Shown piece by piece: positions 1-64,000 of a stretch of 64,000 bases of DNA (position 1 is the stretch's first letter; each line of letters starts with the position of its first letter). This DNA comes from Candidatus Omnitrophota bacterium (lineage in GTDB: Bacteria; Hinthialibacterota; Hinthialibacteria; Hinthialibacterales; JAKPRU01). The stretch is taken from NCBI GenBank assembly GCA_029570205.1, contig JAKQSI010000090.1:1-64000 (forward strand), read 5' to 3'. Position numbers and translations under genes: made by a program. Under the pieces are notes generated by a model, which did no database searches, was not told the DNA's origin, and saw only the letters and a list, made by a program, of their open reading frames with translations.

Positions 1-419
1 GTCCCTGCCTGGCAGCCCCCAGTAGGCCAGGCGTCTCTGCCTGGCAGCCCCCAGTAGGCCAGGCGTCTCTGCCTGGCAGCCCCCAGTAGGCCAGGCGTCT
101 CTGCCTGGCAGCCCCCAGTAGGCCAGGCGTCTCTGCCTGGCAGCTAAGTAGGCCAGGCGTCCCTGCCTGGCAGCTAAGTAGGCCAGGCGTCTCTGCCTGG
201 CAGCCCCCAGTAGGCCAGGCGTCCCTGCCTGGCAGCTAAGTAGGCCAGGCGTCCCTGCCTGGCAGCCCCCAGTAGGCCAGGCGTCTCTGCCCTGGCAGCT
301 AAGTAGGCCAGGCGTCTCTGCCTGGCAGCTAAGTAGGCCAGGCGTCTCTGCCTGGCAGCTAAGTAGGCCAGGCGTCCCTGCCTGGCAGCCCCCAGTAGGC
401 CAGGCGTCTCTGCCTGGCA
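1..419. repeat. Hairpin minisatellite, about 14 units of 30-32 bp
   Basis: Thirteen full units and one partial unit stand head to tail with no unique spacers. Each unit carries the inverted repeat GCCAGGC-(6 nt)-GCCTGGC, with GTCTCT or GTCCCT as the loop. Units are joined by one of two linkers, CAGCCCCCAGTA (32-bp units) or CAGCTAAGTA (30-bp units), in irregular order; one unit has an extra C. The array begins before the window start and ends in unique sequence near 420. Two further copies of the same hairpin occur near 31,940-32,035, so it is a dispersed family amplified here. No ORF is supported. Confidence 0.95.
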
Positions 420-504
420 AAGAAAGGTGGGCAGGCTGTTGGTGGGCTAGCCCGCAGACGGGCTTGAGTCCACTCTACAACTCACATTACAGTAGCATAA
501 CGAC

Positions 505-2379
505 ATGGACGGGCAAACGAGAGAAGAGAGTATCTGGCACAAAAATCTGGCTGCTGCGGGGGCGGATTCAGAACAGGGGCGGATTTTACAGGAATGCCAC
601 CGTCGGTTCCGCTCCATGGCCTATTCCCCGAAAGAATGTGAGGATGGATGGCTGGACCTCTATTGCCGCTCCGAGGGAATGGGGCAGCGCCTGTTATATG
701 AGGGACAGCCGAAACAAAGGACGCTCGATCTCGCAAAAGCGTTGGATATCCGGGCTAATCCGGGCGAGATGATCCTGCTGCTGGGGTTCGGCTTGGGGTA
801 CCCGGTGCGCGAGATTCTGGCCCGCATCCACGAGACCGGAAGCCTGCTTGTGATCGAGCCGGACCCGCTAGCCTTTTATTCGACATTCCTGTATCTCGAT
901 CTATCTGATATCCTTAGAGATAAGCGAGTCTCGTTCATCGTCGGACTGAAGCCTGACCGTGCAGTAGAGGCTATCGGATCACAACATGGATGGATACGAT
1001 TTTCGGCGCTTCCGCACCGTTTTCTGCTTCACCCGCCGACCATCCGCATTCATTCTGCCTATACGTGGACACTTCAGCAGACATGGGTAGATGCGCTATC
1101 GCGGGAATCCATGTATCGAGCCTCCCGAACGGAACACGGTGTCGAGGTGGTCCGGCACACCGTGGCGAATATCGGCGCGCTTGTTCGCGAGCCGGGGGTT
1201 GTTACGCTGTTCGGACAGTTCCAGGGGATCCCGGCGATCCAGGTCGGGGCCGGGCCATCGCTGAATGAGTATATTGAGACAATGCGAAGAGCAGAAAGCA
1301 AAACGCTTCTGGTTTGTGTAAATGCAGCGTATAAAATACTTCGAAAGCATGGGATCGAGCCGCACATTGTTCTTTGCCTGGACCACCAGGAAGAGAATTG
1401 GAATTGTTTTGCAGATCAGATGCCGGATCCGGGCACGTATTTGATCGCCGATCCGCGAATCGACCCGCGAATTGTGGATTTATTCAGGGGACGCACCTTT
1501 TTTATTTCGTGGCATTCCACAACTGAACGACTTGGAGAGCCTCAACCGATTGATTCGATCCCGCTGGCAAAACACGGCGGCAATGCGGTCTATCAATGGC
1601 TGCAAAAATGGATTGGCGAGAAAGGCGCCGTTACCGGAACGGGAAGTGTGGCGGTCGCGGGATTTCAGATTCTCGCGCGAATGGGATGCACGCCGGTGAT
1701 CCTGGTGGGGCAGGACTTGGCATTTCCCGGAAGCCGCACCTACGCACAGGGGACAATCTACGACAATCCCAGTGTCAAACGCGACGCACAGGCCACCCGG
1801 TCGGTACCCTCCACGGATGGCGGGTGGGTGGACACCAGCGAGACGCTGAACCTGTACCGGCTTTTGCTGGAACATGAAATCAAACGATTCGGGATTCCGG
1901 TAATCAACACCTCGCCCGCCGGGGCGATGATTGCGGGGACTTCGGTTCGGCAATTGGGAGGCACGTTCGCAGACCTGAATCCGATTCCGATAGATGTTTC
2001 GCGGCGGCTGGCGGAGCTGTATTCGATGTCGGTTCCGAAATGGGAAGGGGGCTTGGTTGATAATCTGGATAAGGAAATTGGGCGTATGTCCAGTTTACTG
2101 GAAGTGTTTGCGGATTCGGCTGGGGAGGCGGAGCAGAAAGTCGGCGCTATGACTGCCGATGAGGCGGAAAAGGAGTTGCAAAGGGTGATCGGGGAGAACC
2201 ACGAGGCGTTCGATTTTCTGAATGACCTGCTTCAGGAGTGCCATGTACGGTATCAGGAGTTACGTTGCCGTCTTCAAGCTGAGACCGATCCGGCGAAACG
2301 AGAGGAAATGCGGATCCGGTCGGTGAGGGAGGTGTTTGCGGCGTTTGAGAAATGGGGGAGGATGTCAATTAAGAATTAA
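505..2379 (+). CDS. MAF/DUF115-type motility-associated glycosyltransferase
   Basis: This 624-residue protein resembles the motility accessory factor family (DUF115, MAF_flag10), which modifies flagellin with nonulosonic or related sugars in the cytoplasm. The family core is at about residues 240-480, with the nucleotide-binding stretch VGAGPSLNEY followed by VCVNAAYKIL and IVLCLDHQ. An N-terminal Rossmann-like part (about 60-200, with LLLGFGLGYP) resembles the N-terminus of the CgeB-like protein at 14818-16641. The C-terminus is predicted helical. The ATG at 505 has no strong ribosome site. The gene stands alone after the repeat array, but flagellar genes lie 9 kb downstream. The family is well supported; the sugar is unknown. 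Confidence 0.85.
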   Translation: MDGQTREESIWHKNLAAAGADSEQGRILQECHRRFRSMAYSPKECEDGWLDLYCRSEGMGQRLLYEGQPKQRTLDLAKALDIRANPGEMILLLGFGLGYPVREILARIHETGSLLVIEPDPLAFYSTFLYLDLSDILRDKRVSFIVGLKPDRAVEAIGSQHGWIRFSALPHRFLLHPPTIRIHSAYTWTLQQTWVDALSRESMYRASRTEHGVEVVRHTVANIGALVREPGVVTLFGQFQGIPAIQVGAGPSLNEYIETMRRAESKTLLVCVNAAYKILRKHGIEPHIVLCLDHQEENWNCFADQMPDPGTYLIADPRIDPRIVDLFRGRTFFISWHSTTERLGEPQPIDSIPLAKHGGNAVYQWLQKWIGEKGAVTGTGSVAVAGFQILARMGCTPVILVGQDLAFPGSRTYAQGTIYDNPSVKRDAQATRSVPSTDGGWVDTSETLNLYRLLLEHEIKRFGIPVINTSPAGAMIAGTSVRQLGGTFADLNPIPIDVSRRLAELYSMSVPKWEGGLVDNLDKEIGRMSSLLEVFADSAGEAEQKVGAMTADEAEKELQRVIGENHEAFDFLNDLLQECHVRYQELRCRLQAETDPAKREEMRIRSVREVFAAFEKWGRMSIKN

Positions 2380-2402
2380 AAATTGAAGAAAAGAGGGAGA
2401 GG

Positions 2403-3292
2403 TCAGGGGCGGGGAGTAAGGGGCAATCGGTTGGAGAGCCTGCCGATCCAGTAGCAGATGGGGACGATCAGGGTGGCGTAGCTGTGGGGCCAGAGGGCTG
2501 TGCCGATGGTAACCAGGGCAATCAGGGCCATGTACGCGGATTCGTGTTCCCGATATCGGAGAGAAACGAACATGCACAGAATGCAGGTCAATGCCAGGCT
2601 GCCGGTTGTGCCGAGATATTTGACCGGCGAGGGACAGGCAAAAAACCGTTCCGAGACCTCCGGCATGAAGCGCAAATATTCAATGAACCAGGGGACATGA
2701 ACGACCGCCGGAAGGAATCCCAGGACACCACCCAGGAACGCCATCGGGCCGAATGCCACTCCCACGAACGGAATCAGCAGGCCAAAGGTCGGTTTAATCG
2801 CGGCGACAAATCCCACCGCAAGGCCGCGATAGAACGGCTTCCGTGCCGCCCCCGCCGCCAGAATACCGCACAACAGCGGGCTGACCTGGCCGTTGTGGAA
2901 CGCATCATGCGCCGGAATCCAGATCAGCGCCGCCAGCGTTGTCCCAGCCAGCCAGACCGGTATGCGGAATACCCGTACGCTGTCACTCCGAGAATTGTCC
3001 ATAAGATATAACTCACTTTGTGCGATAACGGGGCCAGAGGGATGAGCAGCACAGCCAACGGAGGCGGATAGATATACCACCACGCCTCCTCGTAAGGGGA
3101 TTTGCCGTGAAGGATGGATCGCGAGGCGTCGGTATAATAGAGCAGGTCAGTGCCCGGCTTTTCAGAGCGGATCACAAAGGTTTCGGTGTATGCAAATGCG
3201 AGCAGGGCTATCAACACAAAGATAACCAGGATCGGATGGACAGACAGCATTCGACGGTGGGATTTTTCCGGTTGGGTACTGTCATGTTCCAT
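2403..3292 (-). pseudogene. GT87/DUF2029-like membrane glycosyltransferase, frameshifted
   Basis: Two overlapping minus-strand frames together make one polytopic membrane protein. The 5' part (start 3292, preceded by GGAGAGAAGGG) has an N-terminal membrane segment and the motif YYTDASRSILHGKSPY. It runs out of frame at a stop near 2924. The 3' part (readable from about 2990 down to 2403) continues with several membrane helices and HNGQVSPLL, which resembles the GQ-N/S motif of DUF2029 (GT87) proteins. The switch falls at a short TGGC tandem repeat (about 2944-2955); adding one 4-bp unit restores a single frame. It may be a real inactivation, a phase-variable tract or an assembly error. It follows mutL by 22 bp. 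Confidence 0.7.
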
Positions 3293-3314
3293 CGCCGGTC
3301 CCTTCTCTCCTGCG

Positions 3315-5264
3315 TTATGTCCGCCGGAAGGCTTTGCGCAAGGTTTCCAGGGAAAGGCATACAATACTGGGCCGTCCATGCGGGCAGAAGTCGCGTCTTG
3401 GGATGGAGCGCAGGTTATTCGCGATGGCCTCCATACTGTCCCGGTCCAACGGATCGCCAAATTTCACGGCAGCCCGGCAGGCCAGAGTGTGCAGCGCCCG
3501 TTCGACTTTCTCCTCAATGTTCCCTTCCCCCTGGAGTGCGGTAACCATATCTCTCACGAGCTCCGATGCGGCCTCCATGTTGAGGTCCCCCGGTATGGCG
3601 CGAACGGCATACGTGGACAGGCCGAACGGTTCCAAGTCGAATCCCAGGCGATGAAAGATATCCTGGGACTCCAAAAGAACCGGCATCTCAGCCGGAGAGA
3701 GGTCGATGGTGGCCGGGAACAGGAGGATCTGCGAGGCCAGCGGACCGCGCGCGGAGTGCGCAAGAAACCGCTCAAAAAGAATACGCTCATGGGCGGCATG
3801 TTGGTCGATGATAAACAGTGCGCCGTTGCTTTCCGCGAGGATGTAGCTGTTTGCCAGCTGGCCGAGGACACGCAGCTCCGGGGCCTCATCTACGGAAGAG
3901 ACGCGGAGGAGATCAGGGGGGATGGCTGGTATGGGGAAAATGAAATCAACCCCCTCTGTATCTTCCCCAATCTTTGGAGGAGAGGGTTTTGAGGCTGTAT
4001 CCGCGCCTTCGGCAACCCCAGAGGTGGGGACAATGTATTCAACCCCCTCTGTATCTCCCCCAATCTTTGGGGGAGAGGGGCGGAGGTCTGTGTCTCTCCC
4101 AATCTTTGGGAGAGAGGTCTTTGAAGCGGTCTTTGTTGGGGAATGCGCTGGGCCGGGATCGGGGCGGTAGAGTTCTTTTGCGGTTTCGATGGCGTTTCGG
4201 GGAACGGGGCTTCGCGATAGTTGTGGCGATAGGTAATGATCTCGGGCTGCCGGTTTGGGAGGATGCTTCTCCTCGGGGCGTTGTTCCCATGCTTGACGAA
4301 CCGCACCGTATACAGCCGTGAAAACCTCGTTTTCGCGGGCGAATTTGACCTCCTGCTTGGTCGGGTGAACGTTAATGTCGATGGTTCGCGGGTCCAGATC
4401 GAGGTACAAAAACACAAGGGGATATCGGCCGGTGGGCAGGATATTGCGATAGCCATCCATCAAAGCGCGCTGGATGGTTCGATTTCGGATATAGCGGTCA
4501 TTCACAAAAGTGAAGATGTGCTGTGCGCTATTGCGTGTGACAGTGGGACGGGACATAAACCCCGATACCGAGAGTGCGGGAGTGTCCAGGGCAACGGGGA
4601 GCAGGTCTCCCATAATTCCACGACCATAGATGCTCATAATTCGTTCGGCGCGACTGGCGACAGCGGGCAGTTCCATTACAGAGCGCCCGTTATGCACAAG
4701 GGTGAAATGGACTTTCTCATGGGCTAGCGCCAGCCATGTGACGGCGGAGCAGACATGCTCCATTTCTGTTGTGGGGCGTTTGAGGAACTTTTTTCGCGCG
4801 GGCAGGTTATAGAAGAGATCGGAAACCAGGACGGTTGTCCCGGGCGGCCCGGCGGCAGGACCGGTTTCTGTGGTTGTGCCGCCATCGATCTGTACCTGCA
4901 CAGCCTGTGGGTCCTCCTCCCGGCGTGTGATTAACCTGAATCGTGATACAGCGGCAATGGAGGCGAGCGCCTCCCCGCGAAATCCTTTTGTGGTGATATT
5001 TTCCAGATCCTCGGAGCAAAGGATTTTGCTGGTAGCGTGACGCTGCGTGCAAAGGAGTGCATCCTCTGGTGACATGCCGCAGCCGTTGTCGGTGACGCGG
5101 AGACTATTCAAGCCGCCATTTTCGACCTCCACCGAAATCCGGGTTGCACCCGCGTCGATGGCATTGTCCAGGAGTTCCCGGATCACGGAAGCCGGACGTT
5201 CCACCACCTCGCCCGCGGCAATCTGATTGGCGACCTCAGGCGGCAAGACACGGATGGTCGGCAT
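3315..5264 (-). CDS. mutL: DNA mismatch repair protein MutL (endonuclease type)
   Basis: The 649-residue protein couples mismatch recognition by MutS to strand incision. The GHKL ATPase domain (about 1-330) begins IRVLPPEVANQIAAGEVV and has the catalytic Glu and Mg-binding Asn in RELLDNAIDAGA, then DNGCGM and GFRGEAL. The C-terminal domain (about 460-649) carries the metal-dependent nicking motif DQHAAHERILFE, matching DQHA(X)2E(X)4E, as well as ACRAAVKFGD and CPHGRP, so this is the nicking type found in bacteria without MutH. The linker at about residues 375-440 contains three in-frame copies of a hairpin repeat, each encoding a variant of PPKIGGDTEG. It lies 19 bp after a small membrane protein gene. 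Confidence 0.97.
   Translation of the reverse strand: MPTIRVLPPEVANQIAAGEVVERPASVIRELLDNAIDAGATRISVEVENGGLNSLRVTDNGCGMSPEDALLCTQRHATSKILCSEDLENITTKGFRGEALASIAAVSRFRLITRREEDPQAVQVQIDGGTTTETGPAAGPPGTTVLVSDLFYNLPARKKFLKRPTTEMEHVCSAVTWLALAHEKVHFTLVHNGRSVMELPAVASRAERIMSIYGRGIMGDLLPVALDTPALSVSGFMSRPTVTRNSAQHIFTFVNDRYIRNRTIQRALMDGYRNILPTGRYPLVFLYLDLDPRTIDINVHPTKQEVKFARENEVFTAVYGAVRQAWEQRPEEKHPPKPAARDHYLSPQLSRSPVPRNAIETAKELYRPDPGPAHSPTKTASKTSLPKIGRDTDLRPSPPKIGGDTEGVEYIVPTSGVAEGADTASKPSPPKIGEDTEGVDFIFPIPAIPPDLLRVSSVDEAPELRVLGQLANSYILAESNGALFIIDQHAAHERILFERFLAHSARGPLASQILLFPATIDLSPAEMPVLLESQDIFHRLGFDLEPFGLSTYAVRAIPGDLNMEAASELVRDMVTALQGEGNIEEKVERALHTLACRAAVKFGDPLDRDSMEAIANNLRSIPRRDFCPHGRPSIVCLSLETLRKAFRRT
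3946..4131. repeat. Three hairpin repeat copies inside mutL
   Basis: Copies lie at about 3946-4000, 4036-4080 and 4089-4131. The consensus core is CTCCCCCAA-TCT-TTGGGGGAG, a 9-bp stem with a 3-nt loop, flanked by CCCCCTCTGTAT and TTTGAGG-like ends. Related copies occur outside this gene at 16764-16815 and 61064-61117, so this is a dispersed element and not a mutL-specific repeat. All three copies keep the MutL frame open and extend only the interdomain linker, which resembles the palindromic elements inserted within genes in Rickettsia. Confidence 0.9.
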
Positions 5265-5283
5265 GAAAGATTCCCCGTCTCGA

Positions 5284-5523
5284 TCAAGTGTCGGCGCCGG
5301 GATTCTCCTCGGACTCCGTCTTCAGAAGCAGACTTACAAACAGCGTAATCAGCCCGCCGATAATGCAGATCGGCGAGACTGTCCCGGCCCAGTTGTCCGC
5401 CATAGAATTGACAAAAGTCAACAGATACAGGCCGATAATGTAGACAGCCAAGCCTGCTATAAAAATGATTTTCTTTGTGCGCCGGGAGATACCCCGGTCC
5501 GAATCGGAGTTTTCGTTCATCAT
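5284..5523 (-). CDS. Small two-helix membrane protein upstream of mutL
   Basis: This 79-residue protein has a charged N-terminus (MNENSDSDRGISRRTKK) and two hydrophobic segments at about residues 18-38 and 48-67, ending in an acidic tail. I do not recognise a family. It ends 19 bp before the mutL start on the same strand, so the two are probably co-transcribed. No strong ribosome site precedes the tandem ATG codons at 5523 and 5520. It is supported by membrane-protein composition and tight spacing, not by homology. Confidence 0.6.
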   Translation of the reverse strand: MMNENSDSDRGISRRTKKIIFIAGLAVYIIGLYLLTFVNSMADNWAGTVSPICIIGGLITLFVSLLLKTESEENPGADT

Positions 5524-5664
5524 AAGGACATTATGGCAAGAAGATCGGCGTTTCGTCCAGGATGGACGGTGTGGATTAGAAATTAAGAATTAAAAATCAA
5601 GAATTAAAGAAAGAGACAGAAGGGAACGGACGGACATGGACATAAAAGCAAAGAAGGAAGGACG

Positions 5665-6351
5665 ATGATTGTTGGGACGTTGATTAACACGGTTACGGTG
5701 TCGGTTGGCAGCCTGACGGGCACGGTGGTCGGAAACCGTCTGCCGGTGAGCATTCAGAAGAGCGTCCTGTATGTGCTCGGTTTGTTCACGTTGTATATCG
5801 GATTCGATAATGCGCTGAAATCGAAGAATGTGCTGATCCCGCTTGGCGCGCTTCTTCTGGGGACCATTATTGGAGAAATGATCGGCATACAAAGGTTCCT
5901 GGATGGGATCGGTGTCTGGTTTGAAAAGCGCTTTAGACTTAAACAGAGCCGAGGAAACGTAAGTCGTGGATTTATAGTGGCTTCCCTTGTGTTTTGCGTA
6001 GGGCCGTTGACGATACTGGGGTGTATTCAGGATGGGTTGAGCGGGGATTACCATCTTCTGGCATTGAAGGCCACACTGGATGCCTTTTCGAGTATGGCGC
6101 TGGCGGCGGGACTCGGAATCGGTGTATTTTTCGCGGGGCTGACGGTGCTGGTTTATCAGGGGCTTCTGTCGCTGTTCGCCTCCACGCTTTCGGGAGTATT
6201 GACCGATCCGATGATTGCCGAAATGACGAGCGCGGGCGGGATTATCCTGATCGGGAACGGTTTGCTGCTGCTGGAGATCAAGGAATTGCCGATAGCAAAT
6301 TATCTGCCTGCGCTGGTGATCGCGCCGGTAATTGTGGCGGTGATGGGGTGA
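5665..6351 (+). CDS. DUF554 family membrane protein (YdfK/YqgA-like)
   Basis: A 228-residue polytopic inner-membrane protein. It opens with the family-typical sequence TLINTVTVSVGSLTGTVVGN and continues with SVLYVLGLFTLYIGFDNAL, LIPLGALLLGTIIGE, and VFCVGPLTILGCIQDGLSGD. Six to seven membrane helices are visible. DUF554 proteins are widespread and of unknown or possibly transport function. AGGAAGGACG precedes the ATG and acts as ribosome site. The gene is transcribed away from mutL and has no obvious operon partner. Confidence 0.9.
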   Translation: MIVGTLINTVTVSVGSLTGTVVGNRLPVSIQKSVLYVLGLFTLYIGFDNALKSKNVLIPLGALLLGTIIGEMIGIQRFLDGIGVWFEKRFRLKQSRGNVSRGFIVASLVFCVGPLTILGCIQDGLSGDYHLLALKATLDAFSSMALAAGLGIGVFFAGLTVLVYQGLLSLFASTLSGVLTDPMIAEMTSAGGIILIGNGLLLLEIKELPIANYLPALVIAPVIVAVMG

Positions 6352-6399
6352 GAGGGGATTTCCGTGATAGGATTACCGTCAGGATGTGAGTGTTTTTTT

Positions 6400-6436
6400 C
6401 CCTCACCACAACCCTCTCCCGGAGGGAGAGAGAAAA
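6400..6436. repeat. Dispersed CTCTCCC hairpin repeat
   Basis: A CCTCACCACAACC lead is followed by the inverted repeat CTCTCCC-GGA-GGGAGAG. A second copy with the same lead and stem occurs at about 52436-52471. It sits between the DUF554 gene and the XRE-like gene. This type of CCCTCACCCC...CTCTCCC repeat is common in environmental bacterial genomes; it may also serve as a weak terminator for the DUF554 gene. Confidence 0.75.
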
Positions 6437-6520
6437 GAAGGCGCTCTCCTGTGAAAATGTGCATTCAGACCGGATATACAATACCACTGGGATAAGGGAG
6501 GCATTGAAATAAATGGAGGA

Positions 6521-6766
6521 TTGGAGACTTTTGCGAGCGAGGAATCGGTTCCGTGGGAGCGGGTCTATCCCGAATCCAGTCCCGGGACCGCTCTTCGGGG
6601 GGCCAGGTATCGTGAAGGTCTGACACAACATCGACTCGCGGAGATGACCGGAATTCCGCCGCGTCACATTTCCGAGATGGAAAACAACAAACGTCCTATT
6701 GGGAAGAGGCGCGCCCGAATTTTAGCGGAAGCATTAAACCTGGCCGGTTACAAAGTCCTTCTATGA
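6521..6766 (+). CDS. XRE-family helix-turn-helix regulator (antitoxin-like)
   Basis: A protein of about 81 residues. Its C-terminal two thirds is an XRE-type helix-turn-helix: LRGARYREGLTQHRLAEMTG, then the recognition-helix stretch PPRHISEMENNKRPIGK, then a capping helix ARILAEALNL. Such small proteins are often antitoxins or autoregulators, but no toxin-like ORF lies beside it. The start is uncertain. The open frame begins at a TTG at 6521, right after GGAGGA (too close for normal spacing), while an ATG at 6513 with better spacing is in a different frame. Upstream sequence change or a non-ATG start is possible. Confidence 0.7.
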   Translation: METFASEESVPWERVYPESSPGTALRGARYREGLTQHRLAEMTGIPPRHISEMENNKRPIGKRRARILAEALNLAGYKVLL

Positions 6767-6834
6767 GTTCACTCTCGCTGTTCCATTTCTCCCGCTCGCA
6801 ACCGGTCAGTCATCGCTTGAACAAATGAAAATTC

Positions 6835-7983
6835 CTATAACGACGCCAGAACCTCTTTCACAGACCAGATAACATATTCGACTTCATCATCCGAGTACCC
6901 CGGAAAAATCGGCAAACCGAAAAGTTCCCGTGCCACGCGGTCCATAACCGGACAGGGTTGAAAATCCCCCATCGCCGACCGGATGACCGGGAACTCATAC
7001 CACGGCTCGTACTGAAACGAGGTTTCAACCGCATACTCATCCCACAACCGTTTGCGTACAATGTCTCGAACTGCGCCGAAGACTGATCCATCCAGTCGGC
7101 AGGGGTACATGTGATAACAATGGGTGATTCCCTGCGGCTCGTAAGGCGTCACAAATCCGGGGACTTTGCGCAACTCCGCCGACATTTTTCGACCGATCGC
7201 CCGCCGTTGTGCATTCACTGCGTCCAGGCGTTTCAACTGCTCGATCCCCACCGCACACTGAACCGCCGACAGCCGGTAATTGCCACCCGGCTGGACATCA
7301 TGGTCGTAATTCCGAACCGCACGGGCCCGGTCCGCGTACTCTTTGGAGCTTGTGGTAAGCATTCCACCTTCGCCAAGGGTACTGATGTTTTTCTGGGATT
7401 GAAAACTGAAACAAGACAGATCCGCCCACGCGCCGCATTTCACATTCCCGTATGCCGCGCCCAAGGCATGTGCCGCATCCTCCACAATGGGGATCCCATG
7501 CTGTTTGGAGACCTGTAAAAGCGGAGCCGGGTCGAGCGGCAATCCGGCGTAATCCACCACGTAAATCGCCTTTGTTTTCGGCGTAATTCGCGATTGGAGC
7601 GAGTCCAAATCGAGATTCAAGGTTTGATAGTCAATGTCGATAGGAACCGGCTTGGCCCCGGCCAGCACAATCGGAAGTACAGTGGCTTTGAATGTCAGCG
7701 CAGAGATAAGCGCTTCATCTCCCGGCCCGATTCTCAGAATCCGGGTTGCTACCTCCAGCGCCGTGCCCCCCGAACTGAGGCATACACCGTAAGACGCGCC
7801 GATGTACGCCGCGAATTGATTTTCAAACTCGACAATCTCCGGCGACCGGCGATCCAGCGGACGACGTTTTGTTGCAGCATCGCGGACCATCCGTGTTACA
7901 ACCTGCTCTTCTTCCGGCCCGAAAATGGCCCCCGTATACGGCCAGGGAATCTGAAATTGCTTCGGTGCATAAGATTCTGTCAT
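6835..7983 (-). CDS. DegT/DnrJ/EryC1/StrS-family aminotransferase
   Basis: This 382-residue PLP enzyme transfers an amino group to a keto sugar, usually a nucleotide sugar, in the cytoplasm. The frame could extend upstream, but the ATG at 7983 has AGGAGA at good spacing and gives a normal family length. Visible motifs are CLSSGGTALEVATRIL (cofactor phosphate site), VEDAAHALGA, and SFQSQKNISTLGEGGM, where the Lys forms the Schiff base. It lies on the same strand 291 bp after lpxK, in a lipid A/Kdo neighbourhood. A role in making an amino sugar for LPS is therefore likely, possibly including an amino-Kdo as in the KdnA pathway, but the substrate cannot be read from sequence. Confidence 0.9.
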   Translation of the reverse strand: MTESYAPKQFQIPWPYTGAIFGPEEEQVVTRMVRDAATKRRPLDRRSPEIVEFENQFAAYIGASYGVCLSSGGTALEVATRILRIGPGDEALISALTFKATVLPIVLAGAKPVPIDIDYQTLNLDLDSLQSRITPKTKAIYVVDYAGLPLDPAPLLQVSKQHGIPIVEDAAHALGAAYGNVKCGAWADLSCFSFQSQKNISTLGEGGMLTTSSKEYADRARAVRNYDHDVQPGGNYRLSAVQCAVGIEQLKRLDAVNAQRRAIGRKMSAELRKVPGFVTPYEPQGITHCYHMYPCRLDGSVFGAVRDIVRKRLWDEYAVETSFQYEPWYEFPVIRSAMGDFQPCPVMDRVARELFGLPIFPGYSDDEVEYVIWSVKEVLASL

Positions 7984-8274
7984 TACATTCTCCTCATCTT
8001 GTCTGTGTGACTGATTGTATGTAAACGAGATATGTCTGACATATCCCGCTCCCTTCATTTCGCGGTCGTCGGCGGCCTCACCCGGTTCGGTAGTCAGCGC
8101 CAACCTGACATTTCCTGCGCCTTCCTGCACTAATTTCAATGACTCCAATTCCAATACGAGACCGTAGTATACCCGATAAAAGCGCTTTTCTGAACCGACT
8201 TGAGGGATCGTGTCGTACTAAAACCCGTCAGATACCGGCAATTCCTTCCTATTCGTTCCATTCTCTCTTCCGCG

Positions 8275-9357
8275 TCATTTTTTTATACCGACCTTCTCCG
8301 CTATCAACCGCCTGATTTCCTCCTCCCCGCTCAAAAATCGCCATTCAATCTCAAGCGCCCAGAACTTGCGTTCAGGCTCTCCTGTCAGTAACGCTCTCAG
8401 TTTCACAGCATCCTTCGCGGTGCAGAGAATCACTTCGGCATCGCAAAATCGGATCTTCAATTCCTTGATATCTTGTTGGCTATATCGATGATGATCTCGA
8501 AAGATCGTATGGCCCAGGACTGTCGCACCCAGCCCGTTCACCGTCGCGGCAAATCCCTTCGGGTTCCCGATGGCCGAGCATAAACCGACCCGTCGTCCCG
8601 CGAGCCACTGGACCCCATGAAGACATTGGTCGGTCACATTTCGAATCGCAAAGGGGAAATGACTTGCCATGGCCCGGATTGCCTCTGGGGCAAATCTTTG
8701 AATCTCCCGGCTGAGTTTTGCCAGGGTGTCGGTATCGACCAGGTCGGCGCGTGTGAGAATCACCGCATCTGCGCGCCCCAGGCGCTCGCGCGGTTCGCGG
8801 AGGATTCCGGCGGGCAGAATTGCCCCGTTTCCCCACGGGCACGTTGCATCCACCAGCGCCAAGTCCAGGTTCCGTCGAATCGCCATGTGCTGAAATCCAT
8901 CGTCCAGGATAATGACATTGCTCCCGTGCTGCATAATTGCCGCTCTGGCTCCCAGCCGGCGGTGGGGAGCCTCGACAATCAATGCCTGCGGGATCTTTTC
9001 GCACAGAAGAAGCGCCTCTTCACCGCCCGCCCTGCCCGGCTGAACAACTCGGTGACCGGAAATCCTGTTTCCATAACCTCGCAAAATGACCGCCGGAGAC
9101 TTTCCTGCTTCGATCAGATATTTCGCCAGCCAGGAAACGCAAGGGGTTTTCCCTGTTCCTCCAACAGTAACATTCCCCACGGAAATCACCGGAACGGGCA
9201 TTTGCTCCGATGGCAGCCAACCGCCTTCGTAAGCCTTTTGACGGAACGCAGCGATTTTGTGGAATCCGATGGATGCGAGTTTCAGGAATGGAGACATGCA
9301 GAAGAATCCGGTCGATTCCCCTCTCGCGTATGCGGTCCAGGACCCGATCCAGCTCAT
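8275..9357 (-). CDS. lpxK: Tetraacyldisaccharide 4'-kinase LpxK
   Basis: This enzyme phosphorylates the 4' position of the tetraacyl-disaccharide lipid A precursor at the inner face of the inner membrane. The 360-residue form chosen here starts at the ATG whose bases overlap the waaA stop (ATGA, 9354-9357), implying translational coupling. It shows an N-terminal amphipathic/membrane segment PFLKLASIGFHKIAAFRQKA, a P-loop VTVGGTGKTP at about residues 63-72, then ILRGYGNR, ILDDGFQH and LVDATCPWGNG, all typical of LpxK. The open frame extends to 9444, but that would overlap waaA by 91 bp. Confidence 0.95.
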   Translation of the reverse strand: MSWIGSWTAYARGESTGFFCMSPFLKLASIGFHKIAAFRQKAYEGGWLPSEQMPVPVISVGNVTVGGTGKTPCVSWLAKYLIEAGKSPAVILRGYGNRISGHRVVQPGRAGGEEALLLCEKIPQALIVEAPHRRLGARAAIMQHGSNVIILDDGFQHMAIRRNLDLALVDATCPWGNGAILPAGILREPRERLGRADAVILTRADLVDTDTLAKLSREIQRFAPEAIRAMASHFPFAIRNVTDQCLHGVQWLAGRRVGLCSAIGNPKGFAATVNGLGATVLGHTIFRDHHRYSQQDIKELKIRFCDAEVILCTAKDAVKLRALLTGEPERKFWALEIEWRFLSGEEEIRRLIAEKVGIKK

Positions 9358-10631
9358 AGGTATCCCAACTCCTCCAGTCGGATAGCCGTTCTCCGGGCTG
9401 CTCCGGTGTGTTGACCGAGAACCGCAATCGCGCTTTGTCCGCACGTTCGACGCAACTCCGGATCGTCAATCCATCTTCTCAATACAGCCGGAAGTTCCGA
9501 TTCATTTTTGACCTGAACGGCATTTCCACACGCAAGCAGAATCTCCGCCATGGCTCGGAAATTCTCTATATGCGGCCCGAAAACTACCGGGATTCCGAGG
9601 CAGGCCGGTTCGAGAGGATTCTGCCCGCCGAATCCTCGAAGCGACTTTCCCACAAAAGACAGGTCGGCAGCCGCATAGACAGACGAAAGCTCGCCCATTT
9701 TATCCAGCAGAATCACCGGCTCCTTGCCGGAAGAGCGTTCGATTTCAGATCGACGAACATAACTTACTCCTTCACGATCCATCCATGCTGCCACTTCATC
9801 AAATCGTTCAGGCCGACGGGGGGCGAGAATCATCCGAACCGGCTTCTCCCGTGACACATTCTCCAGAACACGAACCAGGATTTCTTCTTCCCCGGGGTAG
9901 GTCGATCCCGCGACAATCAGAATCGTATCGTCGGAAATCTTTAACTCCTCGCGCCATTTCTTGCGAAGATCCGGCCGTTCGCCGACCTGCGTGACATCGA
10001 ATTTGAGGCTACCCAGGACCTCAATACGCTCTTTCGGCGCGCCGATCTCTGCGAATCGCTCTGCATCACGTGGAGTTTGAACGAGAAACGCACCCACCCT
10101 GTCGAAAATCGGTCTGAGAAATCGTGCAATCCGGCGGTATTTTGGGTACGATTCGTCCGATACACGCCCGTTGACCATGACAATCGGGATGCCCAGTTTG
10201 GAGAACTCGCGCGTCAATGTCGGCCAGATCTCATTCTCGATCAGAACTACCAGACTGGGATTGATCAAACCAATCGCTTTCCGAACGCACCAGCCGAAAT
10301 CCAACGGCAGATAGAATATCGCGCTCACATTCGGGATGTTTCTTGCAATCTCCTGGCCCGTATCGGTGATTGTAGATATGACGATCTTCCGGTTCGGATG
10401 TCGCTCATTCAGTTGGGCCACAAGGGACCGTGCAACCTGCGCTTCGCCGACAGAGACGGCATGAATCCAGATCGGCGAGTCGGCCCCACACTCCATAACT
10501 TCGCTTGGAAGGAAACCCAGCCGTTGCCGAAAAAGCCCTCGATACCGCCCGTGAATCATCCGCCGCCACAGGTATTTCGGCAGCTCAAACATGGCATATA
10601 AAAACAGGACCAGTGGATATAAAACGTTCAA
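9354..10631 (-). CDS. waaA: 3-deoxy-D-manno-octulosonic acid transferase (KdtA/WaaA)
   Basis: This 425-residue, GT-B-fold glycosyltransferase adds Kdo from CMP-Kdo to lipid IVA. The N-terminal membrane anchor (LYPLVLFLYAMFELPKYLW) is followed by RQRLGFLP and the family signatures IWIHAVSVGEAQVA, STITDTGQEIA, FYLPLDFGW and VLIENEIWPTL. The C-terminal half has VAGSTYPGEEE, FVGKSLRGFGGQNPLEPA and a final GARRTAIRLEELG. It is the first gene of a coupled pair with lpxK and is transcribed divergently from the acyltransferase at 10724. Length and motifs fit a complete enzyme. Confidence 0.97.
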   Translation of the reverse strand: MNVLYPLVLFLYAMFELPKYLWRRMIHGRYRGLFRQRLGFLPSEVMECGADSPIWIHAVSVGEAQVARSLVAQLNERHPNRKIVISTITDTGQEIARNIPNVSAIFYLPLDFGWCVRKAIGLINPSLVVLIENEIWPTLTREFSKLGIPIVMVNGRVSDESYPKYRRIARFLRPIFDRVGAFLVQTPRDAERFAEIGAPKERIEVLGSLKFDVTQVGERPDLRKKWREELKISDDTILIVAGSTYPGEEEILVRVLENVSREKPVRMILAPRRPERFDEVAAWMDREGVSYVRRSEIERSSGKEPVILLDKMGELSSVYAAADLSFVGKSLRGFGGQNPLEPACLGIPVVFGPHIENFRAMAEILLACGNAVQVKNESELPAVLRRWIDDPELRRTCGQSAIAVLGQHTGAARRTAIRLEELGYL

Positions 10632-10723
10632 ATCGCTACGTGCCTACCATTTCTTCGTGGATTCCCACATCATCATAAACATCTTGCCCAGTTCGAGATT
10701 CGACTCGATTTGAGCGATATGCC

Positions 10724-11647
10724 ATGATGAACCATTTGATGGAATCTGTGGAGTCTCTCCTGATCGTTTTCGGTTTGCGAATCCTATGGATGCTTCCGGA
10801 ATCGTTCGTGCGGGAATTGGCCTGTCTGGTGGGTTGGGCGCTGTCGGAAACTCTGCGTTCCCGTCGGCGGATCATCGAGCAGAATCTGCGCATTGCATTC
10901 GGCCCCGACCTCAGCCCCTCCCGGATAGCCCATATTCGACAGCAGTGCTGGATCAATATCTGTTTGACCGCCGCTGAGGTTCTCCGGTTCCCATGTCGGA
11001 GCGTGAAATACCTGCGAGGAATTCGCATGGAAGGGATGGAGCATCTGGAAAACTCTCTGTCCGGCGGACGCGGGGCTATCCTGGTTACAGCACACTTGGG
11101 GAATTGGGAATTGGTGGGAGCATGGCTTGCGCAGCGAGTTCCGTTTGGAGTGATTGCCAGACCGCTCAATCAGAAACCGCTGGCGCGTCTGTTGGACGAC
11201 CTTCGCGCGCAAATGGGAATGACCGTCTTTGCGAAGAAATCCGCGCTCAAAGGAGTGCTTTCTTTTCTTCGGCGTGGCGGCCTGGTTGCCTTTATGCTGG
11301 ACCAACATGCCGGTCGGCAGAGTGTCACGGTGCCCTTTTTCGGTCAACCGGCAAAAACGGTCACCTCTGTTGCGATGCTGGCTGTTCGCACGGGTGCGGC
11401 CGTTCATTTGGGATATACCTGGAGGACCCCCGACGGTGGAATCCATGCTCGAGTCCACCCCGCGTTTCAAACCGAGTCCACCGGCGATCTCGAACACGAT
11501 ATCCTCGAGGCAACCGCCCAATATACTCTGGCTATTGAGACAGCCATCCGCGAGCATCCGGAGGGCTGGCTCTGGATGCACCGACGATGGCGTAAACCCA
11601 AACCGGCGGGAATACAGAAAAAAGCCCCGAAATCGGGGCAAAAATAG
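10724..11647 (+). CDS. Lipid A biosynthesis acyltransferase (LpxL/HtrB family)
   Basis: A 307-residue late acyltransferase that adds a secondary acyl chain to Kdo-lipid A at the inner membrane. The catalytic HX4E motif is seen as TAHLGNWELVG (about residue 123), followed by VIARPLNQKPL, LRRGGLVAFMLDQHAG and VPFFGQPAKT, and the typical ending EGWLWMHRRW. An N-terminal membrane helix is present. Alternative ATG codons lie at 10724 and 10727 with a weak ribosome site. It is divergent from waaA-lpxK. Whether it is the LpxL, LpxM or LpxP type cannot be decided. The last codons overlap a terminator that serves the opposite strand. Confidence 0.93.
   Translation: MMNHLMESVESLLIVFGLRILWMLPESFVRELACLVGWALSETLRSRRRIIEQNLRIAFGPDLSPSRIAHIRQQCWINICLTAAEVLRFPCRSVKYLRGIRMEGMEHLENSLSGGRGAILVTAHLGNWELVGAWLAQRVPFGVIARPLNQKPLARLLDDLRAQMGMTVFAKKSALKGVLSFLRRGGLVAFMLDQHAGRQSVTVPFFGQPAKTVTSVAMLAVRTGAAVHLGYTWRTPDGGIHARVHPAFQTESTGDLEHDILEATAQYTLAIETAIREHPEGWLWMHRRWRKPKPAGIQKKAPKSGQK
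11618..11639 (-). terminator. Rho-independent terminator for fliD-fliS
   Basis: On the minus strand the stem GCCCCGA/TCGGGGC (11624-11639) is followed by six T residues (11618-11623 as A on the plus strand). It lies about 35 bp beyond the fliS stop and inside the last codons of the lpxL-like gene. No U tract is present in the plus direction. Confidence 0.75.
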
Positions 11648-11673
11648 GAGTGTAACGGAACTAAACTTGTCGA

Positions 11674-12324
11674 TTATCCGCGTAGATTCAAACGGGTTAC
11701 CGGTTCTTCAGGGGATTTCTTGGGCGTTTGGTTCGTATAGGTTTTGGGAAGAGGTTTGGCAAATTGCGCCGGGGAAATCGGGCTGTTGCGCTTTCCGCTG
11801 TCCAGCGGAGTCGGCGATTCCACGGAGGGTTGCGGTACGCTCTTGTCCGGCTGAGATCCGCCTTTCTCGACGACTGCAATCTGTACAGCGTCTTTGGATT
11901 TAACTTTATTCCGACCGGGCACGGTCCCTTCTTTGACCTCCTCCTGGAACTTGGCTACCGCTTTCGTCCAACCATCTCGAAGGTCTTCCACGATCGGAAG
12001 AACATCATCGATCAACTTGGTATCCCGGCGGATATTTGCCTGAACCAGTTGACGATAAACGAAGTCATAAATTGCATAGAGCTGGTTGGCCAAGTCTCCC
12101 CCTAGTTTGAAATCGAGCGCGACCATCAATTCAGAGAAGATCCGCTGCACTTTGATCAGCTCGTTGTGGGTCACTTCGATATCTTTTTCCTCCATTGCCT
12201 TGCGGGCAATGTGGAGTTTCTTGACCGCCGCATCGAACAGCATTACCAGCAACTGCGGCTGACTGGCCGTCTCGATACGGGTCTTCATGTATCGTTGATA
12301 TCCATTGGGTGCGGTAGCGACCAC
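11674..12324 (-). CDS. fliS: Flagellar export chaperone FliS with long C-terminal tail
   Basis: FliS binds the C-terminus of flagellin in the cytoplasm and prevents premature polymerisation. The first 130 residues match the family: NGYQRYMKTRIETASQPQLL, MLFDAAVKKLHIARKAMEEK, and LMVALDFKLGGDLANQLYAIYDFVYRQLVQAN (interrupted here only for length). At 216 residues it is longer than usual (about 130). The extra tail is rich in Lys, Pro, Ser and charged residues and looks disordered. The gene follows fliD by 35 bp on the same strand and ends just before a strong terminator. Confidence 0.92.
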   Translation of the reverse strand: MVATAPNGYQRYMKTRIETASQPQLLVMLFDAAVKKLHIARKAMEEKDIEVTHNELIKVQRIFSELMVALDFKLGGDLANQLYAIYDFVYRQLVQANIRRDTKLIDDVLPIVEDLRDGWTKAVAKFQEEVKEGTVPGRNKVKSKDAVQIAVVEKGGSQPDKSVPQPSVESPTPLDSGKRNSPISPAQFAKPLPKTYTNQTPKKSPEEPVTRLNLRG

Positions 12325-12359
12325 GAATTCTACTCCTTTGGAGAATCTCAGCCCGACTC

Positions 12360-14702
12360 CTACTTGGAAGCGGCGGTTCCGGCCTGTTCGGTCAGATAAG
12401 TCATCAATTGTTGTGACTGCGCCATCGCCGTTTCGAGAGCGGTATATTTCTTTCGCAATGTCTCTTCCATCTTTTCGGCTCGGTCCTCATAACGCTTAAT
12501 ACTATCCTGAAATTGCTCGATGGATTTGGTGATTCCTTCCGATCGCATGGTGATCAGACCGGAAGTGGAATCCGTCAGGAAAGACATCTGTTCGACAAAC
12601 TGGCTCCCGATGCCCACATCGGACGCTGAAAACAGATTCTTAATTTCATCCAGGCGATCATTCAGCGCACTGGCCAATTTCTCGCTGTCGAAACTCAGCA
12701 TCCCCTCGGCGGACAGTTCCAGTCCGAATTCGTTCGCCGTAAGCGTGCCGCCCTCATAAATCTGGGCTCCTGCGATTGTATCGCTGTAAAGATGTCCTCG
12801 AATACCCAAGTCCAGCGCGGTGGTTCCCGATCCGATATCTTCCACTTTCAAAGGACCGGCAAGTCCATCGGATGTATCAATAATGTTGATTCCGGTTCCC
12901 GAACTGTTCACCTCCGCCTTCACATTCAGCCCCGCATAATTGATGAGGTACAGCACATCCCCGATGGTTTTTGCCGTAGAAAGATCGACCTCCCCGGATG
13001 CGCCCGAGCGGTCTGTGATTCGGATCGACCCCAGTTTGACTCCGTTACCGTCGTTCATCTCACTCAAATCCATCCCCGGCAGCTTGGGAACACGAGTTCC
13101 AATGAGACTCGACAACAACGTCTCGGCCGTTCGCGCGGCGCTGTCTCCCAAAAGGACTCCCTTTTCACCCGTCGACGAGTCGAAAAAGGTCAACTGGTCG
13201 ATCTGCGCACGGGCGCTATTGTAGGCTGTCACAAAGTTCTGCACCGCCTCGCTGATTCCACTCGTGTCCTGCGTGATACTGATCGTTGCAAAATCCGTCT
13301 TGCTTTCCGAGATCAGGGCCAGGGATACGCCGTCCACCAGGTCGGTAATCAGGTTGTCGGTCCGGTTCACCAATGTTCCGTTATAGGTGAATTGCGCATT
13401 TTCGCCGGCCTGATCCACATTCTTAAACCCGTAATCCGCAACTCCCAACGTACTTAACAGATTCTGTGCATCGTTGCTGAATATCGGGTTTCCCGCGGCG
13501 CTCTTGATGTTGATCCGGCTGGCAGTCCCGACGGTCATAATCTCGGCGGTGACATCGGACCCGGCCAATCCCGCCGCGTCGTTAATGGCCGTCACAATAT
13601 CCTGAAGCGAGTCTCTGGAGAAATCGACATTGACCGTGAAACTGATACCATCTCCGCCTTCGATGTCAAATGAACCGGAAGGCGAGCTACTCAGACCCAG
13701 AAGGGTTCCAAGCGCGGCGCTTGTGCTGCTGAAATCTTCGCTCTGAATGCCGTCAACAATTCCCAATCCCTGAAGAACACTGTCCGGATCATCGAATTGT
13801 GTGGGAATGCCGGTCGTGCTGCGAATTTCAATCCGCCATTCGCTTCCATCCCGGACCGCGTCGGCAGAGATATTTGTTCCGGTCGCCGCCGCATTGATTT
13901 TGTCGATGATATCCTGCACACTATCGGTGGCGCTGATCGAATTGGCCCCATCGAGCGTAATTTCATACTGACCGCCGGCATCGCGGATTGTAAAATTGCC
14001 GGACACTCCAGCCACATCGGTCAGATTGGTGAATGTCTTGGATACCGCGCCCCGCGCGTTGGCATTCACCGTGTAATCGTAAGAAACCGGAGCAGGGTCA
14101 TCGATCAATGTCAGGCTCTTCAAAATGCCCGTGGACCCGACCTCCCGCAGTTCAATTTTGCCGACCCCGTTGGAGGCAGCGGACAGCACCATCTTGATCT
14201 GCCCCGCCGCTGTCTCTAATGTACTCGCTTTCACTCCGGCATTCGCTGAATTGATCTGGCTTGCAATGGTCTGAAGGGAGTCGCTGGAACTGACATGAAT
14301 TCGTTTCCCATTCAGAATAAACTCGCCATCCAAATTCAACGATTCGCTTGCGCTTGAAAAATAATCCGTGGAGATTTGGTCTGCCTTGGCCAGGTTGTAT
14401 ACCTGCATGGAGAATCCACCCAACTCGGCGGATCTCGAAGCCGTCACCGAGACCAGTGAGGAGTTGCTGCTGGTGGCCTGCTTACCCTGGAATAGGGACG
14501 CATTGCTGAGTGTCTCCGCTGCCGTGCGAACGCCGAGCAGACTGGCGCTTAATGTCTGGTATGCAGTCAGCCTTTCCTGGTATGTGGCAATCCGATCTTC
14601 CAGATTGCTGACCGGCGCACGGACCTGCGTGTCCAGAATCGCATTAATAATGGAGGTGGTGTCGAACCCTGAGACTAGCCCGTCAATTCCGAGTGTAGAC
14701 AT
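12360..14702 (-). CDS. fliD: Flagellar hook-associated protein 2 (filament cap) FliD
   Basis: FliD forms the cap at the filament tip and inserts flagellin subunits. The N-terminal helix-rich domain (GLVSGFDTTSIINAILDTQV) and the C-terminal domain (QFQDSIKRYEDRAEKMEETL, then KKYTALETAMAQSQQLMTYL) are typical. At 780 residues it is longer than common FliD (about 450-700). The extra length is in the central exposed part, which has repeated segments of the form SDSLQTIASQINSA, TDSVQDIIDKINAA and RDSLQDIVTAINDA. GAGG lies 8 nt before the ATG. The gene is followed by fliS and preceded by a sigma-28-like promoter. Confidence 0.95.
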   Translation of the reverse strand: MSTLGIDGLVSGFDTTSIINAILDTQVRAPVSNLEDRIATYQERLTAYQTLSASLLGVRTAAETLSNASLFQGKQATSSNSSLVSVTASRSAELGGFSMQVYNLAKADQISTDYFSSASESLNLDGEFILNGKRIHVSSSDSLQTIASQINSANAGVKASTLETAAGQIKMVLSAASNGVGKIELREVGSTGILKSLTLIDDPAPVSYDYTVNANARGAVSKTFTNLTDVAGVSGNFTIRDAGGQYEITLDGANSISATDSVQDIIDKINAAATGTNISADAVRDGSEWRIEIRSTTGIPTQFDDPDSVLQGLGIVDGIQSEDFSSTSAALGTLLGLSSSPSGSFDIEGGDGISFTVNVDFSRDSLQDIVTAINDAAGLAGSDVTAEIMTVGTASRINIKSAAGNPIFSNDAQNLLSTLGVADYGFKNVDQAGENAQFTYNGTLVNRTDNLITDLVDGVSLALISESKTDFATISITQDTSGISEAVQNFVTAYNSARAQIDQLTFFDSSTGEKGVLLGDSAARTAETLLSSLIGTRVPKLPGMDLSEMNDGNGVKLGSIRITDRSGASGEVDLSTAKTIGDVLYLINYAGLNVKAEVNSSGTGINIIDTSDGLAGPLKVEDIGSGTTALDLGIRGHLYSDTIAGAQIYEGGTLTANEFGLELSAEGMLSFDSEKLASALNDRLDEIKNLFSASDVGIGSQFVEQMSFLTDSTSGLITMRSEGITKSIEQFQDSIKRYEDRAEKMEETLRKKYTALETAMAQSQQLMTYLTEQAGTAASK

Positions 14703-14773
14703 TTCCGTTACCTCTCAATTCCTGCAGAACTCAACCAACCAGAACACATTTTCAGTACTTTCCGTCTATCGGA

Positions 14774-14801
14774 TTATCGTCATGTATACGGATTGAGTTT
14801 A
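14774..14801 (-). promoter_or_regulatory. Candidate sigma-28 (FliA) promoter of fliD
   Basis: On the minus strand TAAA (14798-14801) is separated by 16 nt from GACGATAA (14774-14781). The flagellar sigma-28 consensus is TAAA-N15-GCCGATAA, so the -10 box matches 7 of 8 bases and the spacing is one longer than ideal. It lies about 72 bp upstream of the fliD ATG, as expected for a late flagellar operon. Confidence 0.5.
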
Positions 14802-14817
14802 GCGGAACTGCGTATAT

Positions 14818-16641
14818 TTATTCTTTTTCAAGCAAGGAACGTGCTAATCGCAGGAAATCTGCGCCTCGCTGGACGTAAGTGTAGTGTTTTAAGACTCTTT
14901 CCTGGCCCTTTCGTGCGACCTTTGTTCTCTCGGAATCGTGCCGGAGATAGTAATCGACCTTTTCGGAGAGTTCTTCAGGGGTACGAAATGTCTCCAAATC
15001 TATTCCGATGGAAAATTCTTCCTCCAAACAGGGCCGGTATTCAGTCAGCAGAAATCCACCGCAGGCCAGGATGTCATAGACACGGATCGTAGGCGAGTCC
15101 AGGCATTGCACATGAAACAGGTTCAGGTTTATCAAGGAGTTACGATAAATCCATGGTGTCTCTATCCAATAATCGGGCGCCCACCCGGCGTACACTTCGG
15201 GGATCGTTCCGGGAATCCTCAAATCGGCCCATCCCGGATCACCGAAGATCATCAAGCCAAAGGGCTTAACAATCTGAAGATAGTCCAGGCGAAGATACAT
15301 TGATGCGTATTCCTCAATCAGTCCCAGCAACTGACATGAGGGCAAATCGGCGCATCCTATGGGCAGAGAGAGCAGTTCGTTGTGCAGACGGATCGGGTCC
15401 GTTCCACGCCATTCCCTGATTCGATTCTCGATGATGTTTCGGATCGGGTCAGTGGAGCGCTGTATGGCCCCGGCAAAACCCTGAAGCCGTCTCATGCCGC
15501 TGGATCCAACAAAAGAAACCGCCGGAGCTTTCCGGCAGCGCGCTGGGCGAGGCACATCCGGCGCTTCCCGAAAACTTGTCGCGGTTCGCAGATGTTCCAC
15601 TCTCTTCCCTGTCATGGATCGGAGACAGGATATATGGTGCGGATCGAAGACAATGAACAGGTCGAAGTGTTCGAAATCCGGCGACAGGAGGTCGAAACGC
15701 TGCGGATTGTCGTAAAACCATGCAATCCGCCGGACTCCCGCCAAGCCCATTTCATGCAGCTCCACCGGCTCGAACCCGCTCCGGTTGAAACTCGCCACAA
15801 TATCGGGACATTCTCCGCAGGTTTCCATCCACGAGATTTCGTTTGCGACAAACCGGGACATACTCGGGGATCGTTCCACGAACTTTACGGAGACCTCGTT
15901 CTGTTCCAGTCCCGCCTGGAATCCCCGGAGCTGGTCCTCAAACACCCTTCCACACAAAACGACAGATTCTCTTTGCTTTCTTCTTGGACTTCCTGATACC
16001 ACCTGCTTTTTCCAATTCGCCAGACGTTCCGGGGCCTCGGCCGCGATATTCTCCAACGCAGAAAGAAGATTCTTGAGACCCCGCATTCCCTCTTCATCCG
16101 CTTTTGTCCCCCAGGCAACACGAAGACCGCCGGTTAAGAGAGACGGATGCGCCTCCAAAAGGGAAATGACTTGACTATCGGCGTTTTCCCCCAAACAAAG
16201 AAAGACCGATGCGCTGGGGATCAAGACCGACCAATCCAGGCTGGTGAGAGATTCCCAGACTATCTCCCACCGGTCTTCATGGACCAGAATCTTCAGGTTG
16301 GGCCATTCCTGTGTGGCTTTTTGCAGCAGGATCATGGGCAGATATCCCAGACCGGACCGATAAACCAACACGAGGTTGCCATCCTCAACAGCCAGAGATT
16401 CGACCACGGAGCGGGCTTCGCCAACAGGATCGCTGGGGTTGTGCAGCATTCCTTGAGCGGTTCGGCAGGTCGGATCCCCTTTTAATGATGGATGAATCTG
16501 AAAAAGGGTGTCTTGTCGCGCAGCTCGTGCTTTACGTCGCACCGCCAGAAGATCTGCGGCGGTTTTCCCATAATACTGCCCCAGGAGGACCATGTTCCTT
16601 TCGGCAATTCGGGTAGCGAGATTGGCTTGCTCCTCCGGCAT
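14818..16641 (-). CDS. CgeB-like glycosyltransferase, likely flagellin glycosylation
   Basis: A protein of about 607 residues. The C-terminal half matches the CgeB/DUF3880 group: RIAWFYDNPQRFDLLSPDF, FIVFDPHH, VSFVGSSGM, then the Glyco_trans_1_2-type ending with RVYDILACGGFLLTEY and VARKGQERVLKHYTY. The N-terminal half (VLVYRSGLGYLPMILLQKA) resembles the N-terminus of the MAF-like protein at 505-2379. The frame is open to 16725, but the ATG at 16641 has GGAG at 7 nt; 16680 is another choice. Its position directly upstream of fliD-fliS suggests it glycosylates flagellin or another flagellar protein. The donor sugar is unknown. Confidence 0.85.
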   Translation of the reverse strand: MPEEQANLATRIAERNMVLLGQYYGKTAADLLAVRRKARAARQDTLFQIHPSLKGDPTCRTAQGMLHNPSDPVGEARSVVESLAVEDGNLVLVYRSGLGYLPMILLQKATQEWPNLKILVHEDRWEIVWESLTSLDWSVLIPSASVFLCLGENADSQVISLLEAHPSLLTGGLRVAWGTKADEEGMRGLKNLLSALENIAAEAPERLANWKKQVVSGSPRRKQRESVVLCGRVFEDQLRGFQAGLEQNEVSVKFVERSPSMSRFVANEISWMETCGECPDIVASFNRSGFEPVELHEMGLAGVRRIAWFYDNPQRFDLLSPDFEHFDLFIVFDPHHISCLRSMTGKRVEHLRTATSFREAPDVPRPARCRKAPAVSFVGSSGMRRLQGFAGAIQRSTDPIRNIIENRIREWRGTDPIRLHNELLSLPIGCADLPSCQLLGLIEEYASMYLRLDYLQIVKPFGLMIFGDPGWADLRIPGTIPEVYAGWAPDYWIETPWIYRNSLINLNLFHVQCLDSPTIRVYDILACGGFLLTEYRPCLEEEFSIGIDLETFRTPEELSEKVDYYLRHDSERTKVARKGQERVLKHYTYVQRGADFLRLARSLLEKE

Positions 16642-16763
16642 CGTGATCTCCGTTCGGGGGGGAGTCGGCGGCTGGGACATATCGTAAACCACGAAGGCGG
16701 TCATTCCAACTGATGTAGCCTTCATTCCCGCAAGGTTGGGGACGAGTTGATAAGTCCTGTAAT

Positions 16764-16815
16764 ATCAACCTCCTCTGTATCTCCCCCAGTCCTTGGGGGA
16801 GAAGACCTCAAGTCC
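16764..16815. repeat. Intergenic copy of the mutL-type hairpin repeat
   Basis: The order TCAACC-TCCTCTGTAT, then the stem CTCCCCCAG/CTTGGGGGAG, then ACCTCAAG is the same as in the three copies in mutL. It lies upstream of the CgeB-like gene. The short plus-strand frames here are produced by the repeat and are not treated as genes. Confidence 0.85.
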
Positions 16816-16937
16816 ATTGACGAATTTGGAGATAGTTGTTGTCGGCAACCGATCCCCCTTAAAAGGAGACGGCCGCAGCTCGGAGTCAACTGCGGCCTTG
16901 GAGGAAGAAGAAATAGCGCCTACTCTTAGCGCTACTG

Positions 16938-17183
16938 TCACGCAAATACGTCAATCAATCGTCCCAACCAGGGGATCCCCGACCTCAATGGTTTTCTACT
17001 CAGAATCGATTCATCAGTGGAACCCGTATCGCCCATTTCCGCATTCTGATTACCTGTGCCCATCATTTCATCAAACCGCTCTTTGACCATCCTTGATGTG
17101 TTGGAATAATAATTCGCCAGATTTTTCTGCAATGGATTGATGGGAACCGGCTGAAACAGTTTGTTGCTTTCAATTCCCTGCAT
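16938..17183 (-). CDS. Hypothetical 81-residue protein in the flagellar region
   Basis: The predicted protein is polar and helix-rich (LQKNLANYYSNTSRMVKERF, DEMMGTGNQNAEMGD) with a short hydrophobic end (IPWLGRLIDVF). I do not recognise a family, and no signal peptide or membrane segment is visible. AGGA lies 3-4 nt before the ATG, which is close for a ribosome site. It is on the same strand as, and upstream of, the CgeB-like gene and fliD-fliS, separated by an intergenic repeat. It could be a small flagellar component, but this is position only. Confidence 0.4.
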   Translation of the reverse strand: MQGIESNKLFQPVPINPLQKNLANYYSNTSRMVKERFDEMMGTGNQNAEMGDTGSTDESILSRKPLRSGIPWLGRLIDVFA

Positions 17184-17872
17184 GGTCCTGCTTACTTTCC
17201 ACTGAGTTTGGCTTCAGGCGTTACTGCTTTCGTTTTGCCATCCGAAAGCAACCGGGGTGCCAAATATGGGATGCATGGAGTGATTCCGATTGAATCGCGG
17301 CTGAATCCGCTGGAGATTTCCCCGATGGTGACTGCAGTAACATACTGAATATAATCGTGTTATGTTCCGCTTATCGAAATGGAAAGGTTAACCGACGGGA
17401 CCATTCGGATCGCTACTAAACATATCTTTGCCGGTCTTCTTTTCGGGATTCTCGGCTTCAAACGGTCAGGAAGAAAGAGGTATTCGCTGCGCCAGAAGAA
17501 GGCAAAAAGTTCCCCTTGAGCAGTCTCCGATTTGAGGATAACAGACACACGGGTTAAAATGGCATTAGAGATTATTCACAGCATTTATGCAGATTTGTTT
17601 GCATTTTGGAATCTATTGTTATATAATAGAGAGTGAAGTGAGAGGCAAAACACCACTTCATTTCGGCGGAGTCAATATCTATTGATTAATCTAAACCGCC
17701 GCTCAACCGGTTTTTACGAGACAGAACGATATGCGAACCCGGGAACTTGGCATCGATTTTGATACATTGCGTATTCGAATTGTCGGTTTGTCTTATGAGC
17801 GCGCTTACAAAATGATCTGGTTGAGGACCTTGCAGGAGGACGTGAGTTATAGTCCGAACAGGAGGTCCAGCT
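17184..17872. other. Intergenic region, no convincing gene
   Basis: About 690 bp between a minus-strand and a plus-strand gene. Short open frames on both strands lack ribosome sites and recognisable sequence. The only clear signal is a sigma-70-type promoter at 17599-17627. The leader from that promoter to the next ATG is about 240 nt. Confidence 0.6.
17599..17627 (+). promoter_or_regulatory. Strong sigma-70-type promoter
   Basis: TTGCAT (17599-17604) and a perfect TATAAT (17622-17627) are separated by exactly 17 bp in AT-rich surroundings. It reads toward the membrane protein gene at 17873, leaving an untranslated leader of about 240 nt. Confidence 0.65.
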
Positions 17873-18307
17873 ATGCCTAAGCTAAATAATCTCTTCGACT
17901 CAGGAGTGATCAAAACCACGGGTGACCCGACCCTGGTTTTTGGCATTCTTGGAGGAATTGCGGTTTTCATTGTTGTTCTGGTTTTTGTCAGCTATCGCTA
18001 CAAGCGCTGGAAAAAGCATCAGCGCTTTGTCGCAGAGTTGAACCAATTGGCGCTGGAAGACAAAGAAGGCAACACGCTGATCGATCTGGTCAAACGGTAC
18101 GCCATGGATGAACCGGTAGAGGTTCTGTATTCCCTCCGTGTTTTCGACCAGCTTGCCGAGAAGGAAATGTGTCGCGTTCTTGGTCTGCAAGGTTCCCAAG
18201 AGGCCAAGCAGCAATATATCGACCTTCTTTATTCGATTCGGCAAAAGACTTATTTCCCTGACCTGAATGAGAGTCTTCGGGAGCCGGTTCAGGTCAACGG
18301 AAATTAA
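17873..18307 (+). CDS. Single-pass membrane protein of unknown function
   Basis: The 144-residue protein has one strong membrane helix at about residues 23-42 (VFGILGGIAVFIVVLVFVSY), then a basic stretch RYKRWKKHQR and a helical cytoplasmic domain of about 95 residues (ALEDKEGNTLIDLVKRYAMD, LYSLRVFDQLAEKEMCRVL). I do not recognise the family; the layout recalls the N-terminal part of membrane-anchored PilZ-type flagellar proteins, but no PilZ motif is present. The ribosome site AGGAGG at 7 nt is near perfect, and a sigma-70 promoter lies upstream. Confidence 0.75.
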   Translation: MPKLNNLFDSGVIKTTGDPTLVFGILGGIAVFIVVLVFVSYRYKRWKKHQRFVAELNQLALEDKEGNTLIDLVKRYAMDEPVEVLYSLRVFDQLAEKEMCRVLGLQGSQEAKQQYIDLLYSIRQKTYFPDLNESLREPVQVNGN

Positions 18308-18487
18308 GTTTGGTCCCTGTATCATGTGCCTTCCGTTGGCGTTCCTGTCTGGCAGGGCGTGGACATAGTGGACGGTGTGGACAGGCGACGCAGATTCAAT
18401 TGAATGCGGGCCTGTTTCTTCCCTACCGTTTCAATGGCCCCGGAGTAATATGGTCTGTTATCCTCTGATTCTTTTGAGGAGCGGGCC

Positions 18488-19537
18488 ATGATCGACCTAC
18501 GCAGCGATACAATTACCAAACCAACCCCGGAAATGTATGAGGCGATGGTTTCTGCGCCGTTGGGAGACGATGTATTCGGTGATGATCCCACAGTGCAGCG
18601 CCTGGAGCAGGCATGTGCGACGCGCTTGGGCAAGGAAGCGGCGATGTTTGTTCCCAGCGGCACAATGGCCAACCTGGTCTGCATTCTGACGCACTGTCGG
18701 CCGGGCGATGAGGTCTTCGTGTCCGAGGGGGCGCACATCTATGAATTCGAATCCGGAGCACTCTCGGCGGTTGGCGGTGTCATCCCGCGAGTTCTTCCGT
18801 CAAAGGATGGGGCCATCGAACCGGCAGGCTTTGAAGCGGCGATGCGACCCGCCAACATGCACTTTCCTCGGTCGCGCCTGTTATGCCTGGAGAATACGCA
18901 TAACAACGCGGGCGGTGTGGCCATCCCTCTGGAACACCAGAAGCGGCTTTGCGTTCTGGCTCAGGACCAGGGAATTTTGGTCCATCTGGACGGCGCCCGG
19001 ATTTGGAACGCGGCCATTGCTCTCGGAGTGAGCGCGAGAGATCTGGCAGCGGATGCCGACTCGGTTTCCTTCTGTTTCTCAAAAGGGCTTTCTGCCCCGG
19101 TTGGTTCCGTTGTGCTTGGAACGGAGGACTTTATCAACCAGGCCCGCCGGAAAAGGAAAATGCTTGGCGGTGGAATGCGTCAGGCCGGAGTGCTTGCGGC
19201 AGCGGCCCAGGTTGCCCTGGATACAATGATCGACCGGCTGGCCGACGATCACCGGCGAGCGGCCATGCTCGCCGAACGTCTGGTGGACCTGAAAGGCATT
19301 CTGTTGATTCGCAACGGGGTTCAGACAAATATGATTTTCATGGACATCTCCGGAACCGGTATGATCTCCAGGGAGTTTGCGGACCGATGCAAGAGACTGG
19401 GGCTGTTGGTCAATACGCCGGGACGCTATCGCATTCGTCTGGTGACCAATCGGCATATTGACGATCATGCGGTGGAAGAAGCCACGCAAATTCTTCGCAA
19501 AGTCGTGACCTCTCCCGCAGACTCTCCAGCCCCATAA
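18488..19537 (+). CDS. ltaE: Low-specificity L-threonine aldolase
   Basis: A 349-residue PLP enzyme that cleaves L-threonine or L-allo-threonine to glycine and acetaldehyde. It starts with the family signature [16 protein letters not shown], then [37 protein letters not shown], and [14 protein letters not shown], where the Lys (about residue 199) binds PLP. Length is normal. GGAG precedes the ATG closely. A methyltransferase gene follows after 20 bp on the same strand and is probably co-transcribed. Confidence 0.96.
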
Positions 19538-19557
19538 AAAGGACTCTTTTTCACCTG

Positions 19558-20304
19558 ATGAGCAATTCTTGCGGCATAGAGGGGACCTCGGAAAAGAACT
19601 CCCATCCCGTTGGGGAAGAAACCCTTCGACGCATTTACCGGATGCGTCGCATGAACGAGTGGATGTGGTCCCGAATCGAACCCTGGGTGGGCGACCGGAT
19701 TCTGGAGGCCGGTTGCGGCAACGGCAATATCACGGAGTTTCTGCTCAAACGGGAGTTCGTGCTTTCTGTGGATATCAATCCGACCAACCTGCAAGCGCTT
19801 CAGGAACGATTCAGGGACCATGAAAACCTGTCTGTTCTCAATCTGGACCTGACCGATCCCGCCCTGAAAGACTGTGCGGCCTGCCGCTTTGATACGGTCG
19901 TGTGTCTGAATGTGCTGGAGCATATCGAGAGGCATGAGACAGTCTTGCGGTCATTTCACGAAATACTTCAGCCGGATGGGTTGCTTGTTCTGCTGGTTCC
20001 CGCATATCCATGGTTGTTCGGCACATTGGATTCCGCCTTGGGGCATGTTCGAAGGTATGGAAAATCCGAATTGAAGAGACTTCTTGAGCAGGCCGGTTTT
20101 CGGATCACCTATCATTCCTACTTGAATATGATGGGAATCCTGGGATGGTGGCTGAATGGGAAGCTGCTGAAGCGGAATCTTCTCCCAAGCGCGCAGCTGG
20201 ATCTGTACGAAGGATTTGTGCCTGTTTTTCGATTCCTGGAGCAGATCACCGGTCATTGCATGGGATTGTCGCACATTATTATCGGGGCAAAATCGGGATC
20301 ATAA
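19558..20304 (+). CDS. Class I SAM-dependent methyltransferase
   Basis: A 248-residue protein with the SAM-binding motif LEAGCGNGNITEFLL (about residue 44), acidic motif II VLSVDINPTN, and motif IV DTVVCLNVLEHIER, followed by LLVLLVPAYPWLFG and HVRRYGKSEL. The C-terminal part with hydrophobic NMMGILGWWLNGKLL resembles methyltransferases of surface polysaccharide or lipid metabolism. It lies 20 bp after ltaE, but the pairing suggests no shared pathway. The substrate is not readable from sequence. Confidence 0.85.
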   Translation: MSNSCGIEGTSEKNSHPVGEETLRRIYRMRRMNEWMWSRIEPWVGDRILEAGCGNGNITEFLLKREFVLSVDINPTNLQALQERFRDHENLSVLNLDLTDPALKDCAACRFDTVVCLNVLEHIERHETVLRSFHEILQPDGLLVLLVPAYPWLFGTLDSALGHVRRYGKSELKRLLEQAGFRITYHSYLNMMGILGWWLNGKLLKRNLLPSAQLDLYEGFVPVFRFLEQITGHCMGLSHIIIGAKSGS

Positions 20305-20357
20305 AAAAGAATGACCCGATCTTCGGATTGCAGGGCAGGGCGATTTCAACACGACAC

Positions 20358-20389
20358 AAGACAGCCGTGTGAATTGTTACGGCTGTCTT
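20358..20389 (+). terminator. Long hairpin after the methyltransferase gene
   Basis: An 11-bp perfect stem, AAGACAGCCGT (20358-20368) and ACGGCTGTCTT (20379-20389), encloses a 10-nt loop. It lies about 55 bp past the methyltransferase stop. The U tract is short, so it is a probable but not ideal intrinsic terminator; it may also end transcripts of the minus-strand ORF at 20425. Confidence 0.5.
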
Positions 20390-20424
20390 CTATCGGTCCG
20401 AAAGAGAGCCGGAAAATGAATGCC

Positions 20425-20772
20425 TCAGTTTTCTGCGGCCCCGGAGGCGATCATCTTCGGATTATACGAGATGGCCATTGTCTGGGGTTCGCGCAAGCCG
20501 TTGATCGGGCATTCTCTGCAAAGATCGCAGTTTGGGCGCACGGGGTCGCAAACAAAATACTCCTGAATTCGGATCTTACTTGGCCTATACATGGGGCAAT
20601 AGCAGGCGCGTTCTATTGCGAGATTCCGTGTGGCCCGAACATCACTTTTAACTTCTCCGTCTTCGAGCACAGCTAATAAGTTCTGCACCGTCGCCTCCCA
20701 TCTGGTATAAGATCTTGGCAAGCCCTCAATTCCGCATGGCAAACCAAAACAAGAGACCTTAAGTTTCCTCAC
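20425..20772 (-). CDS. Cysteine-rich hypothetical protein
   Basis: A 115-residue ORF with ten cysteines, including ACYCP and the cluster VCDPVRPNCDLCRECP, which suggests zinc or iron-sulfur binding. I do not recognise a family. The start is a GTG at 20772 without a clear ribosome site, so the N-terminus is uncertain. The overlapping plus-strand frame has no recognisable sequence. It is isolated between a hairpin and a 0.5-kb gene-free stretch, and its codon use differs from the neighbours. It may be a remnant or an acquired gene. Confidence 0.4.
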   Translation of the reverse strand: MRKLKVSCFGLPCGIEGLPRSYTRWEATVQNLLAVLEDGEVKSDVRATRNLAIERACYCPMYRPSKIRIQEYFVCDPVRPNCDLCRECPINGLREPQTMAISYNPKMIASGAAEN

Positions 20773-21291
20773 GTGTAATCCAGATTACCATTCCGCGAGA
20801 AAAGATGCAATAAGGAATTGAAAAAATGTTAAGTCCCTCTGTTGGATTTTTCGATACGATTCATCAGATAAATGCTTGTTTTTGGGCCACTTATCGGTAT
20901 AATATCATCAAACATTCGTTCATTTTCGGCAGCTTCCCTGATAGGGAGAAAGTGAGATCGCCGGATCCGTCGGCGAGAAAGGATATCGGGAGGTGGCACT
21001 TTCATAATCCCCTAAAATTATTATACTTATTTATGAAGGAGCCGGTTCTCGCCGGTTTTGTTATTCGCCCCCGGTTGGCCCATTCACGCTCCCCAATACA
21101 GATTGTTGTCGAGACGGCCGGACAAACGGAGATCGGAAAGATCGAGTACGCAGGGTTTAATGGGCGGTTTTAACTTAAAAAAGGCCGTGAAAATGGGGGG
21201 TGTGCAGTAGTCAGATTGGGTTTCGCAGTATACATTTATAGAATGATGGACTGTGGTCTGAGCGCATGACCATTGAAGTCGGGAACGATCC
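20773..21291. other. Gene-free stretch with possible promoter and small transcript
   Basis: No credible ORF. It contains a promoter-like pair (see 20876-20903), a small hairpin TCGCCG/CGGCGA near 20957-20978, and a weak CCGG-type hairpin followed by TTTTG near 21045-21060. Together these could define a small RNA of about 150 nt, but there is no match to a known RNA family that I can see. Confidence 0.35.
20876..20903 (+). promoter_or_regulatory. Candidate sigma-70 promoter with no ORF downstream
   Basis: TTGTTT (20876-20881) and TATAAT (20898-20903) are separated by 16 bp. The next coding start on this strand is 390 bp away, so the promoter may serve a small RNA or a long leader of the gene at 21292. 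Confidence 0.4.
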
Positions 21292-22089
21292 ATGTGGACT
21301 TTATCGAGCGCAATCCGGTTTGTGATTCTGTGCCTGATCCTGTGGCAAATAGGCTGTACCACTGTGGAGACAGTGCGGTCACTGCCTGTGCCGGATTTAT
21401 CCCTGGGTTCGGTCAATTTTTTGCACAGCGAGGTGGGGGATCTGAAGCACAGCGTTGCACTTATGGAGAAAAGGTTCAACGAGAATCAGAAGGAGCGTCA
21501 ACGCAGTTTGAACCAGCTTCGCGCCCTGGTAAAGGAGTCTTCAAGCGCTATGGCGGAAAGAGAACGGCGCATTCAGGACAACCTGAGTGCGCTTGGGGCG
21601 AATTCTCCGGAGTCGGTACAACGCATCAGCACACCGACATCCTCGCCACCGCCTATTCAAGACGAGTTTGCGGCGATGTTTCGGAATGCGTATTCGAGCT
21701 ATCAGCGGGGGGATTACGCTGTGGCCTTTGAACGATACCAGGAGATTTATGAGAAAGCGCCGTCCAAGACACAAAAAGGACAGGCGCTGTTTTGGGCCGC
21801 GGAGAGCGCTTACGCTGCGCAGGACTGGGATAATGCCATTCGCATGTTCGACAAATTTCGGCGGGAGTTTCCTACGGATCCTCTTCTCCCCAGCGCCCTG
21901 CTGCGGACCGCCACGGCTCACGCGCAAAAGGGCGATCATGACAATTCCAAGCGAGTTTTGGAGACCCTGGTGAGCCAGTATCCCCAGACCCAGGAAGCGG
22001 AACTGGCTCGTCGAAGGCTGGCGGATGCCTCCGGATCGTGGTCTGTTCAAATTGAATCCATCGAACAGGGAAATGGAACCTCGCGTTAA
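21292..22089 (+). CDS. CpoB/YbgF-like TPR lipoprotein
   Basis: This 265-residue protein has a signal peptide with lipobox (LWQIGC), so it is probably a lipoprotein. A coiled-coil region follows (about residues 40-100, SVALMEKRFNENQKERQRSL). Three TPR-like repeats at the C-terminus follow (about 125-250: AYSSYQRGDYAVAFERYQEI, LFWAAESAYAAQDWDNAIRM, LLRTATAHAQKGDHDNSKRV). This coiled-coil plus TPR design matches CpoB (YbgF), which links the Tol-Pal system to peptidoglycan synthesis. No tol or pal gene is in the window, so the exact role is inferred. Confidence 0.75.
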   Translation: MWTLSSAIRFVILCLILWQIGCTTVETVRSLPVPDLSLGSVNFLHSEVGDLKHSVALMEKRFNENQKERQRSLNQLRALVKESSSAMAERERRIQDNLSALGANSPESVQRISTPTSSPPPIQDEFAAMFRNAYSSYQRGDYAVAFERYQEIYEKAPSKTQKGQALFWAAESAYAAQDWDNAIRMFDKFRREFPTDPLLPSALLRTATAHAQKGDHDNSKRVLETLVSQYPQTQEAELARRRLADASGSWSVQIESIEQGNGTSR

Positions 22090-22189
22090 GCGGGTCAAAA
22101 TGTTCTCAGGAGGATTTTGCGCGATCCCCATTGAATGAGAACGTCTCGCCGACAGGCCTCCGAGTGAACCCGATTCTCACCAACAGCAG

Positions 22190-23035
22190 TTGATTTTACT
22201 CCTTATGATAAAACAGATCTGGTCATACCGCCGCTTGCTTCGGGAACTGGTACGGCGAGACCTGCGCACCCGATACAAGGTCTCGATCCTGGGTTTTTTC
22301 TGGAGTCTGCTGAGACCGTTTCTGGCCATGGTGATTATCGCGGGGGTATTTACGGTTATTGCCGAGATGCCCCATGCTTCCTTCCCGCACATCTCCTATT
22401 TTGCGTTTTTGCTTTGCGGTTATCTGCCGTGGACCCTGTTGACCGGCGGCCTGATGGAAGGGACACAGGCGTTGCTGATGAACGCACAGTTGATTAAGAA
22501 GGTAGCGTGTCCGCGTGTGATTTTCCCGCTGGGAGTGGTGCTGTCCCACCTGGTCAACACGTTTCTGGCGTTTGTGGTTTTGTTGCCGTTGACCTGCCTG
22601 GTATTTGGATATCCGATTCGGCTTTCCTGTTTGTTTCTGCTGCCGTTGCTGATTTGTGAAACCTTTCTGGTCATTGGTGTGGTTTGGGCGTTGTCGGGAT
22701 TGAATGTGCTGTATCGGGATGTGACGCAGATTCTGGATTTCCTGTTGCTGGCCTGGTTTTACTCCACTCCGATCCTGTATTCCATGAACATGCCGATGGG
22801 GGTTCTGGGGCGGTGGGGTTTGCCGGAGTGGCTGGTATTGCTGAATCCCATGTCCGGCATGATCTACGCGGCGCGGTGGGCGTGTTTCGGCCTGGCGGAG
22901 AATGCGCCGTGGAGGATGCCGTCGGGTACATTTCTATTCGGCCTGTCCTTTTTTGTCGCGGTTTCCCTGGTGGCCCCTGTTGTGGGATACGCGATTTTCC
23001 GCCGTGTTGAGACGCGCGCTGTGGATGCCCTGTAA
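22190..23035 (+). CDS. ABC-2-type polysaccharide exporter permease
   Basis: A 281-residue membrane protein with six membrane segments and the family signatures VRRDLRTRYKVSILGFFWSL, LPWTLLTGGLMEGTQALLMN, and ACPRVIFPLG-like VACPRVIFPLGVVLSHLVN. It resembles Wzm/RfbA/TagG permeases that export O-antigen or other polysaccharides. The frame opens at TTG 22190; an in-frame ATG at 22205 is an alternative and neither has a good ribosome site. No ATPase subunit gene lies next to it, which is unusual. Its stop shares a base with the longest possible start of the following dehydrogenase gene. Confidence 0.88.
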   Translation: MILLLMIKQIWSYRRLLRELVRRDLRTRYKVSILGFFWSLLRPFLAMVIIAGVFTVIAEMPHASFPHISYFAFLLCGYLPWTLLTGGLMEGTQALLMNAQLIKKVACPRVIFPLGVVLSHLVNTFLAFVVLLPLTCLVFGYPIRLSCLFLLPLLICETFLVIGVVWALSGLNVLYRDVTQILDFLLLAWFYSTPILYSMNMPMGVLGRWGLPEWLVLLNPMSGMIYAARWACFGLAENAPWRMPSGTFLFGLSFFVAVSLVAPVVGYAIFRRVETRAVDAL

Positions 23036-23073
23036 TGTCCGGGTCGGCCGGAAAATCAGATCGGAGAGAACGA

Positions 23074-24114
23074 ATGCGGGCTGCGTATCTGGTGGCGCCA
23101 TATCGGTTGGAGCTGAGGGAAGTTCCTGCCCCGACACCGGGCAAGGGCGAGGTATTGGTTCGCGTAACAGCGGCGGGGGTGTGCGGATCGGATCTGCATT
23201 TCTATTCGGCGGGTCGAATTGGGGAAGTGGTTCTGGATCAGCCGTTTGTGATGGGGCATGAGTTTTGCGGTGTTGTGGAAGATGCAGGGGAGTTTTCCGC
23301 AAGTCTTCCCAAAGGGACAAGAGTTGCGACGGAGCCTTCGATTGCATGTGGGACTTGCTTCTATTGCCGCGAGGATCGTCCGAATTTGTGCCTGAACCTG
23401 ACCTTTGTCGGATTCCCCCCCAAAGGCGGCGGGTATGCGGAGTTTATTACACTGCCGGGCGAGAATCTTCATCGTCTTCCGGATTCCGTTCCCGATTCCC
23501 AGGGTCCCCTGGTGGAAACCGTGGCTGTCGCCATTCACACGGTGGAATTGATGGGCGATGTGAGAGGGAAAAGTGTGGCAATTCTGGGGGCGGGGCCGGT
23601 GGGTTTGTTGACGTTCCTGTATCTGCGGTATTGCGGGGCGGCTGTGGCTTATATGACGGAACCGATTGAAAGCCGGAGAGAATTTGCGCAGTTTTTGGGA
23701 ATGAAAACGGTTTTGCAGCCCGATGATCTCCAGTCTATAGCAGAACAGGAGAGGGATTTGGATGGGGTCGGACCGGAATTTGTGGTGGAGGCAGCCGGGG
23801 AGCCGGCGAGCTATTCACAGGCAATGCAGTTTGTCCGACGTGGCGGCACGGTTATCTATTGTGGAATCTACCCATACGGCGCAATGTCCGTCGATTTCAC
23901 CCCGGCGAGGCGAAAGGAACTGCGCATGGTTTTCGTGCGCCGGTCTCTGCCCCGCAACTATTCGGAGGCCATTCGGCTGGCGGCATCGGGCGAGATTGAT
24001 CTCGCACCGTTCTGCCGCGCCGTGTATCCGTTTGACCGGGTTGCCGAGGCATTCGAGGACGCATGGAAGCGGGTCCCCGGACTTGTCAAAGCGATCCTGC
24101 ATCCGGTGGGATGA
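23074..24114 (+). CDS. Zinc-dependent medium-chain alcohol dehydrogenase
   Basis: A 346-residue oxidoreductase of the sorbitol/threonine dehydrogenase type. Catalytic zinc ligands are in AAGVCGSDLHF and GHEFCGVVE; the structural zinc site is the four-Cys stretch ACGTCFYCREDRPNLC; the NAD site is AILGAGPVGLLTF. The ATG at 23074 has GGAGAG at 5 nt and gives a standard N-terminus (MRAAYLVAPYRLELREV); the frame is open to 23035, where it would overlap the permease stop. It probably acts on a polyol or sugar alcohol, and being coupled to a polysaccharide exporter gene hints at sugar precursor metabolism. The substrate is not determinable. Confidence 0.92.
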   Translation: MRAAYLVAPYRLELREVPAPTPGKGEVLVRVTAAGVCGSDLHFYSAGRIGEVVLDQPFVMGHEFCGVVEDAGEFSASLPKGTRVATEPSIACGTCFYCREDRPNLCLNLTFVGFPPKGGGYAEFITLPGENLHRLPDSVPDSQGPLVETVAVAIHTVELMGDVRGKSVAILGAGPVGLLTFLYLRYCGAAVAYMTEPIESRREFAQFLGMKTVLQPDDLQSIAEQERDLDGVGPEFVVEAAGEPASYSQAMQFVRRGGTVIYCGIYPYGAMSVDFTPARRKELRMVFVRRSLPRNYSEAIRLAASGEIDLAPFCRAVYPFDRVAEAFEDAWKRVPGLVKAILHPVG

Positions 24115-24164
24115 GAGGACTGAGGTCCGAAGAGGTGAGAAATCCGGTCGGTTGGGACAGGATT

Positions 24165-25754
24165 TCAATCCTTCTTCTCTCGTGGCTGCCCCACCCAGAT
24201 CCACACCGGCGGTCCCGAAGCGCCGACATCGATAACGTGCTGCGGAACCACGCCGGGTAACTCGCCGGGACGAACCAGGTACGCCACGCCCGGATCGTTT
24301 GAGCGATATCGGCTGCGCATGGATTGACCGGTCGGGAGAAACTCGACATTGGGGATGGTGTGCGATTCAATCCATCGTTCGGGATTTTCCTTGCCGTAGA
24401 ATAAGAAGAACACTTCGGGATATTCCGCCATTCCGGTGACGACCGCATTCGGGTATTCCTCGCGATGATCCATCCACCAGTGGATTGCCTCCCGGTAGCC
24501 ATATTCCCAATAATGAACGGAGTAATATGGGTAGACGGAAAAACAGACAAAGAAGAACAGGATGACTAAGCACACCGTGCAAATGCTCCATAGCGCCGCA
24601 ACTCTCTCGAATAATTGTACTTTCGAGTATCGAACAAAATAATTCTTTATGTAGAATCCTCCGTCCGCTGAAATCAAGTGCAGAACCGGCAGCGCAAAAA
24701 TGCTTCGCAGCGCATGAGGAATCCCCTCATTGGTACACGCGGCGGAGACCGGAAACAGGACCAGCCAGCCGAGCAGAAGACGCTCCCGGTAGCCGCCATG
24801 TCGCACCGTATTCCAGATTCCGGCAATCAGTAACGGCAAGAGGTAAATCTGTATCTGTCCGGGAAATCCGACGGAATGGCGCAAGTTGGCATCTCCCCCC
24901 AAGAAAAGAAAGAACGGCGAGAAATGCGCCAGGTAGTTTTTTACGAATAGAAACACAATCTCCGCATAACTCGACGCCCCGAAAATGGAAATGGCCCGAA
25001 ATCGCCGTCCGCTTTCCTCCGGTTCGGTCAGGATGTGATGCGCCATCGGAACGGCTAAAACGGCAACAAGAATCAACGGGAATACAACCCACAACCGTTC
25101 TTTTTTTTCGAGACGGTAAACGACGGCGAGCGCGGATAGGAGGATCAGAAAGAGCGGAATAAATAATCGCGCAGGCTCATACGTGTACAGCGCCAGCGCG
25201 AAGGCAACAGCGGAAAGCAACCCGTAAAGTGTCTTTGTCGCGACGGTTTTCCTGTCGAGAAAACAGTCGTACCAGAATACGGCGAGCGGTACCCACACTG
25301 TCAGGAAAATGGACTGATTCGCCCAGCGTGACAGGAGAAAATGCCAGGGACACACGGACAGAAATCCTGCCGCCCACAACCCGGCGCTCCGCCCCCACCA
25401 GCGTCTCGCAAGAAGGAATGTTACAAGAATTGCCCCGCATCCGGCCAGCGCCGCCGGAAGGCGGACAGCGCGTTCGTTCAGTCCCAGAGCGGCGATGAAT
25501 GGAATATCGACGTATTGATAGAGCGCCGAGGTGGTCACCCGCAGGGACTGCACAAACAGCGGATACGATTTCCCCGCGCTGTCTTTTCCGGTTTTCCAGA
25601 GCAGGCAGGATGTATAGCCCTTGTCGGCTTCATCGCGAAAGAAGCCGGGGGGATGGGTCTCCAATCCGATACATCGGAGCGCCGATGCTGTAAAAATCAG
25701 CATAGCCGCAAGGAAAATAAGCGCCCTGGTCCGGAACTGTTGCTGTGAGAGCAT
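24165..25754 (-). CDS. GT39-family membrane glycosyltransferase (ArnT/PMT-like)
   Basis: A 529-residue polytopic protein with about ten membrane helices. After the first helix is the acidic loop PPGFFRDEADKGYTSCLLW, which carries the Asp-Glu typical of PMT/ArnT enzymes; then AVRLPAALAGCGAILVTFLL, RWWGRSAGLWAAGFLSV and WANQSIF. The family transfers a sugar from a polyprenyl phosphate to a protein or lipid on the periplasmic face. The C-terminus is a soluble domain with PEVFFLFYGKENPERW. It is convergent with the dehydrogenase gene. The acceptor is unknown; lipid A or a surface protein is possible given other LPS genes in the window. Confidence 0.88.
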   Translation of the reverse strand: MLSQQQFRTRALIFLAAMLIFTASALRCIGLETHPPGFFRDEADKGYTSCLLWKTGKDSAGKSYPLFVQSLRVTTSALYQYVDIPFIAALGLNERAVRLPAALAGCGAILVTFLLARRWWGRSAGLWAAGFLSVCPWHFLLSRWANQSIFLTVWVPLAVFWYDCFLDRKTVATKTLYGLLSAVAFALALYTYEPARLFIPLFLILLSALAVVYRLEKKERLWVVFPLILVAVLAVPMAHHILTEPEESGRRFRAISIFGASSYAEIVFLFVKNYLAHFSPFFLFLGGDANLRHSVGFPGQIQIYLLPLLIAGIWNTVRHGGYRERLLLGWLVLFPVSAACTNEGIPHALRSIFALPVLHLISADGGFYIKNYFVRYSKVQLFERVAALWSICTVCLVILFFFVCFSVYPYYSVHYWEYGYREAIHWWMDHREEYPNAVVTGMAEYPEVFFLFYGKENPERWIESHTIPNVEFLPTGQSMRSRYRSNDPGVAYLVRPGELPGVVPQHVIDVGASGPPVWIWVGQPREKKD

Positions 25755-25916
25755 TGTCCTGATCGCCGGAAATCGGATATTCTATGGATCATCGGCTTGT
25801 GAAATCCGTCCACAATCCATTGGGGAATCATAGGTCGGAAACGCGCGTTTTCCTACGCTTTCTCTCGGTTGCGATGCCGATTTGGGAACGCACATACCAA
25901 GTGAGGGATTTTCGTC

Positions 25917-26618
25917 ATGTTTGCATTTTTCCCTTTTCGGGATCTCAACCGTCCCCGCCGATTTCCCGTGATGAATTGGGCGATTATGGGGGTCTGCATC
26001 CTGGTGCAGGTGTATATCATGTTCCTGGATGTTCCGTCGGTGGAGATTCTTTTCAAGATGTATGGTTTCGTTCCGTTTTTTTTCACAGAAGCGTTCGACA
26101 TCATGCTTTCGGAAAAGCCCTCGATGATCCTGTCACCGTTTACGTATATGTTTCTTCACGGGAGTCTGTTTCATCTGATTGCAAATATGTGGGCGCTGTG
26201 GATTTACGGGGACAATGTGGAGGATTGGATGGGGCATGGGTGGTTTTTGTTTTTCTATGTTTTCTGCGGGTTGGCGGCAGTGGCGACCCATTATGTGACG
26301 CATTCAGGGGAGATACAACCTGTGGTCGGCGCGAGCGGGGCGCTGGCGGGTGTAATGGCGGCCTACCTGAGGCTTTTTCCGACAGCGAAGATTCAGTGCT
26401 TTTTCTGGTTTATTTTCATTGTGCAAATTGTGGAGGTTCCGGCGCTGTTTGTAATCGTTGTCTGGTTTATCAGCCAGCTGATGAGTGTCTATTCATCCCT
26501 GTTGGGAGTGGATGTCGGAAATGTGGCCTGGTATGCGCATATCGGCGGATTTCTGGCGGGCGCATGGCTCAGCGCGCGATGGTTTCCGCATCATCGACTC
26601 TGGGGCTCCCGCTGGTGA
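25917..26618 (+). CDS. Rhomboid-family intramembrane serine protease
   Basis: A 233-residue, six-helix membrane protein. It has the catalytic serine in VVGASGALAGVMAAYL (about residue 140) and the catalytic histidine in YAHIGGFLAGAWL (about residue 207), plus FTYMFLHGSLFHLIANMWAL with the conserved His-x-x-x-Asn. These proteases cut membrane proteins within the bilayer. The N-terminus FPFRDLNRPRRFPVMNW is typical of bacterial rhomboids. It stands between the GT39 gene (divergent) and a HAD gene 74 bp downstream. Confidence 0.95.
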   Translation: MFAFFPFRDLNRPRRFPVMNWAIMGVCILVQVYIMFLDVPSVEILFKMYGFVPFFFTEAFDIMLSEKPSMILSPFTYMFLHGSLFHLIANMWALWIYGDNVEDWMGHGWFLFFYVFCGLAAVATHYVTHSGEIQPVVGASGALAGVMAAYLRLFPTAKIQCFFWFIFIVQIVEVPALFVIVVWFISQLMSVYSSLLGVDVGNVAWYAHIGGFLAGAWLSARWFPHHRLWGSRW

Positions 26619-26692
26619 ACCGAACCGGATTCCCTGTTTCCAATGTGCCGGAATGGTAGGATGTTTCTTCGTTTCGAGAGGTTTTTGGAAAT

Positions 26693-27346
26693 ATGAAAAG
26701 ACGAAATACGGTGATTTTCGATTGTGACGGCGTACTGGTAGACAGCGAACCGCTTTCCCTGGAGGCGTTCCATTGTGCGTTGCGGGACCAGGGGGTGGAC
26801 TACCCACGGGATCGGATCACGAGGTTTTGCGGCATGACCGGCGAGGCATCCCTGCGGATTGTGATGAAGGAAACCGGCGTATCCCTTGATGAGGAACGAT
26901 ATCTCCGCGCCAAAGTGGAACACTATAAACGCCTGGTCGAGGAACGCGGTTTGCAGCTGTTTGAAGGGGTCACAGAGTTGCTGGACTCGCTGGGTGGAGA
27001 TGGTGTGAAACTGGCGATTGCGACCTCCGGGCCGAGGGAGAAAGTGGACACCAGCCTGCGGCTTGCCGGACTGGAGGATCGGTTTGACGCGATTGTCAGC
27101 GGCGATGATGTCCCGCAGGGCAAACCGGCTCCGGATGTGTTTCTGGAGGCGGCCCGACGGTGTGGATCGGATCCGGAGTGTTGTGTCGGTGTAGAGGATA
27201 CCCTGATCGGGCTTCAGGCAATCCGCGCCGCCGGTATGCGCGTTGTGGCTGTGGCGCACACTTTCCCGCTCGAACAACTTTTGCCCCTCTGCGATATTCT
27301 TTTCCCTCGAATAGCCGAAATTGAGGTGGAGGATTTGATGGAGTAG
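26693..27346 (+). CDS. HAD-family hydrolase (beta-phosphoglucomutase-like)
   Basis: The 217-residue protein has the HAD motif I as FDCDGVLVDSEPL (nucleophile Asp at about residue 9), motif II ATSGPREKVDTSL, motif III with KPAPDVFLEAA, and motif IV VGVEDTLIG. The helical cap between residues 18 and 85 is of the beta-phosphoglucomutase/phosphatase subclass. Likely substrates are sugar phosphates or similar small phosphorylated compounds. It lies 74 bp after the rhomboid gene. A long opposite-strand frame over the same bases is a shadow. Confidence 0.93.
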   Translation: MKRRNTVIFDCDGVLVDSEPLSLEAFHCALRDQGVDYPRDRITRFCGMTGEASLRIVMKETGVSLDEERYLRAKVEHYKRLVEERGLQLFEGVTELLDSLGGDGVKLAIATSGPREKVDTSLRLAGLEDRFDAIVSGDDVPQGKPAPDVFLEAARRCGSDPECCVGVEDTLIGLQAIRAAGMRVVAVAHTFPLEQLLPLCDILFPRIAEIEVEDLME

Positions 27347-27411
27347 GCTTGTTTTCCTGACTTGTTCGGATGTTACCCCAGAGGTATCACAGGGGAACTT
27401 GGCGCGTCTGA

Positions 27412-27855
27412 GGGGCACAAGGCACGGAACTGCTTTATCAAACAATCGACGGTCTGGCCGTTTTATTATCTGTCTGTGCTTGCCTGATTGGATGCATTTG
27501 GGTTTTTGCGTTTATCCGCTCGAGTGAAAGGCCAGTTTTACGAGGGGCTACTTTTCCAAATTTCACGGTCTACTTCGTGATTTGTGTTGCGCTCGCAACG
27601 GCTTTTCTACACCCGCTGGTTCTGCTCCCTCATTTTGGGGAACAGGAACGGCAATCGCTGCCATCGAGGATTCTTGGCATGGTGAATCGCCCCCTGCCGG
27701 CGTTCGTCGTGTTCTATGCATACGTTTACAAAGACATCAAGAGCCGGAGGAGCGCGATGGCCGCTCCTTCGGACGGAAATGTCGAGCAAAAGGAATCCGT
27801 CGAGCATGACCATGACACAAATGACCGTGGTACTCCCCGATGGTTGCTCGGTTGA
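27412..27855 (+). pseudogene. Open frame for a membrane protein without a start codon
   Basis: The frame is open from 27412 (just after a TGA) to the stop at 27853-27855. It encodes two hydrophobic segments, the first DGLAVLLSVCACLIGCIWVF and the second FTVYFVICVALATAFLHPL, followed by a hydrophilic end. No ATG, GTG or TTG occurs before the GTG at 27577, which would remove the first segment. This fits the 3' remainder of a decayed gene. A second short frame starting at ATG 27806 (MTMTQMTVVLPDGCSVELTI) runs into the following repeat and may also be a truncated gene. Confidence 0.35.
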
Positions 27856-27873
27856 ATTGACGATTGAACGTAA

Positions 27874-27969
27874 AAGCCTGAGATCGCCACGTCGCCACCC
27901 TTCGCAGACTCCGGGCGGCTCCTCGCGATGACGTGACGCTCTGTAAAGGCAATTCGGTTACACGACACT
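27874..27969. repeat. Short copy of a composite dispersed repeat
   Basis: It begins AAGCCTGAGATCGCCAC, passes through TTCGCAGACTCCGGGC and CGCGATGACG, and ends with GACGCTCTG, AAAGGCAATTCGGTT and CGACAC. The same blocks in the same order occur at 31877-32133, where they are interrupted by another repeat. The two copies are about 4 kb apart in the same orientation. Confidence 0.85.
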
Positions 27970-28044
27970 GACGCATGCCATGGCATGCCTGGGACGCTCT
28001 ACGGAGCTGCGGGACAGCCCGGAACAGTGAATGGAAATATCGAA

Positions 28045-28338
28045 ATGCCGAACCGGCGTATTGCGGCGAACAAAGAGGAGATTGCCTCCTTCTGCAGAAA
28101 ACACCATATTCGAACACTATCATTTTTCGGTTCCGTTCTTCGAGACGATTTTGGGCCGGAGAGCGATGTTGATGTCCCGGTAGAATTCGATTCCGATGCA
28201 AGAATCGGACTGATTCGCCTGGCCGGTATGGAACTGGAACTGTCCGAAATGCTTGGAAGGAAAGTTGATCTCAACATGCCGGATTTCCTCCGCCCTTCCT
28301 TTCGTGACCAGGTTCTGATCGAGGCGGAGGCGCAATAG
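28045..28338 (+). CDS. MNT-type minimal nucleotidyltransferase (antitoxin-like)
   Basis: This protein of about 97 residues belongs to the minimal nucleotidyltransferases (MntA type), which in HEPN-MNT systems modify and silence a HEPN RNase toxin. The motif GSX10DXD is complete: SFFGSVLRDDFGPESDVDV. The middle and C-terminus (LELSEMLGRKVDLNM) are also typical. An in-frame GTG at 28027 is an alternative start. The expected HEPN toxin gene is not intact. A start-like segment at 28347 (MMTDLQRVADRIEN) resembles a toxin N-terminus but runs within 40 bp into the end of the convergent regulator gene. Confidence 0.8.
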   Translation: MPNRRIAANKEEIASFCRKHHIRTLSFFGSVLRDDFGPESDVDVPVEFDSDARIGLIRLAGMELELSEMLGRKVDLNMPDFLRPSFRDQVLIEAEAQ

Positions 28339-28387
28339 GTCCGTTGATGATGACCGATTTGCAGAGGGTGGCCGATCGGATAGAGAA

Positions 28388-29851
28388 TCAATCCCAGTTG
28401 ACCGGATGCCTGCGGGCGATACCGTATTTTTTCAGTTTCCGGTACAGCGTGGCCCGGCTCATTTCCAGGCGTTCGCAGGTCTCGGCGATATTCCCGTGGA
28501 AGAACCGGAGGGCCTCTTGAATGGCATCCTTTTCCCGCTGCCACATCGGTTTCACCGAGGCTGAGTCAGCTGCCGGTGAATCAGACGATTGAGCGGGAAT
28601 GAATTGAACGGAGCGATTTTGTTCTCCTTCCGGTAGAGATTCCGCGCCCCGCTTCTCGCCGAACTCGGGATTGCGGATGTGCGGTGGGATCATATCCAGG
28701 GTAATTGTTTTGCCGTTGTGAAGCACTACGGCTTGTGCCACCGCATTCTCCAGTTCGCGCACGTTTCCAGGCCAATCGTATTGAAAGAATATCCGAATAA
28801 CATCCTCCGAGATAGAATCGAAAAATTTTCGATTTTGTGAAGAATGCTTGTGGAGAAAGTGGTGTGCCAGCATGGGAATATCGTCCGTTCGTTCCCGTAA
28901 AGGAGGTACATGAATGAGGACGACATTGATACGGTAGTAGAGATCTTCGCGGAAACGATTCTCCTGGACCTCTTTCCACGGGTCTTTATTTGTAGCCGAA
29001 ATAATTCGGCAATCCACTTGAATCCTTTCGCGTCCTGCCAACCGGAAGAAATTCCGCTCCTGTGTGAATCGAAGTAATTTTGCCTGAATCCGGAACGGCA
29101 TCTCGCAGATTTCATCCAGGAACAGGGTCGATTGATCGGCCCGTTCGCAGCAACCGATATACCGTTGGATCGCGCCGGTAAACGCGCCTTTCTCGTAGCC
29201 GAACAACTCGCTTTCCAACAAACCGTCCGGAATGGCCGCGCAGTTCATATCGACCATTTCCCGCTGTCCGCGAGGCGAAAGTCGATGAATGGCGCGCGCC
29301 ACGAGTTCCTTTCCGGTCCCGCTTTCGCCGGTAATCATCACGGACGCGTCGCTGGCCGCCACGTTTTCGATCACCGAATAAATCAACTGCATCTGCTTGC
29401 TGCCGCCGATGATCTCGCCGAATCGTTTTCTGCCGGAGAGTTTCGATTCGAGGTCCTGCACTTTGCGAGTCAGATGGTAGTGGCCGATGGCATTTTTCAG
29501 CGTGATCTCCAGGCGTGTGAAATCGACCGGTTTGACGATGAAGTCGTAGGCTCCTACTTTCATCGCCTTGACGGCTTTTTCCACATTGGCATGGGCGGTT
29601 GCGAGAATGACGGGGAGTTCCGGCTCGGAATCATGGACTTTCCGCAGCAGCTCCACACCGTCGGCATCCGGCAGATTCACATCCAGGATGAGCGCATCGC
29701 ATTTTTCGTGGGCAAACAGGCGGTTCAAATCGGCTCCTGTCGCGCCGGTTTCGACCTGGTATCCCGCACTGCCGACTTTCCGTCCCAGAAGGCGGAGAAG
29801 GTCGAGGTCGTCATCAATGATGAATACCGTGCCGTTTGCCGAGTCGGACAC
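28388..29851 (-). CDS. Sigma-54-dependent NtrC-type response regulator
   Basis: A 487-residue regulator with three domains. The receiver (1-120) has acidic residues IIDDD and phospho-acceptor D57 in LILDVNLPDADG. The AAA+ domain (about 145-385) has Walker A GESGTGKE, the sigma-54 contact loop GAFTGA, and Walker B TLFLDEICEM. The C-terminal Fis-type helix-turn-helix is CERLEMSRATLYRKLKKYGI. It activates sigma-54 promoters when phosphorylated. It lies 20 bp after the sugar-enzyme fusion gene on the same strand, so the two are likely in one transcript. No cognate kinase is adjacent. Confidence 0.96.
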   Translation of the reverse strand: MSDSANGTVFIIDDDLDLLRLLGRKVGSAGYQVETGATGADLNRLFAHEKCDALILDVNLPDADGVELLRKVHDSEPELPVILATAHANVEKAVKAMKVGAYDFIVKPVDFTRLEITLKNAIGHYHLTRKVQDLESKLSGRKRFGEIIGGSKQMQLIYSVIENVAASDASVMITGESGTGKELVARAIHRLSPRGQREMVDMNCAAIPDGLLESELFGYEKGAFTGAIQRYIGCCERADQSTLFLDEICEMPFRIQAKLLRFTQERNFFRLAGRERIQVDCRIISATNKDPWKEVQENRFREDLYYRINVVLIHVPPLRERTDDIPMLAHHFLHKHSSQNRKFFDSISEDVIRIFFQYDWPGNVRELENAVAQAVVLHNGKTITLDMIPPHIRNPEFGEKRGAESLPEGEQNRSVQFIPAQSSDSPAADSASVKPMWQREKDAIQEALRFFHGNIAETCERLEMSRATLYRKLKKYGIARRHPVNWD

Positions 29852-29871
29852 TGTGTTTCCGAACCTTTCGA

Positions 29872-31758
29872 CTAAATAATGTCGGGATTCGGCGAGCCGA
29901 AGGACGAGGGAAGGGGCAGAGTGACCTCGCGCCCGGACTTGCCGGATTCATACACGGCAAGAATGATTTCCAGCGGTCGTCGCCCTTCTGTTCCGGGGAT
30001 TGCCGGGTCCCGGTTTTCGAGTATGGCGTGGGCGAAATCCCGAATCTGGGCCTGATGCCCGGAGGCGTCGATTTTCATCGGGTCTCGTGCCGCGGCTGTG
30101 CTGTCCTTCTTCTCAATACCCGCGATTTTCTCTTCTTCCCCTTCGACCTCCCAGAATGTCAGTTCGCTTTTTTCGACGACCGCCGAACCCTTGGTTCCAT
30201 GGATTTCCAATCGTTCGGGCATTCCGGGATAGATGCATGTGCTTCCCATGATGTTCCCGAACGCGCCATTCTCGAATTCCAGGCTGGCAATCGCGATATC
30301 TTCCACTTCGATGTTTCTCGCGCGGGTGTTGGTTCGCGCAAACACGCGGTTGACCGGCCCCATGATCCATTGGAGCATATCGATGTAATGAATGCCCTGA
30401 TTCATCAGGCAGCCTCCCCCATCCATTTCCCAGGTTCCCCGCCAGGCTCCGCTGTCATAATAGGATTGGGGGCGATACCACTTGATTGACGCATCACCCA
30501 GAACCATGACGCCGAAACGTCCCGATTCCACGGCTTCCTTGACCTTGCGTATGTTCGGATTGAATCGATGTTGGGAGATGATGCCGAGTTTTACCCCGGC
30601 TTTGCGGGCTGTATCGATCATGGCATCGGCTCTTTCGAGGGTGATTTCCATGGGTTTTTCGCAGAGTACGTGTTTTCCGGCTTTCATGGCGGCGATGGAG
30701 TTAGCCCCATGGAGGCCGCTGGGTGTGCAGACATGGACGGCGTCCAGATCCTTGCGGGCAAGCATTTCTCCCAAGTCTGAGTAAGCGGCCACCTTGAGTT
30801 CTGCCGCCAGTTTCTCGGCATTTTCGCGGACGGTATCGCAAACTGCGATCAGGTGTGTTTCATGGACACTGAGTGTGGCCCGTGCATGAAAGGCCCCGAT
30901 ATTTCCCGTGCCGATAATAGCGGTGCGGATCTGCCGATATTCCAGTCCTTCCGCATCCAGGATTTTGCAGAACGATTGTACCGCCTTGGCGAACAGTTCC
31001 GGGCCGGAGAAACCCGACGAGCGTCCGGCTTCGGCCAAATGCGGCTCCATGGTGATGAATCCGCTGTACCCGTCTTCTTTCAGCGCACGGACGAGCTCGG
31101 GTATCTGCCCGTCGCCTTCGCCTGCCAGGGTCATCTCTTTCGATCCCAACCGGGCATCCTTGATGTGAACATGGGCGATGTGCCGACGGACCAGCGGAAG
31201 GCATTCATCCACGGGATGCTGTCCCGCGCATACGAAATTCGCGGGATCGAACGCCATCTTGAGATGGGGGGAATCGATTGTGTTCAGAAGATCGGCGCAA
31301 TAGACCGCTTTTTCTCCGTAGAGGTCCGCCTCGTTCTCCAGCATCATTACGATCCCTTCTTTTTCAGCGATCTCCACCATGGCGCGAATCCGGTCCAGGA
31401 CATCCTGGCGGTATTTTTGGGGATCCTCCCCCTTCGGCAGATAAAAGGAGAAGACGCGGATATTGGGGGCGCTGAAATACCTAGCCCGTTCCACCGCGAT
31501 ACGAAACCGGGCGATTTCCTTCTCGGCGGGGTCCGTGACAGGGACCTTTCCGATGGGCGACCCGATTGCCGCTACCTTGATTCCGTATTGTCGCAGAGCC
31601 GAGCGGGCACGTTCCTGCTGCTCTGCGCTCAATTCGAGGATTCCTGTTCCCCACAGACCACGCAGCTCGATGAAGTTGATTTTCATTTCGACCAGGTGGC
31701 GTAATTGTCCTTCGAAATCGGACGTGATTTCATCGCCGAAACCGCTTAATCGAATCAT
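29872..31758 (-). CDS. Fusion of TIM-barrel sugar isomerase and Gfo/Idh/MocA dehydrogenase
   Basis: A single frame of 628 residues with two enzyme domains. Residues about 1-275 form an AP_endonuc_2/xylose-isomerase-like barrel (SGFGDEITSDFEGQLRHLVE, MLENEADLYGEKAVY, FDPANFVCAG, HIAHVHIKDAR, EGDGQIPELVRAL). Residues about 278-628 form a Gfo/Idh/MocA oxidoreductase (AIIGTGNIGAFHARATL for NAD binding, CTPSGLHGANSIAAMKAGKH, VLCEKPMEITLERAD, MNQGIHYIDMLQWIMG). The two are normally separate genes for sugar or inositol catabolism. GGAGG at 5 nt fixes the start at 31758; the open frame extends into an upstream repeat. The next gene is a sigma-54 regulator. Confidence 0.9.
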   Translation of the reverse strand: MIRLSGFGDEITSDFEGQLRHLVEMKINFIELRGLWGTGILELSAEQQERARSALRQYGIKVAAIGSPIGKVPVTDPAEKEIARFRIAVERARYFSAPNIRVFSFYLPKGEDPQKYRQDVLDRIRAMVEIAEKEGIVMMLENEADLYGEKAVYCADLLNTIDSPHLKMAFDPANFVCAGQHPVDECLPLVRRHIAHVHIKDARLGSKEMTLAGEGDGQIPELVRALKEDGYSGFITMEPHLAEAGRSSGFSGPELFAKAVQSFCKILDAEGLEYRQIRTAIIGTGNIGAFHARATLSVHETHLIAVCDTVRENAEKLAAELKVAAYSDLGEMLARKDLDAVHVCTPSGLHGANSIAAMKAGKHVLCEKPMEITLERADAMIDTARKAGVKLGIISQHRFNPNIRKVKEAVESGRFGVMVLGDASIKWYRPQSYYDSGAWRGTWEMDGGGCLMNQGIHYIDMLQWIMGPVNRVFARTNTRARNIEVEDIAIASLEFENGAFGNIMGSTCIYPGMPERLEIHGTKGSAVVEKSELTFWEVEGEEEKIAGIEKKDSTAAARDPMKIDASGHQAQIRDFAHAILENRDPAIPGTEGRRPLEIILAVYESGKSGREVTLPLPSSFGSPNPDII

Positions 31759-31831
31759 TCTGACCTCCATATTGTTGAACTGTGATTCTTTACTATTTTC
31801 AGGAGATCTTTTCTGAGAAAGATCCCTTGTA

Positions 31832-32133
31832 CCGTCATTGCGAGCGAAGCGTGGCAATCTCGCCGCCGTAATATGCAAGCCTGAGATCGCCACATCCCGG
31901 CCCTTCGCAGACTCCGGGCTGCTCCTCCTAAGAAAGCTCGGTCATCGACAGGCAGAGACGCCTGTCCCACCAGTAGGTCAGGCGTCTCTGCCTGACAGCT
32001 GCCCAGTAGGCCAGGCGTCTCTGCCTGGCAAAGAAGGGCGGCAACTATGCTTTCTTTGCCCAATCACCGGCCCCGCCGGAGCGAGGCTCGCGATGACGGG
32101 ACGCTCTGCAAAGGCAATTCGGTTGCGCGACAC
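31832..32133. repeat. Long composite repeat with nested hairpin units
   Basis: It starts with CGTCATTGCGAGCGAAGCG, a widespread bacterial repeat, then has the same blocks as the copy at 27874-27969. Between the two halves (about 31925-32080) lie hairpin units of the type that makes the array at 1-419: GGCAGAGACGCC in one orientation, then CAGGCGTCTCTGCCTG and CCAGGCGTCTCTGCCTGG in the other. After this comes GATGACG, GACGCTCTG and AAAGGCAATTCGGTT. No gene is supported in this stretch. Confidence 0.85.
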
Positions 32134-32165
32134 GAGAGTCATTTGTACTCCAAAATCTCTCACAA

Positions 32166-32912
32166 TTATGACGGATGATTCGCGGTTGCACGAGCTACCG
32201 TGAGAACGGAGACAAATTGCGCTCCGCTATTTTTCAGGACTTGCGCCACTTCCGAGACGGTATTTCCTGTTGTAAGGACATCATCCACAATCAGGAATCG
32301 ACGCCCCCGAACCTTTGATGCATCGACGATCTCAAACGCTCCGGCGACATTGGTGTGACGTTCCATTCCGGTCATTTGGCTTTGTGGTTCCGTCGGGCGG
32401 ATACGGCGCACGATGCTTTCCTCCACCGTGAAACCGGCTTTTTCTTTCAGATGCAGCAGCATTTCGGCAGCTTGGTTGAACTCACGCTCCCGGAGTCGGG
32501 CTGAATGCAGGGGGACCGGAACGATTGCGTCGAAACGCTCTCCCGCATAGTACCTCTGGCATCCCCAGAACAGGAGACGGGACAGCGGTTTTGCCAGACA
32601 GCGCCGACCGCCGAATTTGTACGCATGAATAATGCGTTTCATGATTTCGCAATACTGCACAACGGAACGGCATCGGTCGAAAGCCGGTTGGGGCACGGGA
32701 CAATTGTCGCAGAGAGCCGGCCCATGAATCTCTGTTGTCGGATGCCCGCAGGTCCGGCAAAAGGGGCCGCGCAAGTAGATCAGGCGATGCCAGCATTCAG
32801 AGCAGATCGGGTCGGATTCTTCCGAGCAATCGGCGCCGCAGCCCGGACAAACCGGCGGATAAAGCAGGTCCAATACCGCCCGACTGATCGATGCAATGCT
32901 GTGCCCTATCAT
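32166..32912 (-). CDS. comF: ComF-family phosphoribosyltransferase-like protein
   Basis: A 248-residue protein. The N-terminal zinc part has paired cysteines (YPPVCPGCGADC, PICSECW, FCRTCG, LCDNCP). The C-terminal phosphoribosyltransferase-like domain has VPVPLHSARLREREFNQAAE, RIRPTEPQSQMTGMERHTNV and the PRPP-binding loop FLIVDDVLTTGNTVSE. ComF is needed for uptake of single-stranded DNA in transformation. It is last of a tight minus-strand set with the M23 peptidase gene (5-bp gap) and ychF. A comM-like gene occurs 6 kb away, so competence is plausible but not proven. Confidence 0.92.
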   Translation of the reverse strand: MIGHSIASISRAVLDLLYPPVCPGCGADCSEESDPICSECWHRLIYLRGPFCRTCGHPTTEIHGPALCDNCPVPQPAFDRCRSVVQYCEIMKRIIHAYKFGGRRCLAKPLSRLLFWGCQRYYAGERFDAIVPVPLHSARLREREFNQAAEMLLHLKEKAGFTVEESIVRRIRPTEPQSQMTGMERHTNVAGAFEIVDASKVRGRRFLIVDDVLTTGNTVSEVAQVLKNSGAQFVSVLTVARATANHPS

Positions 32913-32917
32913 TGCGG

Positions 32918-33757
32918 TCAGCGGCTTTCCTCCTTTGGAATGTTGGAGGCGGCGATTCGGATTACGGGACCGCGTTCTTCAATGGAAACCACGGACAATG
33001 GATTGATTCGTCTTCCGTTTTGGTGAATCTCCAGATGCAAATGCGGTCCGGTTGTTCGTCCTGTACTCCCGACATGTCCGATCCGGTCGCCCCCGGCAAT
33101 GATTTGCCCCACGCCTACCGAGACTCGTTCGAGATGGGCGTACCGGGTCAGCCAACCGTTCCCGTGGTCGATATCGACACAGTTTCCGTATCCGCCGCGT
33201 TGACCCGCAAAGGCCACAACTCCGGGAGCGGTAGCCGAGATCGGCGTACCCGCCGGCGCGGCAATATCCACTCCATAATGGAAATGCGGCACGTGGTCTA
33301 TCGGGTGAATCCGCATTCCGAATCCCGATGTGATATCCCCGGAGACCGGTGTCAAAAACGCGCTTTCGGGTTCGGAGGTTTTGCCGGACACGGGTATCGG
33401 TTCCGGTTGCGGCTGACCGTAGAGAATCGACAAGTCGATCCGTTGCCCGGCGTAGATCAGGTCCGGATCGGCCAATCCGTTTGCGTATGCCACATTTTCC
33501 ACCCAGTGGTACAGGTCCCGGGTGGTGTGCGGCATATTCCGTTTTTTCAGGGCGCGGTTGACAATTTCGGAAAGGGTATCCCCTTCGCGGACTTGCACGA
33601 TGTGGGAGTCGGGCGGTTCCGATTTCCCGTTTCGCGTGTCGGCGAGGACCTCCTTAAAAGAGGTCGGTTGTGCTGTCGCGTGGGGGAAACGCGGCGATTC
33701 GGCTTTCGGCGGTTCCCGCCGTCCGGTCGGTGATACTGGGGGGGGCACGTCGGTCAT
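32918..33757 (-). CDS. LysM and M23-family peptidoglycan endopeptidase
   Basis: A 279-residue cell-wall enzyme. A LysM domain (about 55-110) has IVQVREGDTLSEIVNRAL and YAGQRIDLSILYG. The M23 domain (about 145-260) has SGFGMRIHPIDHVPHFHYGV, where His and Asp bind zinc, then GGYGNCVDIDHGNGWLTRYA and the catalytic GPHLHLEI. No signal peptide or membrane segment is visible; the N-terminus is Pro-rich (PPPVSPTGRREPPKAE), so the export route is unclear. The gene is 15 bp after ychF and 5 bp before comF. It may remodel peptidoglycan during growth, or for a flagellar or DNA-uptake structure. Confidence 0.9.
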   Translation of the reverse strand: MTDVPPPVSPTGRREPPKAESPRFPHATAQPTSFKEVLADTRNGKSEPPDSHIVQVREGDTLSEIVNRALKKRNMPHTTRDLYHWVENVAYANGLADPDLIYAGQRIDLSILYGQPQPEPIPVSGKTSEPESAFLTPVSGDITSGFGMRIHPIDHVPHFHYGVDIAAPAGTPISATAPGVVAFAGQRGGYGNCVDIDHGNGWLTRYAHLERVSVGVGQIIAGGDRIGHVGSTGRTTGPHLHLEIHQNGRRINPLSVVSIEERGPVIRIAASNIPKEESR

Positions 33758-33772
33758 CGGACACGCTCCTCG

Positions 33773-34867
33773 CTAGACGGCGAACCGAAAATAGATCACG
33801 TCGCCGTCCTGCACCACGTAGTCTTTTCCTTCCAACCGGTATTTTCCGGCTTTTTTACACGCTTCAATAGACCCTTCCCGGATCAGATCATCATAAGTCA
33901 CAACCTCCGCGCGGATAAATCCACGTTCGATATCCGTGTGGATTTTTCCGGCGGCTTGGGGAGCCTTTGTGCCGATGGGAATGGTCCAGGCGCGGGATTC
34001 CTCTTCACCGGTCGTGAGGAACGATTGCTGCCGTAACGCGCGGTAACAGGCGGAAATCACGGCCGACTTGCCGGAACCTTCGAGACCGCACGCCTCGAAA
34101 TAATCCTGCCATTCCTCTTCGGGAAGTTCGTGTACTTCGGTTTCCAATTGGGCGTTCATAACGACCAGTTCCATGCTTTTGGATGTGGTTTCGGCGCGAA
34201 GACGTTCCAGCGAGGCTTTTTCCGCGATGTGTGTCAGGTCTCCGACGTTTGCCAGAACAAGCATCTCCCGTGCCGTAAGCAGCCCATACGAATGGACATA
34301 GTTTACCATTTCGTCTTCGGTCGGCGCTACATCGATGATGGGGCGACCCTGTTCCAGAGCGGCCAGGAAGCGTCGGAGAGAGGCCTCTTCTTTTTCGTAT
34401 TGCTTGCGATTCTGTGCGTCCTTGGTTTTCATGAGTTCCGCCCTGGGAAGGCGGTTCTCGATGAGTGTCATATCCGCCAGGATCAGTTCCGTCATCAGGA
34501 TGTCGAGATCCCTTACCGGATCGACAGAGCCTTCCGTGTGGGGCACGGTCTCGGATTCGAAAACGCGAACGACGAGCAGAAGCGCCTCCATGTCGCGCAG
34601 TTGACCGAGGAACTGGTTGGAGAATCCCTTTTCCTTGCCTGCCCCCCTGGTCAGTCCGGCGACATCGGTCAGTTCAATGGTGGAGTGGGTGATTTTCTTC
34701 GATTTTGAAATTTTGCTGAGCGGTTCGAGACGCGGATCGGGCACAAAGCAGACCCCACGATTCGGGTCTTTCTTGCCGCCCATGGCGGTATCCGCCGTCG
34801 ATCCGGTCAGTGCGTTGAACACGGTCGTCTTCCCGCTCAATGGAAGACCGATCATTCCGATCTGCAT
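33773..34867 (-). CDS. ychF: Redox-regulated ATPase YchF
   Basis: A 364-residue Obg-family P-loop protein that binds ATP and associates with the ribosome. G1 is IGLPLSGKTTVFNAL (residues 6-20), followed by PDPRLEPLSKI, the G3 region ELTDVAGLTRGAGKEKGFSN, and the coiled-coil between residues 130 and 200. The C-terminal TGS domain is TDIERGFIRAEVVTYDDLI with YVVQDGDVIYFRF. The G4 region reads VLANVGD, consistent with the ATP-preferring YchF type. It is the first gene of the ychF-M23-comF group. Confidence 0.96.
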   Translation of the reverse strand: MQIGMIGLPLSGKTTVFNALTGSTADTAMGGKKDPNRGVCFVPDPRLEPLSKISKSKKITHSTIELTDVAGLTRGAGKEKGFSNQFLGQLRDMEALLLVVRVFESETVPHTEGSVDPVRDLDILMTELILADMTLIENRLPRAELMKTKDAQNRKQYEKEEASLRRFLAALEQGRPIIDVAPTEDEMVNYVHSYGLLTAREMLVLANVGDLTHIAEKASLERLRAETTSKSMELVVMNAQLETEVHELPEEEWQDYFEACGLEGSGKSAVISACYRALRQQSFLTTGEEESRAWTIPIGTKAPQAAGKIHTDIERGFIRAEVVTYDDLIREGSIEACKKAGKYRLEGKDYVVQDGDVIYFRFAV

Positions 34868-34968
34868 AAGTATACGCCCTCAATTTTCATTCCGACATCT
34901 CAATTTGATACATCATAGCAGGACTCGAGGGGAATGGTAGATGGATGGAAGATCTCAACTCATCAAAG

Positions 34969-35001
34969 ACAGGTCCAAGAATCCGCCGGGACCTGTATAA
35001 T
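34969..35001 (+). promoter_or_regulatory. Promoter overlapped by an inverted-repeat operator
   Basis: A perfect 8-bp inverted repeat, ACAGGTCC (34969-34976) and GGACCTGT (34989-34996) with a 12-bp centre, ends at a perfect -10 box TATAAT (34996-35001). The dyad covers where the -35 element should be (about 34973-34978, GTCCAA, weak). Binding of a repressor here would block the promoter. The transcript would start about 30 nt before the ATG of the ATPase gene at 35037. Confidence 0.65.
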
Positions 35002-35036
35002 GAAGGAGCGAACGCAACCGCGAAAAGGGAACGAAT

Positions 35037-36395
35037 ATGACACCAGATCCGAAGGCAAAGAGCGGAAAAGAGAACCCGGAAGAATCCGGAATCACGAAGA
35101 TCACCGTCGAGGGATTCAAATCCATCGCGGAGAGACAATCCATTGAAATCCGCCCACTCACCATCCTTGCCGGGGCCAACAGTTCGGGTAAATCCAGCAT
35201 CATGCAGCCGCTTTTGCTGCTCAAGCAAACCGTAGAATGTGGTTACGATCCGGGACCCCTACTACTGGAAGGTCCAAATGTCTCTTATACATTACCGGAG
35301 CAGTTTCTTTCGAAGATTAGGACTGCTTCTGTCGCAAAAAGCCTTATTATTGGACTACATTTTTCTCATGACATGGAATTCAAGGTCATCTTTGACAAGA
35401 AAAAAGAATCGCGAGACCTTGATCTCCTCGAGCTCACGCAGAAGCTGGGAAGGGATGAAAAAGAACACAGTATCCGTCAAGGAATGAGTCGAGAAGAATT
35501 GTGTGATATGATTAAAGATGATGAGGGAGCCATGGGTATTATGGCGCATCTTTTCGAGCAGGCGTCAAAAGATTCACCATGGAGTATAGATCGGGATCGG
35601 TGTTTCTTCCGAGTAAGAGTCTCATCGGGAACCAGGATTACTATCCCATTAGGCCATGTTTTTGAACCGTTGATCGCAGACATAATTCACGTGCCAGGAC
35701 TCCGTGGCAATCCTGAAAGGACTTACAAGAAGACGGCAACAGGTCCCCGCTTTCCCGGCACTTTTGAGAATTATGTCGCGAGTGTTATCAGTGATTGGAA
35801 GGCAAGAAAAGACAAACGTTTGGACGATCTCAGCAAGAACCTGGAAAAGTTGGGATTGACCTGGAAAGTGGACCCCGCTGAGCGAGATGCAACTGCAATA
35901 GAAATTCGCGTCGGGCGATTGAAATGTGCAGATAACCAGGAAAAAAACGATTTGGTCAGTATTGCGGATGTGGGATTCGGGGTTTCCCAGGTTCTGCCGG
36001 TTCTGGTGGCTCTCCTTGTGGCAAAACCGGGGCAATTGGTCTACCTGGAACAGCCGGAAATCCATCTGCATCCGCGCGCGCAGGTGGCTTTGGCGGAAAT
36101 TCTGGCGGACGCGGCAAGACGTGGGGTCCGCGTGGTTGCGGAAACCCACAGCGCCATGCTTTTACTGGCCGTTCAGTCCTTGGTCGCGGAGGGAAAGATA
36201 GAAACGGATAAGGTCATATTGCATTGGTTCGAGCGTAACGAAGAAGATGGAACCACGAAGATTCGTTCCGGGGATTTGAATGAAGCGGGCGCTTATGGAA
36301 AATGGCCGGTGGATTTCGGGAAGGTGGAACTGGAATTGCAGGGCCGCTATCTGAATGCGGCGGAGGGTCACCTGTGGGGAAAATCGACGAAATGA
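35037..36395 (+). CDS. DUF3696-like AAA/ABC-type ATPase of a two-gene module
   Basis: A 452-residue SMC/ABC-like ATPase. The N-terminus ITKITVEGFKSIAER and Walker A LAGANSSGKSSIMQPLLLL (about 44-62) lead into a variable middle (about 90-290). The C-terminal core has a signature-like IADVGFGVSQVLPVLVALL, Walker B LVYLEQPEIHLHP, and the switch histidine in VVAETHSAMLLLAVQ. The ending resembles DUF3696 proteins (COG4938 type), found in many suspected defence loci. AAAGGGA lies at 6 nt. GC is visibly lower at about 35,240-35,700 than in neighbouring genes, a hint of transfer. Its end overlaps the next gene, so the two proteins are made together. Confidence 0.85.
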   Translation: MTPDPKAKSGKENPEESGITKITVEGFKSIAERQSIEIRPLTILAGANSSGKSSIMQPLLLLKQTVECGYDPGPLLLEGPNVSYTLPEQFLSKIRTASVAKSLIIGLHFSHDMEFKVIFDKKKESRDLDLLELTQKLGRDEKEHSIRQGMSREELCDMIKDDEGAMGIMAHLFEQASKDSPWSIDRDRCFFRVRVSSGTRITIPLGHVFEPLIADIIHVPGLRGNPERTYKKTATGPRFPGTFENYVASVISDWKARKDKRLDDLSKNLEKLGLTWKVDPAERDATAIEIRVGRLKCADNQEKNDLVSIADVGFGVSQVLPVLVALLVAKPGQLVYLEQPEIHLHPRAQVALAEILADAARRGVRVVAETHSAMLLLAVQSLVAEGKIETDKVILHWFERNEEDGTTKIRSGDLNEAGAYGKWPVDFGKVELELQGRYLNAAEGHLWGKSTK

Positions 36396-36943
36396 CGGAG
36401 ACCGAATCGAAGCGGGTTGTGATTGATGCTTCTATTGCCGGCGCGGCTGGGGGAGAAGCCGCAACGTATTCAACCTCGATCAACTGCACGAACTTCCTGA
36501 ATGTCTTTTACCTGGATACCGATCTTATCATGGTGATGACTCTGGAAATCCGAGGCGAGTGGAAAGAACACCGGTCTAATTTTGCATACACATTTCTCGC
36601 AAATATGGTCTCCGACGATCGAATATGTTCAATACAGGAAGACGACCTACTGGAAATCAGGAAACTCAAGTCCAAGATGGACCCAATTCCTCTGCGAAAG
36701 AAACTCCGTGAGGATCTGGAAAAAGATTTTATCTTGATAGAAGCTGCCCTGGCAACGGACAAGACAGTCATCTCTCTTGATGACAAGGCTCGCAAAGGAT
36801 TCGAGCAAATCAGCCAGGAATTGAAGAAATTGAGAAGCATCGTTTGGGTGAATCCCGACCGGCACATTGAAGCCGTGTTGTCGTGGCTGAAAGACGGTGC
36901 GAATCCGGTTGAGGAATACCGACTTGGTTTTCGTTCCGGGTGA
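36374..36943 (+). CDS. PIN-like domain protein, probable nuclease partner
   Basis: A 189-residue protein from GTG 36374 (GGAGG at 7 nt), or 183 residues from ATG 36392, which forms ATGA with the ATPase stop; either way the genes overlap. The sequence has a PIN-like pattern: RVVIDAS near the start (Asp18), a helical middle, then KDFILIEAALATDKTVISLD with acidic Asp118, Glu123 and Asp136. This fits the last acidic motifs of metal-dependent PIN RNases. The second acidic residue cannot be fixed by eye (Glu58 or Glu62 are candidates). I know no named family for it. Coupling to an ATPase suggests a regulated nuclease. Confidence 0.65.
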   Translation: MGKIDEMTETESKRVVIDASIAGAAGGEAATYSTSINCTNFLNVFYLDTDLIMVMTLEIRGEWKEHRSNFAYTFLANMVSDDRICSIQEDDLLEIRKLKSKMDPIPLRKKLREDLEKDFILIEAALATDKTVISLDDKARKGFEQISQELKKLRSIVWVNPDRHIEAVLSWLKDGANPVEEYRLGFRSG

Positions 36944-36955
36944 TCCGAATCCCGC

Positions 36956-37438
36956 CTATGGCGAACGATGCGCAATCCACGCAGCCAGACCTGCAACCGG
37001 CAGCCCCGCCAGAAGGCCACACAGCGAGAATAGACCACCGGGAACCAGGATTTCCTGACGAAAGATCAGTCCGGAACCGTAGATCAACACATAGTTCGCA
37101 ACGGTGAGGATGGCTCCCAGGACTGTGCCTGATCCCGCGCAAACTGCATCGGCAATACCATTCGAATATCCTGTGCGATATGCGCTATAAGCCTTGAATC
37201 CCACCAGCACAAGAATCATTGCTCCCCATGTCCATTTTTCTCGTTCGTGGATTGCGAACATCCGGTTCTCATCCAGCCATTCCTCATGCCCCAAAAAGGG
37301 AGAGAGACGCGGATAGCCGATTTCTTTCAACGAATGACGGATCGAGGCGCTCGCTCCCCAGTAAGCAAATACCACGGCAATGAGCAGAACCGGCGCGCCG
37401 TCCGTAAGAGTCTTTTTGTACCATGCCGCCGCGTTCAT
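36956..37438 (-). CDS. Four-helix membrane protein coupled to rimI
   Basis: A 160-residue protein of unknown family with hydrophobic segments at about residues 15-30 (APVLLIAVVFAYWG), 69-84 (WGAMILVLVGFKAY), 101-125 (CAGSGTVLGAILTVANYVLI) and 133-155 (GLFSLCGLLAGLPVAGLAAW). The start codon overlaps the rimI stop as ATGA (37435-37438), so it is translated with rimI. The 3' end is 12 bp from the end of the PIN-like gene on the other strand. No function is inferred. Confidence 0.75.
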   Translation of the reverse strand: MNAAAWYKKTLTDGAPVLLIAVVFAYWGASASIRHSLKEIGYPRLSPFLGHEEWLDENRMFAIHEREKWTWGAMILVLVGFKAYSAYRTGYSNGIADAVCAGSGTVLGAILTVANYVLIYGSGLIFRQEILVPGGLFSLCGLLAGLPVAGLAAWIAHRSP

Positions 37439-37911
37439 GATGTCGTATCCAGGTCTTCCTGATCGAACCGGCGTGAGAGCAGAAGGGCATCCTCGACCGG
37501 TCTGAAATAGTACTTGGGGCGGCGCCCGACAATCTTGAAATGCAATTCTCGATAGAGGGCCAGAGCCGCCGTGTTCGACTCACGCACCTCCAGGTGAAAC
37601 ACCGCTGCCTCGGCCTGTTTTCCTTCCTGTATACAGGCCTCGAGCAACGCCCGCGCGATCCCCTGACGGCGAAAGGTGGAATGAGTCGCCAGGGTCATAA
37701 TATGGACCTCCTTGGCAGCGATATGAAAACTGATATATCCGACAACCTGGTCCTCCGGCAAGGAGGTCGCCACAAGGAATCGAATCGGACCGCGGAGAAT
37801 GGCCTCCTCAATGGTTTTTCTCGACCATGGGCATGAAAAAGAGAAGGTCTCGATCTCCATGATCCGGTCAAGATCCTCAAGCTGCGCCGGGCGAATCTGA
37901 ACGCTGGACAT
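37435..37911 (-). CDS. rimI: GNAT acetyltransferase, RimI-like
   Basis: A 158-residue N-acetyltransferase that resembles RimI, which acetylates the N-terminal alanine of ribosomal protein S18. It shows IRPAQLEDLDRIMEIETFSF and PWSRKTIEEAI, the acetyl-CoA-binding motif HIMTLATHSTFRRQGIARAL, and the terminal pattern LEVRESNTAALALYRELHF. Length is normal. It overlaps the following membrane protein gene by 4 bp. Specificity for S18 is inferred from family resemblance. Confidence 0.9.
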   Translation of the reverse strand: MSSVQIRPAQLEDLDRIMEIETFSFSCPWSRKTIEEAILRGPIRFLVATSLPEDQVVGYISFHIAAKEVHIMTLATHSTFRRQGIARALLEACIQEGKQAEAAVFHLEVRESNTAALALYRELHFKIVGRRPKYYFRPVEDALLLSRRFDQEDLDTTS

Positions 37912-38132
37912 AGTGGATCATCATTAAGCAGATGGTTGGATCAGGCAAGGGAGGAATCCACTTGGGCCACAGGCTGGAAGCCTGCGCCGGCCTTTTTTCA
38001 GGGGACCATGGGGGTGATCTGTGTATCTTTCGGGAAAAACCGTCCGGTCATCTGTTCAATCCCCGGACTTTCGTGTTAGGATTCCGCTGCACAAATGTAC
38101 CCTGACCGGATCGGGGAGGTCTGCGACCGCTT

Positions 38133-39668
38133 ATGTATGTGAAGATTTTTTCGAGCGCTACCCTGGGGATTGATGCGTATATCATGGAAGTGGAGTTCGA
38201 TATTGCCGGCGGATTGCCATCCTTTGTGATTGTGGGATTGCCGGATGCCAGTATTCGGGAAAGCCGCGACCGGGTTCATTCCGCGATTGAAAAGACGGGA
38301 ATGTCGTTTCCCATGAGGCGTATCACGATCAATCTCGCGCCGGCCGACATTCAGAAAGAGGGTTCTGCGCTGGACCTTCCTATCGCGGTGGGATTGCTGT
38401 GCGGTTCCGGCGCGATTTCCGTGGATCGTGTCAAGGATGCCATTTTCCTTGGGGAATTAGCGCTGGATGGCGCTGTTCGTTCCGTTTCGGGTGTCCTTCC
38501 GATAGCCCTGAAAGCGAAGGAGAAGAAGATTTCGGCCCTTTATGTGCCGAAAGAGGTGGCGAAAGAGGCAGCGGTTGTCGAAAACGGTCCGACTGTATAT
38601 CCCGTGGGAACGCTTCTTGAGCTGGTTCGGCATTTAAACGACGACAGGGCGATTCAACCGGAGAAGGTTGATGTGAAGTCCTTGTTTAACCGGCAGTCGG
38701 AATACGATGTCGATTTCAGCGAAGTGAAGGGGCAGGAGCACGCGAAGCGGGCGATGGAGATTGCGGCAGCGGGGGGACATAACGTGATCATGATCGGCCC
38801 GCCCGGTTCCGGCAAGACCATGCTCGCCAAACGTCTGCCGACCATCCTGCCTACGCTTTCGCTTGAGGAGGCGCTGGAGACAACGAAGATCCACAGCATT
38901 GCGGGGCAGCTGGGGAATCAGCCCTTGATCGGAACGCGCCCGGTGCGTTCGCCGCATCATTCGGTTTCGGATGCGGGCTTGATCGGTGGGGGCCGTCATC
39001 CCAGGCCGGGCGAGGTAAGCCTGGCGCATAACGGTGTCCTGTTTCTCGATGAGTTGCCGGAGTTTTCGCGCGCTGTGCTGGAGAATCTGCGGCAACCTCT
39101 GGAGGATGGGGTGGTCACGATCAGCCGCGCCGCGGCCACGTTGACTTTCCCGGCGAATTTCATGCTGATCGCGGCGTCGAATCCCTGCCCATGCGGTTAT
39201 TTCGGCGATACGAACAAGGCCTGTCGGTGCACGCCGATGCAGGTTCAGAACTATATGTCCAAACTCTCGGGGCCGCTGATGGATCGGATTGACATCCACA
39301 TCGAAGTGCCGAGCGTCAAGCTGGACGATCTGCACCTTCCACCGGCCGGGGAATCGTCCAAGACCATCCGGGAGCGGATACAGAGAGCGCGCGAGATTCA
39401 GCAGGCGCGTTTCGCCGGAACCGGGCTGCACTCCAACGCCGATATGACCTCACGATCGATGAGGGAGCATTGCCCCATGACCTCGGAAGCTCGGGATGTT
39501 CTCAGGGATGGAATCGAACGATTGGGACTCTCTGCCCGTGCCTACGACCGCATTATCAAGGTCGCAAGGACCATCGCCGACCTGGAGGGGGCCGAAACTC
39601 TGCGCCCCACCGATATTGCGGAAGCTCTCCAGTACCGTACGCTGGACCGGAAGTTGTGGATGAAGTAG
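38133..39668 (+). CDS. comM: YifB/ComM-family Mg-chelatase-like AAA+ ATPase
   Basis: A 511-residue protein. The N-terminal ChlI-like domain starts MYVKIFSSATLGIDAYIMEV with FVIVGLPDASIRESRDRVHS. The AAA+ core (about 205-390) has Walker A MIGPPGSGKTMLAKRLP, RSPHHSVSDAGLIGGG, Walker B GVLFLDELPEFSRAVLENLR, and the ASNPCPCGYFGD zinc-type segment. The C-terminal part has LSARAYDRIIKVARTIADLE. ComM is a hexameric branch-migration helicase that helps integrate transforming DNA in competent bacteria. The gene stands alone; comF at 32.2 kb is a possible functional partner. Confidence 0.95.
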   Translation: MYVKIFSSATLGIDAYIMEVEFDIAGGLPSFVIVGLPDASIRESRDRVHSAIEKTGMSFPMRRITINLAPADIQKEGSALDLPIAVGLLCGSGAISVDRVKDAIFLGELALDGAVRSVSGVLPIALKAKEKKISALYVPKEVAKEAAVVENGPTVYPVGTLLELVRHLNDDRAIQPEKVDVKSLFNRQSEYDVDFSEVKGQEHAKRAMEIAAAGGHNVIMIGPPGSGKTMLAKRLPTILPTLSLEEALETTKIHSIAGQLGNQPLIGTRPVRSPHHSVSDAGLIGGGRHPRPGEVSLAHNGVLFLDELPEFSRAVLENLRQPLEDGVVTISRAAATLTFPANFMLIAASNPCPCGYFGDTNKACRCTPMQVQNYMSKLSGPLMDRIDIHIEVPSVKLDDLHLPPAGESSKTIRERIQRAREIQQARFAGTGLHSNADMTSRSMREHCPMTSEARDVLRDGIERLGLSARAYDRIIKVARTIADLEGAETLRPTDIAEALQYRTLDRKLWMK

Positions 39669-39674
39669 CCGATT

Positions 39675-40385
39675 TCACCCAACCGGATTGATGGCCGGGA
39701 CCGGCGGTGTTTTCAGCCAGGTGATCCGATTGCGCGCCTGACTGCGGTAATTGGAGTCACTCGGGATTTCCTCATACAGGGCAAGAGCCTCCTGGGGCTG
39801 ATTCAAGTCTTCCTTGCACTGGGCCAACAGGAACGTGATTTGATCGCGCATTTCCGGGCTGTCTACCTCGGACCGCAGCGATTCGAGTTCCTCTACCGCT
39901 GTCTGCGTATCCCCTTGCGATCGGTGGATCTGGACCAGGGCCAGGCGGATGGAATACCGGGTTGGAAGATCCTCCACCATCTGCAGGGCGGTCTGATAAT
40001 CGGCGAAAGCCCCATCGTAGTTTTTCTGTTTGTGGCGGGCGAATCCGCGAAGCACATACGCGGCGGAAACACAGTCCTGGCCGCTGAATCGCTCGATCAG
40101 CTCGGTCAGTGTGGTTTCTGCGCTGCCATAATCGCCCCGGTCGACTAATGTTGCCGCAGTGGAATAGATTTCCTGCGCCGCCGAAAAATCGGTGGCTTCC
40201 TTCCATCGCCACAAAAATGTCACGCCGAACAGCAGGCACAGACCGATCACGGTCCAGAATGTGACCCGACCGTATTTTTCCAGGTAATCTCGAATGGAAT
40301 CGCGAATGTCCTGAAAAAAAAGCGCAACTTCGTCCTCTTTGAGTCGTTTTTTCAGTTCTTTTTGATGAATTCTCTGTTCCGGCAT
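39675..40385 (-). CDS. YfgM-like TPR protein with one membrane helix
   Basis: A 236-residue protein with a basic cytoplasmic N-terminus (MPEQRIHQKELKKRLKEDE), one membrane helix at about residues 41-58 (VTFWTVIGLCLLFGVTFLW), and a periplasmic domain of TPR-like repeats (IYSTAATLVDRGDYGSAETT, AYVLRGFARHKQKNYDGAFA, QIHRSQGDTQTAVEELESLR). The layout fits YfgM, an ancillary subunit of the Sec translocon, but low-identity TPR proteins are hard to separate. It is convergent with comM, with 6 bp between stops, and divergent from a small lipoprotein gene. Confidence 0.75.
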   Translation of the reverse strand: MPEQRIHQKELKKRLKEDEVALFFQDIRDSIRDYLEKYGRVTFWTVIGLCLLFGVTFLWRWKEATDFSAAQEIYSTAATLVDRGDYGSAETTLTELIERFSGQDCVSAAYVLRGFARHKQKNYDGAFADYQTALQMVEDLPTRYSIRLALVQIHRSQGDTQTAVEELESLRSEVDSPEMRDQITFLLAQCKEDLNQPQEALALYEEIPSDSNYRSQARNRITWLKTPPVPAINPVG

Positions 40386-40526
40386 GGCTCTGTTTCCCTA
40401 TGAAGATTTACGAAAATCTATATTACCCTGTCGCTCACGTCTGTCGAGAGCGGTCCGGTGTCGCTACCTTTCCCCCGTGTCTTACGTTAAACTGAGTGTA
40501 AGTCGGACATCCCGGGGTAAACCAAA

Positions 40527-40790
40527 GTGAATAGAATGAGACAGCGCTTTCGATTGATGGTCCTGGTGTTGCTCACCGGATTCCTGTTTGCCGGATGCGC
40601 CTCGATGAAGAAGGCCAGGACGGAGGGGCTGGGGGTATACCCGCATGATCCATGGTATTCCGGTCTCGTTCCATTGTCCAAGGATGAATTCACGGATTGG
40701 GCCATATTCGACCTGGGATATCCGACCCTTCCCGATTTCAATGATACCACAGAGAATCCGGTCTACGATTTGTATATCCTGTTTCGATAA
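40527..40790 (+). CDS. Small lipoprotein
   Basis: An 87-residue protein with a signal peptide and lipobox (LLTGFLFAGCASMKK), giving a mature lipoprotein of about 64 residues (Cys at residue 24) ending PVYDLYILFR. I do not recognise a family. The open frame starts with GTG at 40527; an ATG at 40536 is an alternative. The gene is short and isolated, with a divergent TPR gene upstream and a convergent sulfatase downstream. Confidence 0.7.
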   Translation: MNRMRQRFRLMVLVLLTGFLFAGCASMKKARTEGLGVYPHDPWYSGLVPLSKDEFTDWAIFDLGYPTLPDFNDTTENPVYDLYILFR

Positions 40791-40878
40791 CTAACCGAGT
40801 AATCAGGGCAGAACGCGAGTACCGAATTCCTGCCGGGGAAAGTTTCTTCCCGGTGCGCAGGGCGGTTTGACGCATTTC

Positions 40879-42333
40879 TTATTGATATTGGCTGCCCTCC
40901 GGTTTTTTCGGTTCGATCTGAGGTCGTGGGTCTGTGTGTGCGGATTGCAAGACTTGTTTCGACTTCTCTACGATATCCGGCCTTTTGTCGGACAGATCGG
41001 TCTGCTCGGCAGGATCGTTGGAAAGATCATAAAGTTCAAATTTTGTCTCCTTTCCTGCTTGATCGTATTTCTGAAGGGCCTTCCAATTTCCCATCCGCAA
41101 AGCCCGGCCTCCGTCCGTTTCCCAATACAGGTACTCATGCTCCAATCGACTTTTCCCGGCGCTGTTTTCTCCGAACAACGAGGGCAGAATCGGGAGTCCG
41201 TCGATATTTTTCGGAGACTCAGCGCCGGCAAGGTCCGCAAGGGTCGGCAGAAAGTCCGGGAAATAGCAGACCTGTTCGCAGGTTGAGTTTCGCTCAATTT
41301 TATCCGGCCATCGCACAATCATGGGGACCCGGATTCCTCCCTCGTAGAGTTGAGTTTTATATCCCCGCAGGCCGGCTGTTGCGTCAAAGAACTCGGGGTC
41401 TGCCGGTCCATTGGAGGGGCCGTTATCCGACGTGAAAAAAACAATCGTGTTGTCGTCTAGGCCGAGTTCTTTCAGGAACGCAAACAGGCGTCCGATGTCC
41501 CGATCCATGCGGGTAATCATGGCCGCAAACGCGGCTTTTGGGGTTTCCTGGGCCGCATAATCGGTGGGATACCCGGCTTTTCCGTCACGTCCGGTGTACG
41601 GCACTTCGGGGAACTTTCCACGATACTCTTGCAGGGAGTCTTCCGGGACAAGGAGCTCATAATGCGGAATCGCGAACGCCAGATATAAGAAGAACGGTTT
41701 GGACTGTGCGGAGGATGATGCGGAACCGTGGCGACGGATGAAATCAAAGGCTTTTTCCACGATTACGTCATGGGCATACTGCCCGCTTTTGCCGTCGTTT
41801 CCTTCAAGCGGGTATTTTGTATCATTGAGCCAGAGATACTCCGGGTAATAGAAATGTGCGTGAATCTGGTGAAGCCATCCGAAGAACTCATCGAACCCCT
41901 GGTTGTTGGGTATCCCTGTTGTGCCGTGTTCGCCGAGTCCCCATTTTCCGAAAAGTCCCGTGGTGTAGCCGGATTCTTTCAGGATTTCGGCGACGGTGAG
42001 GTCTTCCGGCAGAAGGGGAATGCCGCCTGAGTTGCCGCGCACGGAGGCATGTCCGCCGTGGAGGCCGGTCATCAGGGTACACCGGCTGGGAGCGCACACC
42101 GGCGCGCCGGAGTAACATTGGGTGAATCGCATTCCTTCTGCGGCCATGTTATTCAAGTAAGGTGTGCGGATTTTCTTCTGGCCGTAACATTCCAGATGCC
42201 CGTATCCCAGGTCATCCGCCATGATGAAAAGGATGTTGGGGCGCTGACCGGCTTGCGATGCCCGGACAAGGGGCGGCAGCGCCAGAGCCGTCATACTCAT
42301 AAGAGTTCTATGGAGAAAGTCGCGTCGTTTCAC
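40879..42333 (-). CDS. Tat-exported Cys-type sulfatase
   Basis: A 484-residue arylsulfatase-family hydrolase of sulfated sugars. The N-terminus KRRDFLHRTLMSMTALALPP is a twin-arginine-type signal peptide. The core has NILFIMADDLGYGHLECYG with metal-binding aspartates, and the formylglycine motif C-A-P-S-R at Cys80 (APVCAPSRCTLMTG); further sites are GLFGKWGLGEHG and FFTSDNGPSNG. The Cys must be converted to formylglycine, and Tat export of a folded protein would place that step in the cytoplasm. The upstream gene, 45 bp away, encodes a SUMF1-domain protein. The target polysaccharide is unknown. Confidence 0.93.
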   Translation of the reverse strand: MKRRDFLHRTLMSMTALALPPLVRASQAGQRPNILFIMADDLGYGHLECYGQKKIRTPYLNNMAAEGMRFTQCYSGAPVCAPSRCTLMTGLHGGHASVRGNSGGIPLLPEDLTVAEILKESGYTTGLFGKWGLGEHGTTGIPNNQGFDEFFGWLHQIHAHFYYPEYLWLNDTKYPLEGNDGKSGQYAHDVIVEKAFDFIRRHGSASSSAQSKPFFLYLAFAIPHYELLVPEDSLQEYRGKFPEVPYTGRDGKAGYPTDYAAQETPKAAFAAMITRMDRDIGRLFAFLKELGLDDNTIVFFTSDNGPSNGPADPEFFDATAGLRGYKTQLYEGGIRVPMIVRWPDKIERNSTCEQVCYFPDFLPTLADLAGAESPKNIDGLPILPSLFGENSAGKSRLEHEYLYWETDGGRALRMGNWKALQKYDQAGKETKFELYDLSNDPAEQTDLSDKRPDIVEKSKQVLQSAHTDPRPQIEPKKPEGSQYQ

Positions 42334-42378
42334 AGTTCAAAACCTCCCATTCGGTGTGGTGACAATTCGTTCGGGTGG

Positions 42379-44793
42379 TTATTCGTCCCGGCACAAGCGA
42401 AGACCGAGATTGTCGGCGCGGGTGTCGGGGGGATATGCGGCACGGTATGCGCTCCGGCATTCGCCCCCTTTGCTGTTCCAGGCTCCTCCGCGTGCAACGC
42501 GGAGGGCGCCGTTCGCCGGCCCCTGCGGATCGATGGTCGGCGAGCGGCCGTAATACTCCGGGTCATACCAATCCCAGCACCACTCCATCACATTGCCGTG
42601 CATATCGCAGAGTCCCCAGGCATTGGGAGGATACTGGCCCACTTCCACGGGTTGCGAGCTCTCAAAATTCGCCTGGTCTCCGGTTAGAGAATCTCCAAAC
42701 GAGAAATCGGAGTCGGTCCCGGCCCGGCAGGCATATTCCCACTCGGCTTCTGTCGGAAGGCGGAATGTCCCCACGCCGCGCCGGCTCATCCGGTCAACAA
42801 ACTCCTGGCAATCAATCCAGGAAACATTAACAACGGGCATATTGTCTTCTTTCCGGGGAGAGGGTGGAGCGCCCATTTCTTCCTGCCATTGTTTGTTGGT
42901 GATTTCGGTTTTGCCGATCCAGAAGCCATTCGATATCCGTACACGGTGAGCCGGTTTCTCATGCTGGTCAAAGATCTCCGTACCCATCACGAAAGTCCCC
43001 GGCGGGATATGAACAAAAACGATACCCGCAAACGTTTTTTCTTCCAGGACCTCACTCATCGTCGGCGTCGGTTTCGGTTTTACAGTTTCCGAGGGCGATT
43101 CGGAAGGCGCGCCGGGCGCGTTCTGAAATGTTCTCCAATAGGCGTTCGGACCGAATCGCAGGCGGCCCCGTGAGATGGGACCGTTTTCAAAATACAATGT
43201 TGCCTCTGTCAGCAGAAGCATGATGATGGGAACAGCAATCCAGACAATCCAATGGAGGACACCGAGTTTCCAGGATCTATCGGTGACGGCAACAGGACCG
43301 CTCGGCATGTCCGGGAAAGTCGGAGGAGAAACCCCGGCCCCCATTCGGACAACCAGCCAGGCGCACAGCACGCACGTGATCCAGAATGTGCATTCGACCC
43401 AAACACGCATCAGATATTTCATTTCGACAAAGTTGAGCATGAATGCGCCGACCAGGGTCACGGTCAGATAAAACAGGTAGAGAAGCTGGCCTGTGCCGAA
43501 ATCGGTGGCGGGAATGAATGCCAACGGGCTGCGGCGATTTCGGAAAACGGCGTAGATCACCAGAGCGCACAAGAGAATAAAGATCAGATCGTACCAGGCC
43601 CTGGCCGAGAAACCGAACAACAAGTCATGACTGATGATATCCTGGTTCTCGATCCATCGATCGATATTCTTGTGCAGGTTGAACCACAGAATGGGAACCA
43701 GCAGACCGAGTGTGGATAGTTCGTTCAGTTTGCGCTCATCGGTATCTTCCTCCGGGGGAGGCAAGCGCCCTCGCAGAAGCCTGAGAATCCCGAAGGCCAC
43801 GCCCAGTCCCATGAGCAATCCGAAACCTTGCTCCGTGGTTTTCCATCCGCCAAGCAGCTTCAGAGAGACGCTGTTCGCAATCGGTCCCCAAGCGGCTGTG
43901 AAGGGAATCCGAATAAAGTTCGCAAGGGTGAATCCGAATCCCCCGGCGAGTGTGCAGTACGACATAAAGAGCCGTCCCGCGCGGTGTTTGCGCCAGGTCA
44001 GGTAACCGAACATTGTGAAGAAAACACCGAGAGTGCCCGCCCAGTTCTCTCCCCGGTGCGGCGGCGCAAGGGGAAGTCCGATCAAGAGCATAAAAAAGGC
44101 GGCCGAGATCAGCCAGCCCGCGGAAATCAGCATTATCAACCGACATGCCTCCCGCTTTCCAGGTGAAAACACCCAGTAAAGCGCGGCGGTGATCAGCGCT
44201 GTGGATGCGGTCATCCAGTCTACTTTGGCGGTTCCCATCACTTTCTGGAATCCGCGAAGGCTCTCGGCATAATTCCGGTGAAACTCAGGGGACATCCAGC
44301 GTGCCACCCAGTCCGGCGAGAAGCGGAAAAACCACTCGACAAGAATCCAGACAACATAAACGACAACAATCGGCCCGATGAACTTCTCCAGGCGGGATCG
44401 TTTCTCTGTCAGGGAGAGAATCAGGATCGAACCGCCGATCCCCGCCCAGATTCCGCCGAGCAGAAACAAAACACCGTAAGAATACAGGACATCCGGAAAT
44501 GAGTCGGAGTGGGCATAAAAAACCGAATGCTCCATATAGCTGAATTGACCGCCGAATGCCCAGCCCACCGCGCTGAAGAAGCCCACCACGGCGCAACGCT
44601 TATACCAGTCCGGGCGGCCCGAGGCGAGGCATAACGCTATCGCCATCAGGGCGGCGGCAACCATAGCTCCGGCCTCATGCCCGTACTCGCCGCGAAACCC
44701 CCACCCGTACGACATCGTGAGCGCGGAAAGAAGGCAAAGCGCAAAAGGGCTGAAAGCCAACCGGCAATTCGTCAATGATCGGTTCTCATCCAT
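42379..44793 (-). CDS. Polytopic membrane protein fused to a SUMF1/FGE-like domain
   Basis: An 804-residue protein. Residues 1-530 contain about 12 hydrophobic helices (LCLLSALTMSYGWGFRGEYG is the first) of a family I do not recognise. A Ser/Pro-rich linker with TMSEVLEEKT leads to a C-terminal SUMF1 domain (about 585-804: VFVHIPPGTFVMGTEIF, FWIGKTEITNKQWQEEMG, FRLPTEAEWEYACRAGTD, DMHGNVMEWCWDWY, RVARGGAWNS). In true formylglycine-generating enzymes two Cys lie five residues apart near the end; here the site reads ECRSAYR, so the second Cys is Arg. It may therefore not make formylglycine. It is co-oriented with the sulfatase gene. Confidence 0.85.
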   Translation of the reverse strand: MDENRSLTNCRLAFSPFALCLLSALTMSYGWGFRGEYGHEAGAMVAAALMAIALCLASGRPDWYKRCAVVGFFSAVGWAFGGQFSYMEHSVFYAHSDSFPDVLYSYGVLFLLGGIWAGIGGSILILSLTEKRSRLEKFIGPIVVVYVVWILVEWFFRFSPDWVARWMSPEFHRNYAESLRGFQKVMGTAKVDWMTASTALITAALYWVFSPGKREACRLIMLISAGWLISAAFFMLLIGLPLAPPHRGENWAGTLGVFFTMFGYLTWRKHRAGRLFMSYCTLAGGFGFTLANFIRIPFTAAWGPIANSVSLKLLGGWKTTEQGFGLLMGLGVAFGILRLLRGRLPPPEEDTDERKLNELSTLGLLVPILWFNLHKNIDRWIENQDIISHDLLFGFSARAWYDLIFILLCALVIYAVFRNRRSPLAFIPATDFGTGQLLYLFYLTVTLVGAFMLNFVEMKYLMRVWVECTFWITCVLCAWLVVRMGAGVSPPTFPDMPSGPVAVTDRSWKLGVLHWIVWIAVPIIMLLLTEATLYFENGPISRGRLRFGPNAYWRTFQNAPGAPSESPSETVKPKPTPTMSEVLEEKTFAGIVFVHIPPGTFVMGTEIFDQHEKPAHRVRISNGFWIGKTEITNKQWQEEMGAPPSPRKEDNMPVVNVSWIDCQEFVDRMSRRGVGTFRLPTEAEWEYACRAGTDSDFSFGDSLTGDQANFESSQPVEVGQYPPNAWGLCDMHGNVMEWCWDWYDPEYYGRSPTIDPQGPANGALRVARGGAWNSKGGECRSAYRAAYPPDTRADNLGLRLCRDE

Positions 44794-45187
44794 CGAACGA
44801 TCCTGCCTTTCCCCGTTTTGTCCTACATTTTCTTCACGAGATTATGCTTTACAGCAAGAAAGTCTTTCCGGCAAGATTCCTTTACGTTCCGGCCCGTACC
44901 ATAATCCCTCTTTTGAAAGAGATCCATCGGACCGGAACCGTGTTGTTTTGTAAGCCACCCGGTATTTGAGGTTGTTTCGGGCACACTCTATCATTTGCGA
45001 GTTTCTTTGCTCAGAACTTCCGTGGCGCTTTCCCGTTCTTCTCCGTTGAGGCTCTCCACTTTCCAAGAAATCTTTAAATCGTTTTTTTTGACTTTGGGAG
45101 TACTCGTCCATTCCGGGCGGGGCATCGGAATGTGGTAATATAAGTGGGGATATGGTCCCGCGAATCCGCCCAGGTAGGAGTATCGAA
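44794..45187. other. Divergent intergenic region, no gene seen
   Basis: About 390 bp between two divergent genes. No ORF, repeat or clear promoter can be assigned; TTGACT occurs near 45090 but has no -10 box at proper spacing. The segment must carry promoters for both directions. AGGAG at 45177-45181 is the ribosome site of the kinase gene. Confidence 0.5.
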
Positions 45188-48100
45188 ATGAACTCTATTC
45201 CGAAACGGTTGGTCGTTGCATTCCTGCTTGCGATGTTCGCAACAGTGATCGGAGGTCGGTGGGTGGCCGACTGGCGGGAAAAAGTCGTGGATGGCGCCAT
45301 GCGTGGAGACCTGCTTACCCAAGCGGAGGCTATCGCTCGGGTGATCAATCCCGAATGGGTGAAATCTCTGTCTTTCTCGGAAGCGGATAAAACGAATCCT
45401 GTTTATCGGCGTCTGTGCAGCCAAATGAAGGCATACGCAGAGGCGATCGGATTCCGCAGTCTTTACAGCATGGCCCTGCGCGATGGAAACATTGTCTTTG
45501 GGCCGGAAAGCCTCGATGAAGGTGATCCATGGGCCTCTCCGCCGGGAACGGTCTATAAAGAACCCTCCGAATTGGATTTTCAAATCTTCGAAACCGGAAT
45601 CCCGTCGGTGCAAGGCCCTGTGACGGATGAATACGGGACCTTTGTTTCCGCGCAGGCGCCGGTGCTTGATCCCGATACGAATGAGGTTCTTCTCGTTATC
45701 GGGATAGATGTTGAAGCCGGGGAATGGCAGCGAGCGATTGACAATGCGCGACGCACTCCCATTCTTTTCACTCTGGCGCTTGGATTGACTCTCCTGGGTG
45801 GCATTGCGACGCTGTTTTTGCGGGATCGGTTTCCGGCCAGGCATCGGTTGCATTACACGGAAGCGTGCCTGACTGCCGCATTGGGCATTCTGTTGACAGG
45901 AATCGCGGCGTGGGCGCTTCACCAGGATCAGGTGAGTTCCAGAAGGGAGGTGTTCAAGCCGCTGGCCTTTGCGGAGATGGTCAATGTTCGGGGAGCCCTC
46001 GATGAAATCCGAGCCTGCATGACTCAAATCAGCGGTTTTTTCGAGGCTGATGAGCATGTCGATCGTCGGGCGTTTCACTCCTATACTCGTTTGCTTGTGC
46101 GAAACCGGAATCTCCAAGCCCTTATGTGGATTCCCGTTGTTCCTGCACATTCCAGAGAGAATTGGGAAAGGGAAATCCGGGAGGAAGGATTTCCGGAATT
46201 TGTTATTTATGAGAAGGGAGACAATGGCGAATTCCTGCCTGCACCGGGACGGGATTTTTATTACCCGGTTTTATATGTGGAACCGATGCAGGGGAATGAG
46301 CGTGTACTGGGCTGTGATTTCCGCTCCGATCCACGCTATCGCACCGCCATGGAGGAGGCCGCCGGGACCGGACTACCCGTCATCATAGAATCCACGGAGT
46401 CGTTCCAGGCGACCGGGGGACTCAAGACGCTGTTTCTTTTTTATCCCATTTATTCTCAGTCGTCCAAGGTGAGCGGGGAGGCAAGTTCCGACACGGCGTC
46501 TTCCTCTCTGCGCGGATTTGTCCTTGGGGTGATCTGTCCGCAGGACATGCTGACTCGTGTTCTGAATCCGTTCGACCGTGAGGATGTACACACGATTGTG
46601 GACTTGCTGGAGGCGCAGCCGGGCATTCCGCCCCGGTTCCTGGCTTCCTCATTGCGCAAACATGCTGAGATTCATCGGGTCCCCGGGGAAATACCGCAAC
46701 CAAAGTATACGGATTTTTCGATGATTTACCCGCTGTTGGTTTTCAACGACACCTATCTCCTGGTGGTTTATCCGACGCCGACGTTTTTCGAGGCGAATCC
46801 GGCGCGGGCCGGATGGGTGGCGGGCCTCATGGGAATGTTTATTACGGTGGTGCTGACTGTCTTCGGCCTCTTCCTGAGCAATCGTCGCGCGGAACTGGAG
46901 AGACAGGTATCGGTGCGCACGGCGGAACTGCAGGAAGCACAGCAAAGGTTTCACACCATCCTGGATGTTACAGGGACAAGGATCATCATCATCGATTCCG
47001 AACATAACCTTCAGTATGTCGATCCGGGCTGGCAGAGGGATCGGGGCGATCCGACCGGTCGAAAGTGTTATGAGTATTTCATGGGGCAGGACAAGCCGTG
47101 CGAGGACTGCCTGGCTGCCCGTGCCCTGGAAACAGGGCAGGTTCTTGTCGAGGAGGGACCTTTGACACCGGAGAACAAGCGCATTTTCGAGGTGCACCGG
47201 ATTCCGTTCCAGGATCAGAACGGACGCCGGTTGGTTGCCGAATTCAGTGTGGATATCGACAGGCGCAAACGGGCGGAAGAGGCTCTCCGGGATTCGCAAC
47301 GACAGCTATTGGATATTTTTAACTTCTTGCCGGACGCGACATTCGTCATCGATACAAATAGAACCGTGGTGGCGTGGAATCGGGCAATTGAAGAGATGAC
47401 CGGAGTTAAAGCCAAAGACATTCTGGGGAAAGGCGACTACGAATACGCGCTGCCGTTCTATGGGATTCGGAGACCGATTCTGATTGATCTGATATTAGAA
47501 CCCAACGAAGATATTAAGAAACGATACCACTTCGTCAGGCGAGAAGGCGATATCCTTCTGGCGCAAGCCGATGTTCAGATACGGGGGGAAACACTCGCTC
47601 TCTGGATTATTGCCAAACCTCTGTATAACAGCCACGGTGATGTGGTGGGGGCCATTGAGTGCATTCGGGATATTACCGAGAGCGAGCAGGCCCGGATTGC
47701 ACTGCACAAAAGTGAGGCGCGGGTCAGAAGAAAACTGGCGGCCATTCTTGATCCCGAAGGCGACATCGGAACGCTGGAACTGAGCGATATTCTCGATGTT
47801 GAGGCGCTTCAAGCGGTGATGGAGGAATTCTATCGGGTTACACGGTTCTCCACGGCGATCATCGATGTTCAAGGAAGAGTTCTGGTATCTTCCGGTTGGC
47901 AGGATATCTGCACAAAGTATCATCGGATTCACCCGGAGACCCTGCGGAATTGCATTGAGAGTGACACCGCTCTGACAAAAGGCGTACCGGAGGGGACCTA
48001 TAAGCTCTACCAGTGCAAGAACGGTTTGTGGGACGTGTCTACACCCATTGTTGTCGGGGGCAATCATGTGGGAAATCTGTTTCTTGGACAGTTCTTGTTC

Positions 48101-49873
48101 GAGGGGGAAGCGCTGGATATAGAACTATTCCGCAGCAAGGCACGTCAATATGGATTTGATGAGAAGGAGTATCTTGCCGCGCTGGACAGAGTTCCACGCT
48201 GGAACCGAGAGACAGTCGATGCGGTTATGGCGTTCTATACGAAGTTCACCGTAATGATCTCTCGTTTGAGCTACGGTAACGTCAAACTGGCTCGGACGCT
48301 CGCAGAACGGGATCAACTGCTCAATGCCCTGCTCGAAGGTGAAACGATGTTGAGCGATGCGCAGGAGATGGCGGGTATGGGATCGTTCGTCTGGGACTTG
48401 CAAACCGATCGTGTGGAGTACTCCCGGAATGCGCTTGCGCTGGCGGGAGCCTCGCAGGGGGCATTCGCCAGTCGGATGGATCGCATCGTGCGGGGACTGG
48501 TCCATCCCGACGACCAGGCGCGTGTGAACGAAGAAATCCGGAAGATGCTGGAAGAGAGGGAAACCTGGCCCATCGAGTTTCGCATCGTTCGCCCCGATGG
48601 TCAGGAACGGATTTGGCAGGCCCGTTTACGTTTCATAACGGATGAGTCGGGCAAACCGATCAAGTGTGTCGGATTACAGTTGGACATTACGGAGCGCAAA
48701 GAGGCGGAAAAAGAAACGGAGAAGTTGCAAGCCCAGCTGTTTCAGGCGCAGAAAATGGAATCCGTCGGACGCCTGGCTGGAGGGGTGGCTCACGACTTCA
48801 ACAACATGCTTCAGGCCATTTTCGGATATACGGACATGGCGCTGGATCAGGTGAATCCAGAACATCCGCTTTACAGCAGTCTTCGGGGCATCCAGAAAGC
48901 CGCACAGCGTTCCGCCAATCTTACCCGCCAGTTGCTTGCCTTTGCGCGCAAACAAACTGTCAACCCCCGTATCCTGGACCTGAATGATGCCGTGACGGGC
49001 ATGTTGAAAATGCTTCGGCGACTGATCGGGGAGAACATCGAGCTGACCTGGTTGCCCGCAGATACCCCCTGCAACGTGAAAATAGATCCGTCCCAAATTG
49101 ACCAGATCCTCGCCAATCTAACCGTCAATGCCCGCGATGCCATCAGGGGTGTCGGTCGGATTACCATCGAAACCAGCCAGTTCGTTTTCGATGAAGCCTA
49201 TTGCGCGACCCATGAAGGTACGAAGCCCGGCAAGTACATACTTTTGACTGTCAGCGATACCGGCTGCGGCATGGATAAGGAAACGCTGTCCCATGTCTTC
49301 GAGCCTTTCTTTACGACCAAAGAAGTAGGCGAGGGAACCGGTCTGGGGCTGGCCACCGTGTATGGAACCGTGAAACAGAACGACGGCTTTATCGAGGTGT
49401 ATAGTGAGCCGGGGCGCGGGACAACCTTTAAAATCTACCTGCCTCACTATGAGAAAGACAGCGCTGTTGAATCGGCGGCCCCCTCCCTTCAAACGCCGCC
49501 GGGAGGAAAAGAAACAGTGCTTATCGTGGAAGACGATGAGGCCATTTTGAGCATGGCCGCCGATATCCTTGAACGTCTGGGGTATACGGTTCTAAGCGCC
49601 GGCTCTCCTCAACAGGCGATTCAACTGGTCGAGCATCACACCGGAACCATTCATCTACTTGTTACCGATGTCGTGATGCCGCAGATGAACGGGAGAGTGT
49701 TAGCCAAACACCTTTTGTCTCTCAAACCCGGTCTCAAGTGCCTGTTTATGTCCGGCTACACAGCCGATATTATTTCGCCTCGTGGAGTGCTGGAGGAAGG
49801 TGTGCGGTTTATCGAAAAGCCGTTTTCCATTTACAGTTTGGCAAAACGGGTCCGCGAAGCGCTGGAAAGCTGA
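45188..49873 (+). CDS. Giant hybrid sensor kinase: CHASE, PAS, PocR, HisKA, REC
   Basis: A 1561-residue hybrid histidine kinase, start fixed by AGGAG 7 nt before ATG 45188. In order: an N-terminal helix and a periplasmic part (20-190); two helices near 190-250; a CHASE-like domain (about 257-437, MTQISGFFEADEHVDR, RNLQALMWIPVVP); a helix near 545; two PAS domains (about 580-840); a PocR-type ligand domain (about 857-1037, FSTAIIDVQGRVLVSSGWQD, YQCKNGLWDVSTPIVVGG); a third PAS; HisKA with GGVAHDFNNMLQAIFGYTDM; HATPase (SDTGCGMDKETL, GEGTGLGLATVYG); and a receiver with LLVTDVVMPQMNG. No response regulator is adjacent; a sugar-binding lipoprotein gene is convergent. Confidence 0.92.
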   Translation: MNSIPKRLVVAFLLAMFATVIGGRWVADWREKVVDGAMRGDLLTQAEAIARVINPEWVKSLSFSEADKTNPVYRRLCSQMKAYAEAIGFRSLYSMALRDGNIVFGPESLDEGDPWASPPGTVYKEPSELDFQIFETGIPSVQGPVTDEYGTFVSAQAPVLDPDTNEVLLVIGIDVEAGEWQRAIDNARRTPILFTLALGLTLLGGIATLFLRDRFPARHRLHYTEACLTAALGILLTGIAAWALHQDQVSSRREVFKPLAFAEMVNVRGALDEIRACMTQISGFFEADEHVDRRAFHSYTRLLVRNRNLQALMWIPVVPAHSRENWEREIREEGFPEFVIYEKGDNGEFLPAPGRDFYYPVLYVEPMQGNERVLGCDFRSDPRYRTAMEEAAGTGLPVIIESTESFQATGGLKTLFLFYPIYSQSSKVSGEASSDTASSSLRGFVLGVICPQDMLTRVLNPFDREDVHTIVDLLEAQPGIPPRFLASSLRKHAEIHRVPGEIPQPKYTDFSMIYPLLVFNDTYLLVVYPTPTFFEANPARAGWVAGLMGMFITVVLTVFGLFLSNRRAELERQVSVRTAELQEAQQRFHTILDVTGTRIIIIDSEHNLQYVDPGWQRDRGDPTGRKCYEYFMGQDKPCEDCLAARALETGQVLVEEGPLTPENKRIFEVHRIPFQDQNGRRLVAEFSVDIDRRKRAEEALRDSQRQLLDIFNFLPDATFVIDTNRTVVAWNRAIEEMTGVKAKDILGKGDYEYALPFYGIRRPILIDLILEPNEDIKKRYHFVRREGDILLAQADVQIRGETLALWIIAKPLYNSHGDVVGAIECIRDITESEQARIALHKSEARVRRKLAAILDPEGDIGTLELSDILDVEALQAVMEEFYRVTRFSTAIIDVQGRVLVSSGWQDICTKYHRIHPETLRNCIESDTALTKGVPEGTYKLYQCKNGLWDVSTPIVVGGNHVGNLFLGQFLFEGEALDIELFRSKARQYGFDEKEYLAALDRVPRWNRETVDAVMAFYTKFTVMISRLSYGNVKLARTLAERDQLLNALLEGETMLSDAQEMAGMGSFVWDLQTDRVEYSRNALALAGASQGAFASRMDRIVRGLVHPDDQARVNEEIRKMLEERETWPIEFRIVRPDGQERIWQARLRFITDESGKPIKCVGLQLDITERKEAEKETEKLQAQLFQAQKMESVGRLAGGVAHDFNNMLQAIFGYTDMALDQVNPEHPLYSSLRGIQKAAQRSANLTRQLLAFARKQTVNPRILDLNDAVTGMLKMLRRLIGENIELTWLPADTPCNVKIDPSQIDQILANLTVNARDAIRGVGRITIETSQFVFDEAYCATHEGTKPGKYILLTVSDTGCGMDKETLSHVFEPFFTTKEVGEGTGLGLATVYGTVKQNDGFIEVYSEPGRGTTFKIYLPHYEKDSAVESAAPSLQTPPGGKETVLIVEDDEAILSMAADILERLGYTVLSAGSPQQAIQLVEHHTGTIHLLVTDVVMPQMNGRVLAKHLLSLKPGLKCLFMSGYTADIISPRGVLEEGVRFIEKPFSIYSLAKRVREALES

Positions 49874-49909
49874 CCGGGTTTCTCGTTGCGCCTCGCAGGG
49901 GGAGGGAAG

Positions 49910-49931
49910 AGGGTGACAGAACGGTCACCCT
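49910..49931. terminator. Hairpin between convergent kinase and binding-protein genes
   Basis: An 8-bp stem AGGGTGAC (49910-49917) and GTCACCCT (49924-49931) encloses a 6-nt loop. It lies between converging stop codons and touches the stop of the minus-strand gene. Neither side has a good U tract, so termination activity is uncertain. Confidence 0.4.
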
Positions 49932-50913
49932 AAAAATTAAACTTGTCTATATTGTCTTTCGTGAAGATCAGCGGCGGGCCGAGCAAGACCTCATCCTCGT
50001 TAACTGTAATTGTGCCGAGCCGTCCGGCCTGAATCGTCCCGGGAGCCAGTTTGCCCTCATACAGAAGTTTCGCCGCATGGACTGTGAGATACCCCAAGTC
50101 CACCGGGTTCCAGAGAATGAATTTCTGACAGACCCCGGTTTTCACGTATTCGCGCATCTGTTCGGGCAGGGAGAGTCCGGTAACAAAGACCTTGCCGGTC
50201 ATGCCGGATTGTTTGACCGCTTCCGCCGCACCGGGGAGCGAAACCGAGGTGATCCCGAACAGGCCTTTCAGGTTGGGGTACGCTTTCATAACATCCTGCG
50301 AGCGCTCAAATGCCATCTGGTGGTCTTCCTCGGATGCCCGAATGTCCACAATGGACATGCCGGGGTATTTCCGAATATGCTCGCGCATCCGTTCGATCCA
50401 GGCGTTTTGATTCTGCGCGGTCAGAGAGCCGGTGATAATGGCGGTCTCTCCCGCACCACCGATCCCCTCGGCCATCACATCGATCAACGCCTTCCCGATA
50501 TCGTTGTATGTGGCCTGGTTGATAAAAAAGTCGCGGCTGTCCCGGGCGGCATCGGCATCCCAGGCCAGAACCTTGATACCGCGCTCCCGCGCTTTTCGGA
50601 GGGCCGGTGCGACGGCATCCGGATCATTGGGGGCAACGGCAATCACATTGAATCCGCGCGCAATCCAGATATCGATCATCTCGGACTGCCGAGCCGGATC
50701 GTTAATAATGGGACCATCGTATTCCACGGTAAGTCCGAGTTCCTCTGCGGCCTTTTTTACCCCGATCTCGCAAGCATTGAAATAGGGGATGCCCACCAGT
50801 TTCGGCATGACCCCGATCAGCGGCCCTTCTGTTTTCTCGGCGGCTTTGCGACCACAGGAGAAAACTCCGGCACACACCAGCACGAGAATCAGCGCCCATT
50901 TAGCCTGTTTCAT
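49930..50913 (-). CDS. Periplasmic sugar-binding lipoprotein (LsrB/RhaS-like)
   Basis: A 327-residue type I periplasmic binding protein. The N-terminus (ALILVLVCAGVFSC) is a lipoprotein signal. The mature part shows IGVMPKLVGIPYFNACEIGV, EYDGPIINDPARQSEMIDIW, VIAVAPNDPDAVAPALRKA, VLAWDADAARDSRDFFINQA and AIITGSLTAQNQNAWIERM, as in binding proteins for AI-2, rhamnose or other sugars. No ABC transporter ATPase or permease genes are nearby, so it is an orphan in this window. It converges with the CHASE/PocR kinase gene and could supply ligand to it, but this is inference. Confidence 0.92.
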   Translation of the reverse strand: MKQAKWALILVLVCAGVFSCGRKAAEKTEGPLIGVMPKLVGIPYFNACEIGVKKAAEELGLTVEYDGPIINDPARQSEMIDIWIARGFNVIAVAPNDPDAVAPALRKARERGIKVLAWDADAARDSRDFFINQATYNDIGKALIDVMAEGIGGAGETAIITGSLTAQNQNAWIERMREHIRKYPGMSIVDIRASEEDHQMAFERSQDVMKAYPNLKGLFGITSVSLPGAAEAVKQSGMTGKVFVTGLSLPEQMREYVKTGVCQKFILWNPVDLGYLTVHAAKLLYEGKLAPGTIQAGRLGTITVNEDEVLLGPPLIFTKDNIDKFNF

Positions 50914-51029
50914 CGAATCATACCTCGTTTCCTCAAACTCGCCCTTCCGGGGACATCCCTGCCCAATTCAGGAATCGGAATACCGTCCGCTGGGTTTCCC
51001 GGATAGCCTGACACAAGTACACTATAAGT

Positions 51030-51881
51030 ATGAATGAACCTGTGAAAGAACAACAGCCATCCGGCCAGGATGCGCCGACCATCCGCCTGAACAACCAGGC
51101 TCTCGCGGTGGATGTCAACCTGGTAACAGGTCGATTTCGAGTACGCGATCTGGTGACCGGTGTTATTTGGAAAATGGACCCGTACATTCCCGAATCGGGC
51201 CGACTGGTTTTTTCCATGCAGGAGGAGACCTTGCCGCACAAGACCTACCTGCTGGGCAAGAAAGGAAAACGCGGAGTCCAATTCCGGCACAAATCTTCTT
51301 TTGTCCGCTCTGGGATTGAGGATGATTATTCTTCCCTCACGCTGGAGGGTCCGCTGGGAGACGACAAGGAAACCCTGGTCGAAATTGAGTTCCTCTTGTC
51401 GGAGGCATTTCCAACTCTGGATTTCTTTCTTCGTGTTTCGGGAAACAGTAAAAACCGCTTGGAACAGATCGGTTTTCCAACCGGCCTTGCGATTACCACA
51501 GAGGAATCCGGCTCGATAATCGTGCCTCAGTCGAGCAGCCAGTTCCTGAAAGAAAACACGGATGAGATCGTGGAGAGTTTTCAATCGATGCACCCCGCGC
51601 GGGGCCGGTCGCGCCACGAGTTTTCTTTCTTTGCCATGACCAAGCAATCTCGAACGGGGCGGGAGTCGGGCTGCCTGGGATTTCTCGATTGCCTTCATGC
51701 CGAACTGGATGTGCGGTCGGATGAGACATTATCCGTTGCAACTCCCGGCACACGGAATGTCCGTGCTGCTCTCGATAACGGCAACCTCGATTACCGCTTC
51801 CAGTATCGTTTCATCCCGAATGTGACCGATGAAGCGATTGCCTGGCTGTGCCGGGAGCATTTACGGGAAATGATGGGGTAG
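51030..51881 (+). CDS. Beta-rich hypothetical protein, DUF5696-like
   Basis: A 283-residue protein without signal peptide or membrane helix. The sequence is beta-rich (LNNQALAVDVNLVTGRFRVR, DLVTGVIWKMDPYIPESGRL, RLEQIGFPTGLAITTEESGS) and resembles the N-terminal sandwich domains of glycoside hydrolase-related proteins such as DUF5696 or mutarotase-like families. No catalytic motif can be identified. It is divergent from the sugar-binding lipoprotein gene and followed by two small membrane protein genes. A role linked to carbohydrates is suggested only by fold and neighbours. Confidence 0.55.
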   Translation: MNEPVKEQQPSGQDAPTIRLNNQALAVDVNLVTGRFRVRDLVTGVIWKMDPYIPESGRLVFSMQEETLPHKTYLLGKKGKRGVQFRHKSSFVRSGIEDDYSSLTLEGPLGDDKETLVEIEFLLSEAFPTLDFFLRVSGNSKNRLEQIGFPTGLAITTEESGSIIVPQSSSQFLKENTDEIVESFQSMHPARGRSRHEFSFFAMTKQSRTGRESGCLGFLDCLHAELDVRSDETLSVATPGTRNVRAALDNGNLDYRFQYRFIPNVTDEAIAWLCREHLREMMG

Positions 51882-51892
51882 AAATTAGTAGT

Positions 51893-51925
51893 TGCATTAT
51901 GCCGCCGCCTGTAGTATGATTTGGT
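51893..51925. promoter_or_regulatory. Imperfect copy of a palindromic upstream element
   Basis: The sequence reads ATTATGCCGC, 8 nt, then GTATGATTTGGTC, and is an imperfect form of the perfect palindrome at 52149-52170. It lies about 30-60 bp before the first small membrane protein gene at 51957. Confidence 0.5.
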
Positions 51926-51956
51926 CATGTTCCGGAGAAATTGAAGGGAAAAGGCA

Positions 51957-52121
51957 ATGGAAAATATGTCCTTTGTGTTGTACGTGTTGCTCCAGTGGAC
52001 GCTATTTATCTTGATTTTCCTTGGTGCCTGCTACCTGATTAACAACGCGATCCGTAACGAAATCCGCAAGATTATCCGAGAAGAGGGCAAGAAACTGCTC
52101 TCTGAGAAGCGTGAGGATTGA
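51957..52121 (+). CDS. Small single-helix membrane protein, first of a tandem pair
   Basis: A 54-residue protein: a hydrophobic segment (VLYVLLQWTLFILIFLGACY) followed by a charged tail (RNEIRKIIREEGKKLLSEKR, ending ED). It has AAGGGAAAAGGC before the ATG. The tail matches that of the next gene (REQGKMPLPEKRED), so the two are paralogues arising from tandem duplication that includes an upstream palindrome. The family is not recognised. Membrane peptides of this size are often regulators or toxins of type I systems, but no antisense RNA is evident. Confidence 0.65.
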   Translation: MENMSFVLYVLLQWTLFILIFLGACYLINNAIRNEIRKIIREEGKKLLSEKRED

Positions 52122-52148
52122 CACGCGGGGCAATAAGCTTGTAGTACC

Positions 52149-52170
52149 ATCATGCCGCCTGCGGCATGAT
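52149..52170. promoter_or_regulatory. Perfect palindrome upstream of the second small gene
   Basis: ATCATGCCGC and GCGGCATGAT with a 2-bp centre form a perfect 10-bp-arm inverted repeat, followed by TCGGTC as in the first copy (TTGGTC). It is about 40 bp before the ATG at 52209. It can be an operator for a dimeric regulator or a small terminator for the first gene; there is no U tract. Confidence 0.55.
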
Positions 52171-52208
52171 TCGGTCGATATCAGGAATAAGCGTGAAGGG
52201 AGAAAACC

Positions 52209-52424
52209 ATGAAGCTCGCCGAGGTTCTTTGCCTTCTATTGCCTGGGATGTTCCAACCCCCGGGCATCTATGAGATCGTATTCTTGCTGGTTATCTACCC
52301 CCTCATGCTCTTCATTCCCTGCTGCGTTCTCTACTACCTGATCCGCCTTGCGGTTCGACATGGCATCCGTGACGTAATTCGGGAGCAAGGGAAGATGCCG
52401 TTGCCGGAGAAGCGTGAGGATTGA
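52209..52424 (+). CDS. Small membrane protein, second of the tandem pair
   Basis: A 71-residue protein with a hydrophobic N-terminal stretch (MKLAEVLCLLLPGMF) and a strong membrane segment (YEIVFLLVIYPLMLFIPCCV), then RLAVRHGIRDVIREQGKMPL and a PEKRED end. The C-terminal third parallels the 54-residue protein just upstream, as do the sequences before both start codons. AAGGGAGAAAACC precedes the ATG. The function is unknown. A dispersed repeat begins just after its stop. Confidence 0.7.
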   Translation: MKLAEVLCLLLPGMFQPPGIYEIVFLLVIYPLMLFIPCCVLYYLIRLAVRHGIRDVIREQGKMPLPEKRED

Positions 52425-52435
52425 CAAAGGGTGAG

Positions 52436-52560
52436 AAAAACCCTCACCCCGGCCCTCTCCCGGCGGGAGAGGGGGAAACACCGTCGGGGGCAAGATGCCC
52501 CCGCTCCTATTTCATTATCGCCTCTTGCCGTCATTCCGGCGGAAGCCGGAATCCAGGCCA
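52436..52560. repeat. Cluster of three common hairpin repeats
   Basis: Three repeats stand side by side. The first is CCCTCACCCC with the stem CTCTCCC/GGGAGAG (about 52436-52471). The second is a GGGGGCA/TGCCCCC hairpin (about 52485-52501). The third is CGTCATTCCGGCGGAAGCCG with GGAATCCAGG (about 52528-52560), similar to widespread REP/dRS3-type repeats. No gene is present. Confidence 0.8.
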
Positions 52561-52695
52561 TATTCGGTTGAATAACGCCGCATTTTCATCCCCCGTTCAC
52601 GTCCTTTCGGGACTCCTGTATGCTCTTGCATTGACCGTCAAACCTCCACGCAACGGTTCTGAAATCTTCGCGTCAAAAACCAAGGAGATAAAACC

Positions 52696-53658
52696 ATGGA
52701 AATCACTCGACGTACCGTACTCAAAGGAATCGGCGCAGGAATGCTTGCATCCGGTTTCCTTACGGCGCTTCAACAAACGCACGCCGCGGAAGGTCCCGCC
52801 GGTGTCAAAGTCGGAATGTGCGACTGGAACCTGGGGGGATCGTGCAATCCTGAACTGATCCCGAAAGCCAAAGAAGCCCACCTGGATGGGATTCAGGTCA
52901 GTGTCGGCTTGAACGCCAACAATATTCCACTGCGCAAGCCGGAAGTCCGGGATCGGTATCTGGCGCTGGGCAAGGAATACGGCATCGAGTTCTGCTCGGT
53001 GGCCGCCGGGGGGATTCTAAACGCCATCCCACTGGCGTCGGAACCGCAATCTGCGATGTATGTCCTGGACGCCATTGAGGCGGCCAAAGCGCTGGGAAGC
53101 TCCTGTACATTGCTCGCTTTTTTCGGAGAGGGCGACCTGCGACTTCCCTATCCCGGCGGATACTACGGAACCGGCGAGGGATATCGGAACATCCGCAAAG
53201 ATCCTGTATGGAAAGAGTGGGAATTGGATACATTGAAGGTTCGGCGGCTTGTGGATTTTCTTCGGCAGATTGTTCCCCGCGCAGAGGATGCCGGGGTGAT
53301 TCTCGGGTTGGAGAATACCCTGTCGGCGGCCCAGAATCTGGACATTATTGACCGTGCAGGCGGTTCCCCGATGATTCAGGTTTACTACGATGTCGGCAAT
53401 TCGACGGGAGGCGGCTACGATGTGCCCGCGGAGATCCACCTGCTCGGCAAGGACCGGATTTGCGAGGTCCACCTGAAAGACTCGAAAACCCGCGTATTTG
53501 GAGTTCCGGATGCCCAGGTCGATATGGCCGCCTGCGCGAAGGCGTTCAAGGAAATCGGATACAGCAAGTGGTATGTCCTGGAGACCAGCGGGCGGGACAA
53601 GCAGTTCCTTCCCGACACCCAGGCCAACGTCGCATTCACAAAGAAACTGTTTGGTTGA
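52696..53658 (+). CDS. Tat-signal sugar isomerase/epimerase-like TIM-barrel protein
   Basis: A 320-residue AP_endonuc_2-family protein. The N-terminus EITRRTVLKGIGAGMLASGF is a twin-arginine signal, so the protein is likely exported folded. The barrel shows GVKVGMCDWNLGGSCNPELI, LDGIQVSVGLN, AEDAGVILGLENTLSAAQN, VYYDVGNSTGGGYDVP and EVHLKDSKTR, where Glu, Asp and His residues form the metal site of isomerases. AAGGAG precedes the ATG. A ThuA-domain gene follows by 23 bp. Exported members of this group are common in polysaccharide-degrading PVC-type bacteria, but their reactions are mostly unproven. Confidence 0.88.
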   Translation: MEITRRTVLKGIGAGMLASGFLTALQQTHAAEGPAGVKVGMCDWNLGGSCNPELIPKAKEAHLDGIQVSVGLNANNIPLRKPEVRDRYLALGKEYGIEFCSVAAGGILNAIPLASEPQSAMYVLDAIEAAKALGSSCTLLAFFGEGDLRLPYPGGYYGTGEGYRNIRKDPVWKEWELDTLKVRRLVDFLRQIVPRAEDAGVILGLENTLSAAQNLDIIDRAGGSPMIQVYYDVGNSTGGGYDVPAEIHLLGKDRICEVHLKDSKTRVFGVPDAQVDMAACAKAFKEIGYSKWYVLETSGRDKQFLPDTQANVAFTKKLFG

Positions 53659-53681
53659 GTCGATAGAAAGGGAACAATGAA

Positions 53682-54416
53682 GTGAGCGATCCGATTCGAG
53701 TTACGGTATGGAATGAATACCGGCATGAGAAAGTATCCCCGGAAATCGCCGCCATTTATCCGAAAGGCATTCATGGCGCAATTGCCGATTACCTGCGAGA
53801 CCGTCGCGGGATGAAAGTCTGCACGGCGACACTGGATGAGCCGGACCACGGCCTGACCGAGGCGGCGCTGGCGGATACGGATGTGCTGATCTGGTGGGGA
53901 CACACGGCGCACGATGCCGTGAAGGACGAAGTTGTCGAAAGAGTCCACAAGCGCGTATTGGACGGCATGGGCCTGATCGCGCTGCATTCCGCGCATTTTT
54001 CGAAGATTTTCCGCAAATTGATGGGAACGACCTGCGAACTCAAATGGCGCGAGGCCGCCGAAAAAGAGCGCCTGTGGGTAATCGAACCGAGCCATCCCAT
54101 TGTCAAAGGTCTGGGCGAATATATCGAACTGGAACATACCGAGATGTACGGCGAACGGTTTGACGTTCCACCGCCGGACGTGCTGGTTTTCGTGAGCTGG
54201 TTCGAGGGCGGAGAGGTGTTCCGAAGCGGGTGTGTCTATTACCGGTCGCGCGGCAAGGTGTTCTATTTTCGTCCCGGCCACGAGACCTATCCGATTTATC
54301 ACAATCCTCAAGTCTTACAGGTCATCGGAAACGCGGCGGAATGGCTCGCACCTGTCGAATGCCCCAAGCCGACATACGGAAACGTACAGCCGCTGGAGAA
54401 AATTGGGGAGAAGTAA
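53682..54416 (+). CDS. ThuA-domain protein
   Basis: A 244-residue protein of the ThuA (trehalose utilisation) family, with a class I glutamine amidotransferase-like fold. Visible segments are [80 protein letters not shown] and [20 protein letters not shown]. The start is GTG 53682 with AAGGGA upstream. It has no signal peptide. It is probably co-transcribed with the Tat isomerase-like gene. ThuA proteins act in disaccharide catabolism, often alongside Gfo/Idh/MocA dehydrogenases and TIM-barrel isomerases like those in this window; the actual reaction is unclear. Confidence 0.92.
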
Positions 54417-54456
54417 GACAGCGGCGCGGCAGCCCCACCCTCATTCATCCTGCCTG

Positions 54457-54600
54457 CTCCGGCAAGGGCCGGAAATCCACGAAAAAATCTGAACCGTGAT
54501 TCGTACGATTATAGGATGAAGAAAAAGGAATCAGGGTAATCCTTCAATCAGGCGAATCAGGGTTCAGACAATCCGATCCGGCAAAGGCCGGAATCCAGGT
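54457..54600. repeat. Partial REP-like repeat copies
   Basis: GCTCCGGCAAGGGCCGGAAATCC (two overlapping blocks; about 54457-54479) and TCCGGCAAAGGCCGGAATCC (about 54572-54593) are variants of the GGCxxxAGCC-type repeat at 52528-52560. No ORF is supported between the ThuA gene and the following terminator. Confidence 0.6.
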
Positions 54601-54611
54601 CATTAAACCAA

Positions 54612-54644
54612 CAGCGGCGGGATTTCATTGAAATCCCGCCGCTG
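54612..54644 (-). terminator. Perfect 16-bp-arm palindrome after the cohesin-like gene
   Basis: CAGCGGCGGGATTTCA and TGAAATCCCGCCGCTG flank a single base. It lies 25 bp beyond the stop of the minus-strand gene at 54670 and is followed on that strand by TTGGTTTAAT. Stem length is unusually long for a terminator, but the position fits. Confidence 0.6.
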
Positions 54645-54669
54645 CATTCTTCATTGAATCAATGGCGAC

Positions 54670-57600
54670 TTACAACTTCTGGAAAGTAATTCTGGCCTTT
54701 CCTTGTGTCTGTTTCTCGCCAAAGATCTCCACCTTGTAGACACCCGTCGCCGGAATCTGGAAGAGCCTGATCTGGGCATCATCCTCCGGCGCCGTGAAGG
54801 CATTCAGGCTTGTCGCGAGAAGCGTACCATCCGGGCCGTACAGGCGAACAGCAGGATCAAGCGATCCCTTGAAGTCGTCCACACCGATTGTGACCAACTG
54901 GCCTGCAGTACCCGCGAAGGTAAACCACTCGGACTCACCCGCATACACCCAAGTCTCATTGCCGCTTCCGGCTTTCAGAGTGGGCGGAACATACGCACCG
55001 GCGCGGTACTCAAGACGGTATGGACCTGCCGTCATATCCGGGCCGCCACTGACCTCGATCGTTCCGGCTGTCAGGGTCGTGGTAATGCAGGCATCATCAT
55101 TCAGACCCCTGTTGTTGTCGGTGGCTACCTGCTCCCCGGCGCCGTTCAGCAGCCTCAGGAACGGATCAAGCGTACCGCCGGCATTGAACAACGGATCGAA
55201 ATCATCCAGGTAGAAGGTGATCTCACCTCCACCGGAATTGGTGAACACGTAGCGATCGACCTGTCCGGCCAGTGTGATACTGCCTGAGATCATCTCACCC
55301 GAAGCGATCAGGCGCTCGTTGATGACATTAGAGGCAAGCATCAACACATACTGTCCCACGCCTGCCGTCCCAGGTGCGGCGCTTACGCCGATGGTGTAAA
55401 TACCGGCGATGGTGGCCGGGCCGACAATAATCAGGCAATCATCATCCGGTCCGCTGTCATTGTCCATCACGGAGGTAAATCCATCCGGACCCTGCAATGT
55501 CAGGAACGGATCGAGTGCGCTTCCCGAATCGGTCAACGCCACCTTGATGAAGTCGCCAACCTGGGCATAGAAAGTATAGAGGTGGATCTCGGTCAGGTTT
55601 GCAATCTGACCTTCTACCCGTTGCCCAAACGAGATCATTGTAATCGGTTCGCCAACCACCTCGGGAACAGCCGAGACCGAGAAGCGACCGAAGGTTCCAC
55701 TCTGGCCGCGAACGACCAGACGATACTTTCCGGCTGGAGCATTCTCCAGAGCGATCATGGCATCATCACCCTCGCCGCCATCGTCATCGGAGACCTGGCG
55801 ACCATCCGGCAGAGTCAATGTTCCAGCCGGATCCAACTCGCCACCGAAGTCACCGATAGTCACTGTCAACGGGCCACCATTCGTATAGGTGAAGTCGATA
55901 TTGACCGTATAACCCGCTGCCCAAATCAAGCCTTCCGTGGAGAACGGAACGAACAGCGCGATACCGGGCGTCGGTGTCGCTGTCGGCGGCAGGGTCGGTG
56001 TCGGAACAAGCGTTGGAGTCGGAACCAGCGTCGGCGTTGACGTTGGAATGGCTGTCGGCGTTTCAACCGGGGTTGCCGTGGCCGTCTCCACCGGGGTCGC
56101 CGTGGGGGTTTCCATCGGTGTCGCGGTCGGTGATTCCGTGGGTCGCGGCGTTACCGTGGGGGTATGGGTCGGAACCGGTGTGGCCGTCGCAGTTTCCACC
56201 GGTGTAGCAGTCGGACTCTCCACTGGGGTTGCGGTCGGAGATTCCACCGGGGTTGCCGTTGGGGTTTCCATCGGCGTCGCGGTCGGCGATTCCGTGGGTC
56301 GCGGTGTCATCGTGGGGGTATTGGTCGCAACCGGCGTGGCCGTCGCAGTTTCCACCGGTGTAGCAGTCGGACTCTCCACTGGGGTTGCTGTCGGAGATTC
56401 CACCGGGGTTGCCGTTGGGGTTTCCATCGGCGTCGCGGTCGGCGATTCTGTGGGTCGCGGTGTCATCGTGGGGGTATCGGTCGCAACCGGTGTGGCAGTC
56501 GGACTCTCTACCGGGGTTGCCGTCGGCGATTCAATTGGCGTCGCGGTCGGGCTTTCCGGGGTTGCGGTCGGAGATTCCATTGGCGTCGCGGTCGGCGATT
56601 CTGTGGGTCGCGGCGTCATTGTGGGGGTATCGGTCGGCGCAGCTGTTGGAGTCTCTACGGGAGTGGCTGTCGGCGTTTCGGGTCCCGCAGAAACCACTGT
56701 GATTTGACCACCTGGAGCCACCAATCCTGCAGGTTGTGTAACAACAAAACTGAGAGAAGTTGCACCGGCGGGCGCCGTCTGATTGATTGCCAGGGTCAGT
56801 GTGACGACGGTTCCCGGTCCGGCAGGCATCGAGGCAATAAGTCCGGTTCCCATAATGCGAAATACACCATTGGAAACGACTTCCGCTTTTTTCACTTCGA
56901 GGGGGGACAGTGATGGGCCGATTGTGGAACTGACCACAGAAAGAACAGCGGGATCGAAGTTCATATCGACCTGGAATCCGCGAATCCCCGAACCGTCACT
57001 AATATCGATCGTAATTGTGACCTGCTCGCCGGGAGCGCCTTCCAGGTCTCCGTTAATCGTCAATGTGGGGCTTTGAGCCGGCCGGAAAAAGTCGAAGAAT
57101 CCACCTCGATCGGCGGACGCAATCAGGGTTCCTTTGGCTGCCCCTTTGCCGACACCACCCTCAAAAATGTAATCGAACAAGAACACGACATCGTTCACAT
57201 CGGTCGTGCCGCTGGCATCAAAATCCCATACCGCTGGAGAGTGTCCGGCAAAAATGTTGTCAAACAGCGCAATAACGTCATTCACGTCAACCTGTCCGCT
57301 GTCGTCAACATCATAATCCAGCGCGACTTCGCCACGGACCGTGGCGCTGACCCCACTTCCCATGGTCACGCCAAGATTGTTGTTCTCAAAATCAAAGGCA
57401 ATTCGTCGCGGGGTCAGGGTGACCGTCTCGCCGCCAGTACCCGCGATGACATTCAGGGTCCCCAGCGAGATTTGACTGGAGGCATCCACGCCTGAAATGT
57501 TCCCCATGAGGGCTACACTGATTCGTAACCCATTGTCCGGCAAGAACATAACGTTCGTGAACGGCGTCCCGCCAACAGACGCATCGGTTAATGTCTGGCT

Positions 57601-57837
57601 CGGCACAAAAGCGTCCTGTTCCGGGATAGACAGGGTTCCCGTAACAGTAAGGTCCAGTTCAAAAACCGCGACACCGGTCGGCCCGGTCAAAGACACGGTC
57701 ACTGGAAGCGTTTCCCCTGCTCCTAACTCCGTCACGGTGGAGCTCAACGAAACCTGTGCCCCGGCCAAACCGGGCAAAACCACCATTGGACAAAGAGCGA
57801 CGATGAAAAATGTGGATATTCTCGAGACCTTACGCAT
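54670..57837 (-). CDS. Secreted cohesin/dockerin protein with Thr-Pro linker and PPC-like repeats
   Basis: A 1055-residue exported protein, start fixed by GGAGG 5 nt before ATG 57837. In order: a signal peptide (ISTFFIVALCPMVVLPGLAG); a cohesin-like domain (27-165); a dockerin-like pair of Ca-binding repeats (about 172-229, DVDDSGQVDVNDVIALFDNI and DFDASGTTDVNDVVFLFDYI); a second cohesin-like domain (254-379, SGIRGFQVDMNFDPAVLSVV); a low-complexity linker of PTATP/ESPTATP units (about 382-626); and four PPC/DUF-like beta domains (about 629-1055, GDFGGELDPAGTLTLPDGRQ). The last part parallels the protein at 58107-59498. It is probably a cell-surface or extracellular scaffold. Confidence 0.88.
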   Translation of the reverse strand: MRKVSRISTFFIVALCPMVVLPGLAGAQVSLSSTVTELGAGETLPVTVSLTGPTGVAVFELDLTVTGTLSIPEQDAFVPSQTLTDASVGGTPFTNVMFLPDNGLRISVALMGNISGVDASSQISLGTLNVIAGTGGETVTLTPRRIAFDFENNNLGVTMGSGVSATVRGEVALDYDVDDSGQVDVNDVIALFDNIFAGHSPAVWDFDASGTTDVNDVVFLFDYIFEGGVGKGAAKGTLIASADRGGFFDFFRPAQSPTLTINGDLEGAPGEQVTITIDISDGSGIRGFQVDMNFDPAVLSVVSSTIGPSLSPLEVKKAEVVSNGVFRIMGTGLIASMPAGPGTVVTLTLAINQTAPAGATSLSFVVTQPAGLVAPGGQITVVSAGPETPTATPVETPTAAPTDTPTMTPRPTESPTATPMESPTATPESPTATPIESPTATPVESPTATPVATDTPTMTPRPTESPTATPMETPTATPVESPTATPVESPTATPVETATATPVATNTPTMTPRPTESPTATPMETPTATPVESPTATPVESPTATPVETATATPVPTHTPTVTPRPTESPTATPMETPTATPVETATATPVETPTAIPTSTPTLVPTPTLVPTPTLPPTATPTPGIALFVPFSTEGLIWAAGYTVNIDFTYTNGGPLTVTIGDFGGELDPAGTLTLPDGRQVSDDDGGEGDDAMIALENAPAGKYRLVVRGQSGTFGRFSVSAVPEVVGEPITMISFGQRVEGQIANLTEIHLYTFYAQVGDFIKVALTDSGSALDPFLTLQGPDGFTSVMDNDSGPDDDCLIIVGPATIAGIYTIGVSAAPGTAGVGQYVLMLASNVINERLIASGEMISGSITLAGQVDRYVFTNSGGGEITFYLDDFDPLFNAGGTLDPFLRLLNGAGEQVATDNNRGLNDDACITTTLTAGTIEVSGGPDMTAGPYRLEYRAGAYVPPTLKAGSGNETWVYAGESEWFTFAGTAGQLVTIGVDDFKGSLDPAVRLYGPDGTLLATSLNAFTAPEDDAQIRLFQIPATGVYKVEIFGEKQTQGKARITFQKL
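55960..56690. repeat. Coding tandem repeat for the Thr-Pro linker
   Basis: About 730 bp of short degenerate units (15-18 bp and longer groupings of about 140 bp with MTPRPTESPTATP) encode the linker of the protein at 54670-57837. Long near-identical blocks (for example near 56140-56290, 56290-56470 and 56470-56640) suggest recent duplication. The opposite strand also stays open (55937-56707), which is a by-product. Confidence 0.85.
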
Positions 57838-58050
57838 CGGATCCTCCAGTCTGATCAATATAGTACCCGACTCAACAGTCGTATTCCTACACCTATAAAC
57901 ACAAAACGTCAACGGATTATATCAGAGAAACACACCAAAGATCAACCAAAGAACCAAGTTTTTTTGATTTTTTCCATCCCAGAACACACATCGATGGAAT
58001 ACAATTCTTTCATTCGAGAGAAAGTGTGGCGTTTTCACCACGCTCTGCGC

Positions 58051-58084
58051 AAAAAAGAGCGGGCCGGATGTAACCGGCCCGCTC
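58051..58084 (-). terminator. Rho-independent terminator for the 463-residue secreted protein
   Basis: A perfect 11-bp stem (GAGCGGGCCGG and CCGGCCCGCTC) with the loop ATGTAA is followed on the minus strand by six T residues (A at 58051-58056). It lies 22 bp after the stop at 58107 and separates this gene from the larger paralogue. Confidence 0.9.
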
Positions 58085-58106
58085 GAAGTTCACACCAATT
58101 CGAAAA

Positions 58107-59498
58107 TCACATCTTGACGAAGCCGATGACCGCGGGTCCAAAAGTGGGTGTGCGTGTCTTTCCGGCATCCTCGCCAAAAACATGAAGAGCGTACATTCCG
58201 GTCGCGGGAAGCGGGAACAGTGAAATTTCCGCATCATCGTCATTTTTAAATCCGTTCAGGCATTCCACTACCAGGCTGCGATCGGGACCATACAGCCGAA
58301 AGGCCGGGTCCAACGCCCCGCAAAGGTCACTGACTGTAATGCTGATCATCTGCCCCGCCGTTCCCGTGAAAACAAAGACTTCCGGTTGCCCCGCAAAAAC
58401 ATAAGTGCGGGTTGTTCCGATCTTGATCTCCGGCGCGGTATATGACCCGACTTGATAAGTCAAAGAATACGATCCGATGGTTTTCCAGGGGCCACCGCTG
58501 ACAACAATTGTGCCCGCCACGGCTTCCGTGCTGATAAAGGCATCATCATTCGGTCCACTGTTGTCATCGGTGACATCCATCTGGTCGGGAACCTGGAGAG
58601 TCAGAAGCGGGTCCAGGCTGCCACCGAGATCGTCCAGCAAGAACGTGACCTCCCCACCTGTGGGATTCATAAATGTGTAAGAGTCCGTCTGACCGGTGAC
58701 TCGAATGTTTCCTTTGACCGTCTGGCCGGGCGCAATGGTGCGGGAAACCTGCCGATTGGAGGCCAGTACAAGTAGATATTGCCCGGCTCCCATGGTTTTG
58801 GGAGCGGCGCTGACCAAAATGGTATAAAGCCCACCGACTGTTGCCGGCCCCACCGTAATCAGTGCATCATCTTCCGGCCCACTATCGTTGTCGGTCATGG
58901 ATACGAATCCCTCCGGCCCAAGGAGGGTCAGGTATGGGTCCAGAGCGCTGGCCTGATATCCCGTGTAATCCGATAGGAACACTTCGATGTAATCCCCGAC
59001 ATTCGCGTAGAAATTGTATACGTGGGTTTCGGCACAGTTTCTCAGGCGGCCTTCTACTCGCTGGCCGAAGCCGATTACGGAAGCAGTCCCCGGCTGATCT
59101 GTCGCGACAGGCACGGCGTTGACCGAAAACCTTCCGGTTGTGCCCGGTTGCGCACGGACGATCAGTCGATACTGTCCCATTGGGGCAGGAGAAGCCATGG
59201 TAAAATACACCACAGCATCATCACCAGGCCCGCCATCATCATCCCTGTATTCCCGTCCGTCCGGCGTGATAAGGGTCATGGCCGGGTCCAACGCTCCGCC
59301 GAAATCACCCACAGAGACAGTTAACGGACCACTTGTACTGTAAACAAAATCAAAGATTCTTGTTCCGCTCGGACTGCCGATATTCCCTTCCGTGGAAAAC
59401 GGAACAGTCGGCAACTGCGCATTCGCTTGCCCAATAAACACCGTCAGCAAAAGAAACACTACTGATACCGAGATTCTTTGGCAGGACCTTTGTGACAT
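58107..59498 (-). CDS. Secreted protein with four PPC-like beta domains
   Basis: A 463-residue protein. The ATG at 59498 is preceded by GGGGG at 8 nt and begins a signal peptide (RISVSVVFLLLTVFIGQANA). The mature part is four tandem beta domains with repeated SxxLDPxLxLxGPDG and DNDSGPxDDAxI motifs (for example GDFGGALDPAMTLITPDGRE, DNDSGPEDDALITVGPATVG). These match the C-terminal 430 residues of the neighbouring 1055-residue protein domain by domain, so the two are paralogues. Domains of this kind (pre-peptidase C-terminal type) usually assist secretion or binding. There is no catalytic domain. Function is unknown. Confidence 0.88.
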   Translation of the reverse strand: MSQRSCQRISVSVVFLLLTVFIGQANAQLPTVPFSTEGNIGSPSGTRIFDFVYSTSGPLTVSVGDFGGALDPAMTLITPDGREYRDDDGGPGDDAVVYFTMASPAPMGQYRLIVRAQPGTTGRFSVNAVPVATDQPGTASVIGFGQRVEGRLRNCAETHVYNFYANVGDYIEVFLSDYTGYQASALDPYLTLLGPEGFVSMTDNDSGPEDDALITVGPATVGGLYTILVSAAPKTMGAGQYLLVLASNRQVSRTIAPGQTVKGNIRVTGQTDSYTFMNPTGGEVTFLLDDLGGSLDPLLTLQVPDQMDVTDDNSGPNDDAFISTEAVAGTIVVSGGPWKTIGSYSLTYQVGSYTAPEIKIGTTRTYVFAGQPEVFVFTGTAGQMISITVSDLCGALDPAFRLYGPDRSLVVECLNGFKNDDDAEISLFPLPATGMYALHVFGEDAGKTRTPTFGPAVIGFVKM

Positions 59499-59722
59499 GT
59501 ACTTGACCCCCTGTCGAATGGGATTGTATTGACTGTTCGTGTGTGCCTTCGAGGGCACACATACGCCGAGAATATATCACACATCAAGGCTGAAAATCTA
59601 CCGTATCATAAGATTTTTGCTAACTTATTGGTTATACATTTTTTGGAACATGGCAGACGTGGCTTGCAGGAACACGGATCATTCTGAGAAAATTGGTCTA
59701 TCTGCCTGGAAAACAATAACTT

Positions 59723-60880
59723 ATGAACATTCTGGTTGTCCAGAGATTCGATTTGTCATCCGTCTCCTGTGCCAGGCGCGTTCTTTCACAGGCAAGAGAA
59801 TTGGCCTCTAGGGGGCATTCGGTCGCTGTCGTGGATTTCCCGAATCCTGAAAGGCACGGATTTGCCGGTTCGCGGGTATCTCATACTCACGACAGTATTC
59901 AAGTGATTTCCCTGAGTCGAAAAGCGATTGACATTCCCGGAAATTGTCGGCGATTGGCGAATCTCGACCCAAAACCGGATATTGTGCATTTATGGAAGTC
60001 CTATCCCGACGCCGCGTTGCCGGCGATCTGCGCCGCGGACCGGTTTGATGTGCCGCTACACTATGATTGGGATGACTGGGAACCGTCCATTGCGCGGGAA
60101 CTTACCGGTTCCGTGCCGGCAGCCCATATCACGGGCTGTTGGGATCGTGCGTTATGCCGGATCTGCGACACATGCACCGTGGCGAGCAGCGAGCTGAGAA
60201 AAACCGCAATCCGTTGGGGCATGGACCCTGAACGACTTTTCGATGCGCCAGTGGGGGCGGACCTTGAACTGTTTCATCCCCGCCTGCCCGATCCTGAAAT
60301 CATTGAAAAAATCGGCGGCAAAGAGCGCCCTGTGCTGGTTTATGCGGGACAGCTGGAAGTCACATTTTATGCCAACCAGGCAGTGGATACCTTAAAAATG
60401 CTTCATCAACGGGGTATCCAGGCTCGTCTCTTGATCGTCGGAGGAGGATCTCATGAAAAAGATCTCCAACGTCACGCCGAGGAACAAGGCATTTTAAGCT
60501 CCTTATATTGCACGGGTTACATATCCGGTGATGAAGTGCCTCGATGGTTGTCTGTGGCGGATGTGGCGCTGGCTCCCTTTGAGGACACACTTGCGGCGCG
60601 ATGCAAAAGCCCGCTCAAAATCGCAGAATATCTTGCCATGGGATTGCCGATTGTTGCCTCGGATGTGGGAGATGTATTGAATATGATTCAGCACGCCGGA
60701 TTCGTCGTCCCTGCAGAAAACCCTGAAATGATGGCGATCTGTACGGCAAAAATCCTGGGCGACACCGATTTACATCGCAGCATGGGCATTGCCGCTCGAA
60801 AACGAGCGGAAGAACAGTATAATTGGAAGCGGCACACCGACCAGCTGGAGGCGGCCTACCGAAAGGCCATCCGCACATGA
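59723..60880 (+). CDS. GT4-family glycosyltransferase
   Basis: A 385-residue GT-B-fold enzyme. The N-terminal half (MNILVVQRFDLSSVSCARRV, HYDWDDWEPSIARELTGSVP) binds acceptor; the C-terminal half carries VLVYAGQLEVTFYANQAVDT, ARLLIVGGGSHEKDLQRHAE, and the donor-site EX7E-like SPLKIAEYLAMGLPIVASDV. The start ATG at 59723 has no strong ribosome site. It stands alone between the divergent secreted protein gene and the helicase gene. It likely builds a surface polysaccharide or glycoconjugate; donor and acceptor are unknown. Confidence 0.9.
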   Translation: MNILVVQRFDLSSVSCARRVLSQARELASRGHSVAVVDFPNPERHGFAGSRVSHTHDSIQVISLSRKAIDIPGNCRRLANLDPKPDIVHLWKSYPDAALPAICAADRFDVPLHYDWDDWEPSIARELTGSVPAAHITGCWDRALCRICDTCTVASSELRKTAIRWGMDPERLFDAPVGADLELFHPRLPDPEIIEKIGGKERPVLVYAGQLEVTFYANQAVDTLKMLHQRGIQARLLIVGGGSHEKDLQRHAEEQGILSSLYCTGYISGDEVPRWLSVADVALAPFEDTLAARCKSPLKIAEYLAMGLPIVASDVGDVLNMIQHAGFVVPAENPEMMAICTAKILGDTDLHRSMGIAARKRAEEQYNWKRHTDQLEAAYRKAIRT

Positions 60881-61063
60881 TTTCTGTTTTGATTTCGTCA
60901 AGATTCCCCTTTTTATGATCGGCCGAATCAGGGTATCATGGACCTTTTGCGGATGATTCGCGAATCGCGAATCAGGGGAAATAAGACCCGTGGGACAAAT
61001 GCGTCGAATAGGGGAAAGTGAGATTTTTGCACAGGCGAGGGATGATGAAATGTAAGTCTAGTA

Positions 61064-61117
61064 AATTCAACCCTCTGTGTGTCTCCCCTGATTTTTGGGG
61101 GAGAGGATTTGAGGTTC
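61064..61117. repeat. Hairpin repeat (mutL-type) in front of the helicase gene
   Basis: TCAACCCTCTGTGTG, then CTCCCCTGA-TTTTTGGGGGAG, then GATTTGAGG: the same element as in mutL and at 16764. It sits about 30-85 bp upstream of the helicase ATG and extends the open frame upstream (to 61079), so an automatic start call may include part of it. Confidence 0.85.
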
Positions 61118-61147
61118 ATTCGCAGTTATATTCAAATTAAGGAGCTT

Positions 61148-62839
61148 ATGGTGGAAAGCGATCGCCCGTTGATTGTCCAAAGCGACAAGACCCTGTTTCT
61201 TGAGGTCGAATCGCCGTATTTCGCGGAGGTACGCGACCATTTAGGGGCATTCGCGGAACTGATCAAATGTCCGGAGCATATTCACACCTACCGGATCTCC
61301 CCCCTCTCCTTGTGGAATGCCTCCAGCGCGGGAATGACCTCGGATGAGGTCATCGAAATACTGCGCCGATATTCGCGATACGCCGTTCCTCCGAATGTGG
61401 AAATCGACATCGCGGAGTCCATGAAACGGTATGGTCGCCTTGTATTGGAAAAGGACGATACGGGACTTTTGCTTCGCTCGGACGATCCTCTGTTACTCGA
61501 CAGCCTCAGTCGCCAGAAGACAGTCGGTCCGTACATGATGGAGCGGTTGGATCCCTATACTTTCCGTGTGGGGGGAGAATACCGGGGCAACCTCAAACAG
61601 AATCTGATCAAACTGGGTTATCCGGTAAAAGACCTTGCGGGATATGTGCCCGGCGCTCCGCTGAGCATCCGGTTAAGAGAGACAACCCTGGCAGGGAAAC
61701 CGTTTCACCTTCGAGACTATCAGAAGGACGCTATCGCCGCGTTCTATCGGGGCGGGAGCCGGGAGGGAGGAAGCGGTGTGGTAGTCCTTCCGTGCGGAGC
61801 GGGAAAAACCGTGGTCGGGCTTGGTGTTATTGCGGCTATGCAAACACATACCCTGATCCTGGTTACCAATGTCGTTGCGCTCCGCCAATGGAAACGTGAA
61901 CTTGTAGATAAGACTTTAATCGATCCCGATCTCGTTTGCGAATACAGCGGTGAGGCGAAGGATATCGGCCCGATCACGGTGGCAACCTACCAGATTCTGA
62001 CCTATCGCAAAAAGAAGTCGGAGGGGTTCCCGCATTTAGGATTGTTTGCTGTTCGAGATTGGGGATTGATTATTTATGATGAAGTTCATCTGCTTCCCGC
62101 GCCGGTGTTTCGAATTACCGCCGAGATCCAGGCTCGGCGGCGCCTGGGTTTGACCGCCACGCTGGTTCGTGAGGATCGAATGGAAGAGGATGTGTTCAGC
62201 CTGATCGGGCCGAAATGTTTTGATGTACCCTGGAAAGTGCTGGAGGAACAGGGGTGGATTGCCACGGCGGAGTGCCACGAGGTTCGGATTCCGTTCCCCA
62301 TCGAAGAACGTCGGAGATACGTGCTGGAACCGCCGCGTGTCCAGTTTCGCATTGCATCGGAAAATCCGTTGAAAATGCCGGTTGTTCAGGAGATTCTTCG
62401 GCGATACCAAGGTTCGCGTACCCTTGTGATTGGACAATACCTTTCGCAGCTTCAGATCGTGGCGGATGAATTGAATTGTCCGTTAATCACAGGATCGACG
62501 CCGAATAAGGTTCGGGAAGACCTCTACGAGAAGTTCCGACAGGGGGAGATTCTGACCCTGGTGGTATCCAAGGTGGCCAATTTCGCGATTGACCTCCCGG
62601 AGGCGCATGTCGCCATTCAGATTTCGGGGACATTCGGCTCCCGCCAGGAAGAGGCTCAACGTCTGGGGCGGATTCTCCGTCCGAAAAGCGACGGGGCGAT
62701 CGCGCATTTTTATACGCTGGTGACACGGGACAGCAACGAGACGGAGTTCGCACAAAAACGGCAGCTGTTTCTTACGGAACAAGGATATAAGTATCACCTG
62801 GAAAGCGCAGAAATTTACGTTCCCGAACTGGCAGCCTGA
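61148..62839 (+). CDS. XPB/Ssl2-type DNA helicase
   Basis: A 563-residue superfamily 2 helicase like archaeal and bacterial XPB, a 3'-5' DNA helicase thought to act in repair. An N-terminal domain (1-190) with RYGRLVLEKDDTGLLLRSDD precedes the two RecA folds. Motifs: Q-like FHLRDYQKDAIAAFY; I VVLPCGAGKTVVGLG; Ia LVTNVVALRQWKREL; II IIYDEVHLLP; III GLTATLVRED with the XPB-typical RED; V and VI LVVSKVANFAIDLPEA and EEAQRLGRILRPKSDG. AAGGAG lies 2-3 nt before the ATG at 61148, a short spacing; 61151 GTG is also possible. The next gene encodes its usual partner. Confidence 0.94.
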   Translation: MVESDRPLIVQSDKTLFLEVESPYFAEVRDHLGAFAELIKCPEHIHTYRISPLSLWNASSAGMTSDEVIEILRRYSRYAVPPNVEIDIAESMKRYGRLVLEKDDTGLLLRSDDPLLLDSLSRQKTVGPYMMERLDPYTFRVGGEYRGNLKQNLIKLGYPVKDLAGYVPGAPLSIRLRETTLAGKPFHLRDYQKDAIAAFYRGGSREGGSGVVVLPCGAGKTVVGLGVIAAMQTHTLILVTNVVALRQWKRELVDKTLIDPDLVCEYSGEAKDIGPITVATYQILTYRKKKSEGFPHLGLFAVRDWGLIIYDEVHLLPAPVFRITAEIQARRRLGLTATLVREDRMEEDVFSLIGPKCFDVPWKVLEEQGWIATAECHEVRIPFPIEERRRYVLEPPRVQFRIASENPLKMPVVQEILRRYQGSRTLVIGQYLSQLQIVADELNCPLITGSTPNKVREDLYEKFRQGEILTLVVSKVANFAIDLPEAHVAIQISGTFGSRQEEAQRLGRILRPKSDGAIAHFYTLVTRDSNETEFAQKRQLFLTEQGYKYHLESAEIYVPELAA

Positions 62840-62876
62840 GATTTGCCGTTTCATTTATATGAACTAAGAGAAACCG

Positions 62877-64000
62877 ATGGGGGACTCGTATACGCTTCTG
62901 GACATATTGATCCGGCTGGGTCTTGAGGACCTTCAGGAACTGGCACGGCGATCCGGCTCGATTGCATCGCCCTCCCGGCGATCTCTTTCGGCGCAGGTCC
63001 TGGCTCAGTATCGAGACAGGAACTTTATCCGAAAAATAGTCCGGGCGCTCCCGAAAGAGGCCATGGGGCTGCTGGGTTTTCTGGTTCTATTGCAGGATCA
63101 ATCCAGGCAAGGGCTTCAGGGAAGAACGCAATGGGAGGATTACCCGGAGCATACTCAACATCTCGATGCGCTGCTTCATGCAGGGCTTCTGTTCCGCTTC
63201 CCCGATGAGAACTCCGAGCCGATTATTCCCGAGGAAATCATCCCCGCGATTCGCGATACCCTTCTGGAACTCGAACAGAACGAACCGTCCGTGCAGGAAG
63301 AAAGGCTGTGGGGAGGGACCGAGCGGATACTTCTGATGCAGTTTCGGTTGCTGGCGGCCGTTCAAAAGGGGCGATTTCGCCAGAATCCGGGGAATGGGCT
63401 TGGCAAAAGGGAGCTAGAGCAATGGTTGAGCGAATTGCCGAATGACGTATTTCCTCCCAATTCCGTTCCAAACATGATCGATCCCCAGGCAGTTGCCGAT
63501 TCCCTGTTGGATGCGGGATTGCAGTCGGGACTGATTGATCGGTGGAAAGGGGAACTGCGAATCACCAACGAGATCCTCGGTTGGCTGCGGGAGGATCGGG
63601 GGACATTGCGAAAAGGTCTGTGGACCAGATTTGTGCACTCTGTGGTGATCCGATATCCCGCCTGGTATGTCCCGCTGTTCTGCGCAGTATACGGGGGAGA
63701 GAACGGGCCGGTTCTATGGAAAATCTCACCCTCATCGGCAACGGGGCATCGGGGAACCCTGGCTGTCTGGCTGTCGTGGTTCGGCCTTGTCCGGATCTCC
63801 CGTCAGGCGGGAGGAATTGTCGCTGTTCGCACTTCTGCGCCCGCTTCCTGGGAAGCGGGTAAAAATGAGATCGCCGGACCGGGAACCGTTTTCGGAACAC
63901 TTCAGCCCAACTTCGAGTTGATGGTTTCTCCCAATACTCCCCTGGATTTGCTCTGGGAGATCGAACGCTTTGCGGATCACGATCATACGGATGTTGTTTC
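62877..64000 (+). CDS. Helicase-associated protein (Helicase_C_3-like), truncated by window end
   Basis: An open frame from ATG 62877 to the window end (374 residues, no stop). The sequence starts MGDSYTLLDILIRLGLEDLQ and has helical, winged-helix-like regions with VRALPKEAMGLLGFLVLLQD and GTERILLMQFRLLAAVQKG. Near the window end FGTLQPNFELMVSPNTPLDL followed by LWEIERFADHDH matches the pattern of Helicase_C_3 (PF13625) proteins, found next to XPB in many bacteria. The gap to the helicase gene is 37 bp, so the two are probably co-transcribed. The likely role is to guide or regulate the helicase on damaged DNA. Confidence 0.8.
   Translation, partial: MGDSYTLLDILIRLGLEDLQELARRSGSIASPSRRSLSAQVLAQYRDRNFIRKIVRALPKEAMGLLGFLVLLQDQSRQGLQGRTQWEDYPEHTQHLDALLHAGLLFRFPDENSEPIIPEEIIPAIRDTLLELEQNEPSVQEERLWGGTERILLMQFRLLAAVQKGRFRQNPGNGLGKRELEQWLSELPNDVFPPNSVPNMIDPQAVADSLLDAGLQSGLIDRWKGELRITNEILGWLREDRGTLRKGLWTRFVHSVVIRYPAWYVPLFCAVYGGENGPVLWKISPSSATGHRGTLAVWLSWFGLVRISRQAGGIVAVRTSAPASWEAGKNEIAGPGTVFGTLQPNFELMVSPNTPLDLLWEIERFADHDHTDVV

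Follow-up and report, generated by a model that had tools for sequence, protein, structure and literature searches.

An overlapping ATPase and PIN gene pair, very probably a so far undescribed bacterial defence against viruses

The window analysed in this study, a stretch of 64,000 nucleotides from a Candidatus Omnitrophota bacterium, carries two overlapping genes on its forward strand, preceded by a perfect dyad. The features of this locus are as follows.

34969..34996, no strand: 28-nt perfect dyad ACAGGTCC-N12-GGACCTGT, probable operator (identical in sister species G009, found exactly once in the genome)
34996..35001, plus strand: TATAAT, probable -10 box of the promoter of the pair (assigned from the consensus alone; a clear -35 is lacking)
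35037..36395, plus strand: ABC-type (Rad50/PtuA-like, DUF3696-type) ATPase, 452 aa, probable sensor/regulator (motifs, profile and structure matches)
35307..35681, plus strand: ATPase codons 91-215, fast-evolving insert, candidate recognition region (identity between sister species)
36392..36943, plus strand: PIN-fold protein of 183 aa with the quartet D12/E56/D112/D130, a probable effector nuclease (alignment, predicted structure)

Both open reading frames named in the original prediction are present as described, and the stop codon of the ATPase gene overlaps the start of the PIN gene in the sequence ATGA. Of the two starts proposed for the PIN gene, the ATG at 36392 within this overlap fits the homologues better than the GTG at 36374, which is set aside. 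The pair is flanked by ychF, an unknown gene and rimI, in line with the unrelated neighbours that had been predicted, and an AT-richer stretch does lie within the ATPase gene (codons 69-215, 44% GC against 55% for the window). The pair also has a probable dyad-covered promoter of its own, in which the perfect dyad abuts the TATAAT directly, and this whole block is identical in G009. The genome holds one exact copy of the dyad, the one at 34969-34996. A regulon governed by it was considered and rejected, as imperfect copies numbered 29 in the genome versus 25 in a reversed control. To judge from its sequence, the dyad looks like a private operator; an obvious DNA-binding domain is encoded by neither gene of the pair.

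The first protein is an ABC ATPase of the Rad50/SMC/PtuA type. All four of the predicted motifs were located, including Walker A (GANSSGKSS, residues 46-54), the signature (VGFGVSQ, residues 312-318), Walker B (LVYLEQPE, residues 334-341) and the switch histidine (H371, within ETHS). The protein matches AAA_21/AAA_15 of Pfam at 1e-23. Its description as DUF3696-like holds in part, since close relatives are annotated as DUF3696, but the Pfam DUF3696 model itself gives 12.8 bits against a cut-off of 22. Among the PADLOC models the best is NsnB of Menshen (2.8e-55), followed by PDC-M55A (1.8e-39) and HEC-03B (PDLC04148, E = 1e-38). The AriA models of PADLOC range from 1e-22 to 1e-26 (best 7e-26), and the PtuA model of NCBIfam falls far short of its cut-off (14.8 bits, with 500 required). 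When the AlphaFold model of the ATPase (pLDDT 71) was compared by Foldseek, it matched Rad50, SMC heads and PtuA of Septu and retrons, with E values of about 1e-11 to Rad50 and PtuA. Conservation is uneven along the protein: between the window genome (G000) and G009, the core (residues 1-90 and 300-452) shows 89-93% amino acid identity, whereas residues 91-215 show 33%. We take this fast-evolving insert as a candidate recognition region. Separately, a DUF3696-like ATPase of 225 aa in another genome (G008, L020 737-1414) has its Walker A and B regions joined with the middle missing, and looks decayed.

The second protein is predicted to adopt a PIN nuclease fold with an acidic quartet, which agrees with the PIN-like character first proposed for it. 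Structure comparison alone revealed this fold: Pfam, NCBIfam, PADLOC and PHROGs all failed to give a usable match, and sequence searches of the PDB gave no PIN match. An AlphaFold (AF2) model from five sequences (pLDDT 84) has an alpha/beta/alpha fold, and its structural match list (VIA) consists mostly of PIN domains with Z of 7.7-10.5, including VapC toxins, HARP (protein-only) RNase P, Nmd4, SMG6 and Nob1. The best of these matches (Z 10.5) covers 129 residues at 2.8 A, and sequence identity to VapC toxins is about 6-15%. Three of the acids assigned in the original prediction stand, as Asp18, Asp118 and Asp136 correspond to D12, D112 and D130 when counted from the ATG start. The remaining one, Glu123 (E117 from the ATG), does not, since some copies have Q, D or N there; the fourth conserved acid in the aligned copies is E56. 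The quartet D12, E56, D112 and D130 is conserved in the aligned copies, with D12 replaced by Asn in a single one. This homologue (L064 5948-6496) is possibly inactive or may use another mechanism. Two points count against the defence reading proposed below, namely this Asn at the first catalytic Asp and the Foldseek E values to PIN domains, which are only marginal (best 2e-3).

The ATPase and PIN genes form a constant, co-diverging pair and are a real unit. A profile search with the PIN family finds it in 8 of the 386 sampled genomes, a sporadic occurrence that sets the pair apart from a conserved core gene set. Further PIN loci were found by profile in two more genomes and six IMG/VR contigs, and a seventh viral contig with the pair was reached through an ATPase search, giving 17 loci in all, spread over prophages and several bacterial phyla. 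Among them, the PIN gene of G009 is split over two contig ends, and L076 and L077 are near-identical. Profiles succeeded where single-sequence scans of the genome contigs and viral contigs gave no matches; searches for the PIN protein in plasmids (window and prophage copies as queries) and in phage GenBank records (prophage copy as query) likewise gave no match. Adjacency in other genomes, on which the original prediction had been staked, holds at all 17 loci: the ATPase gene lies directly upstream of the PIN gene, overlapping it or, where measured, separated by no more than about 12 nt. The ATPases of the pair fall in a single clade (support 100/100), and no member of this clade was seen without a PIN partner. 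Pairwise distances of the ATPases and the PIN proteins are correlated in a mirror-tree comparison (r = 0.833), with none of 10000 permutations giving so high a value. Both genes are under purifying selection. Comparing G000 with G009, which belongs to the same genus, gives a dN/dS of 0.23 for the ATPase gene and, over its N-terminal 58 codons, 0.21 for the PIN gene, compared with 0.21 for rimI and 0.10 for ychF in the flanks, and these values for the two genes argue that the gene pair is not a product of chance.

The genomic setting differs between the window copy and its relatives. In the window, the pair stands alone between ychF and the small gene adjoining rimI, with no island or mobile element. 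In G009 it occupies the same site with flanks 83-86% identical, which indicates vertical inheritance of the window copy in this genus. There is no support for its recent mobility, given its single inherited site; a mobile nature of the module is established for the family, which is carried by prophages, but not for the window copy. In G006, from the same order, the pair adjoins an unrelated deacetylase-like gene. In another part of that genome (L023 1559-4508), a different large AAA ATPase gene appears, on reading the sequence, to lie beside two VapC-like PIN genes and restriction-modification-like genes. The prophages that carry the pair are of Bacillus type, their host being inferred from the sequences, and they hold it in a variable slot with a small integrase on one side and HNH/terminase genes on the other. 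Two of these cargo slots place the pair next to a complete Kiwa operon. In L072 (3185-6843), Kiwa (KwaA 1.1e-67, KwaB 4.6e-125) and the pair stand side by side, and in L071 (2078-8687) Kiwa (KwaA 1.5e-42, KwaB 1.2e-76) and the pair are joined by an ABC-3C/PDC-M68 system. Another prophage copy adjoins a PD-T7-4 relative, and in G269 the pair lies in a chromosomal defence island, with genes for AbiTii, a TIR protein and an MmeI-type IIG restriction enzyme downstream. Relatives of the pair are found in defence islands, a point that the original prediction had put up for checking, and such neighbours constitute strong guilt by association. What counts against a defence role is the window copy itself, alone among housekeeping genes and at the same site in the sister species. 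This position between core genes, the one site in the genus and the purifying selection would also suit ordinary housekeeping genes of RNA processing or repair with no part in defence, a reading that we regard as very improbable in view of the sporadic occurrence, the prophage carriage and the defence neighbours of the family.

The original prediction knew of no named system that joins this ATPase type with this small PIN-like protein. This needs a correction, as HEC-03 (Hma-embedded candidate), a candidate system in PADLOC, combines a PIN-like HEC-03A, although of another sequence family, with a DUF3696 ATPase, HEC-03B, and is the closest named system. As in our pair, the DUF3696 ATPase gene of HEC-03 overlaps the gene that follows it, whose product of about 160-180 aa shows a PIN-like acidic pattern, and our ATPase matches HEC-03B at the level given above, below NsnB and PDC-M55A. 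The HEC-03A model, however, does not match the PIN protein of the window, nor the pair's PIN gene in the eight genomes with the pair that were searched. That search did recover genuine HEC-03A genes elsewhere in G005, G006 and G052. In a comparison of seven members, the best value was only 0.023. A profile comparison of HEC-03A with this family was not significant, and the ATPases of the pair and of HEC-03 form separate clades, on long branches that leave the deeper branching unsure. From the missing HEC-03A match, the non-significant profile comparison and the separate clades, it follows that the pair is a variant beside HEC-03 and not HEC-03 itself. HEC-03-type pairs were also seen elsewhere. 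One in G005 (L018 3632-5511; same order as the window genome) has a stop/start overlap of 4 nt. On a Rhodococcus plasmid (L078 4028-6590) and an Aeromonas plasmid (L079 3998-6626), an RNA ligase gene stands behind a HEC-03-type ATPase gene and a PIN-like gene. It is annotated as such on both plasmids and matches Pfam RNA_ligase at 2.9e-34 for Aeromonas, so that a nuclease and a possible repair enzyme share one operon in two distant hosts. The PIN-like partners on these plasmids, which have the acidic pattern, match HEC-03A at 1e-23 to 1e-24. In the literature we found HEC-03 listed in a rumen survey only, with no functional test. 'DUF3696' turned up in one unrelated paper. The search covered published, mostly open-access papers, so that a later name for the system is possible.

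Taken together, we consider it likely that the pair is a two-gene anti-phage module, probably of the abortive kind, with the ATPase as sensor and the PIN nuclease as effector. The ATPase may form a dimer or larger assembly that keeps the PIN protein inactive, and its insert (residues 91-215) would detect a phage component. An ATP-dependent rearrangement would then release or activate the PIN protein, which would cut RNA, most likely tRNA or rRNA, and so halt both translation and the growth of the phage. Expression is probably kept low by the dyad that covers the promoter. We infer the defence role strongly, and RNA or tRNA as the target moderately, by analogy with the PIN superfamily and from a ligase gene next to PIN genes of another family. 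The closest PIN structures agree with an RNA target, and so does the RNA ligase gene downstream of HEC-03 pairs, since a ligase in that place fits RNA breakage. Rad50-Mre11 and the SMC proteins show that the ATPase family includes systems acting on DNA. A defence module with invading DNA instead of RNA as the substrate of the PIN protein, under the direction of a Rad50/PtuA-like ATPase as in Rad50-Mre11 or PtuA-PtuB, is unlikely in our view, because the closest PIN structures belong to RNases (VapC, HARP RNase P and SMG6) and because of that same ligase gene. A defence role, which the original prediction had raised as an inference alongside a toxin role, is supported: a second protein lacking the PIN fold, homologues of the two genes lying apart, or a conserved core gene set without mobility were named there as grounds for giving it up, and none of these was found. 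If this is true, the PIN (VapC) fold joins the effectors driven by OLD/PtuA-type ATPase sensors, and toxin RNases become linked to triggered abortive defence. The PIN partner was missed by four family libraries, which suggests that such modules are probably under-counted. The insert of the ATPase offers a testable region for the phage trigger, and the Bacillus-type prophage copies ease laboratory testing.

Comparison with known systems places the pair beside several of them. VapC toxins share its PIN fold, with Z up to 10.5, and a toxin-antitoxin or addiction module, with a PIN toxin and an ATPase antidote serving maintenance or stress dormancy instead of phage sensing, would explain this likeness together with the tight gene overlap and a dyad over the promoter as in autoregulated toxin-antitoxin operons. 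We judge it quite improbable, because the pair has no gene for a small DNA-binding VapB antitoxin: the partner is instead an ABC ATPase of 452 aa that carries a fast-evolving insert and not a small labile antitoxin, the presumed toxin is encoded by the second gene, and the relatives have defence neighbours. Among defence systems, Menshen (NsnABC) provides the best PADLOC model for the ATPase in NsnB, but a DUF262 gene is absent from the immediate neighbours tested and the partner is a PIN protein. PDC-M55A matches the ATPase without being the top model, and in the search of the PADLOC models the second protein has no match to a PDC-M55B model at E <= 1. Septu and the retron PtuA-PtuB systems share the ATPase fold and the two-gene logic of ATPase and nuclease, but PtuB is an HNH nuclease, and HNH models do not match our PIN protein. 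In PARIS, the AriA ATPase keeps the AriB nuclease inactive and senses phage proteins, and AriB, once released, cuts host tRNAs (PMC12409363). The pair resembles PARIS in its ABC ATPase sensor, which AriA models match, and its separate nuclease, and differs in that the AriB effector is a Toprim protein whereas ours has a PIN fold and is not matched by AriB models. The logic of the pair would be that of PARIS or Septu with a PIN effector instead. We lean towards an undescribed and widely distributed anti-phage system: a Rad50/PtuA-type ATPase would sense infection by means of its hypervariable insert and activate a PIN ribonuclease of a family unknown to the libraries, in the manner of PARIS but with the VapC fold replacing Toprim.
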